Assembly (NCBI GenBank): GCA_022449455.1
Contig: JAKUPL010000009.1
Span: 62,001 to 126,000 of the forward strand
Length of the DNA stretch: 64,000 nucleotides
Source: Alcanivorax sp.
Lineage (GTDB): Bacteria > Pseudomonadota > Gammaproteobacteria > Pseudomonadales > Alcanivoracaceae
Direction of reading: 5' to 3'
The position numbers were made by a program, and so were the translations under genes. How positions within the stretch are numbered: position 1 is the stretch's first letter; the number at the start of each line of letters is the position of its first letter. Below are positions 1 through 64,000 of this stretch, one piece after another. The notes beneath the pieces are model-generated. The model saw only the letters and a list, made by a program, of their open reading frames with translations, searched no databases and had not been told where the DNA came from.

Positions 1-636
1 GGTCCGATTTTCGACAATAACCCCATCGCGCTGCAGATCCTGGGCATCTGCTCCGCGCTGGCGGTGACCAGCAACCTGAGCACCACCGTGACCATGTGTA
101 TCGCGCTGACGTTGGTGACCGCGTTCTCCAACTTCTTCGTGAGCACGGTGCGCAATGTGATCCCGTCGAGCATCCGCATCATCGTGCAGATGACCATCAT
201 CGCGTCGCTGGTGATCGTGGTGGACCAGTTCCTCAAGGCCTATGCCTACAGCATCTCCAAGCAGCTGTCGGTGTTCGTCGGTCTGATCATCACCAACTGC
301 ATCGTGATGGGCCGCGCCGAAGCGTTCGCCATGAAGAACGCACCGATCCCGTCCTTCATGGACGGCGTGGGCAACGGCCTTGGTTACTCCGTGCTGCTGC
401 TGACCCTGGGCTTCGTGCGCGAACTGTTCGGCGCCGGCAGCCTGTTCGGCATCCAGGTGCTGCCGACCACCGCCGACGGCGGCTGGTATGCCACCAACGG
501 CCTGCTGCTGCTGCCGCCGAGTGCCTTCTTCCTGATCGGTTTCTTCATCTGGGCGGTGCGCGCCTGGAAACCGGAGCAGGTGGAAGAGGACGACTTCAAG
601 ATGAAGCCGCACAGCCGCGTCAGCGACGCGTTTTAA
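1..636 (+). CDS. nqrD: Na+-translocating NADH:quinone reductase subunit D (5' truncated)
   Basis: Integral membrane subunit of the Na+-NQR complex, which couples NADH oxidation by ubiquinone to Na+ export across the inner membrane. The frame is open from base 1 and reads [15 protein letters not shown] onward, typical of the NqrD start region, so about a dozen N-terminal residues lie outside the window; the internal GTG at 64 is not the real start. Several hydrophobic helices are visible and the protein ends in a charged tail (RVSDAF). NqrD and NqrE are homologous membrane subunits. The next gene, nqrE, begins 21 bp downstream, in the usual nqrABCDEF order. Confidence 0.95.
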
Positions 637-657
637 CGGCGAGAACGGGAGCTCATC

Positions 658-1278
<621 letters not shown>

Positions 1279-1299
1279 GGGTAAGGGGAGAGCGAGAAC

Positions 1300-2529
1300 A
1301 TGGGTTTTGAAATCATTCTCGGCGTGGTCATGTTCACCGCCATCGTGCTTGCGCTGGTGGCGGTGATCCTGATGGCCCGCTCCCGCCTGGTGACCACCGG
1401 TGATGTGCACATCGACATCAACGGCGAAGCCGACAAGGGCATCGACGTGCCCGCCGGTGGCAAGCTGCTGGGCACCCTGGCGGACCAGGGCATCTTCCTG
1501 TCCTCCGCCTGTGGCGGTGGCGGCACCTGCGCGCAGTGCAAGTGCCAGGTGCTGGACGGTGGCGGCGACATCCTGCCCACCGAGGAAGGCCATTTCACCA
1601 AGGGCCAGATTCGTGACGGCTGGCGCCTGAGCTGCCAGGTCAACGTCAAGCAGGACATGAAGATCAAGGTGCCCGAGGAATTCTTCGGCGTGAAGAAGTG
1701 GGAATGCGAAGTCGTTTCCAACCCCAACGTGGCCACCTTCATCAAGGAACTGACCCTGAAGCTGCCGGAAGGCGAGAACGTGGACTTCCGCGCCGGCGGT
1801 TACGTGCAGTTGGAATGCCCTCCGTACGACATCGATTTCTCCAATTTCGATATCGACGAGGAATTCCGTGGCGACTGGGAGAAGTTCAAGTTCTTCGATC
1901 TCAAGGCGAAGAGCAACGAGACCGTGGTGCGCGCTTACTCCATGGCCAACTATCCGGAAGAGAAGGGTATCCTCAAGTTCAACATCCGGATCGCCACGCC
2001 GCCCCCGGGCGCCAAGGACATTCCTCCGGGCCTGATGAGCTCCTACGTGTTCAACCTGAAGCCCGGCGACAAGATCACCGTGTTCGGGCCCTTCGGTGAG
2101 TTCTTCGCCAAGGAAACCGACGCGGAGATGGTGTTCATCGGCGGTGGCGCGGGCATGGCCCCCATGCGCAGCCACATCTTCGACCAGCTCAAGCGCCTGC
2201 ACTCCAAGCGCAAGATCAGCTTCTGGTACGGCGCCCGTTCCATGCGCGAGACGTTCTACTCCGAGGAGTACGATCAGCTGGCGGCGGAGAACGACAACTT
2301 CGAGTGGCATCTGGCGCTGTCCGATCCGCTGCCCGAGGACAACTGGGAAGGGCCCACCGGGTTCATCCACAATGTGGTCTACGAGAACTACCTCAAGGAC
2401 CACCCGGCACCGGAAGACTGCGAGTACTACATGTGCGGTCCGCCGATGATGAACGCCTCCGTGATCAAGATGCTCGAGGACCTGGGCGTCGAACCGGAGA
2501 ACATCATGCTGGATGACTTCGGGGGGTGA
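1300..2529 (+). CDS. nqrF: Na+-translocating NADH:quinone reductase subunit F (NADH dehydrogenase, 2Fe-2S/FAD)
   Basis: Electron-input subunit, 409 aa: it oxidises NADH and passes electrons through FAD to a [2Fe-2S] centre. One N-terminal membrane helix (residues 3-26) is followed by a plant-type ferredoxin domain with cluster cysteines at C71, C77, C80 and C112, then a ferredoxin-reductase domain with the FAD motif RAYS at 211-214 and an NADH domain containing GGGAGMAP and the late MCGPPMM. Length and motif spacing match NqrF. An SD-like AAGGGGAG precedes the start. A REP-like palindrome sits just after the stop, before apbE. Confidence 0.97.
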
Positions 2530-2540
2530 GCCCTGACCCC

Positions 2541-2568
2541 GTAGGAGCGGTCGTCCGACCGCTCCTAC
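2541..2568. repeat. REP-like palindrome between nqrF and apbE
   Basis: Perfect 13-bp inverted repeat GTAGGAGCGGTCG / CGACCGCTCCTAC with a 2-base loop (TC). It lies in the 57-bp nqrF-apbE gap. The head GTAGGAGC and the GGTCG stem recur at about 6.25, 31.24 and 37.1 kb, so this is one member of a dispersed REP family. In such a position it could stabilise or attenuate the upstream nqr mRNA. Confidence 0.8.
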
Positions 2569-2586
2569 GGCTTTCCGGATGCCGTG

Positions 2587-3618
2587 ATGCAATTTGCCTT
2601 TCTGACCCGCTTCTTCCCCCTCCTGGCCCTCCTGGCGCTGCTCGCCGCCTGCGACGACACCACCGACCGTCTGTCCGCCCTCAACGGGCCGACCATGGGC
2701 ACCACCTGGTCGGTGAAATTCACCGGCACCCCCGGTGATGGCGTGCCGGCTCTGCGCCGGTCCATCGAGGCGGCCCTGGAGCAGGTCAACGCGGACATGA
2801 GCACCTACCGCGAGGACGCCGCCATCAGCCGCTTCAACCGGGCGGAGGCGGGCCGGGCGGTGACCGTGTCCGACGATTTCGCCCGGGTCCTGAACGAAGC
2901 CCTGACCATTTCCGCGGACACCGACGGCGCCTACGACGTGACCATCGGGCCGCTGGTCAATCTGTGGGGCTTCGGCCCGGACCCGGAACGCTTCGAGCCG
3001 CCGCCCCAGGCGGAGGTGGACGCGGCCCGGGCCCGGGTGGGCTGGCAAAAGCTGGCGCTGAACGGCGATCAGCTGACGCAGCCTGGCGGGGTCTACCTGG
3101 ATCTGTCGTCCATCGCCAAGGGTTTCGCCGTGGATAAGGTGGCCGGCGTGATGGAACAGGCGGGCATCCGCAATTATCTGGTGGAGATCGGCGGCGAACT
3201 GCGCGCTTCCGGCGGCAAGCCCCAGGGCCAGCCCTGGCGCGTGGCGGTGGAGCGGCCGATCGCCGGGGTGCGCGAAATGGACAAGGTGATCGCCCTGCGC
3301 GACCTGTCCATCGCCACCAGCGGTGACTACCGCAACTTCTTCGAGGTCGACGGCAAGGTCTATTCCCACACCATCGACCCGCGCACCGGCTACCCGGTGG
3401 GCCACCAACTGGGTTCGGTGACCGTGTTACACTCCAGTTGCATGGTCGCTGATGGCCTGGCCACGGCCCTCACCGTATTGGGCCCGGAAAAGGGGCTGGC
3501 GTTCGCCCGCGCCCGTGAACTGCCGGTGCTGTTCATTGTCCGAGGTGACGACGGTCCCGAGGAAATCATGACCGACGCCTTCCGCCGTATCCTGGAAGGC
3601 GAAGCAGGAGGAAACTGA
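2587..3618 (+). CDS. apbE: FAD:protein FMN transferase (ApbE lipoprotein)
   Basis: Periplasmic flavin transferase that attaches FMN from FAD to threonines of NqrB and NqrC, consistent with its place directly after nqrF. About 343 aa. The N-terminus is a lipoprotein signal (FFPLLALLALLAACDD) with the lipid-accepting Cys after LLAA. The ApbE core follows: GPTMGTTWSVKF near the start, the SSIAKGFAVDKVA region, EIGGELRASG, and the SHTIDPRTGYPV motif. I prefer the ATG at 2587 over the adjoining GTG at 2584. It is followed 1 bp after its stop by nqrM. Confidence 0.95.
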   Translation: MQFAFLTRFFPLLALLALLAACDDTTDRLSALNGPTMGTTWSVKFTGTPGDGVPALRRSIEAALEQVNADMSTYREDAAISRFNRAEAGRAVTVSDDFARVLNEALTISADTDGAYDVTIGPLVNLWGFGPDPERFEPPPQAEVDAARARVGWQKLALNGDQLTQPGGVYLDLSSIAKGFAVDKVAGVMEQAGIRNYLVEIGGELRASGGKPQGQPWRVAVERPIAGVREMDKVIALRDLSIATSGDYRNFFEVDGKVYSHTIDPRTGYPVGHQLGSVTVLHSSCMVADGLATALTVLGPEKGLAFARARELPVLFIVRGDDGPEEIMTDAFRRILEGEAGGN

Positions 3619-3619
3619 C

Positions 3620-3856
3620 ATGTTGGGTACCATTCTGGCCGCGTTCGTCGTGCTGGGCCTGCTGTTCGCCGGCATGGCCATTGGCGTGATTCTGTCCAAC
3701 AAGCCGCTCAAGGGCTCCTGCGGCGGCCTCGCCGCGCTGGGCATGAAGGACGGCTGCGAAATCTGTGGTGGCGACAAGGACGCCTGCGAGGAAAACACCC
3801 GCCAGGTCAGCGCCAAGCGCGCCGCCGAACTGGGCCGCGACGTCCTTAAAACCTGA
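3620..3856 (+). CDS. nqrM: Na+-NQR maturation protein NqrM (DUF539)
   Basis: Small 78-aa membrane protein required for maturation of Na+-NQR, probably delivering iron to the NqrD/E site (family knowledge). One N-terminal transmembrane helix (residues 4-25) is followed by a cytosolic part with four cysteines at 34, 46, 49 and 56, the pattern expected of NqrM. The start ATG at 3620 is preceded by AGGAGG inside the end of apbE, and the genes are separated by a single base, so translation is probably coupled. It closes the nqr operon. Confidence 0.95.
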   Translation: MLGTILAAFVVLGLLFAGMAIGVILSNKPLKGSCGGLAALGMKDGCEICGGDKDACEENTRQVSAKRAAELGRDVLKT

Positions 3857-3886
3857 CCATGAACCGTCGCGGCGGTCCCGCCGCGA

Positions 3887-4999
3887 TCAAAGGTGGTCCG
3901 GGCGGCCGACGATGACGGCGGTGCGCAGGCGGGATTGGCCGTAACGGATCATCTTTTCGAAACGATCCCGGGTAATGGGCACGTGCTGGCAATCCAGCGG
4001 CACCTGGTCGTCCGCCGGGTCCGGGTCGTGGATGTAGAAGCATTCCCGGTCCGCGCCGCTCACCACCACCCAATGGGGTGCCTTGCGCCCGTCCAGCCGC
4101 CAGGTGCTGATCAGCACGATGGCCACCTCGCCTTGTTTCAGCGCCTTGTCCAGGCGCGCCGCGGTGAGCTCCCGATACCGCACCGGAATACCCCTTTCCC
4201 GCACCTCTTCCTCGAAATGCTCGTGCACCGTCTCGATCACCCGCTTCTTGTTCTCATCGCGAACCGAATCCAGGAACAGCGGGCCGCGCTGATTGCAGTA
4301 CACCTGGGCGGTGAGGCCGCGGGCCTCGGCGGCCAGGGCCAGCCCCAGCGGGTGGCAGCCGCCGTGGCCGGCGGTCATGAAAATGGTGGTGGCCTCGCGC
4401 CAGATCAGCAGTTCTTCCCGTTCCCGCGGGGTGCGCTGGAGCAGGGCGGCCAGGGCCATTTGCAGGCAGGCGGGCCCGCAGGTGAATTCGGTGCTTTGCC
4501 GCACCCAGGGGATGGTCTGGCCGGCGTGGCGCTCCGGGGTGTAGTGCAGGCGCTTCTGGTAGCGCAGGGCGTCCTCGTGATCCTCGTAATAGTCCGGCGT
4601 GGAACCGAACAGCTTGTAGCCGCGCCGCTCGTACAGCCGGATGGCGCCGGCGTTGTCGCGGCGCACCTCAAGACGCAGATAAAGACGCTTCTCCTCGTGG
4701 GCGTATTGCTCGGCGGCGTCCATCAGGGCATCACCGAGGCCCTGGCCGCGCCAGACCGGGTCGGCGGCGATGGAATAAAGCCGCGCCAGGCGCGTGCCGC
4801 GTTGCAGAATCACCAAGGCGTAGCCGGCCAGGCCGCCGTCCGGCGCCGACGCCAGGATCAGGCCGGAATGGGCCAGGCGAATCCAATGGCGGAAGCTGCG
4901 CCGGGACAAGCGGTCGCTGTCGAAGCAGCGCCGCTCCAGGGCGGTCAGGGCATCCAGGTCGTCGGGCAGGGCGGGGCGCAGGGTAAAAATGGAATTCAT
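3887..4999 (-). CDS. GNAT acetyltransferase fused to a C39-like cysteine peptidase domain
   Basis: Two-domain cytosolic protein of about 370 aa. Numbering from the longest frame (start 5029): a RimI-like GNAT domain spans about 15-160 with the acetyl-CoA loop RGQGLGDAL (94-102) and the AIRLYERRGYK signature; a peptidase C39-like domain covers about 175-378 with EFTCGPAC (Cys184), HWVVVSG (His319) and YIHDPDP (Asp335) as a plausible catalytic triad. I prefer the ATG at 4999 (MNSIFTLRPA) because GNAT homology starts there; no clear SD helps. The known family of fused GNAT/C39 proteins has no firm substrate that I can name. It converges on nqrM and diverges from the patatin gene. Confidence 0.85.
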   Translation of the reverse strand: MNSIFTLRPALPDDLDALTALERRCFDSDRLSRRSFRHWIRLAHSGLILASAPDGGLAGYALVILQRGTRLARLYSIAADPVWRGQGLGDALMDAAEQYAHEEKRLYLRLEVRRDNAGAIRLYERRGYKLFGSTPDYYEDHEDALRYQKRLHYTPERHAGQTIPWVRQSTEFTCGPACLQMALAALLQRTPREREELLIWREATTIFMTAGHGGCHPLGLALAAEARGLTAQVYCNQRGPLFLDSVRDENKKRVIETVHEHFEEEVRERGIPVRYRELTAARLDKALKQGEVAIVLISTWRLDGRKAPHWVVVSGADRECFYIHDPDPADDQVPLDCQHVPITRDRFEKMIRYGQSRLRTAVIVGRPDHL

Positions 5000-5107
5000 G
5001 AGGTCATCCGGGGAGTTCGGCACCAGCATAAAGCCCCCGCGGGCGGCGAGGCCAGTGCTTTTCCCTGCCCGGCCGCATCGTCATAATGGCGCGATAAGGA
5101 GATCGAA

Positions 5108-6247
5108 ATGCCCGTATCACCCGCTCCCTCGCGGGGGCTGATTCTGTCCGGCGGCGGTGCCCGCGCCGCCTATCAGGTGGGCGTGCTCAGCGCCATCGCC
5201 GATATGCTGCCGCCCACCGCCAGCAATCCCTTTCCGATCATCTGCGGCACCTCCGCCGGCGCCATCAACGCCGCCGGTCTGGCCGCCGGCGCCCACGACT
5301 ACCGGCTGGCGGTGCGCGGCCTGGAGCAGGTGTGGGCGAACATGACCGCCGAGCAGGTCTACCGCACCGACATCGGTGCCTTCCTGCGCAGCCTGCTGCG
5401 CTGGATGTTCAGCTCCGCCGCCGCCGGCCGGGGCACCACCCGCAGCGCGCTGCTCGACAACACGCCGCTGAAACGGCTGCTGAGGCTGGTGATCAACTTC
5501 CAGCGCATCGGACAGAGCATCGACCAGGGCCACCTGCGCGCGCTGTCGATTACCGCCTCCAGCTACGCCTCCGGGGAATCGGTGGCGTTCTTTCAGGGCG
5601 CCGACGATCTGCAGGAATGGAACCGGGCGCGGCGACTGGGCCGGCGCTCCACCATCGGCGTGCAGCATCTGTTGGCGTCGGCGGCGATCCCGTTGCTGTT
5701 CCCGGCGGAGAAGGTGGACGGCCGCTACTACGGCGACGGCGCCGTGCGCCAGCTGGCGCCGGTGAGTCCGGCGCTGCATCTGGGCGCCGACCGGCTGCTG
5801 GTGATCGGCGTGTCCGGCAACCCCACCGCCGAGCACCAGCGACAGCTGAGCGGCTACCCGTCCCTGGCCCAGGTGCTCGGCCATGTGCTCGACAGCGTGT
5901 TCGTGGACACCCTGGAAGGGGACGTGGAGCGGCTGGAGCGCATCAATCGCACGGTCCAGGCAATCAGCCCGCGGGCCCGCAACCAGCATGAAATCCAGCT
6001 GCGTCAGGTGGAGGTGCTGAAGATCTATCCGTCCCAGCCGCTGGACGAGATCGCCGCCGAGCACAACAAGGAACTGCCGCGTACCCTGCGCTTCTTCCTG
6101 CGCGGCGCCGGCGCCACCCGCTCACCGGGCGCGTCGGCGCTCAGCTATCTGCTGTTCGAGCCGGGGTTTACCGGGCGGTTGATGTCGCTGGGCTACCAGG
6201 ACGCCAAGGCCCGGGAAGAAGAGATCCGGGCGTTCCTGGAGGATTGA
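5108..6247 (+). CDS. Patatin-like phospholipase
   Basis: Predicted serine lipid acyl hydrolase of the patatin/RssA type, 379 aa. The oxyanion motif GGGARAAYQ lies at residues 15-23, the nucleophile elbow GTSAG has Ser49, and the DG of the Ser-Asp dyad has Asp210 (GDGAVRQLAP). No signal peptide is seen, so it probably acts in the cytosol or at the inner membrane face. The start is supported by AAGGAG about 7 bp upstream. It stands alone, convergent with the glycerophosphodiesterase gene; a REP pair fills the space between. A role in phospholipid turnover is inferred. Confidence 0.92.
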   Translation: MPVSPAPSRGLILSGGGARAAYQVGVLSAIADMLPPTASNPFPIICGTSAGAINAAGLAAGAHDYRLAVRGLEQVWANMTAEQVYRTDIGAFLRSLLRWMFSSAAAGRGTTRSALLDNTPLKRLLRLVINFQRIGQSIDQGHLRALSITASSYASGESVAFFQGADDLQEWNRARRLGRRSTIGVQHLLASAAIPLLFPAEKVDGRYYGDGAVRQLAPVSPALHLGADRLLVIGVSGNPTAEHQRQLSGYPSLAQVLGHVLDSVFVDTLEGDVERLERINRTVQAISPRARNQHEIQLRQVEVLKIYPSQPLDEIAAEHNKELPRTLRFFLRGAGATRSPGASALSYLLFEPGFTGRLMSLGYQDAKAREEEIRAFLED

Positions 6248-6250
6248 GGC

Positions 6251-6312
6251 ATCGCGACTGAAGTCGCTCCTACGCCGTAATCCGGGGAGGTAGGAGCGAC
6301 GTCAGTCGCGAT
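6251..6312. repeat. Inverted REP pair between convergent genes
   Basis: Two REP-like units head to head: ATCGCGACTGAAGTCGCTCC (6251 on) and GTAGGAGCGACGTCAGTCGC (6290 on), which are near-perfect reverse complements and would form one long hairpin. The right unit overlaps the last codons of the minus-strand glycerophosphodiesterase gene. Such paired units between convergent genes commonly act as bidirectional transcript ends. Confidence 0.8.
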
Positions 6313-7054
6313 CCGCGCGGTGCTTATAAAAATGCGCCATGAAGCTGGTGGGGAAGTCGGTGATGATGCCGTCCACCCCCAGCCCGGCCAGCCGCTGGGC
6401 CTGGCCCAGATCGTTCACGGTCCAGGTGGACACCTTCAGCCCGCGCCGCCGGGCGCGCCGCATCAGCCCCTCGTTGACCAGGGTGTGCTTGGGCATCAGC
6501 CAGGTGCAGCCCAGCGCCGCCGCCCGGCGGGTGGGCTGCTGGTAGCGGTACTCCGCCACATAGCCGCGCTCGATGCGCGGCGTCATGCCGCCCAGCATGC
6601 GCAGAAAGCCGGTATGGCTGGAGGTCACCACCACCCGCTCGTGCAGGCCCTGTTCGTCGATCAGCCCCACCAGCTGGTGGGCCAGGCGGTGCAGCAGCGG
6701 CGACTCGGCGCCCTTGACCTCGAACTGGAAACGCATGGCCGGCCCGCACAGGGCCACGACCTCGTGCAGGGAAGGGATGCACACCGGGCTGTGCCAGCCC
6801 GGTGTATTCTGGCGCGCGTCCAGCACGCCCAGCTGCGCCAGGGTGTAGTGCTGGGCCTTGCCGCGCTCGCCGGTGGTGCGGGTGACGTTGCGATCGTGCA
6901 CCACGATCAGGTGGCCGTCCCGGGACAGGCGCACGTCCAGTTCCACTTCCGTGACGCCGGCCTCCAGCGCCACCTGAAAGCCCGCCAGGGTATTTTCCGG
7001 GGCCTCGCCGCGGGCGCCGCGATGGCCGACGATGGTGGGAAGGGGTGTGCTCAT
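6302..7054 (-). CDS. Glycerophosphodiester phosphodiesterase
   Basis: Cytosolic GDPD-family enzyme, 250 aa, hydrolysing glycerophosphodiesters to glycerol-3-phosphate and an alcohol. The catalytic start motif VGHRGARGEAPENT (His and Arg, then Glu) is at residues 9-22, followed by the metal ligands in EVELDVRLSRDGHLIVVHD. No signal peptide, so it resembles UgpQ rather than periplasmic GlpQ. The C-terminus carries the usual VDGIITDFP. The stop codon lies inside a REP unit. With the nearby patatin gene it suggests phospholipid deacylation followed by headgroup release, though they are not co-transcribed. Confidence 0.93.
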   Translation of the reverse strand: MSTPLPTIVGHRGARGEAPENTLAGFQVALEAGVTEVELDVRLSRDGHLIVVHDRNVTRTTGERGKAQHYTLAQLGVLDARQNTPGWHSPVCIPSLHEVVALCGPAMRFQFEVKGAESPLLHRLAHQLVGLIDEQGLHERVVVTSSHTGFLRMLGGMTPRIERGYVAEYRYQQPTRRAAALGCTWLMPKHTLVNEGLMRRARRRGLKVSTWTVNDLGQAQRLAGLGVDGIITDFPTSFMAHFYKHRADRD

Positions 7055-7203
7055 GGTCTCGTATCGTTGCCGGCCCGATCGCCGGTTCGCCGCGCATTGT
7101 GCCGAAGTGGCCGGGATGGCATCAATAGGCAGGGCGCCATTGTCATGGAAGAGTCATGTTTGGCCTGCTAGGGTTGGCCCACCGCGAACCGCCGGAGACC
7201 GGG

Positions 7204-8370
7204 ATGGGGTCCCTTATCAAGGCATACGCGGTGCTGTTCGTGCGTTCCTGGAACCCGGATTACGACGGCACCGTAAGCGGCGTATCGCCGCGCCGCTGGC
7301 TGGTGATGGCCGCCTTCTGGCCGCTGTTCCTGCTGGTGCAGTTGATCAACGGCGCCTTTTTGCTGCTCGATCATCTGCTGTTCCCGGACTTTCGCCGCGT
7401 GACGGTGCGCGCGCCGGTGTTCGTGGTGGGCGTGCCGCGCAGCGGCACCACCTTCCTGCACCGTCTGCTGGCCGGTGACCGGGAACGGTTCACCACCACC
7501 GCCCTGTGGGAGCTGATCTTCGCGCCGTCGATTTGCCAGCGCCGTCTGTGGCGGGGAGTGGGGCGGCTCGACGGCCTGGCCGGCCGGCCCCTGGAGCGTC
7601 TGCTGCACGGTCTGGAACGGCTCGCCCTGGGCGGGCTGGACGACGTGCACCAGACCGGCCTGCGCGACCCGGAGGAAGACTACCTGGCGTTGCTGCCGGT
7701 GCTGGGCTGTTTTCTGCTGGTACTGGCGGTGCCCGACCCGCGCCTGTGGCGGCTGACCTTTGCCGACCGGGACCTGCCGGACGCGGAGAAGCGCCGCCTG
7801 ATGGCCGCCTACCGGCGCTTCGTGCAGCGTCATCTCTACGTGCACGGCGACCGCCTCACGTTCCTGTCCAAGAACCCCTCGTTCACGCCGCTGATGGCCA
7901 CCCTGGCGGCGGAATTTCCGGATGCCCGCTTTATCGGCTGCCTGCGCAACCCCACCGAGGCGGTGCCCTCGCAGATCAATTCCATCGTCATCGGCGCCCG
8001 CGTGTTCGACGGCCGGGACACCGCCGGGTATTGGCGGGAGGGCTTTCTGGGCATGCTCGATTACTACTACCGGCATTTGCTGGACGAACTGGACCGGCTG
8101 CCCCCGTCCCGCCGCGCCCTGTCGCGCATGGAAAAGCTCTCGGCCCGGCCGCTGGCCACGGTGGAAGGCTTCTACGCGGCGTTCGGGCTGACCCTGTCGC
8201 CGGCCTATCGGGCCTGGCTGGCCGAGCGGGACGAAAAAGCCCGCCGCTACCAGAGCGGCCACCACTATTCGCTGGAAAACCTGGGCGTGGCGCCACAACG
8301 GCTGCGCGACACCTTCGGCTGGGTGTACGAAAAATTTGCTTACCCTTTGCCGGAGGATGAACGCCCGTGA
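7204..8370 (+). CDS. Sulfotransferase family protein
   Basis: Predicted PAPS-dependent sulfotransferase, about 388 aa. The 5'-phosphosulfate loop is clear (FVVGVPRSGTTFLHR), and a 3'-phosphate segment follows in FIGCLRNPTEAVPSQINS. Two hydrophobic stretches near the N-terminus (AVLFVR, then WPLFLLVQLINGAFLLL) suggest membrane association. I prefer ATG 7204, which has GGAG upstream; an in-frame ATG at 7156 would add 16 residues. The next genes, a glycosyltransferase and a DUF2334 deacetylase-like gene, follow on the same strand with short gaps, hinting that the acceptor is a glycan or glycolipid. The acceptor is not shown by the sequence. Confidence 0.85.
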   Translation: MGSLIKAYAVLFVRSWNPDYDGTVSGVSPRRWLVMAAFWPLFLLVQLINGAFLLLDHLLFPDFRRVTVRAPVFVVGVPRSGTTFLHRLLAGDRERFTTTALWELIFAPSICQRRLWRGVGRLDGLAGRPLERLLHGLERLALGGLDDVHQTGLRDPEEDYLALLPVLGCFLLVLAVPDPRLWRLTFADRDLPDAEKRRLMAAYRRFVQRHLYVHGDRLTFLSKNPSFTPLMATLAAEFPDARFIGCLRNPTEAVPSQINSIVIGARVFDGRDTAGYWREGFLGMLDYYYRHLLDELDRLPPSRRALSRMEKLSARPLATVEGFYAAFGLTLSPAYRAWLAERDEKARRYQSGHHYSLENLGVAPQRLRDTFGWVYEKFAYPLPEDERP

Positions 8371-8419
8371 GGTTTTCCTTGTCACAAATTGGACATAAGT
8401 GGTACTCATACTGCCTGCT

Positions 8420-9595
8420 ATGAATACAAACGAGCTGCGCGTGCTTTTTGTCGTGGACGCCATGAAGGGTCGCAACGGAGTCGGCGCCTACTTTCAGGAT
8501 CTGGTCGCCCACCTGGACGGCAAGGTGGCCCGGGCCGAGCTGGTCTGCCCCAGCCTGGAGGAGCCCCATCCCTGCCAGGGGGTGTCCATGCCGATCCCCG
8601 GGGACCCCACCCAGCGGCTGTTCTTTCCCAAGATGCGCGAACTGACCGCGCTGGTCTGGGAAATGAAACCCCATGTGATCGTGATTCCCGGCCCGGGCAT
8701 TTTCTCCCTGGGCGCCTACTGGGTGGCCCGCAAACTGGGCATTCCGGTGTGCGTCACCTTCCAGACCGATTACGACCGCCTGGTGCAGCTCTACTGGGGC
8801 CCGCGCCTGGCGAAGCTGGCCGGCGGCCTGCTCAACTGGCTCAACCGCACCCTGTTCCGGGGTTCCAGCGCGGTGGCCACCATCTGTGAAAGCATGATCG
8901 CCGACGCCCGCGCCGCCGGCGCCCGCCACCCGCAGCTGGTGGGCACGCCGCTGGGGCCGGAGTTCGTCAACCGCGCGCCGGCGCCCCTGGCGGAACCGCT
9001 GGACTCGGTGCTGTACGTGGGCCGGCTGGCGGCGGAAAAGAACCTGGAGCGATTTCTGGCCATGGCCGAACAACGGCCGGACTGCCGCTTCACCGTGGCC
9101 GGCGACGGCCCGCTGCGGCCACTGGTGGAAGAGCACGCCCGGCGTCTGCCCAACCTGCACTTCCTGGGCTGGTGCAGCCGGGAGCGGGTGGTGGAACAGC
9201 TGGACGCCCACCAGGTGCTGGTGCTGCCCTCGTCGGTGGAAGCCTTCGGCACCGTGGCCCTGGAAGCCCTGGCCCGGCAGCGGCTGGTGATCACCACCCC
9301 GGTGTGCGGCATCAATCAATGGCCGGCGCTGGCCCGGGTGCTGGCGGTGGCCGGGCCGGAGGAAAGCCTGGCCGATACCCTGGCGCGCCTGCAGGCGATG
9401 ACGCCGGCGGCGCGCCGGGAGCGCGCCGAGGCCGGTCGCCGGGCCGCCCTGGCCATGAACCAGGACGCCGTGGACGGCTGGCTGCAGGTGCTGCACGGCT
9501 GCGCCCGGCAGGGCGCGGTGCTGCCCAAGCCGCGCCGCTCGCCCACCGTGGCGGTGCTGCGCCGGCTGAGCACCCAGGCGCGGCCCGGGCTCTGA
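8420..9595 (+). CDS. Glycosyltransferase, GT4-like family 1
   Basis: Two-Rossmann GT-B glycosyltransferase of about 391 aa. Evidence: N-terminal VLFVVDAMKGRNGVGAYFQD, the hinge strand SVLYVGRLAAEKNLERFL, and the nucleotide-sugar EX7E motif in SSVEAFGTVALEALAR. Closest to GT4 enzymes that modify lipids or build polysaccharides. The ATG at 8420 (MNTNELRV) fits the domain start better than the upstream GTG at 8399; neither has a strong SD. It ends 1 bp before the next gene begins, so the two are co-translated. Donor and acceptor sugars are unknown. Confidence 0.88.
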   Translation: MNTNELRVLFVVDAMKGRNGVGAYFQDLVAHLDGKVARAELVCPSLEEPHPCQGVSMPIPGDPTQRLFFPKMRELTALVWEMKPHVIVIPGPGIFSLGAYWVARKLGIPVCVTFQTDYDRLVQLYWGPRLAKLAGGLLNWLNRTLFRGSSAVATICESMIADARAAGARHPQLVGTPLGPEFVNRAPAPLAEPLDSVLYVGRLAAEKNLERFLAMAEQRPDCRFTVAGDGPLRPLVEEHARRLPNLHFLGWCSRERVVEQLDAHQVLVLPSSVEAFGTVALEALARQRLVITTPVCGINQWPALARVLAVAGPEESLADTLARLQAMTPAARRERAEAGRRAALAMNQDAVDGWLQVLHGCARQGAVLPKPRRSPTVAVLRRLSTQARPGL

Positions 9596-9596
9596 C

Positions 9597-10307
9597 GTGT
9601 CCCTGGCCGGTCTGGTGTCGATCCACGACGTGATGCCGGAGACCCGTGAGCGGGTCGCCGACCTGCTGGAGCGGCTGGCCGCCGTGCCGCCCGAGCACGT
9701 CACCCTGCTGGTGGTGCCGGGCAAGGCCTGGCGCGACGAGGACCTGGACTGGCTGCGCGACCTGGCCGCCCGGGGCTATCCCCTGGCCGGCCACGGCTGG
9801 CGCCACCGCTGCGATCCGCCGAAAAGCCTGCATCACCGCCTGCACAGCGCGCTCATTTCCCGCGACGTGGCCGAGCATCTGTCCCTGGACGCCACCGGCA
9901 TCGCCGCCCTGGTCCGGGATTGCCACCGCTGGTTCGTCGAGCACGGCCTGACCCCTTCCCCCCTGTACGTGCCGCCGGCCTGGGCGCTGGGCGCCATCGA
10001 CCGCCGTGCCCTGGCGGCGCTGCCGTTCCGTTACTTCGAGACCCTGGGCGGCGTGTACGACGCCCGCGAGCGGCGCTTCCACCGTCTGCCGCTGGTGGGC
10101 TTCGAGGCGGACAACACCTGGCGGGCGGCCAGTCTGACCGTTTTCAATCACTGGAATCTGGGGCTGGCGCGGGCTTTCGGCCGGCCTTTGCGGGTGTCGA
10201 TTCACCCCGGGGATCTGTCGCTGAAACTGGGCGGGCAGGTGCTGCCCTGGGTAGGAAGGCTGGCGCGCACGGAAGGTTATCCGGATCTCGCCCCGGAGGC
10301 CGCCTAG
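9597..10307 (+). CDS. DUF2334 / polysaccharide deacetylase-like protein
   Basis: 236-aa protein of the NodB-like deacetylase superfamily as seen in DUF2334 members. It starts with VSIHDVMPETRERVADLL (the HD metal motif), contains LAGHGWRHRC, a second metal-binding segment, and later FNHWNLGLAR and VSIHPGDL. No signal peptide. The start is GTG at 9597, 1 bp after the stop of the glycosyltransferase. Together with the upstream sulfotransferase and glycosyltransferase it probably edits an N- or O-acetylated sugar; this is inferred from context. Its stop codon TAG overlaps the stop of a small minus-strand ORF. Confidence 0.82.
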   Translation: MSLAGLVSIHDVMPETRERVADLLERLAAVPPEHVTLLVVPGKAWRDEDLDWLRDLAARGYPLAGHGWRHRCDPPKSLHHRLHSALISRDVAEHLSLDATGIAALVRDCHRWFVEHGLTPSPLYVPPAWALGAIDRRALAALPFRYFETLGGVYDARERRFHRLPLVGFEADNTWRAASLTVFNHWNLGLARAFGRPLRVSIHPGDLSLKLGGQVLPWVGRLARTEGYPDLAPEAA

Positions 10308-10474
10308 CCTCGAATGGCGGTGGGGCGTCGGGCTTCGGAACCGCTGCTGGTGTCCACTTCCGAACGGGGCGTCTGGCTCTGGCCGTCCTGGCTGTCACTG
10401 GCCGCGCCGGAACCGGGCATGTAGAACATGGCCACCATCAACAGCAGGCCGCGGGTCGCGATTCTTCTTCTCAT
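10304..10474 (-). CDS. Small putative secreted protein (56 aa)
   Basis: Short frame of 56 codons plus stop. It begins MRRRIATRGLLLMVAMFYMP, a basic N-terminus and hydrophobic core followed by GSGAAS, which looks like a signal peptide with a cleavage site, then a Ser/Gln/Asp-rich mature part of about 30 residues ending RRPTAIRG. GGAG lies 9 bases before the ATG. It overlaps the deacetylase gene by 4 bases at the 3' ends (CTAG shared by both stops). No family recognised. A chance frame cannot be excluded, but SD plus signal peptide argue for a real gene. Confidence 0.5.
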   Translation of the reverse strand: MRRRIATRGLLLMVAMFYMPGSGAASDSQDGQSQTPRSEVDTSSGSEARRPTAIRG

Positions 10475-10602
10475 TGTCTGGCTCCGCCCGTGTGTGGTCC
10501 ATCAACAGCGGCAAGTGGCGTAATGCCATGATGGCGGAGGCCAGCTTAGGGCGGGGCACGTGAAGGACCCGAGAGGAAAGGCGGGATCGCGGTGGCAAAG
10601 GC

Positions 10603-11508
10603 TTAGCCCGCCTGCTCCAGCCGGTCCGCGTTCTCCTCGATGAAGTCCACGAACGCCCGGGTCTTGGCCGGAATCAACTCGCGACCGGCGTACACCATGT
10701 AGAAGTCCAGGTCCGGGGCCCGGTATTCGGGCAACAGCCGAACCAGCTCGCCATTGTCGAGCTGGCTCTGAATGTCGGAAAGGCTTTTCAGCGCGATACC
10801 GCGGCCCTCCAGCACCCACTCGCGCAGCGTCTCGCTGTTGTCGGTGATCAGCCCGCCGCGCACCCGCACGGTATGACGTTTGCCGGCGGCGTCTTCCAGC
10901 ACCCACTGGTCCTTGAACGCGCCGGGACAATCCAGAATCAGGCAGTCGTGGTCTTGCAGGTCGCGCGGCTCCCGCGGGGCAGGGTGGCGGGCCAGGTAGT
11001 CCGGCGACGCGCACAGCACACAGGGATTGCGCATCAGGCGCCGGGCCACCATGGACGAATCCTGCGGCTCGCCCAGTACGATCGCCACGTCCACCAGATG
11101 GGAGGAAGCCGCCGGGTCCAGCTCGCCGAAGTTGAGCTGCACGGACAGCTCCGGATAGCGCTCGGAGAATTCGCTGACCAGGGGAACGATGTGTTTGCGG
11201 CCCAGGCCGATGCTGGAGGCAATGCGCAGGGTGCCCTGCGGGTGCTGGCCGGCCTGGCTGACCTTGGACACCACGGTGTCCAGTTCGCCGATCAGCCGTT
11301 CCACGTTTTCGTAGAGGTCGCGGCCCTCGTCGGTAAGCTTCAGCCCCCGGGAACTGCGCACCAGCAGGCGAATGCCCAATTGACGCTCAATGCGACTGAC
11401 GTGTTTGCTGACCGAGGCCACCGACAGGTCCAGCGCCTTGGACGCTTCCGACAGGGTCCCCGCCTTGACCACCGCGACGAAGATAGTGAAATCCGCAAGC
11501 CGTTTCAT
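10603..11508 (-). CDS. LysR-family transcriptional regulator
   Basis: 301-aa LTTR. The N-terminal winged helix (residues 1-60) reads FTIFVAVVKAGTLSEASKAL then SVASVSKHVSRIERQLG, and the rest is a LysR substrate-binding domain (GTLRIASSIGLGRKHIVP, later RGGLITDNSETLREWV and GRGIALKS). It resembles the CrgA/DmlR-like subgroup. It is transcribed away from the FadL-like genes across an unusually long 900-bp spacer, so regulation of that operon is possible but not shown. Inducer unknown. Confidence 0.93.
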   Translation of the reverse strand: MKRLADFTIFVAVVKAGTLSEASKALDLSVASVSKHVSRIERQLGIRLLVRSSRGLKLTDEGRDLYENVERLIGELDTVVSKVSQAGQHPQGTLRIASSIGLGRKHIVPLVSEFSERYPELSVQLNFGELDPAASSHLVDVAIVLGEPQDSSMVARRLMRNPCVLCASPDYLARHPAPREPRDLQDHDCLILDCPGAFKDQWVLEDAAGKRHTVRVRGGLITDNSETLREWVLEGRGIALKSLSDIQSQLDNGELVRLLPEYRAPDLDFYMVYAGRELIPAKTRAFVDFIEENADRLEQAG

Positions 11509-12415
11509 GGTCCGTCCCTTTTTGTTCTACACCAAAAACTGGTTTTTTTTGGCGCCCGGAAAAAGGCGCTTTCGGTGTCGATCCTTCCGTGAGACTGCCA
11601 AGTATGGCATAGGGCCATGGGGCCAGCCATAAACTTCACGAAACAACGCTTTTATCATCACGGAACAGGCTGTTAGCGGCGATGCCCCGGGCGCCATCGG
11701 GGCCGGTCGCGACGCCCAACGCTTTGAATGCGTGAGCCCGGAGCAAATCATGTTCCAAAAGGTAACACCTGTAAACAAGTAGACTTGATGCCTCCACAAG
11801 CCCCTTAAACGCTGGATTCCTTGGTTTTATTCCCTCAGAAGTATACATAAGGATGGCAGAAGTTTTTCTTTTTCCCGGTATCCGCAACGCCTGGAATTGC
11901 CAGAACCCGCTGTTTGGTGTTTACATCCGTGCTTGTCGAATCAAGGGGTAGGGAAAGAACTTCTGCGCTCTTTTTGATTCGCAGGGCCGTGGAAAAAAGG
12001 GGGACGGATCCCTGCCCGGAGATTAATGTTTACAGGCGTACCCATCACAAACTAGGATTTCGTCCAACCTGTCCGCGCGGCGAGGTCTTCATGGGCGGCA
12101 CCATGGGCGCCCCTGGCCCGGCGGCGGAGCGGATCGATTAAGGAGTCACGGCGACCAGCGTGACCAACAACAACAACCAGGAGGTTGAGAACGCATGTTG
12201 CATGCGCTCTCGAGCCCGGAGACCGGCTCCCCTTTCCAACTCAATGATTTTTCGCCGACGCCCCGTCGTTGCGGGTTCCGCTCTAGCCGTGGAGACCTTC
12301 GCGCGTGGCGCTGTGATCCTTACTCGAAAAGTAATAGCTGTGTTAAACGTTGAGCTGCGGTCTCCCGGCTGCGTTCATGAAGAAGAACAACATCAGGCAG
12401 AAAGGTTGTCTAACT
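11509..12415. other. Long intergenic region, LysR to FadL-like operon
   Basis: About 900 bp without a gene I can support. GC falls below that of the flanks, and the stretch holds homopolymer runs (T8 near 11544, G5 near 12000) and several AT-rich patches suited to promoters. Short frames here lack SD sites and family features. The promoters of the LysR gene and the FadL-like operon must lie here, and a leader RNA is possible. Confidence 0.6.
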
Positions 12416-13750
12416 ATGAAAAAATCGATAATCAAAACAATCCTGTTGCCCGCGGGAACGATGATGCTGATGAGCACGCCCGCGCTCGCCAACATGGGTA
12501 ACACGGGCAGTACCTATGGCCTTTTCCCCTCGGACATCGCCTCCGCTCAGGCGCTGTCCCTGTTCAACACCTCCACCTCCTCCACGTACTACAACCCGGC
12601 CAACCTGGCGGTGGTGCAGACCAGCGAAATCACCGGCGCGATCTTCCACGCCGAGCACGACCTGAACACCGAAAGCGCCAACCCGGCCTACGACGGCAAT
12701 ATTCTCGACAACCCTTCACAGCAAGTGATGCTGGGTCTGAAGGCGGATCTCAGCGGCCTGATGAAATCCGAGCACCCGATCTACCTGGGCTTCATCGCCG
12801 GGGTCGAGCGTTACGGCAAGGAGATGCTGGCGTTCAGTTCCTCCGCCCAGGGCGACAACGCCCAGTATCTGCAGTATGACCGCCAGCCCCTGTTTCTGGC
12901 CGCCAGTATCGGCACCAACGTCTGGCGCGGCATCAAGTTCGGCGGCGGCGTGCAGCTGACGCTTCACAACGACGCTGAGCTGTACATCACCAACAACCTG
13001 GCGGGTACCACCACCTACGAGCAGGTGAGCGTGGAAGCCCGGCCGCAGTTCCGGCCCATCGTCGGCTTTACCATGAACCTGGGCGAGACCTTCTGCCGGG
13101 TGAAAGGCTGCTGGCAGGACAATGTGCGCGCCGCTCTGAGCTACCGCGCCCAGTCCGACAGCCGCACCTCGGTATCGTCCAACGCCATCATCCCCGGGAC
13201 CGTGACCGCGCCGGGTATCCCCATCGAAGTGAACAACGTTATCGATTCCTTCCAGCCGGCCATCACCACCGCGGGCATCCAATACGACTTCGGCGCCTGG
13301 CGCCTGGGCTTCACCGCTGAGTACCAGGAGTGGTCCCGCCTGACCACCGAACTGCGCGACGACACCATCAAGGACCAGGGCAACCTGCAATTCGAAGACG
13401 TGTTCATTCCGCGCCTGGGTCTGGAAGTGGACCTCAACGACACCTTCATGGTGACCTCCGGCGTGGCCTGGGAAAAATCGCCTCTGGACAGTGATTCCTC
13501 ACCGGACGTGAACTACGTGGACGCGGACCGCCTGGTGGTGGGCCTCGGCCTCACCGGTAATTTCAAGCATGTGCCCCTGATCGCGCACCCGGTCACCCTG
13601 AGCGTGGGCTATCAGTTCCAGCAGCTCGACGAGCGTGACTTCCGGCTCAGCCGCACCCAGCGCCTGCAGCAACCGAACCAAACCTATGGATCGGTCACCA
13701 CTGACGGCGAAGTGCACGTCTTCGCGGGTTCGGTCTCGGTGCGCTTCTAA
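12416..13750 (+). CDS. FadL-like outer membrane transport protein (copy 1)
   Basis: Predicted outer-membrane beta-barrel of the OMPP1/FadL/TodX family, 444 aa, for uptake of hydrophobic compounds. The signal peptide MKKSIIKTILLPAGTMMLMS ends at ALA before NMGN. The mature N-terminus has TYGLFPSDIASAQALSLF then YYNPANLA, matching the FadL NPA motif, and the chain ends in alternating residues and a terminal Phe (SVSVRF). A short loop with paired cysteines (CRVKGCW) is shared with the next gene. Start at 12416 has AAAGG upstream; longer in-frame starts (12377, 12350) spoil the signal peptide. A hydrocarbon or fatty-acid substrate is inferred. Confidence 0.85.
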   Translation: MKKSIIKTILLPAGTMMLMSTPALANMGNTGSTYGLFPSDIASAQALSLFNTSTSSTYYNPANLAVVQTSEITGAIFHAEHDLNTESANPAYDGNILDNPSQQVMLGLKADLSGLMKSEHPIYLGFIAGVERYGKEMLAFSSSAQGDNAQYLQYDRQPLFLAASIGTNVWRGIKFGGGVQLTLHNDAELYITNNLAGTTTYEQVSVEARPQFRPIVGFTMNLGETFCRVKGCWQDNVRAALSYRAQSDSRTSVSSNAIIPGTVTAPGIPIEVNNVIDSFQPAITTAGIQYDFGAWRLGFTAEYQEWSRLTTELRDDTIKDQGNLQFEDVFIPRLGLEVDLNDTFMVTSGVAWEKSPLDSDSSPDVNYVDADRLVVGLGLTGNFKHVPLIAHPVTLSVGYQFQQLDERDFRLSRTQRLQQPNQTYGSVTTDGEVHVFAGSVSVRF

Positions 13751-13839
13751 CCGGCTAAAGGAATACGGTGGGTACAACCATGCGAAATAAAAAAACTCAG
13801 TATGAGAATAAGCAAAAAAAGATAACGAGGTCCGCTTCT

Positions 13840-15159
13840 ATGAGCCGCAATTCGATACCAACGAATCTACTGTCCGCCAGCGTACTGCTCGCGCTGAGTT
13901 CCGCCGCCGCGGCCGGTATGAGCAACGCGCCGTCGACCTATGGCATGTTCCCTTCGGATGTGGCATCGGCCCAGGCCTTCTCCATCTTCAGCTCCAAGGC
14001 CAACGCGGTGTACTACAACCCGGCGGCCCTGGCCCAGGACGGCCGCGGTGAACTGACCGGCGCCATCCTGCACGGCGAGGCGGATCTGGGTTACAAGGAC
14101 GCCACCGGCGCCGGCCCCAGCAGCCGCCGCCTCAGCGACGAGCCCTCCCAGCAACTGATCCTCGGCCTCAAGGCCGACGCCAGCGATCTGCTGACCACCG
14201 GCCACCCGATCTATCTGGCGCTGATGCTGGGCAGTGAAAAATACGGCCGCGAAATGCTGGCGTTCGAGTCCCAAACCACCCGGGACGGCCAGTACCTGAC
14301 CTACGGTCGCAACCCGCTGTTCCTGAACGTGGGCGCGGCCACGCCGATCTGGCGCGGTATCGACTTCGGCGCGTCCATCAATATCACGCTGAACAACAAG
14401 GCCGACCTGGACACCCAGCTGGAAACCAGCGGTGAAACCCGTTACGAAACCCTGGAAGCGTCCGCCAAGCCGACCTACCGGCCGATCGTGGGCTTCAACA
14501 TGAACTGGGGCGAAACCTTCTGCCCGGATGGCTGCTGGATGGACAACCTGCAGACCGCCGTGGCGTTCCGCGGCTACTCCAAAACCGAAACGTCCATCGA
14601 TGCCACGCCCAACGTGCCGCAGCTGATCAACACCCTGCCGATCCGCGTTTCCGACGTGATTCAGGGCTACCAGCCGGACATCTACAGCGTGGGCATTCGT
14701 TATGACTTCGGTCGCGTGCGCCTTGGTTTCACCGGTGAAGCGCAGATGTGGTCCGACCTGGAAGAAGAGTTCGCCGGCGACACGGTCAAGGATCAGGCCA
14801 ACCTGCAGTTCAAGGACACCTTCGTACCCCGCGTGGGCCTGGAGTTCGACTTCAACCGCAGCTTCATGTTCACCACCGGCGTGGCCTGGGAAGAATCCCC
14901 GCTGGAAAGCAACTCTTCGCAGGACGTGAACTACCTGGACGCGGACAAACTGGTGATCGGCATGGGGCTCTCAGCCACCTTCCAGAATCCGCCGCTGCTG
15001 GCCTGGCCGCTCACCGTGGATCTGGCTTACCAATATCAGCAACTGGATGACCGCCGCTTCGACATCAACACCACCCAGGCCGGCGATCCGATCCCGGACT
15101 CCGTGGTCACCGATGGCGAAGTCAACGTTTTCTCTGGATCCGTCACCCTGAAATTCTAG
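13840..15159 (+). CDS. FadL-like outer membrane transport protein (copy 2)
   Basis: Second OMPP1/FadL-type porin, 439 aa, a tandem paralogue of the preceding gene: shared blocks include STYGMFPSDVASAQAFSIF, YYNPAALA, MNWGETFC, VGIRYDFG and VTDGEVNVFSGSVTLKF. I choose ATG 13840 (MSRNSIPTNLL), which gives a normal signal peptide ending SSAAAA and has GAGG upstream; upstream in-frame starts add a charged, Lys-rich extension. The CxxxC-like loop CPDGCW is kept. The 89-bp gap and common strand point to one operon with the upstream porin and the downstream Ig-like lipoprotein. Two diverged copies may differ in substrate. Confidence 0.85.
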   Translation: MSRNSIPTNLLSASVLLALSSAAAAGMSNAPSTYGMFPSDVASAQAFSIFSSKANAVYYNPAALAQDGRGELTGAILHGEADLGYKDATGAGPSSRRLSDEPSQQLILGLKADASDLLTTGHPIYLALMLGSEKYGREMLAFESQTTRDGQYLTYGRNPLFLNVGAATPIWRGIDFGASINITLNNKADLDTQLETSGETRYETLEASAKPTYRPIVGFNMNWGETFCPDGCWMDNLQTAVAFRGYSKTETSIDATPNVPQLINTLPIRVSDVIQGYQPDIYSVGIRYDFGRVRLGFTGEAQMWSDLEEEFAGDTVKDQANLQFKDTFVPRVGLEFDFNRSFMFTTGVAWEESPLESNSSQDVNYLDADKLVIGMGLSATFQNPPLLAWPLTVDLAYQYQQLDDRRFDINTTQAGDPIPDSVVTDGEVNVFSGSVTLKF

Positions 15160-15205
15160 GACTGAATTTCTCAAAGAATATCACTCGAAATCCGAAGAGG
15201 GCATT

Positions 15206-18200
15206 ATGACAATACGAATCCTCAACCGCACCGTGGCGGCCCTGTCCGCCGCGGTCATTCTTTCCGCGTGCGGCGGCGGCGGGGACTCGGCCGAGGGCCG
15301 TGCCTCTGACCCGTCCGCGCAATCCCAGGGCCTGGTCTACGCCTTCCCGGGTGATGGCCAAACCGAAGTCTCCACGGCCTCGCCGGTGATTCTGCGCTTC
15401 ACCTCCAGCGTCAACGTGGGCGACGCCATGAACGGCATTACCCTCTATGAGGGCGGCGCCGACGGCCGAGCCATGAGCCCGGAATTCGAACCGGTCCAGG
15501 GCCAGCCCAATAACCTGATGCTGGTACCGGAGGAAGACGACCCCTTCAAACCCAATCAGCAATACACCCTGGTGATCGAGGACCTGCCGCTGGGCGGTAA
15601 CGGCACGGCCGAGAACCGCACTCTGCAGTTCACCACCCGGGCGCTGCACGAAGGACCGAAGGAACTGGTGGTCACCGATATGGATGACTTCCGTATCACC
15701 GGCGCCTTCCCCAACTTCGACAACGACAACCTGGGCGGCGAACAGCGCTTCCAGGCCATGGACTTCTCCAGCTTCCGCTTCCAGATGTCCCAGCCGGTGG
15801 ACCGCGCCACCGCCGTTTACGGCGAGAGCGTGACCCTGACCTACGGCCCGGACGACACCGAGGTGCCCGCCACGCTGTTGGTGGACGGCCGCTACCTGAC
15901 CGTGGACCCGGAACCGGAATACCTGGATCCCAGCCAGACCTATGAGCTGACGCTCACCGGCGACCTGGCCAGCACCTACGGCGCCAACTTCGCGGAGCGC
16001 AGCCTGCGCTTCAAGCCCCAGGACACCTCGCCGCGCGGCGAGCCGACTCGCCTGGTGCAGCGCCTGACCGTGAACGAGCCCTCCAAGCTCACCGGCCGCG
16101 ACGTGAACACCGTACCGGTGAATGGCACGCTCCTCGGCGAAGACGAGAACGTCACCCAGGCCCGCGCCGACTCCGTGATCGCGGAGCTGGGCGATGCCAC
16201 CGTCTTCTCCCGCACCACCCCGATTCGTCTGCCCAAGGGCACCGTCCTGAAAGGCGACGCCATCAACCCGATCCTGATCGGCGGCAAGGTACCCGCCGGC
16301 TTCGGCTCCGGCGAGGTCACCATGACCCTGCTGTCCGACGCCACCGGCTACCTGGTGCAAAACCGCTACATGGAAGACGGCGAAAACGTCTCCCGCATGA
16401 TCCAGCTGATGATGGACGTGGGCATCGCCACCGCGGAACCCCGCGCCAACGGCGCCTTCACCCAGGATCTGCTGCACATCGAGCTGGTCGGCCTGGCCGA
16501 CATCGACACTTCCGCCGGCGTGCTGAACGTGGACGCCGTCAGCGTGGTCGAGCCCGACATTCTGGGCCAGGAATACGGCTATGGCCTGCTGAGCTTCCAG
16601 CTGCAGTCCTATGAAGATCAGACCAATGCGCCGCAGCCGATGGCGGATACCACCGCGCCGACCCTGCAAAGCTGGATGCCTCAAAATCGAGAGCCTTGGG
16701 GCAAGGCTGTTTATCAGAAGCCCGGCGATCCAATTGTGCTGACGTTTGACGAACAGTTGGAAAAGGTCGCAACGGAAGGTCTCGTTAAGCTGTACAAGAA
16801 CGGTAACGAGGTACCAGTTGAGGTCACTATTGATGGCGCATCGGTAGTTGTATCTCCGCAAACGCCGATTTCTTACAGTGCGGAAAGCAGCCCCGATACT
16901 TATACGGTCGAAGTAAGTGATGGCATCATTGATTTCGCGGGGAATGCGTTCTCAGGTTTTCAGTACGATTTCCAGATGCCAACCCTTGTCGAGCAGGTCA
17001 TCGCTGGTATCAATGCCAACTTTCAACCTGAGACCATGTACGTCAGGGCGCCGATTGTCTCGGCCATCTATCCGGGCTATCCGTGCGTTACCGACGAAGG
17101 TACACGTGATCTTTCCAGCTTGATTTCGGGCCGTTGTATCGGCGGTGTCGCTGAGCCCATCGACCAGGGGATTGAAGAGGCGCAACTGCCGGCCAGTGAC
17201 CTCCTGCCCGTTATGCCTCTGCCGCAGCAAAGGCCTGTTATCGTTAACTTCTCCAAGCGGATGAACCTTGACTCTATAAGCCTCGGGAACACGTTCCTGG
17301 TGCAAGAGGTGGATGAGCAGGGTGGGGTGATTGCCGATGTCGCCGGGAACCTGCATAAAGAGCCCTCCCGAGTGACCTTTGTCGCGGATCAGGATTGGGC
17401 GGTCGGTTCATTGTACAAAGTGACTCTGAAATCGAATGGGGATTTCACAAGCAGCGCTTGTAACCCGCAACAAAGCATCTGTTCAGAAGGTGGCTTGCCG
17501 CTGCAGACTCAAATACTGGGTGTGCTTACGCGGATTAATAACTCCAATGAAGACGCTCCCGTGACTCTTAGCAGTGCAGTCGCAGCGCAAGGCGGCGGTG
17601 GCCAAGACATGGAGAACTTCTTTGTCGGCGCGGCGAAAACCACGGATGTTTTACAGAATCTGACTAATCTCCCCAATTCTGATGTGAATTCGAACTTCTT
17701 CCATGATGCTAATCGGACTGTCGAAGAGCCGCCCAACCCGATTGCGCCCTATATCGAAGAAAGAGAATACGCGGTGGAGGAGTATGGGCCCACGAACGAG
17801 CCGGATCCTCTGGCGGACCAAACACCCAGCCCCACCAATAATGTTCCGATTGACCTGAACGGCGTATTGGCTCCGCCAAATGCCGCCAAAGTACTATCCA
17901 AGAACACGGCAGGACTGGACTTTCAGGGCCAGGCAGGAGACCCGGAAACATTGGCTTTGAATAACGTGAACGTGGGATGCGGTTTCCAGAGCCACATGCC
18001 ATTCGATCCGGAAAACCCAGTTTCCTATTATGCGATCCCTCTCAATTGTCCGAAACAGAAGTTTGTCTATATCTCTGGGAACCTGAACGCTGACGTCACC
18101 AATCGCTATGACGAGCAGAGGCAAGCGCTTGCGGTCAATATCTGGCCTGGCCAGCTCGTCGCTACTAGCCTGATCGCGTACACGCGCCTGAGTGATACAC

Positions 18201-18607
18201 AAGCCTATGTACCGTCTGAGAGCGGCCCACAGATCATGCGGATGCGTTACGCTGAAGATGGGATGGGGAACAGAAACCAGCCTATCGTTGGTTGGATTAC
18301 TGAAGGCGACAACGGGCCGCAGCTCGAAGCTGAAGTGGACCTTTATGTTGATATCCCAGAGCTGCAGTACAATCTATTCGCCCTGTCAGGTGAGCAAAAT
18401 ATTCATTCATATCCAATAACGCTTAAGCTGACCGGCGGTATCGAGTTCCTGGATGACGGGAGAATGACCATTGAGCAAGTCAACATCAATGCCGTGGATA
18501 TCGATGTTCGAATCTTCTCTAGTGGTAATCTTAAGGGCGTTATGAATCTGCTGCTGCCTGAAGGCGGGACGCGGCTGAATTATATTTCCGAGCCTATCAA
18601 GCAATAA
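15206..18607 (+). CDS. Large Ig-like domain lipoprotein
   Basis: 1133-aa predicted surface or periplasmic lipoprotein. The signal ends in the lipobox LSAC followed by a Gly-rich linker (CGGGGDSAEG). Repeated Big_5/SbsA-type Ig-like modules are visible: SPVILRFTSSVNVG (about residue 50), the stretch ending RSLRFKP (about 270), DPIVLTFDEQLEKV (about 510) and RPVIVNFSKRMNLD (about 680). No enzyme motif seen. It follows the two FadL-like porins by 46 bp and ends at a strong terminator, so it is probably their partner; the AupA/AupB alkane-uptake pair of Marinobacter offers a possible parallel. From about 16,660 the gene changes to clearly lower GC and different codon use, suggesting a mosaic origin. 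Confidence 0.75.
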   Translation: MTIRILNRTVAALSAAVILSACGGGGDSAEGRASDPSAQSQGLVYAFPGDGQTEVSTASPVILRFTSSVNVGDAMNGITLYEGGADGRAMSPEFEPVQGQPNNLMLVPEEDDPFKPNQQYTLVIEDLPLGGNGTAENRTLQFTTRALHEGPKELVVTDMDDFRITGAFPNFDNDNLGGEQRFQAMDFSSFRFQMSQPVDRATAVYGESVTLTYGPDDTEVPATLLVDGRYLTVDPEPEYLDPSQTYELTLTGDLASTYGANFAERSLRFKPQDTSPRGEPTRLVQRLTVNEPSKLTGRDVNTVPVNGTLLGEDENVTQARADSVIAELGDATVFSRTTPIRLPKGTVLKGDAINPILIGGKVPAGFGSGEVTMTLLSDATGYLVQNRYMEDGENVSRMIQLMMDVGIATAEPRANGAFTQDLLHIELVGLADIDTSAGVLNVDAVSVVEPDILGQEYGYGLLSFQLQSYEDQTNAPQPMADTTAPTLQSWMPQNREPWGKAVYQKPGDPIVLTFDEQLEKVATEGLVKLYKNGNEVPVEVTIDGASVVVSPQTPISYSAESSPDTYTVEVSDGIIDFAGNAFSGFQYDFQMPTLVEQVIAGINANFQPETMYVRAPIVSAIYPGYPCVTDEGTRDLSSLISGRCIGGVAEPIDQGIEEAQLPASDLLPVMPLPQQRPVIVNFSKRMNLDSISLGNTFLVQEVDEQGGVIADVAGNLHKEPSRVTFVADQDWAVGSLYKVTLKSNGDFTSSACNPQQSICSEGGLPLQTQILGVLTRINNSNEDAPVTLSSAVAAQGGGGQDMENFFVGAAKTTDVLQNLTNLPNSDVNSNFFHDANRTVEEPPNPIAPYIEEREYAVEEYGPTNEPDPLADQTPSPTNNVPIDLNGVLAPPNAAKVLSKNTAGLDFQGQAGDPETLALNNVNVGCGFQSHMPFDPENPVSYYAIPLNCPKQKFVYISGNLNADVTNRYDEQRQALAVNIWPGQLVATSLIAYTRLSDTQAYVPSESGPQIMRMRYAEDGMGNRNQPIVGWITEGDNGPQLEAEVDLYVDIPELQYNLFALSGEQNIHSYPITLKLTGGIEFLDDGRMTIEQVNINAVDIDVRIFSSGNLKGVMNLLLPEGGTRLNYISEPIKQ

Positions 18608-18628
18608 ACTGAGATACAGTCCCTCTGG

Positions 18629-18662
18629 AGCCCGGACTGCGGATGCAGTCCGGGCTTTTTTT
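18629..18662 (+). terminator. Rho-independent terminator after the porin/lipoprotein operon
   Basis: Perfect 12-bp stem AGCCCGGACTGC / GCAGTCCGGGCT with loop GGAT, followed by a run of seven T. It lies 22 bp after the lipoprotein stop and ends the FadL-FadL-lipoprotein operon. Confidence 0.93.
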
Positions 18663-19185
18663 CTGGAAATCCTTCCTCCCTGTTCGGGCACCTAATCGGA
18701 AGCGCCTGGCATTGAGATCCAACGCCACGATCCGATACTGAACCTGGCGTAAAAATTATAAGAGGAAAGGAATTCTTGTCGTCTGGGCCATCCTGATCTG
18801 CGTAGTAGGTAGGCACTCCAATGACGTTAACGCTTCTGCTAGCGACCAAGTCGCTTCCCCTCTGAAAGCCACCTTTAAAACACTATGTAAGGCTTGGTTG
18901 GCTAAGACCTGATGCGGCCATTTCAAGCGAGTCGGTTACTTCATGATTGATCTGCTCACTATCCTTTGGTGGCTGGTATTAATGTGGCTTGTTGCGATGC
19001 GGCCTGTACAATATGAAGGGGAAGAGGCAAGATAAAATCGGGATTGGGCGGCCTGGTCTGGTTCTGAGCCAAGGTCAAAACCATTATTTATTGATATATG
19101 GGTTTTTCAGGCGTAGGTGGGTGTTGAGGATTTATTGCAATTACGAGGGGCGGTGTCGATAAAATTATAATACGGGTAAATAAGC
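18663..19185. other. AT-richer spacer without supported genes
   Basis: About 520 bp with lower GC than the window average. The only small frame that stands out is 18943-19035 (30 aa, hydrophobic MIDLLTILWWLVLMW then a charged tail), which lacks a convincing SD. Otherwise I see nothing. Confidence 0.5.
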
Positions 19186-19223
19186 GTGGCGCAGATTTTT
19201 CATCGAAGTTTTCTTGCGCCACG
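19186..19223 (-). terminator. Possible terminator hairpin after the Pra-like operon
   Basis: Inverted repeat CGTGGCGCA (19186-19194) and TGCGCCACG (19215-19223), 9-bp arms with a 20-base AT-rich loop, about 40 bp beyond the stop of the minus-strand Pra-like gene. No long T run follows on the minus strand, so it may rather be an mRNA-stabilising stem. Confidence 0.4.
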
Positions 19224-19263
19224 GAAAGGGCATCCTATCAAAAAGCTGCAATTCATTTAGTAT

Positions 19264-19794
19264 CTAAGGGTATATTCTTATGTTGTTGTAAGGGGCGACA
19301 TAGAGTATTGAAGGTGGTGCAGAAGAAAAATTGCAGGCGCCTACGGAAAGCCCAGAAAAATCTATTGATGAGGCAGTGGGATTGTTAAGGAATGGAACGG
19401 TAATTGAACCTTGGCAATCTAAAATGCCGCCAAAGGGGGCTGTCATATCCATAAGGAAAGAGATGTTGGCGCCCCCGCCAGTTGTTGGGGTGATATTGTT
19501 GGGTGATCCCCAGGGGAGATTATTCAGGCTAATGAGGCCACAAGGGAATGCGCCGGACGCTGTCCCTCCCGTGATTTCCATAGTGCCCGCTCCGCCGCTG
19601 CCGGTCGAAATGTCAGCAGTAAACTCCAATAAACACGTAGCAGGGAAGCCGCCCGTAATTTCTACATTTCCGAAAAAGGTATAAGGTGATAGAGGTGTTG
19701 TGGGATCAAAAGTGATTGCATGAGCGGAATTAAGTTGAAGGATTGGCAGAAGTAATATCAAGGATCGTATAATGGGGTTTATATTAAATTTCAT
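19264..19794 (-). CDS. Secreted Pra-like protein (paralogue 2)
   Basis: 176-aa exported protein. A signal peptide (MKFNINPIIRSLILLLPILQ, ending SAHA) precedes a mature part rich in Gly, Thr, Ser and Asn with four cysteines and the block SGAFPCGLISLNNLPWGS. It is clearly paralogous to the protein at 20953-21507 (FPCGLI-LNNLPWGS, LDC-GSITVPF-N-TAS, near-identical ends). The layout, two cysteine pairs around a central LPW motif in a small beta-rich secreted protein, resembles PraA/PraB, described in Pseudomonas as activators of alkane oxidation; this assignment is from memory of the family and tentative. SD GGAG lies 10 bases upstream, and a 20-bp palindrome sits just before it. Confidence 0.65.
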   Translation of the reverse strand: MKFNINPIIRSLILLLPILQLNSAHAITFDPTTPLSPYTFFGNVEITGGFPATCLLEFTADISTGSGGAGTMEITGGTASGAFPCGLISLNNLPWGSPNNITPTTGGGANISFLMDMTAPFGGILDCQGSITVPFLNNPTASSIDFSGLSVGACNFSSAPPSILYVAPYNNIRIYP

Positions 19795-19810
19795 AGCGTT
19801 CTCCGTTGTG

Positions 19811-19830
19811 ATTTTTATAGCTATAAAAAT
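19811..19830. promoter_or_regulatory. Perfect 20-bp palindrome before Pra-like gene 2
   Basis: ATTTTTATAG followed by CTATAAAAAT, a perfect 20-bp palindrome 17 bp upstream of the minus-strand start codon at 19794, just upstream of its SD. It could be an operator or a hairpin in the mRNA leader. Confidence 0.5.
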
Positions 19831-20063
19831 TTTTCGCGAGGCGGTGCTGTTGTTGATGAATTCAAAATTCTTTGGGTCCTACAAGATAGATGGGAGGTCG
19901 GTAGATACCCTGGGGTGCCGAAAGTAATATTGATGTTATTTATCTCTGGAGAATGTTGATGGAGCTTCCCAGGGAAAGTTATTGGATTCTACCAATATAT
20001 GCGCGAATACGACGCTGAAGATGATGGCCGTCGCGATGAAATCTCTATCTCTTTCGGTGCGGT

Positions 20064-20894
20064 TTACTTTTTGTACTCCACCGTTATTGTGCTTCCGCTT
20101 TGATTTATTACTACACTCGCTGAGCCTGATTCCTGAAAAGATTTAATGGCAAGTGTGTCTGATCCGTCTTCGCCCACTGGGTATCCGTTTACTGAAAGAA
20201 TTGTATCGCCAGGTTTTAGGTTAAATTTTTCTATTATTTCTTTAGCGTCTTCAGTGATTCTATAGCCGGATGCCGAGTTTTTGGAAACGGGCTCCAATCC
20301 GTATTTTTCAAGCGCGCGCTCCCTGGCGGTTTTGGCGGCGCCGTCCTGTTCCGCTACTTCCTCTGCTTCGCTATTTTGCTGCGGAAGCTTGTTGTCATCG
20401 ATTCCACTGACCGAATTGAATTCAGATAAGCTTACCCTCTCCATAATGCCGTTATTATCGATTATTATGCTTTGCGACGTTATGTCTTTGAGAATAATGT
20501 TGGAGGAAATTTTCGATGATATTGAGAATAAAGTTGGCCCATCGTCATTTAAGGTAATGATCGCAGATGAGCGATTGCCTTTCTGGTTAAAAAAGGTACC
20601 CAGTAGACTTATTGATGCTTTTGACTCTCTAATGTTTTCATGTCTTTGCGCGTTTTCTTTTTGATAAGAGCCAAAAATATTCCAATCTTCGATGTTCTTG
20701 TGGGCGTGTATGGTTGTCAGCCGTTGCTTTTCGGGAGTTGAAACGCTGGCGCGCGATGGATCTTGTTTTGGCAAGTCGCTGGAGAAAAAGGCATAGCTGT
20801 TCCAGGCAATGCCGAGGAGGAAGATCAAGAGCACTGCTGTGGTAAGCAATCTCGCTGCTGACAACAGGGTCGGTCGTTTGAATAGCGAGGGCAT
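20064..20894 (-). CDS. gspC: Orphan type II secretion system protein GspC homologue
   Basis: 276-aa bitopic inner-membrane protein. One N-terminal helix (about 15-33) is followed by a periplasmic region with the GspC homology domain (EDWNIFG at 69-75, SISLLGTFFNQKGNRSSAII at 94-113) and a C-terminal PDZ domain (GYRITEDAKEIIEKFNLKPG at 210-229, then DTILSVNGYPV). GspC links the inner-membrane T2SS platform to the GspD secretin and influences substrate choice. No other gsp gene is in the window. Start ATG 20894 has AAGGA upstream; the longer open frame upstream only runs back through the neighbouring gene in another frame. It lies between two paralogous secreted proteins on the same strand. GC is well below the window average. 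Confidence 0.8.
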   Translation of the reverse strand: MPSLFKRPTLLSAARLLTTAVLLIFLLGIAWNSYAFFSSDLPKQDPSRASVSTPEKQRLTTIHAHKNIEDWNIFGSYQKENAQRHENIRESKASISLLGTFFNQKGNRSSAIITLNDDGPTLFSISSKISSNIILKDITSQSIIIDNNGIMERVSLSEFNSVSGIDDNKLPQQNSEAEEVAEQDGAAKTARERALEKYGLEPVSKNSASGYRITEDAKEIIEKFNLKPGDTILSVNGYPVGEDGSDTLAIKSFQESGSASVVINQSGSTITVEYKK

Positions 20895-20926
20895 GATCCT
20901 TACCTCACGCCAATAAAAGAATAGAA

Positions 20927-20945
20927 GGGGCCCCTTGGGGGCCCC
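20927..20945 (-). terminator. Intra-operon terminator/attenuator between Pra-like 1 and gspC
   Basis: On the minus strand, GGGGCCCC-CAA-GGGGCCCC is followed by TTCTATTCTTTTATT. It falls in the 58-bp gap after Pra-like gene 1 and before gspC, so it would let most transcripts stop after the abundant secreted protein and a minority continue into gspC. Confidence 0.65.
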
Positions 20946-20952
20946 AGCCAGG

Positions 20953-21507
20953 TTACGGTTGCACCTGGACGTTGTTGCTCGGGTCAGCGTACAGGACGTT
21001 CTGACCGGAAGCGTTGGCGGTAAAGGTACAGCCGCCGAAGCTCGCACCTTCCAAATCAAAGTTTGAAGCAGTGCTGTCGTTGTTGAAGGGAACGGTGATG
21101 TCGCCGTCGCAATCCAGCAGGTTGAACGGAGCGGATGCACCGATATTAGTGAGGGTAACGATTGCGCCGCTGCCATCAGTCAGTACTTCGCCGTTGTCGG
21201 TGCTGCCCCAGGGCAGATTGTCAAGGGTAATCAGGCCACAGGGGAAGCTGCCGCTAACGGACCCGCCGGTAACCGTCACCGTGCCGAACAGATCGGAGGG
21301 TGAAGAACCCTTGTCTACGTTGCCGGTCAGCGACAGGTCACAGATGTAGATGCCGAGCGGAGTATCCAGGCGCGTGGTGCCTTCGAAGGTGTAGGGGTTG
21401 TTCGGCGGATCGGGAATGATGGTTTGAGCGCTGACAGAGGCAACAGCCAGAATGGAGCAACCGGCTACGGCTGCCAGAGCACTTTTCTTGATCATTTCGA
21501 TAGACAT
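20953..21507 (-). CDS. Secreted Pra-like protein (paralogue 1)
   Basis: 184-aa exported protein. The signal peptide (MSIEMIKKSALAAVAGCSIL, ending SVSAQ) is followed by a beta-rich, Gly/Thr/Asn-rich mature part of about 155 aa with four cysteines (ICDLS, FPCGLI, LLDCDG, GGCTF) and the LPWGS motif; the end reads VLYADPSNNVQVQP. It is paralogous to the 19264-19794 product. The start at 21507 has a strong SD (GAGGAGACTCTC). Higher GC than gspC and the strong SD suggest high expression. Possible role: extracellular amphipathic factor helping hydrocarbon use, by analogy to PraA/PraB; not proven. Confidence 0.65.
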   Translation of the reverse strand: MSIEMIKKSALAAVAGCSILAVASVSAQTIIPDPPNNPYTFEGTTRLDTPLGIYICDLSLTGNVDKGSSPSDLFGTVTVTGGSVSGSFPCGLITLDNLPWGSTDNGEVLTDGSGAIVTLTNIGASAPFNLLDCDGDITVPFNNDSTASNFDLEGASFGGCTFTANASGQNVLYADPSNNVQVQP

Positions 21508-21545
21508 GAGAGTCTCCTCAATTCTTCCGTTTGTAGGGATTGGTT

Positions 21546-21620
21546 CACGGCGATTCTTTACTTCTTCCGTGCTCGCCGTGGCGTCGGTTCGTGAGTTGTT
21601 GTTCTTTCCCCCCGAACCGA
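21546..21620 (-). promoter_or_regulatory. Structured mRNA leader of Pra-like gene 1
   Basis: Two consecutive inverted repeats lie 40-115 bp upstream of the start: CACGGCGA (21546-21553) with TCGCCGTG (21573-21580), and TCGGTTCG (21584-21591) with CGAACCGA (21613-21620). Both have perfect 8-bp arms and loops of about 20 bases, and are only 3 bp apart. In RNA they would form two stem-loops before the SD, as in stabilised leaders. Confidence 0.5.
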
Positions 21621-22208
21621 CACCTTCGACATTAGAGGAACGCTCTGCGCCAGAGAATAGAAAAATTTGAAAACTGCGTTTTCGCGATTGATTCAGTATT
21701 GAGAAAACGTAAAGATCAATATAAAACAATAACTTATGTGCCTACGTCGCGCTTAGTTTTTTTCTGGATAATTCTTTATGTTTTGAATGGGGCGGCGATT
21801 TCCGTGTTTTCAGTGCGCCTATGAGTCGACTTTTATTCCCGTTGTGCACAAATGTTTCATTTATTAGAACGATATTCTGAATTTTATGTTTCCTGTTCCC
21901 GGGCGGTGTAACCTTGGGTAACAGTTCGCCGCTTTTGGTTCCTCGGATTTATTCCCTTGGATGAGATTCATCGCGATAGTTTTATTAATCCTTTGATAAT
22001 CAGGGTTTTCTCTTGTCACTTCTGTGGCGATATGGGACCCCCTGGCGCTTGGGGGCTTCGTTTGACTATGAAGACTTGTCAGGATGATGGAATTATATTT
22101 TGAGCTGTGATCTGCTTAACAATAAAAAAGTTACAGATAAAATCCGGATGTGGCGATGCATGTAATTTTTCTGATGCCTGCGGCGCACTGAAGAGAAGGA
22201 GAGAAAAC
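21621..22208. other. AT-rich intergenic region between Pra-like and DUF192 genes
   Basis: About 590 bp between divergent genes, strongly AT-rich compared with the flanks. It must hold the promoters of the minus-strand Pra-GspC operon and the plus-strand DUF192 gene. I see no supported ORF or clear operator. Confidence 0.6.
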
Positions 22209-22745
22209 GTGGATACAGGTAAAAGATGGCTGCAGGGGGCTGTGATGGTGTGGGCCCTGGCCGTGCCGGTGGCTTATGGCGCGGGAGAGGGCGTCACTTT
22301 TGAGACGGCCGCTGTCTGTCTGGGCGATATGTCGGACCCGGTGACGGTGGAAATGGCCGAGACGGAGCAGCAGCGTAACCGGGGTTTGATGGAGCGTACG
22401 GACCTGGCGGCCGATGCCGGCATGCTGTTTCTGTTCGACCGCGAAATGAATGTGGGTTTTTATATGTTCAGAACCCGCATCCCCTTGGATATCGCTTTCT
22501 TCGATGACGATAAGAAGGTAGTGGCGATGAAGACCATGGTGCCCTGCGTCAGCCAAGATCCCCGGCGGTGCGCGATTTATAACCCGGGCGTGGCCTTTTC
22601 GTCGGCGCTGGAAGTGAATGCGGGGTTTCTAAAGCGCCACGAAATCAAAAAGGGCGACCGGTACTCGATGACCTCGGCCGCCAAATGCAGCGCAGAGCGG
22701 GGGCGCGGCCAGGCCGCTGCGCAAGAAAGCCGCGCCGGGGACTAG
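22209..22745 (+). CDS. DUF192 family exported protein (copy 1)
   Basis: 178-aa protein with a signal peptide (VDTGKRWLQGAVMVWALAVP, ending AYGAGEG) and a DUF192 domain: VTVEMAETEQQRNRGLMER, GMLFLFDREMNVGFYMFRTR, IPLDIAFFDDDKKVV and ALEVNAGFLKRHEIKKGD. DUF192 proteins are small beta-rich exported proteins of unknown function. I choose GTG 22209 because it follows AAGGAGAG and starts the signal peptide; the open frame extends upstream to 22107. Convergent with the RAYT gene. A paralogue lies at 24175-24654. Confidence 0.85.
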   Translation: MDTGKRWLQGAVMVWALAVPVAYGAGEGVTFETAAVCLGDMSDPVTVEMAETEQQRNRGLMERTDLAADAGMLFLFDREMNVGFYMFRTRIPLDIAFFDDDKKVVAMKTMVPCVSQDPRRCAIYNPGVAFSSALEVNAGFLKRHEIKKGDRYSMTSAAKCSAERGRGQAAAQESRAGD

Positions 22746-22756
22746 CCCCGACGCGG
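22730..22756. terminator. GC-rich hairpin between DUF192 copy 1 and RAYT
   Basis: Stem CCGCGCCGGGG / CCCCGACGCGG with one mismatch and loop ACTAG, spanning the DUF192 stop codon, between convergent genes. No T run on either side, so true termination is uncertain. Confidence 0.4.
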
Positions 22757-22767
22757 AGGGCGAGGGT

Positions 22768-23472
22768 TTAGCGTTTGTCGCCGTCGCGACGTTTGCGGGG
22801 GCGGCCCGGGCCGCGGTTGAGGACCAGGATGTTGAACTTTTCGCGGACTTCCTCGACGAAGCGGTGGGAGCCGGTCAGACGGTTCCGGAACAGCGCGGTG
22901 CGGATCAGCTCCATCTCGTTTTCGTCCAGGCCGTCGCGCATGTAGGTTTTGAATGCCGCGGCCCGTTCCTCCACGCAGTCGCCCAGGCGGGCGTACTCGT
23001 CCGCGTCGTCGAGCCAGTAGGGCGTATTCTTACCCAGGCGCATGCGGTAGCTGCTGTGCGGGTAGTGGTAGGCGGAGGCGGCCAGGCCTTCCAGGGCGGG
23101 CAGACGCTCCACGTAGCACATGCTGGCGAGCAGCCATTGGCCGGGTTCCACCGGGCTGGCCCGGTAGCGGGCTTCCCAGACCGAGCGCTGCTGGTAGAGC
23201 GACCGCCGGCGCAGGGAGATCCGGCAGGATACGGCCTTCATGAAGGTCGAGAGGTCGTCCGGATGTTGGCTGGCGGTGGCCACCAGGTGCAGCCGGTCCG
23301 GGAGCAGAGTCCAGGCGTGCAGCTGCACGTTGTAGCGCTTTTTGAGGATCTGGATCTGGTTCAGGCAGTGGCGATAGTCGGACTCATTGTTGAACACCGG
23401 TTCGCCTTTCCGGGTCTTGCGCATGATGTGGTGCGGATAGTCCTTGAGCACTAAGCGGTCCGTGCCGGTCAT
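22768..23472 (-). CDS. RAYT-type (Y1/IS200-like) transposase homologue with altered HUH motif
   Basis: 234-aa member of the REP-associated tyrosine transposase family. Architecture matches: PHHIMRKTRKGEPVFNNESD at 13-32, HAWTLLPDRLHLVAT at 52-66, the stretch SVWEARYRASPVE, Y120 in CYVERLP (family form YIELNP), YPHSSYRMRLG, and the C-terminal GRPRK tail. The metal-binding HUH motif, normally NHVHL, reads DRLHL here: the first His is Arg60, and NP after the Tyr is LP. Catalysis is therefore doubtful. SD AAGGAG precedes the start. REP-like palindromes elsewhere in the window are its natural substrates if active. Flanked by two DUF192 genes. Confidence 0.8.
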   Translation of the reverse strand: MTGTDRLVLKDYPHHIMRKTRKGEPVFNNESDYRHCLNQIQILKKRYNVQLHAWTLLPDRLHLVATASQHPDDLSTFMKAVSCRISLRRRSLYQQRSVWEARYRASPVEPGQWLLASMCYVERLPALEGLAASAYHYPHSSYRMRLGKNTPYWLDDADEYARLGDCVEERAAAFKTYMRDGLDENEMELIRTALFRNRLTGSHRFVEEVREKFNILVLNRGPGRPRKRRDGDKR

Positions 23473-24043
23473 GATCGTCTCCTTCCAGTTTGTCCTGTGG
23501 TTGTTATTCGCGATCCGGAGGCGGGCCTGTGGCGGGCGGTAATTCGGACTCCGCTCTTTGGCCGGTACTGATCCCCGGATCGGGCCGTTCGGGCTCGGGT
23601 GCCCTTCACGGCCGGGACTACGGTTGGTGCGCGATGATCGTCCGACGCTGACTGCCCGGTGAGGCAGGGTGGGTCGGATATGAGAGTCTGTACTTCGGAG
23701 TCATTTGACCTCCTCGGTGTCCGGTCTTTGTCACGGGGCGAAAAGCAGGTGCGGCGGGCCTTTCCTTTTGCCGGCGCCGCAGGGCTTAACAAGCCTCGTT
23801 TACCGGGAACGCATTGTTGTTATGTATCTGGATGTCCTTATTCGGTGTTACCGCGCCAGGTTTTTCTTCCTTGGTGTGGCGCCCGCGCGTTTTTGCACGG
23901 TCAGTAAACCCTAATTCAAAATGGCGGAGGGGAGAATGTCATTTCTGGAAAAGCGGCTTTGAGGGAGAGGAAAAAAATCCTGTGAATGGTACACTAATAC
24001 CAATAAATTCAATGGCTTATACATCTTGTGCGATAAGACTTAA

Positions 24044-24078
24044 CCCGACGAGCGGTACAAAAATCCCGATAAGCGGTA
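24044..24078. repeat. Direct repeat CCCGAYRAGCGGTA, 21-bp period
   Basis: Two copies, CCCGACGAGCGGTA at 24044 and CCCGATAAGCGGTA at 24065, start 21 bp apart (two helical turns), about 100-130 bp before the DUF192 copy 2 start. Spacing suits a regulator binding the same DNA face. Confidence 0.5.
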
Positions 24079-24111
24079 GGTTTTGGTAAATCGTCTTGAC
24101 TCATGGGACGA

Positions 24112-24145
24112 GGAAACCCCGGTTTTACCACGGAAACCCCGATTT
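24112..24145. repeat. Direct repeat GGAAACCCCGRTTT, 20-bp period
   Basis: GGAAACCCCGGTTT at 24112 and GGAAACCCCGATTT at 24132, followed by CTCGGGG, which can pair with the second CCCCGA. It lies 30-60 bp upstream of the DUF192 copy 2 start, in the promoter or leader zone. Confidence 0.5.
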
Positions 24146-24174
24146 CTCGGGGGTTGGAGAGGTGAAGAGCGCCA

Positions 24175-24654
24175 ATGTTCCCTCTGAGAATGTTCCAAAC
24201 GGGCATATTAGCGGTTGTTTTATTTACCCCGTTGGCGACCGGCGACGAGCCGTTGCCGCGCGATTTACTGTGTGTCGGTGACCCGCAAAGACCGGTGCGG
24301 GTGGAAGTGGCGTCCACCCTCGAGCAGCGTGCTCGGGGTTTGATGGAGCGTGAACATCTGGCGGCGGACGCGGGGATGTTGTTTCGCTTCGATCCGCCGG
24401 CCACGGCGGAGCAGGGGTTCTACATGTACCGCACGCGGATTCCGCTGGACATTGCCTTCCTGGACGCCGACGGCCGCATCCTCAACATCCAGACCATGAC
24501 CCCCTGCGACAGCCGCGTGGCCGTGCTGTGCCGCGTATACCGCCCCGGCCAGGGCTACCATCAGGCCCTGGAGGTCAACGCCGGCTACTTCCAGCGCCAC
24601 GGCATCCGCCCCGGCGACCGCGTCCGCCCCGCCCGGGGCGACACCTGCCGTTAG
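24175..24654 (+). CDS. DUF192 family exported protein (copy 2)
   Basis: 159-aa DUF192 protein paralogous to 22209-22745: VRVEVASTLEQRARGLMERE, GMLFRFDPPATAEQGFYMYR, TRIPLDIAFLDADGRIL, and ALEVNAGYFQRHGIRPGDRV. An N-terminal hydrophobic segment (FQTGILAVVLFTPLATG) is a likely signal peptide. ATG 24175 is used; ATG 24190 is an alternative. Two direct-repeat pairs lie upstream. The two copies bracket the RAYT homologue, suggesting duplication or insertion at this locus. Confidence 0.82.
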   Translation: MFPLRMFQTGILAVVLFTPLATGDEPLPRDLLCVGDPQRPVRVEVASTLEQRARGLMEREHLAADAGMLFRFDPPATAEQGFYMYRTRIPLDIAFLDADGRILNIQTMTPCDSRVAVLCRVYRPGQGYHQALEVNAGYFQRHGIRPGDRVRPARGDTCR

Positions 24655-24752
24655 GCTTCTTAGCCAATCCGAGTTGTTGAAACCGCTTGTGGATACCGTT
24701 GTGGCTTCGTGTCGGCAGTGACACCCTGCTGATAACCGCGGAGAGGAATGCC

Positions 24753-24941
24753 ATGAACAAGCGCGAGAACGACCTGGAGCGCCGCCGTCTGGCTCTGTTG
24801 GAGGGCCTGCGGCGCGGCGAACGCGCGGTGCTGGAAGGCCGGACTTTAAGTCATGAAGAGGCCCGGGCACGTTTGATGAGCCTGGGGCGGCGGTATCAGG
24901 TGTCTGTTAGGAGAAGAGGTGATGGCACGGAACATTCTTGA
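24753..24941 (+). CDS. Small protein, possible antitoxin remnant
   Basis: 62-aa frame beginning MNKRENDLERRRLALLEGLR with SD GAGAGG upstream. The segment LEGLRRGERAVLEGRTLSHEEARARL resembles the C-terminal tail of ParD/RelB-like antitoxins, but the DNA-binding N-terminal part is absent. Followed by another antitoxin-like fragment and an intact ParDE pair. Function not assigned. Confidence 0.4.
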   Translation: MNKRENDLERRRLALLEGLRRGERAVLEGRTLSHEEARARLMSLGRRYQVSVRRRGDGTEHS

Positions 24942-25065
24942 GGCCGTTCAAGCGACTGCCCATGAGTTGTTGGAGGCTGGAGTTATGAATATCGCGACAT
25001 TTCGCACCCTGATCTCTAAGACCAACCAGCGGGACGTCGACGGCGGTGATAAGCAGGTGATGACA
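24922..25065 (+). pseudogene. Truncated HTH-type antitoxin remnant
   Basis: The frame starts MARNILEAVQATAHELLEAG then VMNIATFRTLI, which looks like the N-terminus of XRE antitoxins of HigA type (M-RNILEAV---A--L--AGVM---T-R). The HTH part is missing: the frame runs without a stop into the ParD antitoxin gene. Taken as a decayed TA gene whose 3' part was replaced by the parDE module. Recognition is from memory of the family and is moderate. Confidence 0.35.
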
Positions 25066-25068
25066 GAA

Positions 25069-25087
25069 AATAGCAATATTTGCTATT
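25069..25087. promoter_or_regulatory. Palindromic operator candidate upstream of parDE
   Basis: AATAGCAA-TAT-TTGCTATT, perfect 8-bp arms with a 3-base centre, 38 bp before the parD start. Its AT-rich TTGCTATTCT also resembles promoter elements. Type II antitoxins typically repress their own operon through such sites. Confidence 0.6.
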
Positions 25088-25125
25088 CTTCGAAGAAATC
25101 TGCCGTTGTCCGAGGTGCGTTACCC

Positions 25126-25389
25126 ATGAATGTTTCTCTCACTTCTGAGCTTGAAAACTATGTGAAACTGAAAGTGGCGACGGGCATGTATACGTCGGCG
25201 AGCGAGGTCATGCGGGAAGCGCTCCGATTGATGGAAGAGCGGGATGCCCTCCAGTCCATGAAGCTGGAGTCATTGCGTGGCGAAATAGCGCGAGGTGACT
25301 TGTCCATAGAAGAGGGGAAGGCCAAGCCACTGGACTTCGAGGCGGTGAAAGCCGCCGCGCGCGCGCGCCACCAGAAACGGGCAAAGTGA
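25126..25389 (+). CDS. parD: Type II antitoxin, ParD family
   Basis: 87-aa antitoxin. An N-terminal ribbon-helix-helix domain reads MNVSLTSELENYVKLKVATG then MYTSASEVMREALRLMEER, the ParD/CopG pattern, followed by a flexible tail (LRGEIARGDLSIEEGKAK) that would wrap the toxin. Start ATG 25126 has GAGG upstream, although the frame is open further upstream through an antitoxin remnant. parE begins 9 bp downstream. Autorepression via the palindrome at 25069-25087 is likely. Confidence 0.9.
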   Translation: MNVSLTSELENYVKLKVATGMYTSASEVMREALRLMEERDALQSMKLESLRGEIARGDLSIEEGKAKPLDFEAVKAAARARHQKRAK

Positions 25390-25398
25390 GGGCCATTC

Positions 25399-25689
25399 AT
25401 GCGGCTGTTTCTCGAAACTTCGCCCGAAGCGGAGTCCGATCTGAGCGAGATATGGCTGTACATCGCCGATGACCAGCCGGTCAATGCCGACCGCTTTATT
25501 GAGCGGCTGAAGCAGAAGACACTGAGGCTCTCGGAATTCCCAGATTTGGGTCGAGATCGGCCAGATATTTCAGCGGGTTTGAAGAGCTTTCCCGTGGATC
25601 GTTATAACATTTATTACCGGGTCAATGATTCAGCACTGATTTTGGTCAGAGTGCTCCCGGCTTCCCGTGACATTGGTAGTTTGTTCTAA
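25399..25689 (+). CDS. parE: Type II toxin, ParE/RelE family
   Basis: 96-aa toxin of the ParE/RelE fold: LFLETSPEAESDLSEIWLYI, RFIERLKQKTLRLSEFPDLG, RPDISAGLKSFPVDRYNIYY and a C-terminal VRVLPASRDIGSLF. The features of ParE toxins are kept (conserved RPD, YxIYYR). ParE members poison DNA gyrase in characterised systems; RelE relatives cut mRNA, and sequence alone favours ParE. Partner of the upstream parD. Confidence 0.9.
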   Translation: MRLFLETSPEAESDLSEIWLYIADDQPVNADRFIERLKQKTLRLSEFPDLGRDRPDISAGLKSFPVDRYNIYYRVNDSALILVRVLPASRDIGSLF

Positions 25690-25746
25690 GAAGGGAATCG
25701 TAAGACTAGCCTTCCTGTCGTCCGCGGATTCGGGGTATGGTCATTG

Positions 25747-27216
25747 ATGAAATCCGATTCCGAGAATAAGAAAAGCCCTATGCAACCACGTCCCGCTTCC
25801 ACCCTGGCCTTGCTCCGCGATACGGACGCGGGGATGCAGGTTCTGATGCTCCAGCGCACCCACAAAGCCGTGTTCATGCCCGGGTTCTATGTGTTTCCCG
25901 GCGGGGCGGTGGACGCGGACGACCAGCGGCTGGCCGGGCGCCAAGCGGTTCGCGGCCACGATGCGGCGTCCGCCAACGCGCTGCTGGGCGTGGAGGAGGG
26001 CGGTCTGGGTTATCTGGTGGCGGCGCTGCGCGAAAGTTTCGAGGAGGCCGGACTGTTGCTGGCCCGGGACGGTGGCGGTGCCTGGTTGGGCGCGGACCAT
26101 CCGGCGCTGGCGGCGCGTCATGCGGTGGCGGCGGGGGAGGTGGCGCTGTCGGCGGTGTGTGGCGAGCACGGGCTGAGCCTGGCGCTGGACCGCGTCGCCT
26201 ATCTGGATCATTGGGTGACGCCGCCGGGGCCGCCGCGCCGTTTCGACACCCGTTTTTTCGCCGCCGAGGCGCCGCCCGGGCAGGTGCCCGATCACGACGG
26301 CCAGGAGACCATCGACCATTGCTGGCTGACCCCCGCCGAGGCGCTGCGCGATCGCCGTGAGGGGCGGCGGGAGTTCGCCACGCCGACCATCGCGGTGCTG
26401 CGCAAGCTGGCCGAGTTCGAGTCCGTGGAGGCGGTGCTGGCCTACGCCCGCGAGCAGCGCCCGAAGGCGTTTCCCACCCGCCCGTGGCCGGCGTTGAAGC
26501 GCGGCGAGACGGTGTACGTGGAGCCGGGGCGACCGGCCTATGACGAGCTGGTGCGGCTGGACCCGGAGGGGCAGGGGCGGGCCCGCGCCGCCCTTGAGCC
26601 GGGGGAGTGGGTGCGCCTGGGGGAGCATCTGTGGCGGCTCACCGCCGACCCCGAGGGCGACGGGCCCGGCTTCAACAGCTATCTGCTGCGCCGGGACGAT
26701 CAGGTGCTGCTGGTGGATCCGGGGCCGGGGCAGGGCGCCCATCTGGAGCGGTTGATGGCGGCCTGCGCCGGGCGCCGGGCCACGGTGCTGACCACCCGGC
26801 CCGGCGATCAACGCGCGGCGCTGGCGGCCCTGCGCGCGGCCACCGGCGCCACCGTGGTGGGGCTGCAGGCGGACGCCGACCAGCGGCCGACGGCGGGCCG
26901 GCCGTTCCGCTGTGCCGGTTTCGAGCTGACGGTGCTGCCGCTGCCCGGGCAGGCGCCGGACCATCAGGCGCTGCTGTGGGGTGAGGAAGGCATGTTGTTT
27001 TCGGGCACCGCGGTGCTGGAGCGCTCGCTGGCGCGGGGCTATTTGCCGGCGGCGGACAACGACGCCTATGTGGATGCGCTGGCCGAGCTGCTGGAGGCGC
27101 CGCTGAACTGGATCGCCCCGGGCCGGGGCTTCCTGATGGGCCATCCCCACAAGGTGATTGATCACCTGATGACCCAGTGTCTGAGCCGGGTGGGGCGCCC
27201 GGCGGCGCCGGCCTGA
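25747..27216 (+). CDS. NUDIX hydrolase fused to a degenerate metallo-beta-lactamase-fold domain
   Basis: About 489 aa. The N-terminal NUDIX domain (residues 18-240) has PGFYVFPGGAVDADDQ and the box LRESFEEAG (95-102), with a long insertion between the Gly and RE parts as in NUDT19/CoA-type NUDIX enzymes. The C-terminal part (about 290-485) keeps the MBL fold pattern (FNSYLLRRDDQVLLVDPGPG, APG-GFLMG) but the metal ligands are gone: THxHxDH reads TTRPGDQ at 349-355, HTPGH reads LPLPGQ, FTGDH reads FSGTA and APGHG reads APGRG. The NUDIX half is probably active; the MBL half is probably a binding or regulatory domain. Start ATG 25747 or 25780. Confidence 0.85.
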   Translation: MKSDSENKKSPMQPRPASTLALLRDTDAGMQVLMLQRTHKAVFMPGFYVFPGGAVDADDQRLAGRQAVRGHDAASANALLGVEEGGLGYLVAALRESFEEAGLLLARDGGGAWLGADHPALAARHAVAAGEVALSAVCGEHGLSLALDRVAYLDHWVTPPGPPRRFDTRFFAAEAPPGQVPDHDGQETIDHCWLTPAEALRDRREGRREFATPTIAVLRKLAEFESVEAVLAYAREQRPKAFPTRPWPALKRGETVYVEPGRPAYDELVRLDPEGQGRARAALEPGEWVRLGEHLWRLTADPEGDGPGFNSYLLRRDDQVLLVDPGPGQGAHLERLMAACAGRRATVLTTRPGDQRAALAALRAATGATVVGLQADADQRPTAGRPFRCAGFELTVLPLPGQAPDHQALLWGEEGMLFSGTAVLERSLARGYLPAADNDAYVDALAELLEAPLNWIAPGRGFLMGHPHKVIDHLMTQCLSRVGRPAAPA

Positions 27217-27336
27217 TCACGGTTTTCCTACAACGCCGTACGCCATCGCTTACACCGCAACGCCCGGATCTCCTCTTCCTTCCCGCCGCCGCGCCGCCCA
27301 TTCTGGCGACAAGCCTGTGCAGCCACGGAACCCACC

Positions 27337-27657
27337 ATGTCGGAGGACCGCACCCCCTATCGCCCCCGCACGCCCGGCCCCACCGAGACCTGGGTGGACC
27401 GTCTGTTGGAGCACAGCCGCGCGGAGCTGGCCCGCCTGCCGCTGGACACCGACCTGGATGGCACCCACCTCACCGCCGTGCTGCGCCTTACCGGCCTGGA
27501 CCGTTTCCAGCTGGCGCGGCTGCTCGGCGTCGACCTGGCCACCCTGGAGCGCTGGGAGCGCGGCGTGGGCGTCCCCCACGGCGCCGCCCGCACGGTGTTG
27601 CTGGTGGGCCTGAGCTTTCCGGAGGTGCTGAGGGCCTTCTTTCTGACCCACAATTAA
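27337..27657 (+). CDS. Small helix-turn-helix protein
   Basis: 106-aa protein with a C-terminal XRE-like HTH: LTGLDRFQLARLLGVDLATL then ERWERGVGVPHG (residues about 50-85), resembling the HTH of phage-type repressors or MqsA/HigA antitoxins. N-terminal half is polar with no known domain. No toxin partner is adjacent. A second HTH gene follows after 90 bp with an inverted repeat between them, so they may regulate each other. Confidence 0.7.
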   Translation: MSEDRTPYRPRTPGPTETWVDRLLEHSRAELARLPLDTDLDGTHLTAVLRLTGLDRFQLARLLGVDLATLERWERGVGVPHGAARTVLLVGLSFPEVLRAFFLTHN

Positions 27658-27676
27658 AAATTTGCGCTCTTTTCTA

Positions 27677-27716
27677 TTGATTCGCCAGCCGTGCAGAGCG
27701 AACCTTTGCGAATCAA
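27677..27716. promoter_or_regulatory. Inverted repeat operator candidate before the XRE gene
   Basis: TTGATTCGC (27677-27685) and GCGAATCAA (27708-27716): perfect 9-bp arms, centres 31 bp apart (three helical turns), in the promoter region of the XRE regulator. Suits a dimeric HTH repressor. Confidence 0.6.
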
Positions 27717-27747
27717 GCAAAGAAATCACCAATAAGAGGAGAGCGGC

Positions 27748-28134
27748 ATGGACATCGGGGCGGGTTTGAAGCGTCAGCGGCTGGCCCGGGGGGCCACCTT
27801 GAAGCAGATCGCCGATCTGTGCGGTACCGACGCCGGCAATTTGTCCCGGGTGGAGCGCAATATCCAGGACGTGAGCTTTCAGCGGTTGTCGCGCATTTGC
27901 GCCGCGATGGAGTTGCGGGTGGTGGATTTCCTGAGCCAGGTGGAGCACTGGGAAAACGCCACCACGCTGCCGCCCAGCGCCCTCACCAAACGCCTGCGCG
28001 CGATGATGCGGCTGTTCGGCGCCGTGTCGCGGCGCGACCAGATGCTGCTGCTGGCCCTGGCGCGGGGCATGGCCCGCGCCGGTAACGACGAGGACCCGCC
28101 TCGGGGGCGCCGCCGGGGGCCGCCGCTGGCCTGA
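27748..28134 (+). CDS. XRE-family transcriptional regulator
   Basis: 128-aa protein with an N-terminal Cro/C1-type HTH (residues 4-62): GLKRQRLARGATLKQIADL, GTDAGNLSRVERN, FQRLSRICAAMELRVVDFLS. The C-terminal part is short, basic and Arg-rich (PRGRRRGPP). The start is preceded by AGAGGAGAG. It is likely autoregulated through the upstream inverted repeat. Target genes unknown; it ends 19 bp before a convergent unknown gene. Confidence 0.85.
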   Translation: MDIGAGLKRQRLARGATLKQIADLCGTDAGNLSRVERNIQDVSFQRLSRICAAMELRVVDFLSQVEHWENATTLPPSALTKRLRAMMRLFGAVSRRDQMLLLALARGMARAGNDEDPPRGRRRGPPLA

Positions 28135-28152
28135 GCGAGGGGCCCGCCCGGG

Positions 28153-28821
28153 TCAGTGCCGGGTGGCGAGCATGGCGATGGCCGCCAGGGCCTCCGGGTC
28201 GCGCTCCTTGAGCCGGTTGGCGATGCCGTGCTGGAAGAAGTACCGGAAGTCCGGTTCGTCCTGGGCCGCCAGCAGGCAGTCGTCGCCGGGCAGCACCGGA
28301 GTCTGGGTGACCCGGTCCTCGTCCGCCACCATGGCACTGGCGTGGCCATCGGGGAACAGCCGCCAGCTCACCACTTCCATCAGACTCAGGGTCTCGAACT
28401 GGTCCTCGGAGAACACCGCGTGGGTGCCGATGGTGTCCGGAATTTCCTGCACGCCGGTCTTGCCGAAGAACGCCACCGCCTCGTCCAGCTCGCGCACCTT
28501 GTGGGGCGGGGCCTCGCGGAACAGGTAATCGCTGTCCGGCAGCCGGTAGCCTTCCCAGCGGCCATTGAGCGGGTCGGCCAGGTCCGGGGCGGTCACCAGT
28601 TGCTTGAGCCAGGGCACCACGGCCACGGTGTCGCCGTTGTCCAGGCGCGCCCAGGCCAGGATTTTGATCGAGAACAGGGTGTCGGGGTGCTGGTCGTTGG
28701 CATAGAGCAATTCCATGCCATCGTACTCGGGAGAGAGTCGAAGAATCGGCGGCGAGGGATCCCGCCGTCGGGGGATGAACGGCAACACGTTGTTGCCGCG
28801 AGGGTCACGCCGGTTTGCCAT
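28153..28821 (-). CDS. Conserved-looking protein of unknown function
   Basis: 222-aa soluble protein; I do not recognise the family. It starts MANRRDPRGNNVLPFIPRRR, and contains PEYDGMELLYANDQHPDTLF, WARLDNGDTVAVVPWLKQL, GRWEGYRLPDSDYLFREAPP and FFQHGIANRLKERDPEALAA. No signal peptide or membrane helix. Start at 28821 is set by GGAG 10 bases upstream. Convergent with the XRE regulator; downstream is the iron-related DUF3325 gene about 670 bp upstream in map terms on the same strand. Confidence 0.7.
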   Translation of the reverse strand: MANRRDPRGNNVLPFIPRRRDPSPPILRLSPEYDGMELLYANDQHPDTLFSIKILAWARLDNGDTVAVVPWLKQLVTAPDLADPLNGRWEGYRLPDSDYLFREAPPHKVRELDEAVAFFGKTGVQEIPDTIGTHAVFSEDQFETLSLMEVVSWRLFPDGHASAMVADEDRVTQTPVLPGDDCLLAAQDEPDFRYFFQHGIANRLKERDPEALAAIAMLATRH

Positions 28822-28898
28822 AAGAGCCTCCGCGTACGCCGCTGATTTCAGCCTAGACGCACAGCGAAAAGCACGCAAGCGTTGTTTGCGGTCGGCGC

Positions 28899-29228
28899 TT
28901 AAACCCACAACCCCACGCACGCCAGCACCGGCAACCCCACCGCCAGCGGCACCGCCAGGCGCGGCCGGTAGGGCAACAAAAACACCAGCGGCAGACCGGC
29001 CAGGGTGACCATGCCCAGGGTCATGGACAGGGCCAGCCCGGTGGGCCAGCGGTAAAGGCAGCCGGCCATCATCAGTGCCAGCAGCGCCCAGCCCAGTACC
29101 CGGAACAGGCGCAGCCGCCGCTCGTCGGGTTTGGCGCCGAGCATGGCCTCGTGGTGGCGTTTCATGGCCAGCGCCAGGGCGGTGAGGCCGGCGTAGCCGA
29201 GGGATCCGATCAACGGCAGCACGGTCAT
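28899..29228 (-). CDS. DUF3325 membrane protein
   Basis: 109-aa protein with three or four hydrophobic helices (LIGSLGYAGLTALALAMKRH, RVLGWALLALMMAGCLYRW, VGLPVLACVGLWV). Size and layout match DUF3325, which usually follows PepSY-type genes in siderophore uptake clusters. The start ATG overlaps the stop of the PepSY gene by 4 bases (ATGA), so it is the third gene of a coupled DUF3649-PepSY-DUF3325 operon. Probably helps ferric-siderophore reduction in the inner membrane; inferred. Confidence 0.8.
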   Translation of the reverse strand: MTVLPLIGSLGYAGLTALALAMKRHHEAMLGAKPDERRLRLFRVLGWALLALMMAGCLYRWPTGLALSMTLGMVTLAGLPLVFLLPYRPRLAVPLAVGLPVLACVGLWV

Positions 29229-30832
29229 GAGGCGGTCTCTCCCTCGGGCAGGGCGCGGGCGGCCCGCGCCGCCCGGGCCGGTTTGCGCGCCGGCCGGTGG
29301 ACGGCCAGCCGCCACAGGGCGTAGCCGGCGCCGGCGGCGATCAGCAGGCACACCAGGTCAAAGCTGGCCAGGGCGCCGTGGCGCCAGGCGATGGCGCTGA
29401 ACAGATGGCTGTCGGTGGTGGCCAGGTTGACCAGGGGCACCGCCAGCCACAGCAGGGCCAGCGCCGCCAGTTGCTCGATCCAGCCACGCCGGTGCGGGCG
29501 CACCAGAGCGTGCAACAGGGTGGCCAGCCAGGTCAGGAAGAACACGCGGATTTCCCAGCTCTCGCGGCCGGCCAGGTCGGCGGGCAGCAGTCGGTTGGCG
29601 ATGAAGTAGCCGGCCATGGCGGTCATCAGGCCGGTGATCGCGGCCATGTTCAGGCCGTTCACCAGGCGCAGGTTGAAGCCCGGTTCGCGGCCGCGCAGTT
29701 GCTGGGTACGCTTGGACACCCACAGCAGCATGCCGGTCACCGCCATCGCCGAGCCGACCACGCCGAACAGGAAGAACAGCCAGCGGGTGGCCGGGTCGGC
29801 GAAGCGCGCCAGATGCAGGTTCACCATCAGGTTGTAAATGCGCGCCGAGGCGCCGTCGTCGTACAGGCCCGGTTTCGTTTCCAGCAGGTCGCCACGGCCG
29901 TCGAACACCAGGGTGGGGTTACCGCCCCGGCGCCGGTCGGTGATCGCCGCTTCCTTGCCGGTGCTGATCTCGATGCGGGCGTTGTCCCGGTTCGGCCAGC
30001 TCACGCTGATGCGCTGGGCGGGCTGCCCGAAGGTGGCCTCGGCCCGGTTCACCAGGGGCCGGATGGCGCCCACCATGGCCGCCGGCGCGCCGCCGGTGGC
30101 GGTGGCCTCCTGGCGGGGAAAGACATCGTTGAAGAAGCCGCGCCAGCCCTCTTCGTAGGCGGCGTTCATGCCCCAGGGCATCAGCATCACCATGAAAATC
30201 AGCAGCCCCGAGTAAGTGATCATGAAATGAAAGGGCAGCGCCAGCACGGCGGTGGCGTTGTGCGCGTCCAGCCAGGAGCGCTGGCCCTTGCCGGGACGGA
30301 AGGTAAAGAAGTCCTTGAAGATTTTCTTGTGGGTAATCACACCGCTGACGATCGCCACCAGCATCATCATGGTGGCCACGCACACCAGCCAGCGCGCCCA
30401 GATGCGTGGCACCCCGTAGAGCTCGAAATGGAAGCGGTACAGGAAATCACCGCCCCGGCTGGCGCGGGGTTCCAGGATCTCGCCGCTGCCGGCGTCCATT
30501 TCCACGCGCTCGCCGCGCCGGCGCCCGCCGCCCTCGGCGGCCTCCGGGGTGTCCGGTTGCCAGCGCAGCTCGGCCACCGGAGAGCGGTCATGGGGCAGAA
30601 TAATGTCCCAGGCGCGGGCGTCCGGCGCGGTCGCGCCCAGGGTCGCCCAGGCCAGCTCCGGCGTGGCCTCCGAGGCCACCGACTGGTGCAGCTCCGGGGC
30701 CATCCAGAAAGAAATCTCGTCACGGAAATACGCGCTGGTGCCGGTGATGAAAATGGCCACCAGCAGCCAGCCCAGCAGCAGGCCGCTCCAGGTGTGCAGC
30801 CAGGCCATGGATTGTCGCAGGCCGCCCTTCAT
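29225..30832 (-). CDS. PepSY-associated TM protein (siderophore/iron reductase-like)
   Basis: 535-aa inner-membrane protein with a PepSY_TM architecture: an N-terminal helix (SMAWLHTWSGLLLGWLLVAI), periplasmic PepSY regions (residues about 35-170 and 260-360), and further helices (LVCVATMMMLVAIVSGVITH, FMITYSGLLIFMVML, WLFFLFGVVGSAMAVTGMLL). Conserved His of HTWSG and HKKIFKDFFTFRP fit the FoxB/PiuB-like family that takes part in iron removal from siderophores. Start at 30832 overlaps DUF3649 by 4 bases. A Fur box lies upstream of the operon. Confidence 0.88.
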   Translation of the reverse strand: MKGGLRQSMAWLHTWSGLLLGWLLVAIFITGTSAYFRDEISFWMAPELHQSVASEATPELAWATLGATAPDARAWDIILPHDRSPVAELRWQPDTPEAAEGGGRRRGERVEMDAGSGEILEPRASRGGDFLYRFHFELYGVPRIWARWLVCVATMMMLVAIVSGVITHKKIFKDFFTFRPGKGQRSWLDAHNATAVLALPFHFMITYSGLLIFMVMLMPWGMNAAYEEGWRGFFNDVFPRQEATATGGAPAAMVGAIRPLVNRAEATFGQPAQRISVSWPNRDNARIEISTGKEAAITDRRRGGNPTLVFDGRGDLLETKPGLYDDGASARIYNLMVNLHLARFADPATRWLFFLFGVVGSAMAVTGMLLWVSKRTQQLRGREPGFNLRLVNGLNMAAITGLMTAMAGYFIANRLLPADLAGRESWEIRVFFLTWLATLLHALVRPHRRGWIEQLAALALLWLAVPLVNLATTDSHLFSAIAWRHGALASFDLVCLLIAAGAGYALWRLAVHRPARKPARAARAARALPEGETAS

Positions 30833-31125
30833 GCGCCCCCCAGCCAGGCCAGCGCGGCGCACAGCGCCGCCGGAACCAGAATGCCAACCCAGGCCCGGGC
30901 CACGCTGCGGGTGCTGAACGCCCACAGCACCGCCCCGGTGTAAATCAGAAAGGAGAGCAGGGTGCCGGTGAGCACAGCGTCGGACCGCGCCATCGGCAAC
31001 CACAGGGCCAGGGCGGCAGTGGCCGCCGCCGCCAGGGCGTAGCCGCCGAACACGGCGACCACGGCACGCAGGGCCACGCCCAGGCGCGGCGCGCCGGCGA
31101 GCCGTTTGTAAGAGAGTCTGGACAT
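30829..31125 (-). CDS. DUF3649 membrane protein
   Basis: 98-aa protein with three hydrophobic helices (AVVAVFGGYALAAAATAALA, TLLSFLIYTGAVLWAFS, VGILVPAALCAALAWLG). Length and position directly before a PepSY gene match DUF3649. It overlaps that gene by 4 bases. First gene of the iron-regulated operon, 23 bp from a Fur-box-like site. Confidence 0.8.
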   Translation of the reverse strand: MSRLSYKRLAGAPRLGVALRAVVAVFGGYALAAAATAALALWLPMARSDAVLTGTLLSFLIYTGAVLWAFSTRSVARAWVGILVPAALCAALAWLGGA

Positions 31126-31147
31126 GGCATCCCCGACGCCAGGATTA

Positions 31148-31166
31148 AATAAGAATCGTTATTATC
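31148..31166 (-). promoter_or_regulatory. Fur box upstream of DUF3649-PepSY-DUF3325
   Basis: On the minus strand the 19-mer GATAATAACGATTCTTATT closely resembles the Fur consensus GATAATGATAATCATTATC and lies 23 bp before the DUF3649 start. It predicts repression by Fur-Fe2+ under iron-replete conditions. Confidence 0.7.
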
Positions 31167-31214
31167 CGCATATAAGAAGGGGATGCAATCGAGGATACGA
31201 TCTTTACCGTAGTG

Positions 31215-32618
31215 TCACGGTGGGGCCACACCGCCGTAGGAGCGGTCGTCCGACCGCGATGGCGTCGCCTTGCCCACCAACGGCTGCCGCAACCGCCAGC
31301 GCAGACGCAACGACAGCAGCACGGCGGCGGTGGTGAGGCCGGCCACCAGGCCGATCCAGAAGCCCGCCGGCCCCATGGCCGGCCCCCACAGGTCGGTGAG
31401 GCCGAGCACATAGCCCAGCGGCAGGCCCACGCCCCAGTAGGCGAACAGGGTCATCACCATCGGCCAGGCGGTGTCCTCGAAGCCGCGCAGGCAGCCGTTG
31501 GCGCTGACCTGCACGGCGTCGGAGATCTGGTAGAGGCCGGCGAACAGCAGCAGGTGGCCGGCCAGTTGGATGACCCGGGCGTTGTCGGTGTAGATGTACG
31601 GGATCCAGGCCCGGGTCAGCACCAGCAGCAGGCCGGCGCCGAGGCCGATGGCGGCGGTCACCAGCAGGGCGCAGCGTACCGCCGCCGCCAGGGCGTCGCG
31701 GTCGCCGCCACCCCGGGCGCGGCCCACGCGCACGGTGGCGGCGATGGCGAAACTGAGCGGTAACATGAACACCAGGGAGGTGAAGTTGAGCGCCACCTGA
31801 TGGCCGGCCACCACCTCCGGCCCCAGCCGGCTGATCAGCAGGGCGATCACCGAGAAGATGCTGACCTCGAAGAAAATCGACAGCCCCACCGGCAGGCCCA
31901 GGCGCAACAGGTAACCCAAGCTGGCCGGCTCCCAGTACCGTTGGCGCAGGGTCAGCCGGGCCGGGCGGTAGATCGGGTGGCGCTTGATGTAGCCGCCCAT
32001 CATCAGCGCCATGGACCACATCACCAGGCTGGTGGCCCAGCCGCAGCCCACGCCGCCCAGGGCGGGCAGGCCCAGCTTGCCGTAAATCAGCAGGTAGTTG
32101 GCGGGGATATTGATCAGCAGCCCGGCCACGCTGATCAGCAGCACCGGCCGGGTGTGGTTCATGGCCTCGGTGTAGCTGCGCAGGGCCAGCAGCACGGCGG
32201 CGCCGGGCATGCCCCAGCTGAGCGCGTCCAGGTAGCCCTGGGCCAGCGGGCGAATCGCCGGGTCCACGTCCATCAGGTGCAGCACCGGCGCCATGGCGCG
32301 CAGAATCAGGGCGCACAGCAGCCCCAGCCCGAGCGCCAGCCACAACCCCTGCTGGGCCAGCGGGTTCACCCGGTGGTAAGCTGCGCCGCCGAGATGGCGG
32401 GCCAGCACCGGGGTGGCGCTGGTCAGCACCCCGGTCATGAACAGGAACAGCGGTACCCAGATGCTGGCGCCCACCGCCACCGCCGCCAGATCGGCGGCGC
32501 CCACCCGGCCGGCCATCACGGTATCCACGAAGCCGTTGGCGGTCTGCGCCAGCTGGCCGCCGAGGATCGGCAGGGCGAGACGAAGCTGCGCGAGGTATTC
32601 ACGACGATGCAAGGACAT
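31215..32618 (-). CDS. MATE-family multidrug efflux transporter
   Basis: 467-aa inner-membrane exporter with about 12 helices. MATE features: LALPILGGQLAQTANGFVDT, VMAGRVGAADLAAVAVGASI, then a second half starting LGYLLRLGLPVGLSIFFEVS. It is of the NorM/DinF type, an Na+- or H+-driven antiporter for cationic compounds. The start at 32618 is 11 bp inside the divergent EpmC frame if that gene starts at 32607. The last residues (SDDRSYGGVAPP) are encoded by a REP-like element, so the native C-terminus was probably shorter. Confidence 0.92.
   Translation of the reverse strand: MSLHRREYLAQLRLALPILGGQLAQTANGFVDTVMAGRVGAADLAAVAVGASIWVPLFLFMTGVLTSATPVLARHLGGAAYHRVNPLAQQGLWLALGLGLLCALILRAMAPVLHLMDVDPAIRPLAQGYLDALSWGMPGAAVLLALRSYTEAMNHTRPVLLISVAGLLINIPANYLLIYGKLGLPALGGVGCGWATSLVMWSMALMMGGYIKRHPIYRPARLTLRQRYWEPASLGYLLRLGLPVGLSIFFEVSIFSVIALLISRLGPEVVAGHQVALNFTSLVFMLPLSFAIAATVRVGRARGGGDRDALAAAVRCALLVTAAIGLGAGLLLVLTRAWIPYIYTDNARVIQLAGHLLLFAGLYQISDAVQVSANGCLRGFEDTAWPMVMTLFAYWGVGLPLGYVLGLTDLWGPAMGPAGFWIGLVAGLTTAAVLLSLRLRWRLRQPLVGKATPSRSDDRSYGGVAPP
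31236..31260. repeat. REP-like element inside the 3' end of the MATE gene
   Basis: GTAGGAGCGGTCGTCCGACC followed by GCGAT; internal hairpin GGTCG-TC-CGACC. Same family as the 2541, 6251 and 37115 elements. It encodes part of the last 15 codons of the MATE transporter. Confidence 0.75.
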
Positions 32619-32672
32619 GGTGAACCAGGGTCGGGGCACGGGGCGGCTACCATACCGCAAAGCGGCGCGCCG

Positions 32673-33203
32673 GTGCACCGCGCCGCCGACCTGGAAGCGC
32701 TGTTCCACGACACCTTTCACGCCGATTACGTCACGGTGCTGGAGGGCGGCTTCGAGGAACCCGTGTATCTGCCCGGCGAGCCCCATCGCATTCGCTATAC
32801 CCGCGATTATTTTCGCAGCGCGTTGCACGAGGTGGCGCATTGGTGCGTGGCCGGGCCCCGCCGGCGGACGCTGGAGGATTACGGCTACTGGTACGCGCCG
32901 GACGGCCGCGACGCCGCCCAGCAGGCCCGCTTTCTCACCGTGGAAGTGCGGCCACAGGCGTTCGAGGCGTTGTTCTGCGCCGCCTGTGGGCACCGTTTCC
33001 GGGTGTCCCTGGACAACCTGGACGGCGACCCCGGGGACGCTGACCGCTTCGCCGCCGAGGTGGCATGCCTGGCCCGACGGCTGATCGAGCAGGGGCTGCC
33101 CGAGCGGCCGCGCCGCTGGGTGGCCGCCCTGGAGACCTTCTACGGCACCGCCGACCGCCCCCTGGCCGCGCGGCTGGCCGTCCTCTTTCCCGCCACGCCC
33201 TGA
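32673..33203 (+). CDS. epmC: Elongation factor P hydroxylase (EpmC/YfcM)
   Basis: About 176 aa, the usual EpmC length of about 180. It hydroxylates the beta-lysylated lysine of EF-P, the last step of that modification. Motifs: DLEALFHDTFHADYVTVLEG, FTRDYF-like YTRDYFRSALHEVAHWCVAG (HExxH metal motif), EDYGYWYAPDGRD, VEVRPQAFEALF and VSLDNLDG. I choose GTG 32673 from homology; ATG 32607 would add 22 residues and overlap the divergent MATE gene. No SD is strong for either. Confidence 0.88.
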   Translation: MHRAADLEALFHDTFHADYVTVLEGGFEEPVYLPGEPHRIRYTRDYFRSALHEVAHWCVAGPRRRTLEDYGYWYAPDGRDAAQQARFLTVEVRPQAFEALFCAACGHRFRVSLDNLDGDPGDADRFAAEVACLARRLIEQGLPERPRRWVAALETFYGTADRPLAARLAVLFPATP

Positions 33204-33251
33204 CCCTCCGGGGCTTGCCTCCCCCGGGGCGCTGCTTTATATTTCCCTGCT

Positions 33252-33273
33252 ATTGATAATTATTCCTATTTGT
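33252..33273 (+). promoter_or_regulatory. Fur-like box upstream of fecI-type sigma factor
   Basis: TTGATAATTATTCCTATTTG, AT-rich and carrying GATAAT plus a partial second half, within 35 bp of the likely sigma-factor start at 33286. Weaker than the 31148 site, but Fur control of fecI-like genes is standard. Confidence 0.5.
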
Positions 33274-33285
33274 ATTCGCAATTTC

Positions 33286-33807
33286 ATGGCTGCCACTACC
33301 CTTAATGCCGTCCGCAGCGCCGATGTCGGTGCGCTTTACGACGACCACGCCCACTGGCTGTTCGGCTGGTTGCGTGGCCGCCTGGGCGGCAACAACGCGG
33401 ACGCCGCCGATCTGGTGCAGGACACCTATGTCCGTCTGATCGACTCCGGTCGTTATCCGCCGCCGGGGGAAGGCCGGGCCTTTCTGACCCGCATCGCCGG
33501 TGGCCTGGTGATCGACCTGCACCGTCGCCGCCGCCTGGAAAGCGCCTATCTGGAGGCGCTGGCCAGCCGGGCGGCGCCGGCGGTGCCCTCCGAGGAAGAG
33601 CGGGCTCTGGTGCTGGATCTGCTGGTGCGCATCGACCAGGTGCTGGACCGGTTGCCCGGTCGGGTCAGCCAGGCGTTTCTGCTGTCGCGCTTCGAGGGCC
33701 TGACCTACGCGGCGGTGGCGGAGCGGCTGGGCGTCTCGCAGGCGGCGGTGCGCAAGTACATGCTCAAAGCCACCCAGGCCTGTTTGCTGGCGCTGGACGA
33801 GTCATGA
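33286..33807 (+). CDS. ECF RNA polymerase sigma factor, FecI-type
   Basis: 173-aa extracytoplasmic-function sigma factor of the iron-starvation group. Region 2 contains LYDDHAHWLFGWLRGRLGG then ADLVQDTYVRLIDSG, and region 4 contains VLDRLPGRVSQAFLLSRFEG then LTYAAVAERLGVSQAAVRKY. The start is placed at ATG 33286 (MAATTLNAVR); the frame is open to a TTG at 33253. It overlaps the fecR-like gene by 4 bases (ATGA) and is followed by a TonB receptor with a signalling domain: a complete cell-surface signalling set. It is predicted to transcribe the receptor gene. Confidence 0.93.
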   Translation: MAATTLNAVRSADVGALYDDHAHWLFGWLRGRLGGNNADAADLVQDTYVRLIDSGRYPPPGEGRAFLTRIAGGLVIDLHRRRRLESAYLEALASRAAPAVPSEEERALVLDLLVRIDQVLDRLPGRVSQAFLLSRFEGLTYAAVAERLGVSQAAVRKYMLKATQACLLALDES

Positions 33808-34766
33808 GCGAGACGTCCCATTCGCTGGGTCGTTATGCCCATCGCCACGGCCTCGAGCCGGCCCGGCTGGAAGCGGCCCTGGACTGGCAGGTGAGCCTGT
33901 GGTCCGGTGACCCCGATGAGGGCCTGCGGCGGGACTGGGCCGCCTGGCTGGCCGCCCACCCCGGCAACCAGCGGGCCTGGGCCCAGGTGGAGCGGCTCGC
34001 CGGCCGGCTCGGCGAGGTGCCCGCGGATGTGGGCCGCCATTCCCTGGCCCGGCGTGGGCCGCGCCTGGGGCGCCGGCAGGTGCTCGGTGCCTTGGCGCTA
34101 CTGGGCGTGGGCGCGCTGACCGCACGGGGCGGTTGGGTGCAGCGCTCCCTGGCGGACTGCCGGGTGGGCCCTGGCGAGCAGCGTCGCCTGACCCTGCCGG
34201 ACGGTTCCGGGCTGATGCTCAACACCGCCAGCGCGGTGAACCTGGCGTTCCAGGGCGAGCGTCGCATCCGGGCGTTGCCGGGCAGCGAGCTGGCCCTGGA
34301 CAGCCGTGGACGCGGTGGCGCCCCGCTCCGGGTGCAGATGGCGGAAACGCGGCTGGACGCCGCCGACAGCCGGATCGTGCTCCGCGACCATGGGGAACGG
34401 CTGGCGCTGTCGGTGCTGGCGGGGCGGGTGAGGGTGCTGTCCGGGCCCGGGGCCACCCTGGTGGGCGGCGAAGCCGCCTGGCTGTCCGCCGATGGGCTGC
34501 AACGCTTTCCATTGGACCGGGGCGCGGCGCTGGACTGGACCCGCGGCGTGCTGCGCGCCGACCGGCAACCGCTGGGCGATTTTCTCGCCGAGCTGGGCCG
34601 CTACCGCCACGGCCTGCTGTATTGCGACGACGCGGTGGCCGGGCTGGTGGTGTCCGGCGCCTTTTCCGTGCGTGACACCGATTACACCCTGGAATCCCTG
34701 GCCCAGGCGCTGCCCATCGCGGTGCATTACCGCACTCCCTGGCTGGTGCGCGTGTCCGCCGCCTGA
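33804..34766 (+). CDS. FecR-type anti-sigma/sigma regulator
   Basis: 320-aa bitopic regulator. The N-terminal cytosolic DUF4880 domain (ALDWQVSLWSGDPDEGLRRD, then WAAWLAAHPGNQRAW) would hold the sigma factor, one membrane helix lies near 93-110 (VLGALALLGVGALTARGG), and the periplasmic FecR domain follows (PGEQRRLTLPDGSGLMLNTA). A C-terminal STN-like module contains LGDFLAELGRYRHG. It passes the signal from the TonB receptor to the ECF sigma factor. Translationally coupled to the sigma gene. Confidence 0.92.
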   Translation: MSETSHSLGRYAHRHGLEPARLEAALDWQVSLWSGDPDEGLRRDWAAWLAAHPGNQRAWAQVERLAGRLGEVPADVGRHSLARRGPRLGRRQVLGALALLGVGALTARGGWVQRSLADCRVGPGEQRRLTLPDGSGLMLNTASAVNLAFQGERRIRALPGSELALDSRGRGGAPLRVQMAETRLDAADSRIVLRDHGERLALSVLAGRVRVLSGPGATLVGGEAAWLSADGLQRFPLDRGAALDWTRGVLRADRQPLGDFLAELGRYRHGLLYCDDAVAGLVVSGAFSVRDTDYTLESLAQALPIAVHYRTPWLVRVSAA

Positions 34767-34870
34767 AAAAAAATCCATTTGGGCGTAGCACTTTTCCGAT
34801 CTGGTTCGGGGTACCGGTATAGCCACCGGATTTTCACCGGCAAAAACTCACCCCTGCAAAGGATCGGAGA

Positions 34871-37105
34871 ATGAAGCGTTCTTCCACGTCACGGCGTCGT
34901 CTGCCCGCCGCCAGACTCAGCCTCGCCCTGTTCGTTACCGCTCTGGCGCCGCTGCCGGCGGCCGCCGCCGAGGCCCGTGATTACCGGATTGAAGCGGGGC
35001 GCCTGGACAGCGCCCTGAGCCGTTTCGCCAGCGAGGCCGGCGTCACCCTGGTGATCGACGGTCGCCTCACCGACGGCAAAACCAGCGCCGGCCTGGAAGG
35101 TTCCTACCGGCCGCGGGCGGGCCTGGAAGCGCTGCTCGCCGGCACTGGCCTGGAAGCGGTGCGCCAGTCCAACGGCAGCTACCGGCTGCGGCCGCGCCCG
35201 GACAGCACCAGCGCGGAGCACCGCCTGAACCAGATCAACGTGACCTCCGCTTCGGCCTCCGGCCGGGAAGTGGACGTGGTCAACGCGCCGGCCAGCATTT
35301 CGGTGATCGGCCAGGAAGAACTGGAAGGTAAGTCCTACCGGGATATCACCGAGGCGCTGCAGGACGTGCCCGGCGTATACGTGGACGACGGCCCTTCCGG
35401 CAAGGGCGGCACCGAGGAAATCTCGATCCGTGGCATGGACAGCAAATACACCCTGATCCTGGTGGATGGCCGTCCGCAGGGCTCCGGCCAGTCCTATTAC
35501 AACGGTTTCGGCAGCGGCGCGGAATACGGCTGGTTGCCGCCGATCTCCGCCATCGAACGCATCGAGGTGATCCGTGGCCCGATGTCGTCCCTGTACGGCT
35601 CCGACGCCCTGGGCGGGGTGATCAACGTGATCACCAAGAAAACCCCGGACCAGTGGGGCGGCAATCTGACCCTGGAGCGCACCTGGCAGGAAAACCACGA
35701 CTCCGGCGACTACCAGCAGCAGCGCTATTACCTGAGCGGCCCGCTGGTGGCGGACACCCTGGGCTTCACCGTCAGCGGCTCGCGCTACCTGCGCGACGAG
35801 GACGAAATCGAAAGCGGCTACCGCCAGTTCGACCGGGACAACACCACCGCGCGGCTGACCTGGACGCCGGTGGAAAACCAGTCCCTGTCCCTGGAGGCCG
35901 GTTACTCCACCCAGGAAACCGAAGGCAGCGCCGTCAACACCGGCTCCGATTCCGAGCTGTACACGGTGCGCCGCCACCAGGCCATCAACCACGACATTCT
36001 GTGGCACGGCAACATCGACACGAAAAGCTGGGTGCAGCGCGAGGAGCTGGAAAACCAGACCCAGAACGCGCTGTACGAACGGGTCACCGCCAACACCGCC
36101 ACCGCGGTGCCGATCGGCGACCACGTGCTGACCGTGGGCGGCCAGTACCGCGAACAGAAAACCGAGAACCCGACCCGCGCCATCGGCGAACCGAACCTGG
36201 AACGCTGGGACATGGCGCTGTTCGCCGAGGATCAGTGGTTCGTCACCGATCCGCTGGCGCTGACCGCCGGCCTGCGCTGGGTGGACGACGAAAACTACGG
36301 CAGCGAAGCGGTGCCGCGGGCCTACGCGGTCTATAACGTCAACCCGGCGTTCACCGTGAAAGGCGGCGTCAGTGCCGGCTATCGCACGCCGGATCTCAAA
36401 CAGGGCGATTCCAACTGGGTGGAAGGCGGCGGCGGCCGTTCCGTGGACGGTGGCGACATCGGCAACGATGACCTCAAGCCGGAAAAGAGCCTGACCTACG
36501 AACTGGGTGCTCACTGGCAGGCCTATAACGGCGTGGAAGCCTCCGTCACCGTGTTCCACACCGACTACGACGACAAGATCGAGAAGCCGATCATCTGTGA
36601 CCGCATCGACGGCACCGACGTCACCTGTCTGTATCAGGGCTACGACTACGAGAAGCTCTATCAGTACACCAACGTGGACGAAGCCCGCATCCGCGGCGCC
36701 GAGGTCACCTTCGCCTTTCCGATCGGCTACCGGGTGTCGGTGAACACCAACTACACCTTCACCGACAGCGAGCAGCTGTCCGGCGACAACGAAGGCAACC
36801 CGCTCAATGACCAGCCCCGGCACCGCGCCAACATCGGCGTGGACTGGCGCGCCAACGACATCACCCGGCTGTGGGCCAAGGCCCGCTACAAGGGCCGCGC
36901 GGAGCAGGTGGCCGGGCGCGGCGGCCTCACCGAGGAATACCCCAGCTACACCCTGGTGGACACCGGCGTGGTGTACGGCCTGACCGACATCGTGGATGTG
37001 TACGCCAGCGTGCAGAATGTGTTCGACAAGACCGTGGGCAACGACAACTTCGGTCGTATTCTAGACGGTCGTCGCTACAGCGCCGGGATTTCGGTGAACT
37101 TCTAA
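34871..37105 (+). CDS. TonB-dependent siderophore receptor with N-terminal signalling domain
   Basis: 744-aa outer-membrane receptor. Signal peptide to about residue 35, then an STN signalling domain (YRIEAGRLDSALSRFASEAG, ending GSYRLRPR, about 37-115), a plug domain (NAPASISVIGQEELEGKSYR, GVYVDDGPSGKGGTEEISIR, SLYGSDALGGVINVITKK) and a 22-strand barrel ending in SAGISVNF. Plug and barrel look closest to FepA/CirA-like catecholate receptors. The STN domain fits FecR-mediated signalling to the upstream sigma factor. SD GGAG before ATG. A hairpin (ACCGGTATAGCCACCGG) sits in the 104-bp leader. Confidence 0.93.
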   Translation: MKRSSTSRRRLPAARLSLALFVTALAPLPAAAAEARDYRIEAGRLDSALSRFASEAGVTLVIDGRLTDGKTSAGLEGSYRPRAGLEALLAGTGLEAVRQSNGSYRLRPRPDSTSAEHRLNQINVTSASASGREVDVVNAPASISVIGQEELEGKSYRDITEALQDVPGVYVDDGPSGKGGTEEISIRGMDSKYTLILVDGRPQGSGQSYYNGFGSGAEYGWLPPISAIERIEVIRGPMSSLYGSDALGGVINVITKKTPDQWGGNLTLERTWQENHDSGDYQQQRYYLSGPLVADTLGFTVSGSRYLRDEDEIESGYRQFDRDNTTARLTWTPVENQSLSLEAGYSTQETEGSAVNTGSDSELYTVRRHQAINHDILWHGNIDTKSWVQREELENQTQNALYERVTANTATAVPIGDHVLTVGGQYREQKTENPTRAIGEPNLERWDMALFAEDQWFVTDPLALTAGLRWVDDENYGSEAVPRAYAVYNVNPAFTVKGGVSAGYRTPDLKQGDSNWVEGGGGRSVDGGDIGNDDLKPEKSLTYELGAHWQAYNGVEASVTVFHTDYDDKIEKPIICDRIDGTDVTCLYQGYDYEKLYQYTNVDEARIRGAEVTFAFPIGYRVSVNTNYTFTDSEQLSGDNEGNPLNDQPRHRANIGVDWRANDITRLWAKARYKGRAEQVAGRGGLTEEYPSYTLVDTGVVYGLTDIVDVYASVQNVFDKTVGNDNFGRILDGRRYSAGISVNF

Positions 37106-37114
37106 GGGGGAGAT

Positions 37115-37176
37115 CGCGGTCGAGCGACGGCTCCTACGTTGCCTTACCCTGGCGTAGGAGCGGTCGTTCGACCGCG
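37115..37176. repeat. Inverted REP pair after the TonB receptor gene
   Basis: GCGGTCGAGCGACGGCTCCTAC (two short blocks, 37115-37136) and GTAGGAGC then GGTCGTTCGACCGC (37154-37175) face each other, with each unit also able to fold alone. Located between the convergent receptor and BCCT genes; likely bidirectional transcript end. Confidence 0.78.
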
Positions 37177-37182
37177 AAGGTT

Positions 37183-39231
37183 TTATCGAAGCATGTGCAG
37201 GAAATGCATGTGCTTCTCGTACTGATCCAACACGTCACTGATCACCTGTTCCCGGGTGAAGCCCATCAGGTCGTAGTCCTGACCGCCTTCGCGCAGAAAC
37301 ACATCGGCGCGGAAATACTGATCCGTATCCGCGTGCCGTTTGGAGTGATCCAGCTGACGCATGGTGATCGACGGCCGCGCGTAACCGCGCACGCGCACTC
37401 CATAGATGAAGTCGGTTTCCCGGGCATGGCTGACCACCAGGGTGGCGCGGTCGTCGCCTTCGCGCACTTCCACCTCCAGGCCGTGGCCACGCAGTTCGTC
37501 GGCCACCGCGTTCAGCGCCGGGGTCGCCACCTCGCGCAGGAACTGCAGCACCCGGGCCCGGTTGGGGAAGCTCACCATGCCGCGCAGGCGGGTTTTCCAG
37601 CCGCCGGCCACCGGCGTGTGGCCCACATGGATGGCGGCCGGCGCGGTGCCCAGGTTGCTTTGGAAACTCAGTCGGCGGATGCCTTCCACCCGCAGCGAGC
37701 GCAGCAGCCCGAAACAGGCCAGCAGCAGCACCAGCGCGAACGGCAGGGCGGAGGCGATGGTGGCGGCCTGCAGCGCGCCCAACCCGCCGGCCAGCATCAG
37801 CGCGATGGCCACGATGCCCTCGGAGCTGGCCCAGAAAATGCGCTGCCACAGTGGCGTGTCGTCGTGGCCGCCGGAGGCCAGCATGTCCACCACCATGGAG
37901 CCTGAGTCCGAGGAGGTGACGAAGAACACCACCACCATCAGGGTGGCCACCCCGGAGATAAAGCCGGACCAGGGGAACTGCTCCAGGAAGTGGAACAACG
38001 CCACCGCCTTGTCGTTGTCCACCTGGGCGGCCAGCTCCGGATAGCTGCCGTCCAGAATCATCTGGATGGCGGTGTCGCCGAACACGGTCATCCAGAACAG
38101 GGTGAAGCCCGCCGGCACCAGCATCACGCCCAGGGCGAATTCGCGGATGGTGCGGCCCCGGGACACCCGGGCGATGAACATGCCCACGAACGGCGACCAG
38201 GAAATCCACCAGCCCCAGTAAAACAGGGTCCAGCCGCCCATCCACTCCTGGGGTCCGTTCTCCGCCTTGGGCTGATAGGTGTAGAGGTTGAAGGTCATGT
38301 TGACCAGCTCGGACAGGTAGGCGCCCAGGTTCTGCACATAGGCCTTGAGCAGGAACACCGTGGGGCCCAGCGCCAGCACGAACAGCAGCAGCAGGAAGGC
38401 GAGGCCCAGGTTGAGCTCCGAGAGACGGCGGATGCCGCCGTCCAGGCCGGTGACCACGGAGATGGTGGCCAGGCCGGTGATGCCGATGATCAGCCCGCTC
38501 TGCACCCATTCGTTCTTGGGAATGCCGAACAGATAGGTGAGGCCGGCGTTGACCTGTTCCACCCCGAAGCCCAGGGAGGTGGCCACGCCGAACACGGTGC
38601 CGACCACGGCGAACACGTCCACCGCGTGGCCCATGGGGCCGTAAATTTTCTTGCCGATCAGCGGGTACAACGCCGAGCGCAGGGTCAGCGGCAGATTATG
38701 GCGGAAGCTGAAATAGGCCAGGATCAGACCAACGATGGCGTAGATCGACCAGGCATGCAGCCCCCAATGAAAGAAGGTGGCGCGCATGGCTTCCTTGGCG
38801 GCGGCGATGGTGCCGGGGTCCGCCAACGGCGGATCACTGAAATGCAGCACCGGTTCGGCCACGCCGAAGAACATCAGGCCGATGCCCATGCCCGCCGAGA
38901 ACAGCATGGCGAACCAGGAGGTGTAGCTGTAATCCGGTTCCGAGTGGTCCTTGCCGAGCTTGATGTCGCCGTAGCGGCTGATCGCCAGGAAGAATACCAG
39001 GGAAATCAGAATCGCCACGGTCAGGATGTAGAACCAACCCGCTTCGGAAATGATCCAGTCCTTGATATCGGTGAAGAACGTCTCGGCGGTTTCCGGACGA
39101 ATCACCGAGAACAGCACCAGGGCGGCGATGATCGCCACCGAAGAGAAGAAAACGGGCGGGTTGATCAGGACCTTGGGCCGGCTTTCCGGGGCGGGGGTGT
39201 CCTGGGAAGCGGGGTCCGGGGCTTGGGCCAT
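37183..39231 (-). CDS. BCCT-family betaine/choline transporter
   Basis: 682-aa Na+- or H+-coupled importer of choline, glycine betaine or similar osmolytes. BCCT features: SAGMGIGLMFFGVAEPVLHF, WGLHAWSIYAIVGLILAYFS, GWWISWSPFVGMFIARVSRG and about 12 helices, followed by a long soluble C-terminal tail (about 150 aa) as in BetT, which senses osmolarity in characterised members. I choose ATG 39231 (MAQAPDPA) because AAGGAG lies at the right distance inside the apparent upstream extension from 39252. Stop lies close to a REP pair. Confidence 0.93.
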   Translation of the reverse strand: MAQAPDPASQDTPAPESRPKVLINPPVFFSSVAIIAALVLFSVIRPETAETFFTDIKDWIISEAGWFYILTVAILISLVFFLAISRYGDIKLGKDHSEPDYSYTSWFAMLFSAGMGIGLMFFGVAEPVLHFSDPPLADPGTIAAAKEAMRATFFHWGLHAWSIYAIVGLILAYFSFRHNLPLTLRSALYPLIGKKIYGPMGHAVDVFAVVGTVFGVATSLGFGVEQVNAGLTYLFGIPKNEWVQSGLIIGITGLATISVVTGLDGGIRRLSELNLGLAFLLLLFVLALGPTVFLLKAYVQNLGAYLSELVNMTFNLYTYQPKAENGPQEWMGGWTLFYWGWWISWSPFVGMFIARVSRGRTIREFALGVMLVPAGFTLFWMTVFGDTAIQMILDGSYPELAAQVDNDKAVALFHFLEQFPWSGFISGVATLMVVVFFVTSSDSGSMVVDMLASGGHDDTPLWQRIFWASSEGIVAIALMLAGGLGALQAATIASALPFALVLLLACFGLLRSLRVEGIRRLSFQSNLGTAPAAIHVGHTPVAGGWKTRLRGMVSFPNRARVLQFLREVATPALNAVADELRGHGLEVEVREGDDRATLVVSHARETDFIYGVRVRGYARPSITMRQLDHSKRHADTDQYFRADVFLREGGQDYDLMGFTREQVISDVLDQYEKHMHFLHMLR

Positions 39232-39317
39232 CGTGGGGCTCTCCTTATCCATGGGCCGAAGTGAGGCAATCCCCAGAGGCTAACATAGCTTGTCCGTGAG
39301 CAAAGCGTGAGGTCGGA

Positions 39318-40652
39318 TCAGAGCCGCCCGGCGCGCTTGAGCTGCTGATAGGCCTGGCCGAGCCGTTCGGCCAGGGTGGCCGGGGTGGCGGCCACCAGAT
39401 GGGCGCCGGCATGGCGCAAACGCAGATGCAGGTCGCGGCGCTGTTCGTGCTCGCGGGCGTCGGCGGCCACCCGCAGCGCGTCGTCCAGGTCCGTCACCGG
39501 CGTCTGGCGCAGGGCGGCCTGCTCGGGCAGCTCCATGTCCGCCACCATCACCAGATGCCGGTGGCCCAGCAGGCGCACGGCGGTGAGCAGGTCGTCCGCG
39601 TCCTCCGGTTGCACCCGGCTGATGATCACCACCAGCGCGCGGCGGGTCCAGCGTCCCTGGAATTGCCGCGCCGCCTGGCTGAAATCGCTGGCCCGGTCCG
39701 CCGGCTGCACGTCGTGGAAGCCGCGCAGCAGGCTCTGGATGCCGTGCTGGCCGTGCACCGGATCCAGCCAGCGCGGTTGCTCCCCGGAGAACAGCAGGGC
39801 GCCGGTGCGGTCGCCCTGGCGCAGTGCCGACCAGGCCAGCAGCAGGGCGGCGTTGAGGCCGTGGTCGAAGGCGGTCAGACCGCCGATCGGCAGCGCCATG
39901 CGGCGGCCGCCGTCGAGCAGGACCCACACGGTCTGGTTCTGCTCGTCCTGGTAATGGCGGGTGATCAGCCGGCGCCGCCGGGCGGTGGCCTTCCAGTCGA
40001 TGCGGCGCGGGCTGTCGCCGGGCTGGTAGTCGCGCAGTTCGTGGAATTCCAGCCCCTCGCCCTGGCGCGGCTGCACCCGGTTGCCGAAGCGGCTGCGGCT
40101 GCGATCCACCGCCAGGGCGGCGCGCGAGATCGGCGAGAAGTCCGGGTACACCGGCACCGCACGGTCGGCGGCGATGCGCCGGCGCGATTCCCACAACCGG
40201 CGCGGCGACGGCAGCCACAGCTCGATGGGGCCGAACCGCACGGTGCCGCGCCGGCTGGGGCGATAGGGATAGTGAATTTCCACCTGCCGGTGGCCGGGCA
40301 CCAGATCCAGGGTCCGGGGCAGGCCGGTGTGGATGTCGTCGTCCGGGTGATGGTCCGCCACCAGCCAGCGCTCGTTGACCCCGCCGGTGTCCAGGGTCAG
40401 GGTCACGGTTTGCGGCACGCCCACCGACAGCGCCGCCGGCAGGCGGCGGCTGGCCGCCGGCGTCGGCCGCCGCCGCAACCGCAGCAGATCGTCCAGGGCC
40501 CACACCGCCAGCAGCCCGCCGAGCAGCGCCCAGCCGAGCAGTAAGGGCGCCGCCAGCGGCACCGCCCAGAACCGCGCCAGCAGCGGCAGCGCGCCCAGAG
40601 CGGCCCAGCCGAGCAGAGCCTGGATCAGCCGCGCGCCGGGTCTTATCGACAT
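39318..40652 (-). CDS. DUF58 domain protein (MoxR-associated)
   Basis: 444-aa protein with two N-terminal helices (residues about 8-55) and a C-terminal DUF58/vWA-like domain with the signature LEFHELRDYQPGDSPRRIDW followed by KATARRRRLI. DUF58 proteins work with MoxR AAA+ ATPases as putative chaperone complexes for envelope or redox proteins. Here it is the last gene of the moxR operon but is separated from moxR by 235 bp carrying an unusual inverted heptad repeat. Confidence 0.9.
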   Translation of the reverse strand: MSIRPGARLIQALLGWAALGALPLLARFWAVPLAAPLLLGWALLGGLLAVWALDDLLRLRRRPTPAASRRLPAALSVGVPQTVTLTLDTGGVNERWLVADHHPDDDIHTGLPRTLDLVPGHRQVEIHYPYRPSRRGTVRFGPIELWLPSPRRLWESRRRIAADRAVPVYPDFSPISRAALAVDRSRSRFGNRVQPRQGEGLEFHELRDYQPGDSPRRIDWKATARRRRLITRHYQDEQNQTVWVLLDGGRRMALPIGGLTAFDHGLNAALLLAWSALRQGDRTGALLFSGEQPRWLDPVHGQHGIQSLLRGFHDVQPADRASDFSQAARQFQGRWTRRALVVIISRVQPEDADDLLTAVRLLGHRHLVMVADMELPEQAALRQTPVTDLDDALRVAADAREHEQRRDLHLRLRHAGAHLVAATPATLAERLGQAYQQLKRAGRL

Positions 40653-40679
40653 GCCGCCCCCGGCTCGGCCTGGCGGCCG

Positions 40680-40875
40680 CGATACAGGATGTGGGAAAGC
40701 GGATACAGGATGCAGGATACAGGATACAGCGCGATGTCAGGTCCGCGGAGCCGGCCAGCATGGTGCCCCGCGCCCTTGGGCATTCGCAGGCAACGGTCTG
40801 CTAATGTGCAATCCTCGCCGCATCCACCCAGGTCCGCCCCTGTATCCTGCATCCTGCATCCTGCATCGGGTATCG
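40680..40875. repeat. Inverted 7-bp tandem repeat element (GGATACA/GGATGCA)
   Basis: Left side 40680-40728: seven 7-bp units, of which four are clean (GGATACA, GGATGCA, GGATACA, GGATACA). Right side 40841-40875: five units in inverted orientation (TGTATCC, TGCATCC, TGCATCC, TGCATCG, GGTATCG). They flank about 110 bp and fill the moxR-DUF58 gap. No protein-coding function seen. It could form a long hairpin with a periodic stem. Confidence 0.75.
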
Positions 40876-40887
40876 AGCCGAAGGCGA

Positions 40888-41871
40888 TCATTGCCGCGGC
40901 GCCTCCACCTGTTCGAGAAGCTGCTCGAGCAGGGATTCCACGGTCTGACCTTCGATGTCCGCGTCCACGCCCAGCCGCAGCCGGTGGCGCAGCACCGGCG
41001 CCGCCACCTGCTTGACGTCGTCGGGAATGACGAAGTCGCGGCCGGCCAGCAGCGCCTGGGTCTTGGCGGTGCGCGCCAGCGCGATGCTGGCCCGCGGGCC
41101 GCCGCCCTGCACCAGGCTGGGGTGGTCGCGGGTGGCGCGCACCAGCCGCAGGATGTAGTCCACCAGGGCGCGGTCCAGAATCACCGCGTCCGCCTGGCGG
41201 CCCAGGGCCAGAATGCCTTCGGCGTTGGCCTCCGGGGTGAGCTGGGCGGCGTCCAGGCTGTCCGGCAGGCGGCCGTCCAGCACCATTTCCATCATCCGCG
41301 CCTCGTCCTCGTGGCTCGGGTAGTCGATCAGGATCTTGAACAGGAAACGGTCCAGTTCCGCCTCCGGCAGCGGGTAGGTGCCCTCCTGGTCCAGCGGGTT
41401 CTGGGTGGCCAGCACCACGAACGGCGGCGCCAGCTCGAAGCTTTCCCCCTCGATGGTGATGCGGCGCTCCTGCATCACCTCCAGCAGGGCGGCCTGGGTC
41501 TTGGCCGGCGCCCGGTTGATCTCGTCGGCGAGCAGCAGGTTGGTGAACGCCGGGCCCTTGCGCACCCGGAAGTCGCCGGTCTGGCTGTCGAACAGCACAT
41601 GGCCGGTGACGTCCGAGGGCATCAGGTCCGGGGTGAACTGGATGCGCTGGAAGTCCAGCTCCAGCACCCGCGCCAGGCTGCGCGCCAGCAGCGTCTTGCC
41701 GAGCCCGGGCACGCCTTCGATCAGCACATGGCCGCCGGTGATCAGGGCGATCATCACCTGCCGGGTGATGGCCGGCTGGCCGATCAGCACCTGGTTGAGT
41801 TGCGCTTCAATGCGGCCGGCCAGGGCGGTGGCCTGTTCCGGGGTCATTTCACCGAGGGTGTCGGTGGTCAT
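40888..41871 (-). CDS. MoxR-family AAA+ ATPase
   Basis: 327-aa cytosolic ATPase. Walker A GVPGLGKT, the sensor/Walker B LLLADEINRAPAKTQ, and RFLFKILIDYPSHEDE are clear MoxR features, with pore segment QFTPDLMPSDVTG. MoxR proteins assist assembly or activation of protein complexes. Start ATG 41871 (MTTDTLGEM) overlaps the stop of the DUF4350 gene by 4 bases. The frame continues open upstream only as a shadow. Confidence 0.93.
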   Translation of the reverse strand: MTTDTLGEMTPEQATALAGRIEAQLNQVLIGQPAITRQVMIALITGGHVLIEGVPGLGKTLLARSLARVLELDFQRIQFTPDLMPSDVTGHVLFDSQTGDFRVRKGPAFTNLLLADEINRAPAKTQAALLEVMQERRITIEGESFELAPPFVVLATQNPLDQEGTYPLPEAELDRFLFKILIDYPSHEDEARMMEMVLDGRLPDSLDAAQLTPEANAEGILALGRQADAVILDRALVDYILRLVRATRDHPSLVQGGGPRASIALARTAKTQALLAGRDFVIPDDVKQVAAPVLRHRLRLGVDADIEGQTVESLLEQLLEQVEAPRQ

Positions 41872-43112
41872 AGTCGGCTCCTGATCTGTTGCAGTACGGC
41901 CACCCGGCGAATCCAGCCGGGGCGGTCCACCGGCGTGGCGTCGAGCGCCTGGCGCAGGTCGTTTTCGGGCAGGGCCAGCCGCTCGGCGGCCAGCGTCAGC
42001 GCTTGTTCCGGGTCCGGGTGCAGCAGCGCCAGCCGGCGTCGGGCGGCCTCCCGCAGCGGCGCCAGCAGGGCTTCGCCCTGGCCGGTGCGCCAATGGAAAT
42101 GGCCCAGGGCGCGCAGGTGCCCCAGGTAGTCGGTGGTGTCCCGCCCAGGCGGGCGCCACAGTGGGCCCGGTCGCGGCAGGCGCCGCCACAGCCACAGGGC
42201 CAGGGCCAGCACCAGCGCCAGGATCGGCGGCCAGGCGTGCTCCCACAGCCACAGGGGCAGGGGCGGCATGTCGATGCCCTGCACGAACCACACCGGGCCG
42301 CCGCCGGCGGTCAGGTGGCGCAGCAACCAGGCGTGGTCGAAATAATGCAGGTGGTCATTGTCCCACAGCCGCAGGCCGGTGGTGGCGGTGACCCGGCCTT
42401 CGCCCACCGCCACCTGCACCAGCTTGAGCCCCTGCTCGTTGCCCGCCAGCACCGTGTGGCGCAGGCCGTCGCCGCCCTGGTAACCGAGCACCAGGGGGTT
42501 GTCGATGCGCAGCCGGCGGGGCAGGCCGTCGAAGTCCCGGGTCAGTGCCGGCGCGGCCCGGGGCGGCGCCTCGCAGACCAGCTGTTCGCACTGGCGCCGG
42601 GTTTCCTCATCGTCGTTGCCCAGGCAGTACTCCAGGAACAGGCTTTCCATGGGCTGGAAGCGACCCAGCAGCTCCGCCATCGGATTGTCGTCGTCCAGAT
42701 CCTTCTCGGGCAGCCGGCGGGCGTTGATGCCCACCTGCTCCAGCAGCGGATCGGCGCGCTCGCGATCTTCGTCCCGGTCGCCGTACACCGGCCGCGCCGC
42801 CACCACCAGGTGGCCGCCGGCGGCCACCCAGGCGAGCAGCCCTTCGATGCGGTCGCGGCCCAGGTCGCCCCGGTACGGGTCCATGATCAGGGTGGTGTCG
42901 GTGGCCGGCAGCGGAAACAGGGCGCGGGTGCTGAACACCCGGCGGGTGTCGCGGTGCCACTCTTCCAGCAGGGTGCGCGCCGCCAGATAAGGGTCCCGGG
43001 CGGCGGCCTCAGGGTACGCCGGGGCCATGTAGCGCACCGGTTCGGTGGCCCAGTAATAGCCGCCCACCAGCGCCGCCACCACCACCACGAACAATACCGT
43101 CCAGCGCTTCAT
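41868..43112 (-). CDS. DUF4350 domain membrane-anchored protein
   Basis: 414-aa protein with an N-terminal helix (WTVLFVVVVAALVGGYYWA) and a second one near 290-305 (LWEHAWPPILALVLALALWL) before the RRLPRPGPLW motif. The periplasmic part resembles DUF4350 (YLAARTLLEEWHRDTRRVFS, GLLAWVAAGGHLVVAARPVY). Function unknown; always found in MoxR operons. Overlaps the preceding DUF4129 gene and the following moxR by 4 bases each. Confidence 0.85.
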   Translation of the reverse strand: MKRWTVLFVVVVAALVGGYYWATEPVRYMAPAYPEAAARDPYLAARTLLEEWHRDTRRVFSTRALFPLPATDTTLIMDPYRGDLGRDRIEGLLAWVAAGGHLVVAARPVYGDRDEDRERADPLLEQVGINARRLPEKDLDDDNPMAELLGRFQPMESLFLEYCLGNDDEETRRQCEQLVCEAPPRAAPALTRDFDGLPRRLRIDNPLVLGYQGGDGLRHTVLAGNEQGLKLVQVAVGEGRVTATTGLRLWDNDHLHYFDHAWLLRHLTAGGGPVWFVQGIDMPPLPLWLWEHAWPPILALVLALALWLWRRLPRPGPLWRPPGRDTTDYLGHLRALGHFHWRTGQGEALLAPLREAARRRLALLHPDPEQALTLAAERLALPENDLRQALDATPVDRPGWIRRVAVLQQIRSRL

Positions 43113-44617
43113 CGCGGGCCTCCGGCGAGCGGCGGACGCAGCGCCCGCCAGCGTGCCATCAGTTCGCGCACGGCTTGCTCGTCGCTGGGGCGGTGGGCCC
43201 AGGCGGTGCGGGTCCAGGCGTTGATCAGGGCGGTCAGCCAGGCGATCACCGGGGCCCCGTCCAGTTCACGCTGGTAGGCGCGCAGGCAATCCTGTTCGGT
43301 GGCGCCGGCGGTGAGCGGCAGCGGCCGGTAATGGAACAGGGTCACCAGGCCGTCGCGCAGCAACAGCGCCAGGGCGGCGCGCACGTCGCCGCGGGCCAGT
43401 TCCTGGTCGAGAGCCTGCTCCAGGTCGGCGGGCAGACTCTCCGCGCGGGTGTCCAGGCCCGCCACGCGCACCGGCATTACCGGTTTGCCGTCCGGTCCGC
43501 GGCCGCCCATGCCGGGCAGATAGCGGCGCACCATCATCAGGATCACCACCAGCAGCAGGGCCAGCAGCAGGTAGCCCAGGCCGGTGATCAGCCCGTCCGG
43601 CACCTTGAGCGGGTCCCGGCCGTCGCCGTCCGGCTCGCGGTCCAGCAGCCGGCGCAGCAGGTCCTGCCACCAGCTGTCGCCGTCGTCGTCGCGCAGAGAC
43701 TCGCGCAGGCGCCGGTCCTGACGCTCCTCGAACGGCATGAAGGTGTCCGAGGCGAGCAGTTCGATGGCCTGTTGTTTGGGATCGGCCTGCTCGGGTGGCG
43801 GGGCCTGTGCGTCCACCGGGTGTGGCGCGGCGGCGAACAGCACCAGCAGCAAGGCCAGCGCCGCGCCGCCGCCGGCGCGCCGGCGGCGCTCGCCGATGCG
43901 GGTCAGGCCCAGCTGCAGGTCCCAGCCTTCCAGCCAGGTACGCTGGTTGAGATACAGGGCAAATGAGGTCGCCATGTAGAGCGGCTCGGTGACCATCAGC
44001 ACCAGGTACCAGGCCAGGTTCACGAAGCCCCACTGCAAATGGCTCTGTTCCTGGAACCAGACGCTCCATTCCAGATTGAACTGCCAGGGCACCAGGGTCA
44101 TGGCCAGCACCACCAGGGCCACGGTCATGGCATGTTCCAGGCCCAGCACGGTGAGGGTGAGCGTGCCGGCCCGCTGGCCCGGCGGGCGCAGCATCACGGC
44201 AATGCGCCCGGACACCCGGGCGCCACGGGTGCCCTCCAATTGCCAGACGCCGGTCAGGAATCCCCGGGACGGGCTGAAGCGGCGCCAGGTGAGTTGCGCG
44301 GCCAGACCGTTGAACCCGTATTTGGGAAAGGCGCGAAGCAGGGCCAGCGGGCCCGGATAGTCGTCGAACAAGGCGCGGCTGTAGAAGGCCAGCAGCGGGC
44401 GTTCCCAGAGCGGCTTGAGCCACCAGAACAGAAACAGTGGCCAGGCGCTGCGGGTGGCGGCGGCGTAGCCGGCCAGCAGCGCGAACGGCACGGCGGTGAA
44501 CACCAGCCACACCAGGGAGGCCTGGCGCCACCAGCGCCGGTAGAAGCGGGTGCCCACGTCCACCGCCTGCCAGCTGGAGCGCGGGGCGAGCCGGGCATTG
44601 AGCCTATTCAGATCCAT
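43109..44617 (-). CDS. DUF4129 domain membrane protein
   Basis: 502-aa multispan protein: four to six helices in the first half (LVWLVFTAVPFALLAGYAAA, AMTVALVVLAMTLVPWQFNL), one near residue 350 (LGYLLLALLLVVILMMVRRY), and a C-terminal DUF4129 domain (LARGDVRAALALLLRDGLVT) with a typical RELMARW end. A Pro/Asp-rich loop (DAQAPPPEQADPKQQ) lies before the last helix. Function unknown, MoxR-operon partner. It overlaps the SpoIIM-like gene by 14 bases. Confidence 0.85.
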   Translation of the reverse strand: MDLNRLNARLAPRSSWQAVDVGTRFYRRWWRQASLVWLVFTAVPFALLAGYAAATRSAWPLFLFWWLKPLWERPLLAFYSRALFDDYPGPLALLRAFPKYGFNGLAAQLTWRRFSPSRGFLTGVWQLEGTRGARVSGRIAVMLRPPGQRAGTLTLTVLGLEHAMTVALVVLAMTLVPWQFNLEWSVWFQEQSHLQWGFVNLAWYLVLMVTEPLYMATSFALYLNQRTWLEGWDLQLGLTRIGERRRRAGGGAALALLLVLFAAAPHPVDAQAPPPEQADPKQQAIELLASDTFMPFEERQDRRLRESLRDDDGDSWWQDLLRRLLDREPDGDGRDPLKVPDGLITGLGYLLLALLLVVILMMVRRYLPGMGGRGPDGKPVMPVRVAGLDTRAESLPADLEQALDQELARGDVRAALALLLRDGLVTLFHYRPLPLTAGATEQDCLRAYQRELDGAPVIAWLTALINAWTRTAWAHRPSDEQAVRELMARWRALRPPLAGGPR

Positions 44618-45593
44618 GACCGCTTCCCTTCGGCGGCGCCGCCGCGCGGCCTCCCAGCAACAAATACAGCAGCACCAGGGCCCAGCACACCGCGCCCACG
44701 GTGTACTTGATCTGCGGATCCAGCTCCCGGGACGACCAGAACGCCTCGATAAAGGCGGCGGTCACCAGCAGGAAAAACACCCCGTACATTACCGGCAGGC
44801 ATTCCCGGGCGGCACGGCGAATGGCGTCCACCCGGCCCCAGGAGCCCGGCGCCAGCACCGCCCAGCCGAGCCGCAGGCCGGCGCCCCCGGCCAGGCAGAT
44901 GGCGGTCAGTTCCGGCGCGCCGTGGGCGATCACGAAGGTAAAGAACGGTTGCGAGGCGCCGGCCAGGCTCAGGTGGGCGGCGGCGGCGCCGAAGAAGCTG
45001 CCGTTGAACAGCATGGCGAGCAGGGCGCCGACGCCGAGCAGCAGGCCGCCGGCGAAGGTGCGGAAGGCGATGCCGATGTTGTTGTAGATGTAGTAGCCGA
45101 ACATCATCACATCGTCGGCCCGGTCACGGGCGCCGGTGTCGCGCAGATCGGGGTGGTACATTTCTTCCAGGTCGGCCACCTGGTCCGGGCCCACCACCGT
45201 GTGCACCAGTTCCGGGTCGTACTGGATCAGGGCCCAGACCAGCAGCGCCGACAGCACGAAGGCGGCGCTGCTGATCAGGTGCCAGCGCCACTGCCGGCGT
45301 ACCGCGCGCGGAAAGCCGGCGGCGAAGAACGCCGCCAGACGCGGCAACAGCGGCGTGCGATGCCGGTAGAGCTGGCGGTGGGCACGCAGCATCAGGTCGT
45401 TGAGATAGTCCTGCAGCGCCAGGCTGTAGCCGCGCTCCCGGGCCAACGCCAATTGATGGCAAAGGCTTTGATAGTCGCCGGCGAAGTCGGCGGCGGCGCT
45501 GCCCGGCCGGCGGGTTTTTTCCAGGGTCTTGAGGGTCGCTTCCAGGCGTTCCCAAAGCGGCCGGTAGCGTTGCTCGAACTGGCTCTGCCTCAC
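44604..45593 (-). CDS. Stage II sporulation protein M (SpoIIM)-like membrane protein
   Basis: 329-aa membrane protein of the SpoIIM superfamily: soluble N-terminus (FEQRYRPLWERLEATLKTLE), then helices including FGYYIYNNIGIAFRTFAGGL, LLGVGALLAMLFNGSFFGAA and FVIAHGAPELTAICLAGGAG, the HGxxE motif typical of the family. The host does not sporulate; this branch is part of MoxR/RDD/DUF4129 operons. It overlaps the RDD gene by 4 bases. Confidence 0.87.
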   Translation of the reverse strand: MRQSQFEQRYRPLWERLEATLKTLEKTRRPGSAAADFAGDYQSLCHQLALARERGYSLALQDYLNDLMLRAHRQLYRHRTPLLPRLAAFFAAGFPRAVRRQWRWHLISSAAFVLSALLVWALIQYDPELVHTVVGPDQVADLEEMYHPDLRDTGARDRADDVMMFGYYIYNNIGIAFRTFAGGLLLGVGALLAMLFNGSFFGAAAAHLSLAGASQPFFTFVIAHGAPELTAICLAGGAGLRLGWAVLAPGSWGRVDAIRRAARECLPVMYGVFFLLVTAAFIEAFWSSRELDPQIKYTVGAVCWALVLLYLLLGGRAAAPPKGSGHGSE

Positions 45594-46303
45594 CGCGCCG
45601 CCCCCTGATCGGATTCCCGTGCCGGATCGGCGCCGCCGAGCACATGGCGGGCCACCCGGCGCAGTTTTTCCAGCGCCGCCGGCGCCGGCTGTTCCGGGTA
45701 GGCGAGCCGCGCCAGTTCCTGCTGGCGTTGTTCGGAGAGCGCCGGCGCCCGTTCGCTGAAGGCCAGCAGTACCAGCTGATCCTCCCGGTCCAGGGGCCAG
45801 TCCGGTGCTTCGCCGGCGCCGGCCTCCCGGACCCGGGTGGCGGGGGGCGCCGGCAGATGGATCACCAGGGTGTCGGCGGCCAGATCACCGAGCCGCTGCT
45901 GGCGCGGCGAGATCAACATCACCACGAAGCCGGTGAGATAGCAGATCGGGAACAGGTCGGCGGTGCGCAGCAGGTTGCGCACGAGGCTGCCGTTGAAGGT
46001 GAGCGGCGCGCCGTTGCCGTGCACCACCGCCAGCTTCACCGCCCGCTTGCCGGGGGTGCGGCCCTGCCAGAGCATTTCGAAGAACACCGGGTAGAACCAT
46101 TCGAGCAGAAACATCAGCAGCAGGTAGAGGCCGTAGCCGTGGCCGCCGAACAGCATCAGCGGGATCGACAGCACCAGCAGCACCAGCCCGCGCAGGGCCA
46201 GGTCGATGCCGTAGGCCAGCGCCCGCGGTAGCGGGCCGGCCAGCGACAGGGACAGACGCGCCCCCTCCGGCGTGTCGATGTGCAGCTGGTCGTCAATGCG
46301 CAC
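45590..46303 (-). CDS. RDD family membrane protein
   Basis: 237-aa protein with the RDD domain: LPRALAYGIDLALRGLVLLV near the start, then FFEMLWQGRTPGKRAVKLAV, and NLLRTADLFPICYLTGFVVM. About four helices plus a soluble tail. RDD proteins are suspected transporters or partners of MoxR clusters. GTG start at 46303 overlaps the DUF2069 gene by 11 bases. It heads the MoxR-type operon. Confidence 0.87.
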   Translation of the reverse strand: MRIDDQLHIDTPEGARLSLSLAGPLPRALAYGIDLALRGLVLLVLSIPLMLFGGHGYGLYLLLMFLLEWFYPVFFEMLWQGRTPGKRAVKLAVVHGNGAPLTFNGSLVRNLLRTADLFPICYLTGFVVMLISPRQQRLGDLAADTLVIHLPAPPATRVREAGAGEAPDWPLDREDQLVLLAFSERAPALSEQRQQELARLAYPEQPAPAALEKLRRVARHVLGGADPARESDQGAAR

Positions 46304-46640
46304 GGCCGCCCCGGCGGATCAACTGCATGGCGGCCAGGAACATCACTACCGTCAGCGACACCTGGACGATGGCCAGGGTGCGCTGGGGCGGCGGGTTCAG
46401 GCATTGCAGCACATAGCCGCAGAAGTAGAACAGCAACAGAAAACACAGCCAGGTGAGCGAGCGGGGGTGCAGGGTGATCGGCGCCACCATCAGCAACAGC
46501 AACGGCAGGTACAGCACCAGCGCCATGATCACCGAGGCGGCCAGCGGCGCGTTCGGCGGTGTGAACCAGAATTGCGCGGCGATGCCGAGCAGCAATAGCA
46601 GCAGGTAGCAGCCCCGTAACACAAAACCCAGCATATTCAT
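46293..46640 (-). CDS. DUF2069 membrane protein
   Basis: 115-aa protein with four helices (LGFVLRGCYLLLLLLGIAAQ, LAASVIMALVLYLPLLLLMV, SLTWLCFLLLFYFCGYVLQC, VQVSLTVVMFLAAMQLI). Pattern and position after wrbA/arsC match DUF2069, a block also seen in Pseudomonas. AAGGA precedes the start. Overlaps the RDD gene, linking the arsC-wrbA block to the MoxR operon. Function unknown. Confidence 0.8.
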   Translation of the reverse strand: MNMLGFVLRGCYLLLLLLGIAAQFWFTPPNAPLAASVIMALVLYLPLLLLMVAPITLHPRSLTWLCFLLLFYFCGYVLQCLNPPPQRTLAIVQVSLTVVMFLAAMQLIRRGGRAH

Positions 46641-46669
46641 CCTTAACGTTATCGCGCCTGCAATTGTGC

Positions 46670-47639
<970 letters not shown>

Positions 47640-47728
47640 GGTTCGACGCCGTTGTTTGCCAGGATGCAGGGCATTGTACGGCACCGACCGCCACCGGCAA
47701 GCCGGGGCGATGCCGATAGGAAGAGGAT

Positions 47729-49033
47729 GTGGACGACAGGGTGAAAACCGACCAGAACGATGCGCCCGTGATTCCGTTCCGCGCCCGCGCGGAATCGGTG
47801 TGGGCGTTTCTGAAATTGCTGCGCCGCCAGTTCGTGGACGACGGCTGCCCGGCCGCCGCGGCGGCGCTGACCTACACCACGCTGTTCGCCATCGTGCCGA
47901 TCATGACGGTGATGTTCGCGGTGATCGCCTCGATCCCGGCGCTCAACGAGCGCGGTCTGGTGATCCAGAAATGGGCGTTCGAGTACTTCGTGCCGTCCGC
48001 CGGCAATCAGATTCTTGGCTACCTGGCCACCTTTACCCAGCAAGCCACCAACCTGACCGGGCCCGGCGTGGTCATGCTGATCGTCACCTCGGTGCTGATG
48101 CTGCGCACCGTGGAGCAGGCGCTCAACCGTATCTGGCGGCTGCCCAAGGCGCGTAAGGGCATGGTCAGCCTGATGACCTACTGGGCGGTGCTGTCCCTGG
48201 GGCCGCTGCTGCTGGGCGCCGGGCTGGGCATTTCCTCCTACCTGACCTCGGTATCGTTGGTCAGCGACACGGTGGCTTACCTGGGTGGGGTGCGCTTCTG
48301 GCTGGCGGTGCTGCCGTTCTTCTTTACCTTCGCCATGCTGGCGCTGCTCTATATCGTGGTGCCGAACACCTCGGTGCCGTTCCGGCAAGGGCTGCTGGGG
48401 GCGGCGGTGGCGGCCTTGCTGTTCGAGCTGGCCAAGGCGGCGTTCGCCCAGTTCATCAAGCACGCCCCCAACTACCAGGTGGTGTACGGCGCTTTCGCGG
48501 CGGTTCCGCTGTTCCTGCTGTGGATTTATATTTCCTGGATTCTGGTGCTGCTGGGCGCCGAGCTGGTGCGCACCCTGGTGGTGTTCCAGGAACACCGCCG
48601 CAAGGTGCCGCGCACCCAGGCGTTGCTGCGGCTGCTGCGGGTGTTCTGGGAACGCCAGCGCCACGGTCGGGTACTGCGCAGCAACGAGGTCCGTCAGGTG
48701 ATGCACGAGTCCGGCGTCACCCACTGGGACGAGTTCCGCAATCTGCTGCAGGACTGCAAGCTGATCAAGCGCACCGAGGAGGGCGGCTATGTGCTGACCC
48801 GGGACCTGCGCCGGCTGACCCTGTCCCAGCTGCTGGCCATGGTGCCCTGGCCGGCGGAGCAGCAGTTGCGCGTCAACGCCCACGGCAAGGAGCCCTGGGA
48901 AGCGACCCTGAAACAGCGCTGCGACGAAGCGCGGCGCGGCCTGCACCGGCCACTGGAGTTCAATCTGGAAGCCCTGTTCGAGAACCGGGTCGACGAGTTC
49001 CCCATCAACGAAGGCGAAAAACAAGATGAATAA
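47729..49033 (+). CDS. YihY family inner membrane protein
   Basis: 434-aa protein. The N-terminal 290 residues form the YihY/BrkB domain with six helices (DGCPAAAAALTYTTLFAIVP, TVEQALNRIWRLPKARKGMV, YISWILVLLGAELVRTL). The C-terminal part is a winged-helix-like region (RQVMHESGVTHWDEFRNLLQ). Formerly called ribonuclease BN, a label now known to be wrong. Start GTG 47729 after AAGAGGA; GTG 47741 is possible. Divergent from arsC and overlapping the acylphosphatase gene by 8 bases. Confidence 0.9.
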   Translation: MDDRVKTDQNDAPVIPFRARAESVWAFLKLLRRQFVDDGCPAAAAALTYTTLFAIVPIMTVMFAVIASIPALNERGLVIQKWAFEYFVPSAGNQILGYLATFTQQATNLTGPGVVMLIVTSVLMLRTVEQALNRIWRLPKARKGMVSLMTYWAVLSLGPLLLGAGLGISSYLTSVSLVSDTVAYLGGVRFWLAVLPFFFTFAMLALLYIVVPNTSVPFRQGLLGAAVAALLFELAKAAFAQFIKHAPNYQVVYGAFAAVPLFLLWIYISWILVLLGAELVRTLVVFQEHRRKVPRTQALLRLLRVFWERQRHGRVLRSNEVRQVMHESGVTHWDEFRNLLQDCKLIKRTEEGGYVLTRDLRRLTLSQLLAMVPWPAEQQLRVNAHGKEPWEATLKQRCDEARRGLHRPLEFNLEALFENRVDEFPINEGEKQDE

Positions 49034-49310
49034 TAATGCCGTGATTGCCCGGCAGGTCACTGTCCGGGGGCGGGTACAGGGCGTGTATTACCGCGCGTCC
49101 ACCCAACAGCAGGCGCGCCGTCTGGGCGTGGCCGGCTGGGTCCGCAACCTGCCCGATGGCCGGGTGGAAGCCTGGTTGGAAGGGGCGGATGACGCTGTGG
49201 AAGCACTGATGACCTGGATGCGCGAAGGGCCGGAGCAGGCCGAGGTCACCGGCCTGTGCGTGTGCGAGGTGACGCCCCGGTCGCTGAACGATTTCGAGGT
49301 CGATGCATGA
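49026..49310 (+). CDS. Acylphosphatase
   Basis: 94-aa enzyme that hydrolyses acyl phosphates. The two catalytic features are present: Arg in VRGRVQGVYYRASTQQQAR and Asn in GWVRNLPDGRVEAWLEG. Normal length. It overlaps the end of yihY and the start of the hydrolase gene (ATGA), so the three genes are coupled. Confidence 0.93.
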   Translation: MNNNAVIARQVTVRGRVQGVYYRASTQQQARRLGVAGWVRNLPDGRVEAWLEGADDAVEALMTWMREGPEQAEVTGLCVCEVTPRSLNDFEVDA

Positions 49311-50185
49311 AGCAGGTGGAACTGGTCAACGGGCATCTCCGCTTTCCGGCGCTGCTGACCGGCGACGGCGAGCCGGTGATTCTGCTGCACGGTTTCCCGG
49401 ACACCCATGAGAACTGGGCGGTGCAGATGAAGCTGCTGGCGGACGCCGGCTACACCTGCGTGGCCCCGGCCCTGCGCGGCTACGCGCCGTCCTGCCAACC
49501 GGGCAGCGGCGATTATTCCCTGCACGCGGCGGTGGACGACCTGCTGGTGTTCGCCAATCAGCTCGGTGGCCGGGTGCATCTGATCGGCCACGACTGGGGC
49601 GCGGCGGTGGGCTACCTGGCCTGCGCGCGCTATCCGGAATCCTTCTGTACCTTCAGCGCCCTGGCGATCCCGCCGCTCAAGCGGCTGCCCAAGGCGCTGC
49701 TCAAGGTGCCCGAGCAGATCAAGCTGAGCGGCTACATGCAGTTCTTCCAGCTGCCGGTGGCGCCGGAGGCCTGGCTCAAGCGCGACGGCCTGAGCGGCGT
49801 GGACACCCTCTGGCACCGCTGGTCCCCGGACTGGGACCCGGGCCTCTACCTGGACAATGCCCGCCACACCCTGGGCGAGCCGGGCGTGCTGGCCGGCGCG
49901 CTGGGCTGGTACCGGCACCTGATCCGCCTGTGGCGCAAGGAACAGCGGGAAGTGCAGGAATGGTTGGGCCTGGACGTGCGCGTGCCCACCCAGGTGCTGA
50001 TGGGCGACAACGACGGCTGCATGAGCCCCAAGCTGCTGGACCACTGCCTCAACAACGACGACTTCCCCGCCGGCCTCTACGTGGAACGGCTGGAAGCCGC
50101 CGGCCATTTCCTGCACCTGGAGCGGCCGGAAACCGTGGCCGAGCGGCTGATCGCCCACCTCAAGCGCGGTGAGTGCCTGGTCTGA
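49307..50185 (+). CDS. Alpha/beta hydrolase, epoxide hydrolase-like
   Basis: 292-aa hydrolase. Motifs: oxyanion ILLHGFPDTHENW, nucleophile elbow LIGHDWGAAVGY with Asp (characteristic of epoxide hydrolases and haloalkane dehalogenases rather than Ser esterases), and a C-terminal EAAGHFLHLERPE with the catalytic His. No signal peptide. Start ATG 49307 overlaps the acylphosphatase stop. Epoxide hydrolase is the best guess. Confidence 0.88.
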   Translation: MKQVELVNGHLRFPALLTGDGEPVILLHGFPDTHENWAVQMKLLADAGYTCVAPALRGYAPSCQPGSGDYSLHAAVDDLLVFANQLGGRVHLIGHDWGAAVGYLACARYPESFCTFSALAIPPLKRLPKALLKVPEQIKLSGYMQFFQLPVAPEAWLKRDGLSGVDTLWHRWSPDWDPGLYLDNARHTLGEPGVLAGALGWYRHLIRLWRKEQREVQEWLGLDVRVPTQVLMGDNDGCMSPKLLDHCLNNDDFPAGLYVERLEAAGHFLHLERPETVAERLIAHLKRGECLV

Positions 50186-50254
50186 GCCTCCCGCTGCCCG
50201 GGTTTCATTCTCGACGGATCAATGGTTCTATTTTACTCTCTGAAATCATAGTGA

Positions 50255-50569
50255 ATGAGCCCGGCCATGCGTCTGACCGACGAACAGCAACGACAGATTC
50301 AGCGGATTGTTCAAGCGCAGCTTGGCAATACGGTGGTGGTGTCCGTGTTTGGTTCCCGGATCGACGACGCGAAGCGGGGTGGCGATCTGGACTTGCTGAT
50401 CGAATCGAAAGACCCGGTCCCGTTATTGCGGCGTGCGGCGCTGAAAATCGAACTGGAAAGCGCCCTGAGGCTGCCGGTCGATCTGGTTATCACGGAGCGG
50501 GGTAAGGCGCTCAGTTCGTTTCAGGCCCTGGCGAAAGCCCGTGCCAGACGTTTGCCGGAGGCCTCCTGA
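50255..50569 (+). CDS. MntA-type nucleotidyltransferase (antitoxin)
   Basis: 104-aa minimal nucleotidyltransferase. The active-site signature VFGSRIDDAKRGGDLDLLIE has G33-S34 and Asp44/Asp46. In characterised MntA-HepT systems this antitoxin AMPylates the HEPN toxin. It overlaps the damaged hepT-like gene (TGATG). Start ATG 50255; ATG 50267 is also possible. Lower GC than the flanks. Confidence 0.85.
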   Translation: MSPAMRLTDEQQRQIQRIVQAQLGNTVVVSVFGSRIDDAKRGGDLDLLIESKDPVPLLRRAALKIELESALRLPVDLVITERGKALSSFQALAKARARRLPEAS

Positions 50570-50987
50570 TGACGGATGCCCTGGCGGAAGAGCGCCGTCA
50601 CCTTGCGCAGTTACTGGAAGCGCTACAGCGTTGCGCCTATTTTCTGGATCATTCCGAAAAAATTGACTGGCCGTGGCCATGCGCCACACGGCTTTGCTAA
50701 TGAGCGAAGCGCCGGACAGTTTTCTCAAGGTTCTGGCATTGTTCGAGAAACTGGGTGTGCTGGAATCCGCCGAGTATTGGCAGCAAAGCCGAATGGCCCG
50801 CAATATGGCCGCCCATGACTACGAAACCAACTACGACGCCATCGCGGAGCATTTCAATGCTCTGGAATCCCTAACGGGACTGCTTTTCCGGACGGCCCGG
50901 AATCTTATTGGTCGCGTTGCGATGGATTTGGATATTCATCCGGCCAGTGGCGATTTCTCCGCGGAGTTCGACGAACTTTTCGAGTGA
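50569..50987 (+). pseudogene. HepT-like HEPN toxin, disrupted
   Basis: The frame from 50569 reads MTDALAEERRHLAQLLEALQ and ends at a TAA at 50698-50700 after 43 residues. Family-like sequence resumes in another frame from about 50673: MAMRHTALLMSEAPDSFLKV, continuing LALFEKLGVLE, YWQQSRMARNMAAHDYETNY. The HEPN motif RNMAAHDY (R-x4-H-x-Y: R43, H48, Y50 of that frame) survives. Compared with intact relatives as I know them, a central stretch is missing, so a deletion plus frameshift is likely. The C-terminal 104-aa fragment may still be made from GTG 50673. Confidence 0.7.
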
Positions 50988-51026
50988 TATTTCCCGCCGC
51001 CAAAGTTTTGTGATGCCTGACGCTAA

Positions 51027-51056
51027 ACCCCGGCCCGAAAGCGCCGGGGTGTTTCC
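51027..51056 (+). terminator. Possible terminator after the MntA/HepT locus
   Basis: ACCCCGGC / GCCGGGGT stem with an 8-base loop (CCGAAAGC), then GTTT. Weak T run. Confidence 0.5.
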
Positions 51057-51194
51057 TGCCGGTCAGCGGACAACACACCGGACCTCTCCGCTACGGGTTG
51101 AGCGTCCGGCGTCCAGCGTCAGGCACCAAAGATGTCAGGCGGGCAAGGGTCGGCTATAATGCGCGCCCCGAATCCCAGCAGTCAGGAGTGCCCC

Positions 51195-52700
51195 ATGACG
51201 GTGATCCGCCAGGACGATCTGATTCAGAGCGTCGCCGATGCCCTGCAGTACATCTCTTACTACCATCCGGTGGATTTCATTCGTGGCGTCAAGGAAGCCT
51301 ACGAGCGGGAAGAGAGCAAAGCGGCCAAGGACGCCATGGCGCAGATTCTGGTGAACTCCCGCATGTCCGCCATGGGGCACCGGCCGATCTGTCAGGACAC
51401 CGGCATCGTCACCGTGTTCGCCAAGGTGGGCATGAACGTGACGTTCGAGAGCGAGATGAGCCTGGACGACATGATCAACGAGGGCGTGCGCCGGGCCTAC
51501 AACCACCCGGACAACGTGCTGCGCGCTTCGGTGCTGGCGGACCCGGACGGCAAGCGTGCCAACACCAAGGACAACACCCCGGCGGTGATCAACTACTCCA
51601 TCGTGCCCGGCGACACCGTCGAAATCGATGTGGCGGCCAAGGGCGGCGGTTCCGAAGCCAAGTCCAAGTTCGCCATGCTCAACCCGTCCGATTCCGTGGT
51701 CGACTGGGTGCTCGAGCAGGTGCCGAAGATGGGCGCCGGCTGGTGCCCGCCGGGCATGCTCGGCATCGGCATCGGCGGCACCGCCGAGAAGGCCATGCTG
51801 CTGGCCAAGGAATCGCTGATGGACCCCATCGACATCCACGAGCTGCAGGCCCGGGGCGCGCAAACCCGCGCCGAGGAACTGCGCCTGGAGCTGTATGAGA
51901 AGGTCAACGCGCTGGGCATCGGCGCCCAGGGCCTGGGCGGCCTGACCACGGTGCTGGACGTGAAGGTGGCGGATTACCCCACCCACGCGGCCAACAAGCC
52001 GGTGGCGATCATCCCCAACTGCGCCGCCACCCGCCACGCTCACTTCGTGCTGGACGGTACCGGCCCGGCGGACCTGAAGGCCCCGGACCTGGAAGAATGG
52101 CCGGACATCGCCTGGGGCAACGACGAGGGCGCCAAGCGCGTCAATCTCGACACGGTGACCCCGGAAGAGGTGCAAACCTGGCAGCCCGGGGACACCCTGT
52201 TGCTGTCCGGCAAGCTGCTCACCGGCCGCGACGCCGCCCACAAGCGCATGGTGGACATGATCGCCAAGGGCGAGGAACTGCCGGTGGACTTCACCAACCG
52301 CTTTATCTACTACGTGGGCCCGGTGGATCCGGTGGGCGACGAAGTGGTGGGCCCGGCCGGCCCGACCACCGCCACCCGCATGGACAAGTTCACCCGCACC
52401 ATGCTGGAGAAGACCGGCCTGATCGGCATGGTCGGCAAGGCCGAGCGGGGCGACACCGCCATCGAGGCGATCCGCGACAACAAGGCGGTCTATCTGATGG
52501 CCGTGGGCGGCGCCGCCTACCTGGTGTCCAAGGCGATCCGTAAATCCCGCGTGGCCGCCTTCGAGGACCTGGGCATGGAAGCCATCTATGAGTTCGAGGT
52601 GGAGGACATGCCGGTGACCGTGGCGGTGGATTCCACCGGCGAATCGGTGCACAAGACCGGCCCGGTGATCTGGAAAAAGAAAATCGCCGAATCCGCCTGA
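51195..52700 (+). CDS. fumA: Class I fumarate hydratase (Fe-S dependent)
   Basis: 501-aa [4Fe-4S] fumarase interconverting fumarate and malate in the TCA cycle. Cluster and active-site features: HRPICQDTGIVTVFAKVG (Cys66), GAGWCPPGMLGIGIGGT and PNCAATRHAHFVLDG; the C-terminal beta subunit domain holds GKLLTGRDAAHKRM and GPAGPTTATRMDKF. It is a fused alpha-beta form. Start ATG 51195 with AGGAG upstream. Stands alone between the TA locus and a lipoprotein. Confidence 0.94.
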   Translation: MTVIRQDDLIQSVADALQYISYYHPVDFIRGVKEAYEREESKAAKDAMAQILVNSRMSAMGHRPICQDTGIVTVFAKVGMNVTFESEMSLDDMINEGVRRAYNHPDNVLRASVLADPDGKRANTKDNTPAVINYSIVPGDTVEIDVAAKGGGSEAKSKFAMLNPSDSVVDWVLEQVPKMGAGWCPPGMLGIGIGGTAEKAMLLAKESLMDPIDIHELQARGAQTRAEELRLELYEKVNALGIGAQGLGGLTTVLDVKVADYPTHAANKPVAIIPNCAATRHAHFVLDGTGPADLKAPDLEEWPDIAWGNDEGAKRVNLDTVTPEEVQTWQPGDTLLLSGKLLTGRDAAHKRMVDMIAKGEELPVDFTNRFIYYVGPVDPVGDEVVGPAGPTTATRMDKFTRTMLEKTGLIGMVGKAERGDTAIEAIRDNKAVYLMAVGGAAYLVSKAIRKSRVAAFEDLGMEAIYEFEVEDMPVTVAVDSTGESVHKTGPVIWKKKIAESA

Positions 52701-52775
52701 CCCCGCCTTCCCGCGCCGCCGACCAGGCGGGCGGGGAACCAAACCCGCTGCGTGTGTTCCTAGAGCAGCGGGGAT

Positions 52776-52808
52776 CACCGGACCCGCCGCCCGGGTCAGG
52801 GTCCGGTG
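52776..52808 (+). other. Perfect 10-bp inverted repeat after fumA
   Basis: CACCGGACCC (52776-52785) and GGGTCCGGTG (52799-52808), 13-base loop that is itself GC-rich, followed by TCATCGTTTTCG. Either an imperfect terminator of fumA or an mRNA stem upstream of the lipoprotein gene. Confidence 0.5.
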
Positions 52809-52844
52809 TCATCGTTTTCGCTTTCCGTCGTCAAGTGGCTGTTC

Positions 52845-53720
52845 ATGAAACGACGCTCGCCGTTTTGGCTTTTGCTTTTGGGTGTGGGAAGTCTGGCCTT
52901 GTCCGGGTGCGCTTCCCTGATGGACTCCGGTGCCTCGCTGCTGGGCCGTGAACCGGTGCCGGCCACGGTGGCCGGCCTGCCGCTCAGCGACCTGGCCACG
53001 CTGGGCATCGACGCCGGCGCCTGCGCGGAACTGGCGGAGGCCCGGCGGCAGGACCGGCGGGTGAGTGGCCGGTGGCTGCGCGAGGAGGCGCTGCCGGCCT
53101 GCACCCGCCGTATCGGGCAGGCCCGCGAGGCGCGCCGTTACGACCAGGAACTGGACCGGCTGGTGGAACAGGCCTGGCAGGCCCAGCAGGCCGCCGAGCG
53201 TGAGCGGGCCCGGCAACGGGCCGAGCGGCAGCGGGTGCGCGAGGCCATGGAGGCGGCCCGCCGCGACGCCGAGGAGCGCCAGGAGGCCAACCGCAAGGAA
53301 GACAACCGGTCGCGGTTGCGCGAGCGGCTCGCCGACGCCCACATCCTCACCATCCTCGAGAACGTGCCCGACCAGCCGCTGGCATTTTCCCTGGGCCAGC
53401 CTTCCGAGCGCACCCTGAAGAATTTCCTCGCCTGCCTGGAGGTGGGTTACCCCAATCAGGGCTATCAGGTGGATCGCAAGGGCGACGATCTGACGGTGAC
53501 CGCCCTGCAGGCGGACATGCTGCGCGGCGACGTGGACATCCGCGCCCATTTCGTCAATGTCTGGGACACCTGGATGCTGGAATCCCTGCGCGTGGCGGAG
53601 ATGACCGCCGACACGCCCCGGGACCGTTTCATGCTGGCGCAGAACCTGATGGCCGGGCCCTGCTACGGCATCGATGAACTGCTCTGGCGTGGCGTCGACG
53701 ACGGGGACAATCGCGGCTGA
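52845..53720 (+). CDS. Lipoprotein of unknown function with coiled-coil
   Basis: 291-aa predicted lipoprotein. The signal peptide SPFWLLLLGVGSLALSGC ends at a lipobox (LSGC). Residues about 90-170 form a long, Arg/Glu/Ala-rich helical stretch (EQAWQAQQAAERERARQRAE) that is probably coiled coil, followed by a mixed C-terminal domain (LSLGQPSERTLKNFL-like, VDRKGDDLTVTALQADML). No known family recognised. ATG 52845 gives the signal; the frame is open to 52806. Confidence 0.75.
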   Translation: MKRRSPFWLLLLGVGSLALSGCASLMDSGASLLGREPVPATVAGLPLSDLATLGIDAGACAELAEARRQDRRVSGRWLREEALPACTRRIGQAREARRYDQELDRLVEQAWQAQQAAERERARQRAERQRVREAMEAARRDAEERQEANRKEDNRSRLRERLADAHILTILENVPDQPLAFSLGQPSERTLKNFLACLEVGYPNQGYQVDRKGDDLTVTALQADMLRGDVDIRAHFVNVWDTWMLESLRVAEMTADTPRDRFMLAQNLMAGPCYGIDELLWRGVDDGDNRG

Positions 53721-53739
53721 AGCGCGGCGGCGATCCGCG

Positions 53740-54717
53740 TCACCCGTTCAGGAAGTCCCCGACCACCCGATAGCTCTCGGCGCAGGCCTCCGGCACCAGA
53801 TCCTCCAGATTCAGCCAGGCATGGATCATGTCCGGGAACGGTTGATGCCGGGCCGGTACCCCGGCGGCGCGCAGCCGTTCCACGTAGGCCACGCCCTCGT
53901 CGCGCAGCGGACAGAAGCCGGCGGTGAGCACCAGGGTCGCCGGCAGCCGCTCGCTGATCGGCATATGCAGCGGCGAGGCGTCCCGGCGCCGTATCGGGTC
54001 CGGCGCGGCGCCGTCCTGGAAGTAATGATCGAAGTACCAGTGGATACGCGGGGTTTCCAGCAGATAGCCGCGCCCGTTTTCGGCCACCGAAGGGTGATCC
54101 AGGGTGTAATCCAGACTGGGATAGATCAGCGCCTGTTTGTGGATGCGCAGCTCCGGGTCGTCCTGGGCCAGGGCGCTGACGGTGGCCGCCAGGGCGCCGC
54201 CGCCGGAGTCGCCCACCAGATTCAGGGTCCGCGTGACCCGGCGCTCCTGTCGGGCCAGCACCGGCCACAGATGGCGGGCCACCGCCAGCGCATCCTCCAG
54301 GCCCAGCGGATAGGGGCACTCCGGCGCCAGCCGGTATTCCACCGACACCACCAAATGGCCACTGGCCGTCGCCAGCCGCCGGGCGATGGGGTCGTAAACG
54401 CTGACGCCGCCGGCCATATGGCCGCCGCCGTGCAGAAACAGAGTCACCGGCTTTTCCCGCTCCGGCGCTGGATCGTAGAGCCGCACCGGCACCGGGTAGG
54501 CGCCGGTGGCGATCATCACGTCCCGTACCCAGGGCAGATCCGGGCCCCGCGCCACCAGGGTGGCGGTCATCGAGGCCATGCTTTCGCGCACCGTCACCGG
54601 CGTGGCTTCCACGCCTCGGGCGGCCTGATCGGCCAGCAGCCGGTTGAGCCGTTCCAGCCAGTCGGCCAGGGCCGGGTGCGGCTGCCCGGCTTTCAGGGCG
54701 CCGGGGGGCGTCAGCAT
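53740..54717 (-). CDS. Alpha/beta hydrolase of the HSL (lipase/esterase) family
   Basis: 325-aa serine hydrolase. HGGG oxyanion motif (LFLHGGGHMAGG), nucleophile GDSGGG, and late catalytic Asp/His region with PDMIHAWLNLE. This matches hormone-sensitive lipase-type esterases. No signal peptide. The last gene of the TetR-headed operon; its start overlaps the stop of the second MaoC-like gene by 7 bases. Role: hydrolysis of an ester that yields acids or alcohols for the CoA enzymes, inferred. Confidence 0.9.
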   Translation of the reverse strand: MLTPPGALKAGQPHPALADWLERLNRLLADQAARGVEATPVTVRESMASMTATLVARGPDLPWVRDVMIATGAYPVPVRLYDPAPEREKPVTLFLHGGGHMAGGVSVYDPIARRLATASGHLVVSVEYRLAPECPYPLGLEDALAVARHLWPVLARQERRVTRTLNLVGDSGGGALAATVSALAQDDPELRIHKQALIYPSLDYTLDHPSVAENGRGYLLETPRIHWYFDHYFQDGAAPDPIRRRDASPLHMPISERLPATLVLTAGFCPLRDEGVAYVERLRAAGVPARHQPFPDMIHAWLNLEDLVPEACAESYRVVGDFLNG

Positions 54718-55085
54718 TGAAACAGCACCAGGGCCTCGCCGTCGCACAGCAGACGGCCGTCCTCGCCCAGACAGCGGGTTTCCAGATTCACCAGGGCCTT
54801 GTCCCGGCGCAGACGGGTCACCGCCACCCGGGCGGTGAGTGCTTCGCCGGGGCGGCCGTGGTCGTGGAAGCGCATGCTCTGCTTCAGATAGTTGGTGCCG
54901 TGGCCGGGCAGTTCCTCGCCCAGCAGGTAGGAGAACAGGGCGGCGATCAGCGGCTCCGGCACGGTCTCCCAGTCGCCGTCGAACTCCGCCAGCCGGCACC
55001 ATTCGGCGATGTCGTCGTCGCTGTAACGGCGGCTTACCTCGGCGTGGTCGCCGATCTCCAGTGTGTTGAAGCGGGGCAGTGTCAT
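54711..55085 (-). CDS. MaoC/hotdog-fold protein lacking the catalytic dyad
   Basis: 124-aa hotdog protein. The C-terminal half (LFSYLLGEELPGHGTNYLKQ then SMRFHDHGRPGEALTARVAV) matches PhaJ/MaoC enoyl-CoA hydratases, but the place of the hydratase motif DxxxxH (normally GDxNPxH) reads AEFDGDWETVPEPL and lacks the His. It probably does not act alone. It overlaps the neighbouring catalytic MaoC gene by 4 bases, so a heterodimer like HadAB is likely. Start ATG 55085. Confidence 0.75.
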   Translation of the reverse strand: MTLPRFNTLEIGDHAEVSRRYSDDDIAEWCRLAEFDGDWETVPEPLIAALFSYLLGEELPGHGTNYLKQSMRFHDHGRPGEALTARVAVTRLRRDKALVNLETRCLGEDGRLLCDGEALVLFQC

Positions 55086-55540
55086 GGGCGGGCCTCCTGG
55101 TTCGCGTCCCGGTTCAGCTTGAGCCGGCAACGGCCCTCCAGGCACACCTGGCGGGATTCGTTTTCCACCCGGGTGATCAGTTCCAGCCGGTCGTCCGCCG
55201 GCGGCGCCACGATGTCCAGGTGCACGGTGAGCGGTTCGCCGGCGAACGCCGGGTTCGGGAACATCAGGTCCTGGCTTTCCAGCTCGGCGCCCGGGTAGCT
55301 GTGCGCGATCAGGCCGCGCACCGCGGTGAACAGCAGCATGCCGTGGGACACGGTGGCGCCGAAGCGGGTGCCGGCGGCGTAGTCCGGGTCCACGTGAATC
55401 GGATTGTGGTCGCCGCTGAGCGCGGCGAAGCGGTCGAAGTGCCGCTGTTCCAGCACCTGCTCGTATTCGGTACCGCCGATTTCCTGCTCGTAATCGTCGT
55501 CGTCGAACCCTTCGTCGTCGTATCCGTCGTTATCGCGCAT
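55082..55540 (-). CDS. MaoC-like (R)-enoyl-CoA hydratase
   Basis: 152-aa hotdog enzyme. The catalytic motif is intact (FAALSGDHNPIHVDPDYAAG, Asp and His) as is SHGMLLFTAVRG. The N-terminus is unusually acidic (MRDNDGYDDEGFDDDDYEQE), absent from normal PhaJ. Hydrates trans-2-enoyl-CoA to (R)-3-hydroxyacyl-CoA in known relatives. Overlaps the acyl-CoA synthetase end by 11 bases and the second MaoC gene by 4. Confidence 0.85.
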   Translation of the reverse strand: MRDNDGYDDEGFDDDDYEQEIGGTEYEQVLEQRHFDRFAALSGDHNPIHVDPDYAAGTRFGATVSHGMLLFTAVRGLIAHSYPGAELESQDLMFPNPAFAGEPLTVHLDIVAPPADDRLELITRVENESRQVCLEGRCRLKLNRDANQEARP

Positions 55541-57047
55541 CACGCAACTCCTGTTTGGTGACTTTGCCCAGGGCATTGCGGGGCAGGGCGTCCACCCGCT
55601 GGAATACCTTGGGGACTTTATAGCCCGCCAGCCGCTCGCGGCAAAAGGCGCGCAGGGTGTCCTCGCCGGGGTCCTCGGCGCCGTCGCGCAGCCCATAGCA
55701 GGCCTTGCCCACCTCGCCCCATTTTTCATCCGGCATGCCGATCACCGCCACCTCGGCCAGGGCCGGGTGCTGTTCGAGCACCTTTTCCACCTCGGCGGGA
55801 TAGACGTTTTCGCCACCGGAAATGTACATGTCCTTCCAGCGGTCGACGATGTAGTAGCAGCCGTCCTGATCGCAACGGGCCACGTCGCCGCTGTGCAGCC
55901 AGCCGTCGGCGCGGATCGCCTCGGCGGTGGCGTCCGGGCGGTTCCAGTAGCCGGGGGTGATATTGGGCCCGCGAATCAGCAGTTCGCCGGCCTCGCCCTC
56001 GGGCACGTCCTGGCCATCGCGGTCGACGATGCGCACCTCGGTGAGCAGTTGCGGGCGGCCCACGGAGCCGATCTTGTCGATCACCAACTCTTCATCCAGC
56101 AGAAACACGGTGGGCCCGGTTTCGGTCATGCCCATGCCGGTGCGCACGCGAATGCCCTGGTCCACGTAGCGCTGCGCCACCGGCAGCGACAGCGGCGCGC
56201 CACCGCAGCCCCAGGAACGCACGCCCTTGAGGCGCTCGCCGCTGAAGTCCGGGTGCTCCAGCAGGGCCTGGTAGACCGCCGGCACGCCGAAGAAAATGGT
56301 CGCCTGGTTTTCCAGAACCCGCAGAGCCTGGTCCGGATCGAAGGCGCGCGCCACCAGCACGCAGCCGCCGGCCAGGAACACCGCCGAGGAGTACAGGTTG
56401 ATGCCGGCGGTATGGAACAGGGGCAGCACGTTGAGCAGCACGTCGCGACCGGTGAGGTCCACCGCCAGGCCGATGTTCAGATAGTTGGCCATCATCATGC
56501 GGAAAGTCTGGATCACGCCCTTGGGCCGGCCGGTGGTGCCCGAGGTGTAGAGCAGGTACCAGGGCGTATCCGGGTCCTTGTCCGGGTGGGCGCCGAGGTC
56601 CGGTTGCACCGCCGCCAGATCCCGATGGTAGTCGCGCTGGCCGTCGGCGGCGCCGTCCAGGGCCACCAGGGTCAGAGCCGGGTGCTGGTCCGCCAGGGTG
56701 GCGGCGGCCTCGGCGAACTCGCCGCCGAAGATCAGCGCGCCGGGCGCGCAGTCCTCCACCAGCACGGTCAGCTCGGGCACCGCCAGCCGCCAGTTCAGCG
56801 GCACCAGGATCAGGCCGGCCTTGGCGCAGCCGAACAGCATGGCGAAAAACTCCGCGCGGCTGTGGCCCAGAAAAGCGAGCCGGTCGCCGTCCTTCAGGCC
56901 CCATTGTTCGCGGGCGGCGGCGGCCAGCCGCGCGGCCCGTTCGTTGAAGCGCGCATAATCGTAGCGTTCGCCGCTTTGCAGATCTTCCAGCGCCGGGCGG
57001 TCCGGCGTTACCCGCGCCCGGTGGGCAAGCAGGTCGAACATCTCCAT
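55530..57047 (-). CDS. Acyl-CoA synthetase (AMP-forming)
   Basis: 505-aa ANL-superfamily ligase that activates a carboxylic acid to its CoA ester with ATP. P-loop YTSGTTGRPKG, core GMTETGP, GYWNRPDATAEAIRADGWLH then SGDVA, and DRWKDMYISGGENVYP; catalytic Lys in RNALGKVTKQEL. Substrate not predictable; the operon suggests a medium/long-chain or branched acid. Start ATG 57047 with GGGAG upstream, 16 bp after the NHL gene. Confidence 0.92.
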   Translation of the reverse strand: MEMFDLLAHRARVTPDRPALEDLQSGERYDYARFNERAARLAAAAREQWGLKDGDRLAFLGHSRAEFFAMLFGCAKAGLILVPLNWRLAVPELTVLVEDCAPGALIFGGEFAEAAATLADQHPALTLVALDGAADGQRDYHRDLAAVQPDLGAHPDKDPDTPWYLLYTSGTTGRPKGVIQTFRMMMANYLNIGLAVDLTGRDVLLNVLPLFHTAGINLYSSAVFLAGGCVLVARAFDPDQALRVLENQATIFFGVPAVYQALLEHPDFSGERLKGVRSWGCGGAPLSLPVAQRYVDQGIRVRTGMGMTETGPTVFLLDEELVIDKIGSVGRPQLLTEVRIVDRDGQDVPEGEAGELLIRGPNITPGYWNRPDATAEAIRADGWLHSGDVARCDQDGCYYIVDRWKDMYISGGENVYPAEVEKVLEQHPALAEVAVIGMPDEKWGEVGKACYGLRDGAEDPGEDTLRAFCRERLAGYKVPKVFQRVDALPRNALGKVTKQELRDAR

Positions 57048-57063
57048 TTTTTTCTCCCGCGCG

Positions 57064-59535
57064 TTAATCGTTGATTTCCGACCAGCCGAACCGGGTGATG
57101 CGGTTGCTGATCAAGGAGAACACATAGACGTCACCGCCGCCCACGGCCACCTGCTCGGTGTCGAACAGACCGCCGGGGCGGGTGCCCAGATCACGGTCCA
57201 GCCAGTGGCCCTGGTAGGCCGGGCTGATCACGCCGGCGCCGTCGGGGCTGTAGTCGTCCGGGTTGGCCCAGGCCCGCGCCACCATGTTGAAGCCGTCGGC
57301 CACCACCAGGGCGTCCTGGGCGGCGTCGTAGGCGAGACCGGCGGGCAGGAACAGGCGCTGCGGGTCCAGGTCGTCCGGGTGGTCGTAGGTGCCGCCGCCC
57401 AGGCCGACCTGGCCGATCAGGGCGCCGTTGGCCGGATTCAGCGCCTGGATGCGCTGGTTGCGGCGGTCGGTGACATAGACCCGGTCGTCCAGGGCCAGCA
57501 CGCTGCCGATCTGGTCGAAGGTGCCCGGCGTGCCCTGTTCGAAGAAGTCCGGGCCCAGGCTCCAGTTCCCGCCCAGGTCGTTGCCCTTGCTGGTGTCCAC
57601 GCCGCCGGCGTACCAGTTCCCGTCCAGGGTGCCGCTGCCGCTGTCGTAATCGAAGCGCCACACGTAGTTGTCGAAGCTGGTGATGTAGACCGCGTGCTCG
57701 TCGCCGCCCTGGGTGACGTTCACCGATACCGGGTAGTTGGTGTTGCTGGTGGACAGACCGATTTCCGGCACCGGCAGGCCGCCGGTGCGGTAGCTCAGGT
57801 TGAACAGCTCTTCCAGGTTGCCGTTGGCGTCGTAGATGCGCAGGCTGGCGTCGCCGGTGTAGGGCCAGGGCAGGGTGGCGTCGGCGCCCACCAGCACCGC
57901 CACGCCTTCGCCGATGTTGCTGTCGGTGAAGGTGGCGATGCCGGTGACGCCGTAGCTGATGTTGGTGCCCGGGAAGCGGCCCTGATAGTTGCCGCTGCTG
58001 TCGTACATGTTGATGCGGGTGTTGGGCGTGTCGCTCACCAGCAGGCGGTTCTTGCTGCCCAGCCAGGCCATGCCGCTGGCGGAGTGCAGCTGGCCGGCCA
58101 GGGTGCGCGGGTGGCCCCAGAACTCATTGTTGGACACGGTGCCGACGCCGGCGGATACGGAGCAGCGCAGCAGGGTGGTGCCGCTGGAGTTGGTCCAGCA
58201 TTTCTTGATGCGGTTGTTGCCGGAGTCGCTGACCAGATGCACCCGGGCGTTGCTGTAGTAGTAGCCCCAGGAGTAGATGTTTTCCCGGTAGAAACTGCCG
58301 TCGGCGCGGATCACCGGCACCAGATCGTTGGGCAGTTGGAAGGCTTCGTCCTCGGTGCCGGCGCTGGTGGGCGCGCGCATTTCCACTTGATGGATGCCGA
58401 GGCGGCCATAAATCCAGGCGGCGGAGGCGTCGCTGCTTTTGCTGGCGCGGTAGCGCACCGGGTTGGCGTCGCTGGTGCTGGCCAGGTTGCTGAAGCGCAG
58501 GATGCGGCCGCTGTAGGTGTCGGCCACGTAGAGGTTGCCGTCCAGGTCGGTGCGTAGCCCACGCGGGCGCTTCAGGTGGTCGGCGCTGCCGCCGTCGCGG
58601 AAGCGGCCGATCATGTCGTCCAGGGTGAGTTGGCCGGTGGCGGTGTCGACGCGGAAAATCTTGATGCGGTTGTTGCCGTTATCGGCCACGTACAGATAGG
58701 TGGCGCCGTTGTCCGGCGAGGTGTAGTAGGTCATCCCCTGGGGAATGCGAAAGCCGCCGCGCTTGGCCGGGTCGCCGGCGTAGTCGTCGTAGTAGGTGGA
58801 GTCGGTGCCGTAGTCCTTGTCCACGCCACGGATGCGCGGGCCGGCGCCCACGTAGCGGCCGCTGCCGTCCTGGTGGCCCAGGGTCTGGATCAGGGAGACC
58901 TGGTAGCCGTTGTCCGGGTCGATGCTGAACGCCTTGACCCGATGGTTGAATTCATCGGACACATAGATAAAGCCCTGCGGCGTGATGGTCATGTTGCGCG
59001 GCAGGTACAGGTCCTCGCCGCCGCCGTGGCCGGGCTGGCCGATGGACGTGACGTATTCGAAACCGCCGGCGCTGCCGGTCACGGTGCGGAAAAAATGGAT
59101 TTGCTGGCGGCCCACGTCGTTGACATAGAGCCCGGCCAGGCGGTCGTCGTCCGCTTCGCTTTTCGACAGGAAGGCGATGCCCAGGGGCGCGCGAATCTCC
59201 GGCACCGCGGTGGCCGGGCTGTCGGCGGCCAGGGTGGTGTCGGCGTCGTCCAGGCGGCCCACCAGGGCACCGTTCAGATTCAGCACCTTGATTTCATGGT
59301 TGCCCATGTCCGCCACATAGACGCGGGCGCCGCTGGCGCCGCCGCTCAGGGAGTCGCGGTCATAGGTGACGGTGGTGGGGGTGTTGAACTGGTAGCGCTG
59401 CTGCACCGGCTCGCCGCTGAGTTCCGCGGAGCGGTCCTCGTCGGCGAAGGTGTCGAACGCGCCCGCGGCGAGGGGCAGCGTAGTGAAGGGCAGGGCGCCG
59501 AGTAACAGCGCGCCGGCCAGGGCTTTTGTTTTCAT
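57064..59535 (-). CDS. Exported NHL-repeat beta-propeller protein
   Basis: 823-aa protein with a signal peptide (MKTKALAGALLLGALPFTTL, ending AAGAF) and many NHL/propeller units: GARVYVADMGNHEIKVLNLN, LYLPRNMTITPQGFIYVSDE, YLYVADNGNNRIKIFR, RGLRTDLDGNLYVADTYSGR and RVYVTDRRNQRIQALNPANG. Probably two propellers. No enzyme signature; may bind a polymer or a lipid-like substrate outside the inner membrane. It sits inside a cytosolic acyl-CoA operon, 16 bp upstream of the acyl-CoA synthetase, which is unusual. Confidence 0.85.
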   Translation of the reverse strand: MKTKALAGALLLGALPFTTLPLAAGAFDTFADEDRSAELSGEPVQQRYQFNTPTTVTYDRDSLSGGASGARVYVADMGNHEIKVLNLNGALVGRLDDADTTLAADSPATAVPEIRAPLGIAFLSKSEADDDRLAGLYVNDVGRQQIHFFRTVTGSAGGFEYVTSIGQPGHGGGEDLYLPRNMTITPQGFIYVSDEFNHRVKAFSIDPDNGYQVSLIQTLGHQDGSGRYVGAGPRIRGVDKDYGTDSTYYDDYAGDPAKRGGFRIPQGMTYYTSPDNGATYLYVADNGNNRIKIFRVDTATGQLTLDDMIGRFRDGGSADHLKRPRGLRTDLDGNLYVADTYSGRILRFSNLASTSDANPVRYRASKSSDASAAWIYGRLGIHQVEMRAPTSAGTEDEAFQLPNDLVPVIRADGSFYRENIYSWGYYYSNARVHLVSDSGNNRIKKCWTNSSGTTLLRCSVSAGVGTVSNNEFWGHPRTLAGQLHSASGMAWLGSKNRLLVSDTPNTRINMYDSSGNYQGRFPGTNISYGVTGIATFTDSNIGEGVAVLVGADATLPWPYTGDASLRIYDANGNLEELFNLSYRTGGLPVPEIGLSTSNTNYPVSVNVTQGGDEHAVYITSFDNYVWRFDYDSGSGTLDGNWYAGGVDTSKGNDLGGNWSLGPDFFEQGTPGTFDQIGSVLALDDRVYVTDRRNQRIQALNPANGALIGQVGLGGGTYDHPDDLDPQRLFLPAGLAYDAAQDALVVADGFNMVARAWANPDDYSPDGAGVISPAYQGHWLDRDLGTRPGGLFDTEQVAVGGGDVYVFSLISNRITRFGWSEIND

Positions 59536-59627
59536 GATGCTCTCCCGTTGTGATTGTTGTTTTGCTTGCCGGTCGCCGGCGACCGCCCCAAACGGCGGCC
59601 GGCGGCCGGGTTGTTCCGAGAAAATCG

Positions 59628-60377
59628 TTATTTTTTCAGAAAGGCGGCCATGCCCCGGTCCGCCTCGTCGCTCTCGATCTGCTCCAGAAAATGCCGGTAT
59701 TCGGCCTCCAGGCCGGCGGCCACGGTGGCCCGGTCCGGGCGGGTCAGGGCCAGAGTGCGGCGCACGCTGTGAGGTTTGGCGTCGCGGATGTTTTCCGCCA
59801 CCGCCCGGGCCGTGGCGCCGGTGTCCTCGGCGCGGTATTGCACCAGCCCCAGCCGGTGCGCCTCGTCGGCGTCCAGGCGGCGGTTGGTGAGCTGGATGTC
59901 CAGCGCCCGGGCCCGGCCAATGCGCTCCGGCATCAGCGCGGTCCAGCCGCCGTCCGGACTGAAGCCCACCACCGTGTACCAGGGCGCGAAGCTGGCCCGG
60001 TCGCCGGCCACGGCGATGTCGCAGGCCAGCACCAGGCCCAGGGATCCTCCGGTGACCAGGCCGTGCACCGCGACCACCGTGGGCACCGGCAGATCGAGCA
60101 GATCCAGCACCGTGGCATTGAGGGCGCCGACCACGTTTTCCGCGTAGGCGCGGCGCTGGTCGCGGGGCGTGTCGTGGAAGCCGGCCACGTCGCCGCCGCT
60201 GGAAAAGGAACGGCCTTCGGCGTCCAGAATCAGCACCGCCGCGTCGCTGTCGCGGACCCGCGCCAGCTGGGCGCGGATCGCGTCCAGCAGCTCCGGCACC
60301 AGGGCGTTGTGGCGTTGCGGCCGGTTCAGGGTGAGCCGCGCGATGCGCTCCTCGATGTGCAGGGTGGCGGCGCTCAT
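59628..60377 (-). CDS. Enoyl-CoA hydratase/isomerase family protein
   Basis: 249-aa crotonase-fold protein: LTLNRPQRHNALVPELLDAI, the oxyanion loop FSSGGDVAGF, and VTGGSLGLVLACDIAVAGDR. The second catalytic region reads FAPWYTVVGFSPDGGWTALM, closer to PaaG/isomerase types than to hydratases with two Glu. Start ATG 60377 overlaps the TetR stop by 4 bases. Second gene of the operon. Confidence 0.88.
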   Translation of the reverse strand: MSAATLHIEERIARLTLNRPQRHNALVPELLDAIRAQLARVRDSDAAVLILDAEGRSFSSGGDVAGFHDTPRDQRRAYAENVVGALNATVLDLLDLPVPTVVAVHGLVTGGSLGLVLACDIAVAGDRASFAPWYTVVGFSPDGGWTALMPERIGRARALDIQLTNRRLDADEAHRLGLVQYRAEDTGATARAVAENIRDAKPHSVRRTLALTRPDRATVAAGLEAEYRHFLEQIESDEADRGMAAFLKK

Positions 60378-61042
60378 GGGTTCTTCTCCGGGCCTTCCAG
60401 GGTCAGGCCATTGCGGAACAGGTCGGAGATGGTGGCGACGATCTCGTCGAACGACACATCCCGATCCCACAGGGCATAGCGCAGACCGAGAAAGTTGGAC
60501 ATGCCCATCAATGCCCACACCCGCACCTCGTTATTGCCGGCGCGGATTTCGCCTTTGCGGGTGGCGTCGGCCAGCATGCGCAGATAGCCGCGCCCGAAGG
60601 CTTCGTAGTATTCCCGGTAGATCGACTCGTCCACGAACTGGGCCTCCTGCAGCACCCGGTACAGGGAGGGGTGCTCGAACAGATACTGCAGGAAGGCGCG
60701 CAGCCCTTTTTCCTCCGCCTGCAGCCGGTCGCCGGCATCGACGATCTCGGCGGCCAGATGGGCGCGCACCTGATGCCCCATGTCGCGCACCAGCTCGCGG
60801 AGAATTTCTTCCTTGCCGGCGAAGTAGGTGTAGAAGGTGCCCTGGGCGACGCCGGCGGCGCGGGTGATGTCGCTGATGCCGGCGCGGTGGTAGCCGAGGG
60901 TGCCGAAAGTGTCCTCCGCGGCCTTCAGAATGCGCGCCCGGGTACGGGCGCCGCGGGCGGTCTTGGGCGCGCCGGGGCCGGGCTGGGCGGCGTCGCCGGC
61001 CGGAGCCGGCGTGGCGGTTTTGAGTGAGGCGGTACGGGTCAT
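60374..61042 (-). CDS. TetR-family transcriptional regulator
   Basis: 222-aa regulator. HTH at about residues 30-75: ARTRARILKAAEDTFGTLGY, HRAGISDITRAAGVAQGTFY, TYFAGKEEIL. C-terminal ligand domain of the FadR/PsrA-like size. I choose ATG 61042 (MTRTASLK), because the more distant TTG start at 61084 lies within the likely operator. It heads the acyl-CoA operon and faces the ABC transporter, so it probably represses both through the palindrome at 61067. Confidence 0.9.
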   Translation of the reverse strand: MTRTASLKTATPAPAGDAAQPGPGAPKTARGARTRARILKAAEDTFGTLGYHRAGISDITRAAGVAQGTFYTYFAGKEEILRELVRDMGHQVRAHLAAEIVDAGDRLQAEEKGLRAFLQYLFEHPSLYRVLQEAQFVDESIYREYYEAFGRGYLRMLADATRKGEIRAGNNEVRVWALMGMSNFLGLRYALWDRDVSFDEIVATISDLFRNGLTLEGPEKNP

Positions 61043-61066
61043 GGGGGCCGTCTTTTGTTCTTTGAA

Positions 61067-61086
61067 AGTTGAATCGGTATTCAACT
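61067..61086. promoter_or_regulatory. TetR operator candidate
   Basis: AGTTGAAT-CGGT-ATTCAACT, perfect 8-bp arms around a 4-base centre, 25 bp before the TetR start at 61042. Size and symmetry are typical of a TetR-family operator; placed in the divergent region with the ABC transporter operon. Confidence 0.7.
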
Positions 61087-61227
61087 AAATTAGGTTTGGC
61101 CGTCCACTCTGTCAACTATGAAGACCTTGTCGGGGCCCCGGGAGGGGGCTCCGAGAAACGCCGAAAAACCCGATTATTACGGTTTTTAAAGGGGTTTCAG
61201 GCGGTTCCGGCCCGGTACTTTCGAAAT

Positions 61228-61250
61228 ATTCCACGATTGTGGAATTTTTT
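61228..61250 (+). terminator. Palindrome with T run upstream of the ABC transporter operon
   Basis: ATTCCAC-GATT-GTGGAAT followed by TTTTT: perfect 7-bp arms plus T run, 133 bp before the start of the substrate-binding protein. It looks like an intrinsic terminator in the leader (attenuator), or an 18-bp operator palindrome. Confidence 0.5.
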
Positions 61251-61382
61251 CCGCCAACCTCTTGCGGAAAGGTGAATCAGTTGTCATATTGTTGGCGCAC
61301 GCTTTCCAAGAACAGCACAACAACAACTCGCGGCCACTGGCCGGAACAAGAACAGCAAGAATCGAGAACAAGGAGAAATCCT

Positions 61383-62603
61383 ATGAAGCGTCTGATTACC
61401 GCCACGGCCTTCACGCTCACCGCCCTGGCCGCCGCGCCCGTGGCGCAGGCCGCCGACTCCATCCGCATCGCCCATGTCACCGGCTTCACCGGTCCGCTGT
61501 CCGCCTACGCGGAGCAGCTCAGCGTGGGGATGGAAATGGGCTTCGAGTACGCCACCGACGGCAGCATGGAGATCGAAGGCCGCAAGATCGAAATCATCGA
61601 CAAGGACACTCAGCTGGACCCGGCCCGGGCCCGTTCCCTGGTGGAGGAAGCCTACGCCGAGGACGACGCCCAGATCGTGGTGGGCCCGGTCTCTTCCGGC
61701 GTGGCCCTGGCCACCCTGCCGATCGCCGAGCAGTACGAGCGCATCATCATGCCCGAGGGCGTGGCCGACGCCATCACCGGCGCCGACTGGAACCGCTATG
61801 TGTTCCGGGTTGGCCGCAACTCCTCCCAGGACGCGGTTTCCAACGCGGTCGCCCTGGGTGAGCCGGGCGTCTGCGTGGCCACCATCGCCCAGGACTACGC
61901 CTTCGGTCGCGACGGCGTGGCCGCCTACAAGGAAGCGATGGAAGGCCAGGGCGGTAACGTGGTGCACGAGGAATACCTGCCCACCGACGCCACCGACTTC
62001 ACCGCCGCCGCCCAGCGCCTGTTCAACGCGCTCAAGGACCGGGACGGTTGCGAGCAGGGCAAATACATCTTCGCCATCTGGGCCGGCAGCGCCAACCCGC
62101 TGAGCCGCATCCAGGATCTGCAGCCGGAGCGCTTCGGCATCAAGCTGGCCACCGGCGGCAACATCCTGCCGGCCCTGGTGAGCTACTCCGAGTTTCCGGG
62201 TATGGAAGGCGCCGGCTTCTACTACTTCGAGTCGCCCAAGAACGAGATCAACGACTGGTTCGTGAAGGAGCACTTCAAGCGCTTCGACGCGGCCCCGGAC
62301 TTCTTCACCGCCCAGGGCTTCTCCCAGGCCATGGCGATCACCGCGGCGATCCGCAAGAGCAAGGGTTCCACCGACACCGAGGACCTGATCAAGGCGTTCG
62401 AGGGTCTGGTGTTCGAGACCCCGAAAGGCAAGATGATCCTCCGCGACGAGGACCACCAGGCGCTGCAGGAGATGTACCACTTCCGCATCAAGGCCGAGGA
62501 GCGTGACGATTGGTTCGCCAACCGCACCGTCACCGCCGGCGTGCCGGAGCTGGTGCGCACCATCGCCATCGATCAGATGAACATTCCGATCCGGAATAAG
62601 TAA
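61383..62603 (+). CDS. Branched-chain amino-acid-type ABC transporter substrate-binding protein
   Basis: 406-aa periplasmic binding protein of the Leu/Ile/Val (HAAT/periplasmic-binding-6) type. A signal peptide (MKRLITATAFTLTALAAAPV, ending AQAADS) precedes IRIAHVTGFTGPLSAYAEQL, GRKIEIIDKDTQLDPARARS and IVVGPVSSGVALATLP. Members transport not only branched amino acids but also aromatic and carboxylic compounds; the acyl-CoA operon opposite favours an organic acid. AAGGAG before ATG 61383. Followed by the ATPase genes. Confidence 0.93.
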   Translation: MKRLITATAFTLTALAAAPVAQAADSIRIAHVTGFTGPLSAYAEQLSVGMEMGFEYATDGSMEIEGRKIEIIDKDTQLDPARARSLVEEAYAEDDAQIVVGPVSSGVALATLPIAEQYERIIMPEGVADAITGADWNRYVFRVGRNSSQDAVSNAVALGEPGVCVATIAQDYAFGRDGVAAYKEAMEGQGGNVVHEEYLPTDATDFTAAAQRLFNALKDRDGCEQGKYIFAIWAGSANPLSRIQDLQPERFGIKLATGGNILPALVSYSEFPGMEGAGFYYFESPKNEINDWFVKEHFKRFDAAPDFFTAQGFSQAMAITAAIRKSKGSTDTEDLIKAFEGLVFETPKGKMILRDEDHQALQEMYHFRIKAEERDDWFANRTVTAGVPELVRTIAIDQMNIPIRNK

Positions 62604-62607
62604 CGGC

Positions 62608-62714
62608 AGTTGAAAGTTAAAAGTTAAAAGGAAAACAGGCGCGGGCACGGCCCATCGACCGGTAGGCCCGGCCCGCGCTTTCAACTTTTAACTTGCAACT
62701 TTCAACTCGTGACT
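62608..62714. repeat. Inverted 7-bp tandem repeat element (AGTTGAA/AGTTAAA)
   Basis: Left: AGTTGAA, AGTTAAA, AGTTAAA (62608-62628). Right, inverted: TTCAACT, TTTAACT, TGCAACT, TTCAACT, CGTGACT (62680-62714). The central part also pairs: GCGCGGGC and GCCCGCGC (about 62639 and 62671). It lies between the substrate-binding gene and livG-type gene. Same design as the 40680 element, different unit. Confidence 0.75.
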
Positions 62715-62761
62715 CTCGCAACTCGTGCCCCCCTTATTCCGATAACACAAAGGGACCTTCC

Positions 62762-63562
62762 ATGGCCTCCTTGCAACCCGAAACCGTCTCCCGTCCGGTG
62801 CTGGAAACCCGCGGCCTGACCATCAACTTCGGCGGTCACGTGGCGGTCAATCAGGTGTCCTGCGCGTTTCACGCCGGCACTCTGACCTCCATCGTCGGGC
62901 CCAACGGCGCCGGCAAGACCACCTGGTTCAATCTGATTTCCGGGCAGTTGCCCGCGTCCGCCGGCAGCGTGCGGCTGTTCGACGAGGACATCACCAAGCT
63001 GGGCGCCGCCGCCCGCGCCGACAAGGGCCTGGGCCGCGCTTTCCAGCTTACCAATCTGTTCCCCAATCTGACCGCCCTGGAGAACGTGCGCCTGGCGGTG
63101 GCGTCGCGTCATCGCATCGGCCACGTGTTCTGGCAGATGGCCAGCCGCCGCCGCGACCTCACCGACCGCGCCGCCGCCTATCTGGAGCAGGTCAACCTGG
63201 GCCGTCGCGCCGACGATCTGGTGGCCAATCTGCCCCACGGCGACCAGCGCAAACTGGAAGTGGCGCTGATGCTGGCGCTGGAGCCGGAGGTGTTCATGTT
63301 CGACGAACCCACCGCCGGCATGAGCGTGGACGAAGTGCCGGTGATCCTGGATCTGATCGCCGACATCAAGAACAAGCAGAACAAGGTGATTCTGCTGGTG
63401 GAGCACAAGATGGACGTGGTGCGCTCGCTGTCCGACCGCATCGTGGTGCTGCACAACGGCGAACTGGTGGCCGACGGCGAGCCCGCCGAGGTGATCGCCT
63501 CGCCCATCGTCCAGGAAGCCTACCTGGGCGCCACCGCCGACGACCCCGCCGAGGAAGCCTGA
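62762..63562 (+). CDS. ABC transporter ATP-binding protein, LivG-type
   Basis: 266-aa ATPase of the high-affinity amino-acid type. Walker A GPNGAGKTT, signature NLPHGDQRKLEVALML (LPHG in place of LSGG, as in LivG), Walker B VFMFDEPTAGM and switch His in LLVEHKMDVV. Start ATG 62762 with AGGGAC upstream. Next gene begins 1 bp after its stop. The repeat in the 158-bp gap may reduce expression relative to the binding protein. Confidence 0.93.
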   Translation: MASLQPETVSRPVLETRGLTINFGGHVAVNQVSCAFHAGTLTSIVGPNGAGKTTWFNLISGQLPASAGSVRLFDEDITKLGAAARADKGLGRAFQLTNLFPNLTALENVRLAVASRHRIGHVFWQMASRRRDLTDRAAAYLEQVNLGRRADDLVANLPHGDQRKLEVALMLALEPEVFMFDEPTAGMSVDEVPVILDLIADIKNKQNKVILLVEHKMDVVRSLSDRIVVLHNGELVADGEPAEVIASPIVQEAYLGATADDPAEEA

Positions 63563-63563
63563 T

Positions 63564-64000
63564 ATGAGCGATCCGATTCTTTCTCTCACCGGCGTGCGCG
63601 CGGACATCGACCAATACCACATTCTGCACGGCGTGGACCTGCGCGTGCCGAAGGGCGAGCTGACCGTGCTGCTGGGCCGCAACGGCGCCGGCAAGAGCAC
63701 CACGCTGCGTACCATCATGGGTCTGACCACGGTGACCGGTGGCCAGGTGCGTTTCCGTGGCGAGGACATCACCGGCCAGCCAACGCCGCGCATCGCCCGC
63801 CAGGGCATCGCCTTCGTGCCCGAGAACATGGGCATCTTCAGCCTGCTGACGGTGCGCGAAAACATGGTGCTGGCGGCGGTCAGCGGGCCCATGGACGAAC
63901 AGCGGCTGACCTGGATTTTCGAGCTGTTCCCGCCGCTGAAAAAATTCTGGAACCGCCCGGCGGGCAATCTTTCCGGCGGGCAGAAGCAAATGCTGGCCAT
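63564..64000 (+). CDS. ABC transporter ATP-binding protein, LivF-type (3' truncated)
   Basis: First 145 residues of a second ATPase; the frame runs off the window. Walker A LLGRNGAGKSTTLRTIMG, IAFVPENMGIFSLLTVRENM and signature NLSGGQKQMLA are present. Start is 1 bp after the LivG-type stop. Permease genes (livH/livM-like) are expected downstream. Confidence 0.92.
   Translation, partial: MSDPILSLTGVRADIDQYHILHGVDLRVPKGELTVLLGRNGAGKSTTLRTIMGLTTVTGGQVRFRGEDITGQPTPRIARQGIAFVPENMGIFSLLTVRENMVLAAVSGPMDEQRLTWIFELFPPLKKFWNRPAGNLSGGQKQMLA

Follow-up and report, generated by a model that had tools for sequence, protein, structure and literature searches.

The window analysed here, that is, the whole stretch of 64,000 nucleotides from the genome of an Alcanivorax, a marine bacterium feeding on oil, harbors at positions 19264..21507 three genes, all open reading frames on the minus strand, which follow each other in the order Pra-like 1, a GC-rich terminator, gspC and Pra-like 2. 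These genes represent the middle of a larger unit, which also includes an aupB-type gene and two aupA-type genes (12350-18607):

12350..13750, plus strand: AupA-type FadL-family outer-membrane protein, copy 1 (NCBIfam AupA, 1.1e-143, below the equivalog cut-off; Pfam Toluene_X)
13768..15159, plus strand: AupA-type FadL-family outer-membrane protein, copy 2 (NCBIfam AupA, 7.4e-142, below the equivalog cut-off; Pfam Toluene_X)
15206..18607, plus strand: AupB-type protein, 1133 aa, with a lipobox LSAC (by inspection) and Big_5 Ig-like domains; convergent with the trio
16677..21500, no strand assigned: exchangeable cassette (aupB 3' part from about codon 490, Pra-like 2, gspC and Pra-like 1), from blastn against G004
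19264..19794, minus strand: Pra-like protein 2 (ORF, 176 aa; signal peptide by inspection; 4 Cys)
20064..20894, minus strand: orphan GspC (ORF, 276 aa; TM 10-38, HR 95-156, PDZ 190-274)
20927..20945, minus strand: intrinsic-terminator-like hairpin between Pra-like 1 and gspC (8 G-C pairs, then a U-rich tail)
20953..21507, minus strand: Pra-like protein 1 (ORF, 184 aa; Sec-type N-terminal signal peptide by inspection; 4 Cys after residue 25)

This organization agrees with the original prediction, which had placed a GspC between two small secreted-type paralogues on one strand and a terminator between the first Pra-like gene and gspC; a stronger hairpin occupies the equivalent position in the trio of Alloalcanivorax mobilis (L031). 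The two Pra-like proteins share 41-42% identity, and their best E-values with the NCBIfam PraA/PraB models (2.8e-8, with PraA, for Pra-like 1 and 3e-5 for Pra-like 2) are both far below the cut-off; indeed, the bit scores against PraA and PraB (33.4 and 31.8 for Pra-like 1; 23.6 and 22.2 for Pra-like 2) do not reach the equivalog cut-offs of 150 and 120, respectively. For this reason, the proposed label "Pra-like" is right, and the name "Pra" would be wrong. The AlphaFold (AF2) model of Pra-like 1, whose relative in A. mobilis (G006) is 64% identical, is beta-rich (pLDDT 79, pTM 0.71). The two proteins resemble the Pseudomonas alkane oxidation activator proteins PraA/PraB in their distant sequence similarity, small size, signal peptide and alkane context, but differ from them in occurring as two copies and in their linkage to GspC and aupB, besides falling far under the equivalog cut-offs. 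According to PMC5410065, the Pseudomonas Pra is induced by alkane and possesses emulsifying activity.

Concerning the protein encoded between them, Pfam T2SSC matches it over the cut-off (1.9e-17), whereas the NCBIfam equivalog TIGR01713 gives 41.7 bits against a cut-off of 101.6; it is a divergent relative of GspC and not a TIGR01713 equivalog. The homology-region (HR) and PDZ domains that had been predicted are recognizable in its AF2 model, which contains a TM helix (10-38), HR strands (95-156) and a PDZ domain (190-274), with high pLDDT over most of the HR and PDZ. Foldseek paired the HR with ETEC GspC 3oss_C (E 2.5e-3, probability 1.00, TMt 0.89, rmsd 1.6) and the PDZ with EpsC 2i6v (E 7e-3, probability 1.00, TMt 0.65), and returned nothing for the orphan at E <= 0.001; a Pfam scan of the protein itself gave no PDZ match, and a profile built from 26 GspC rows matched the PDZ structure 2i4s (3.5e-5). 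In known GspCs the HR is the GspD-binding domain. The same order of TM, HR and PDZ is found in the canonical GspC, whose gene lies beside gspD in the same genomes and away from Pra-like genes; in contrast, the orphan gspC is not beside gspD, and its product is 33% identical to the canonical GspC of its own genome, encoded on contig C8 together with the only gspD over cut-off. In the phylogenetic tree, a single branch (support 99/93) separates the 28 canonical GspC rows from the rest. The genes for GspD, GspE and GspL of this genome lie on contigs other than that of the window. The claim that the window holds no other T2SS gene stands as far as GspD and GspE (none over cut-off) and GspL (no match) are concerned.

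As for the neighbouring genes, Pfam Big_5 matches the AupB-type protein with 1.3e-27 (best stretch 481-589). The name AupB is assigned by position, NCBIfam giving no match for this 1133-aa protein; in two Marinobacter-like genomes (L108 and L109), a profile built from the Big_5 proteins of this family hits the gene that immediately follows an AupA scoring above the curated cut-off (E 3e-218 and 1e-213). Both AupA-type proteins, with 473 and 479 bits against an NCBIfam cut-off of 840, are homologues and not equivalogs. A homologous aupA-aupB pair, known from alkane uptake in Marinobacter, adjoins the trio, but the window differs from it in having two aupA copies, an aupB with an exchangeable C-terminal part, and convergent Pra-GspC genes.

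The analysis of 46 genomes of the family revealed an extra gspC in 19 of them, belonging to two genera (12 of the 13 genomes of g1 and all seven of g4, with none in the other 26), and Pra-like matches are present in all 19. For 21 of the 24 orphan gspC genes, a Pra-like gene is no more than 5 kb away; another two are located at contig breaks, and the one true exception (G031) is 165 kb from the nearest Pra-like gene. Conversely, not one of the 70 Pra-like matches comes within 5 kb of a canonical gspC gene (45 examined). An aupB-type gene is found within 10 kb of 22 of the 24 orphans. The gspC of G004 is spread over the ends of two contigs, and one of the copies of G007 is a short remnant. REP-associated transposase-like genes flank many of the orphan gspC loci. 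The association spans both genera with differing gene orders (tandem, divergent with DsbC and FKBP, convergent), the exact Pra-GspC-Pra order being observed only in the window and A. mobilis, where the terminator is also present and Pra-like 2 is short (130 aa). The trio is thus not private to one strain. However, nine of the 28 genomes with Pra-like matches lack an extra gspC (G008, G015, G018, G019, G020, G024, G026, G029 and G030, four of the nine having weak matches only), as do 18 of the 36 AupB-Pra loci, and for this reason Pra-like proteins need not depend on the orphan GspC.

In ten of the 24 orphan loci, genes for a DsbC-like protein and an FKBP-type isomerase are located between the Pra-like genes and gspC; neither occurs in the window. 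Their domains (DsbC_N with thioredoxin; FKBP_N with FKBP_C) exceed the Pfam cut-offs in L037 and L097, the assignment at the other loci relying on BLAST to the L037 proteins; the NCBIfam DsbC and FKBP-isomerase cut-offs were not reached, and the L037 FKBP protein is just over that of BamJ (101.5 versus 100 bits). The cysteine content of the Pra-like proteins differs between the two kinds of locus: those linked to DsbC (n = 17) have ten Cys in 14 cases and six in three, whereas those without a linked DsbC (n = 18) have four in 12, two in one and six in five.

The whole set is exchanged between relatives. Positions 16677..21500 have no blastn similarity to G004, although the flanks are 98.7-99.0% (left) and 94.6% (right) identical, and in five more distant relatives the similarity breaks off near the same two points. 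The G+C content is lower within this cassette. Among near relatives, a single replaced unit stretches from the middle of aupB to the Pra signal peptide, the exchanged AupB portion starting at the Big_5 domain. A set kept, varied and swapped as one block suggests a dedicated adaptor for the export of alkane-handling proteins. We consider it moderately probable, on the basis of these sequence comparisons, that the locus is a cargo-plus-adaptor module in which GspC alone acts as adaptor, lending the single T2SS of the cell to co-encoded, alkane-related cargo. The idea of a spare GspC serving as a dedicated adaptor for such cargo was already part of the original prediction; the comparison supports it well, through linkage (21/24 versus 0/45), folding factors, co-variation (see below) and the nearby aupB. 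Against it speak the nine genomes with Pra-like matches and no extra GspC, the 18 AupB-Pra loci lacking an orphan, the distant orphan of G031, the five DsbC-unlinked Pra-like proteins with six Cys, and the split or short genes of G004, G007 and G006.

According to this adaptor model, the Pra-like proteins would be exported by Sec to the periplasm and fold there, assisted, in the larger versions of the locus, by the co-encoded disulfide and prolyl isomerases. The orphan GspC, which keeps TM, HR and PDZ, would then take the place of the canonical GspC, or join it, within the shared machine, recruiting the Pra-like cargo for transit across the outer membrane; once secreted, the cargo might act with the neighbouring AupA/AupB-type system in alkane capture or delivery. 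The terminator between Pra-like 1 and gspC might keep cargo in excess over adaptor. This expression ratio is inferred, as are the physical contact between GspC and Pra, the T2SS-dependent export and the alkane-related role. GspD over cut-off is single-copy in 44 of the 46 genomes (it is split in G036, and G041 is 64% complete) and GspL is single in 45, one genome having no match; this leaves no other machine for the orphan and leads us to reject a second complete T2SS.

It might be argued that the locus is simply a recombination hotspot, where gspC duplicates and Pra-like genes move together without any joint function. The common exchange boundaries, the low G+C, the transposase-like genes beside many loci and the 18 AupB-Pra loci without GspC would all fit this scenario, which nevertheless seems unlikely to us, since the association survives two genera and different gene orders, the co-linked periplasmic folding enzymes make functional sense, and purifying selection acts on the testable orphan gspC pairs. 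Indeed, dN/dS was 0.13-0.22 in seven of eight orphan pairs (one was saturated) and 0.08-0.17 in four canonical ones. With these values and with its domains kept, a degenerate duplicate is rejected too, the gene of the window not being among the testable pairs (against G006, dS was saturated and dN was 0.73).

A different possibility is that the orphan GspC chiefly serves the AupB-type lipoprotein with its Ig-like Big_5 domains, helping it to the cell surface, the Pra-like proteins being neighbours with another route. The proximity of aupB to most orphans and the start of the exchanged AupB block at Big_5 are in agreement with this; moreover, GspC PDZ domains are described as acting on Ig-fold or Fn3 cargo (PMC12369372), and T2SS is reported to be able to surface-localise lipoproteins (PMC12802150). 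However, GspC similarity follows that of Pra (Mantel rho 0.335, p 0.0055, 17 loci) and not that of the AupB C-half (rho 0.085, p 0.20), as exemplified by the pair G005b-G007b (GspC 0.72, Pra 0.76, AupB C-half 0.35). Furthermore, many AupB copies of the family have no orphan GspC nearby, and the Marinobacter AupB is reported as an inner-membrane protein (PMC5989066), so that we judge this reading rather improbable. It must be underlined that GspC similarity also tracks the AupB N-half (rho 0.33, p 0.002), and shared descent accounts for part of the co-variation.

The strong divergence of the AupB C-half and Pra between otherwise 99%-identical neighbours is what would be expected of diversifying surface antigens, and one could imagine a variable surface module shaped by escape from phages or predators, with GspC and the Pra-like proteins forming or presenting a variable surface layer and alkanes playing an incidental part; we hold this to be improbable, given that the aupAB-type linkage and the alkane-induced, emulsifying Pra of Pseudomonas (PMC5410065) point to hydrocarbon. 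Lastly, a decoy GspC lowering T2SS use for other cargo during alkane growth might well compete for the shared machine through its TM and HR regions, but is highly improbable, since the PDZ is kept, candidate cargo is encoded next to the gene, joined in relatives by folding factors, and nothing speaks specifically for it.

Returning to the adaptor model, its closest precedent is the XphA/XqhA (PaQa) hybrid secreton of Pseudomonas aeruginosa, where an extra GspC located outside the main cluster is likewise expected to rely on the main T2SS for all remaining components. The hybrid secreton that had been proposed does not hold in its exact form: XphA, the GspC half of a GspC-GspD pair (PMC6567927), has its own GspD (XqhA), whereas here GspC alone is extra, and a system exactly like XphA/XqhA is rejected for want of a second GspD over cut-off. 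In addition, the orphan is co-encoded with candidate cargo, and in 10/24 loci with DsbC-like and FKBP-type genes, inside an exchangeable cassette. That PDZ domains of GspC homologues serve only some cargo is documented in PMC12369372.

A second point of comparison is the lipase-specific foldase (Lif), a periplasmic folding helper encoded with a T2SS lipase. The likeness lies in the dedicated helper co-encoded with T2SS cargo; in the relatives of our locus, by contrast, folding help would come from a disulfide isomerase together with a prolyl isomerase, and the proposed adaptor for secretion is co-encoded as well.

We can speculate, more tentatively and with the odds rather against it, that the locus is a portable T2SS specificity cassette, where an interchangeable GspC redirects the single-copy T2SS to co-encoded alkane-capture proteins that are assisted by chaperones and matched to the neighbouring AupB receptor in its C-terminal half, homologous recombination at two fixed points (mid-aupB and the first Pra-like signal peptide) reassorting the set between species. 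If so, oil-degrading bacteria would carry the specificity of secretion, the help with folding and the uptake of alkanes in one exchangeable block. The choice of cargo by T2SS is an unsolved issue, and about 20 linked sets of GspC and candidate cargo, co-varying and dependent on a single machine, offer a data set for mapping recognition.

Finally, a search for the trio in Marinobacter had also been suggested. The order-wide Pra search gave no match in the Marinobacter-like genus among the genomes drawn, and in five regions from five genomes of this genus (g27, taken as Marinobacter from its AupA equivalog match) the stretches fetched contained neither a Pra-like match nor a GspD. What these regions harbor, by inspection, is a second GspC divergent from GspE-, GspF- and pseudopilin-like genes, embedded in a larger gsp-type operon.

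The genes of the locus, which lies in a genome of 4.2 Mb (window G000:C70:62001-126000), are organized as follows:

21507-20953, minus strand: Pra-like 1, member of the trio
20945-20927, minus strand: GC-rich hairpin followed by a U-rich tail; separates Pra-like 1 from gspC
20894-20064, minus strand: orphan gspC, member of the trio
19794-19264, minus strand: Pra-like 2, member of the trio
12350-13750, plus strand: first aupA-type FadL protein, convergent with the trio
13768-15159, plus strand: second aupA-type FadL protein, convergent with the trio
15206-18607, plus strand: AupB-type protein of 1133 aa, convergent with the trio; it has Big_5 domains, and a lipobox is recognisable by eye

The noted placement of an orphan gspC between two Pra-like genes on one strand was confirmed: all three genes are on the minus strand, and the canonical gspC, 33% identical to the orphan, adjoins gspD on contig C8, with gspE and gspL on C3. 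The orphan GspC matches Pfam T2SSC with 63.8 bits (cut-off 27), and its predicted model comprises a TM helix, an HR and a PDZ domain, the HR resembling GspC-HR 3oss_C (TMt 0.89, rmsd 1.6) and the PDZ that of EpsC (2i6v) in structure comparison; judging from this model, the protein is whole in domain content. In the family set of 46 genomes, GspD exceeds the cut-off once in 44 (G036 has it in pieces, and G041, a genome 64% complete, gave none) and GspL has one copy in 45; therefore, one machine only is open to the extra GspC.

The PF11356 search revealed an extra GspC in 12 of the 13 genomes of the window's genus (not in G008), in all seven of a second genus and in none of the 26 others; its sensitivity was imperfect, two further orphans (G034, G035) coming from BLAST, for a total of 24 orphan genes. 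A Pra-like gene lies within 5 kb of 21 of these 24 and an aupB-type gene within 10 kb of 22. Contig ends account for the missing Pra neighbour in G004 and G001, and G031 is a true exception, near whose orphan GspC (L100 7255-9908, close to an FKBP-type isomerase and a DUF192-like gene) there may be other cargo. None of the 45 canonical gspC genes has any of the 70 Pra-like matches within 5 kb, the smallest distance being 392 kb.

The Pra-like profile was found in 28 of the 46 family genomes, including all 19 with an extra GspC; in an order-wide draw of 390 genomes it was found in 13, that is, 11 of this family and two of one other genus. The orphan GspC is absent from 18 of the 36 AupB-Pra loci and from the whole genome in nine of the 28 bearing Pra-like genes (four of the nine giving weak matches only); therefore, Pra-like proteins can exist without it. 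Conservation of the trio does extend beyond one strain, to Alloalcanivorax mobilis (G006, on an 8,124-base contig), but the exact order was seen in these two genomes only, with a shortened Pra-like 2 counterpart in G006. The trio was not seen in the five Marinobacter-like regions read (L134-L138); in them a second GspC, short at 214-218 aa, is oriented away from genes that on inspection resemble those of GspE, GspF and pseudopilins.

Pairs of orphan gspC genes gave dN/dS values of 0.13-0.22 in seven of eight cases, the eighth being saturated and dS exceeding 1.4 in two other pairs; the canonical genes gave 0.08-0.17 (four pairs). Between the window and G006 genes dS is saturated. In the phylogenetic tree, whose long branches leave the deep order unsure, the 28 canonical sequences form one side of a branch (99/93), and the orphans fall into two well-supported groups of 12 (99/100) and five (99/95) rows and a third, weakly supported one (81/67) embedding the window's protein. 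The tree took 21 of the 24 orphans, leaving out one G035 copy, the truncated G007 remnant (L032 5024-5368) and the G004 gene, split over two contig ends (L036, L035) by either an assembly break or an insertion.

The comparison with G004 revealed a cassette exchange: identity is 98.7-99.0% up to 16676 and 94.6% from 21501, and blastn found no G004 similarity across 16677-21500. The left boundary falls at about residue 490 of AupB, at a Big_5 domain (481-589), where the G+C content of aupB drops from 0.66 to 0.52, and the right one seven bases inside Pra-like 1. AupB is a mosaic; indeed, in 60-aa steps its identity with G004 is 95-100% over the first 480 residues and 33-43% after. Its identity with G006 is 40-77% in the first part and 50-82% in the remainder. 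The similarity pattern of G006 along the locus is different too, and G003 shows only a short, weakly similar stretch ending at 16623. In five more distant relatives (G005, G007, G008, G009 and G010 contig C40) similarity stops no more than about 60 nt from the left boundary (at 16629-16681) and 26 nt from the right one (at 21475-21501). In these relatives a sudden rise in divergence at the edge of a domain could look like exchange; the G004 exchange cannot be explained in this way, because 99% identity there gives way to none.

The Big_5 protein is an AupB homologue, since in two genomes whose AupA exceeds the curated cut-off its profile picks out the gene that immediately follows aupA. Among the 70 Pra-like matches, 55 have an aupB-type gene no more than 5 kb away, in convergent orientation for 49; contig C9 of the window's own genome (L084 2172-6326) harbors a second such convergent pair, with no GspC. 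At the 36 AupB-Pra loci, similarity between Pra-like proteins correlates with that of the C-half of AupB (Mantel rho 0.48, p 0.001) and not of its N-half (rho 0.06, p 0.23), a pattern for which linkage within the exchanged block accounts at least in part.

As for the GspC client, among the 17 loci whose orphan GspC is intact, GspC similarity correlates with that of Pra (rho 0.335, p 0.0055; 0.377, p 0.0035 after dropping two near-copies), and no such correlation is seen for the C-half of AupB (rho 0.085, p 0.20). This comparison favours the Pra-like proteins over AupB, with common ancestry confounding it in part: GspC similarity also tracks the N-half of AupB (rho 0.33, p 0.002). GspC PDZ domains act on a subset of cargo only (PMC12369372): VesB, which has its signal in an Ig-fold, requires the EpsC PDZ, and the OutC PDZ binds an Fn3 domain.

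At ten of the 24 orphan loci (G003, G005, G007, G010, G032-G037), a DsbC-like isomerase gene and one for an FKBP-type prolyl isomerase separate the Pra-like genes from gspC, which is divergent; the window locus has neither. In a count covering 35 of the 70 Pra-like matches, cysteines after residue 25 number ten in 14 of 17 proteins from these loci and six in the other three; elsewhere they number four in 12 of 18, two in one and six in five (the G001, G002, G011, G012 group). T2SS cargo leaves the cell in folded form, and a disulfide isomerase beside Cys-rich cargo and a secretion adaptor reads as a fold-then-export unit.

On the whole, we lean, with moderate confidence, towards a GspC-only adaptor module for candidate alkane-related cargo; we are less confident of an alkane function of that cargo. 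The locus joins PDZ-based cargo choice with the theme of Pseudomonas Pra, reported (PMC5410065) to be alkane-induced and emulsifying. The locus is akin in idea to XphA/XqhA, the kind of hybrid secreton invoked in the original prediction, but is no member of that system, because the defining GspC-GspD pairing is absent. As for the suggested terminator between Pra-like 1 and gspC, the hairpin recurs in G006, longer and with a U run (z -2.98 vs shuffles); in the window the 61-nt stretch taken whole is of ordinary stability for its composition (z -0.88). A cargo-rich ratio is plausible.

A transposase-like gene (REP-associated tyrosine type, Y1_Tnp; 22768-23472, minus strand) adjoins the trio, and has BLAST relatives at the Pra/GspC loci L032, L033, L037, L039, L040, L043, L077-L079, L095, L097 and L098. 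On either side of it, on the plus strand, lie two similar small proteins, a DUF192 product (22107-22745) and an apparent paralogue (24175-24654), with relatives at several other Pra/GspC loci. A candidate ParD/ParE-type antitoxin and toxin pair was noted, by eye only, at 24919-25389 and 25399-25689 (plus strand).
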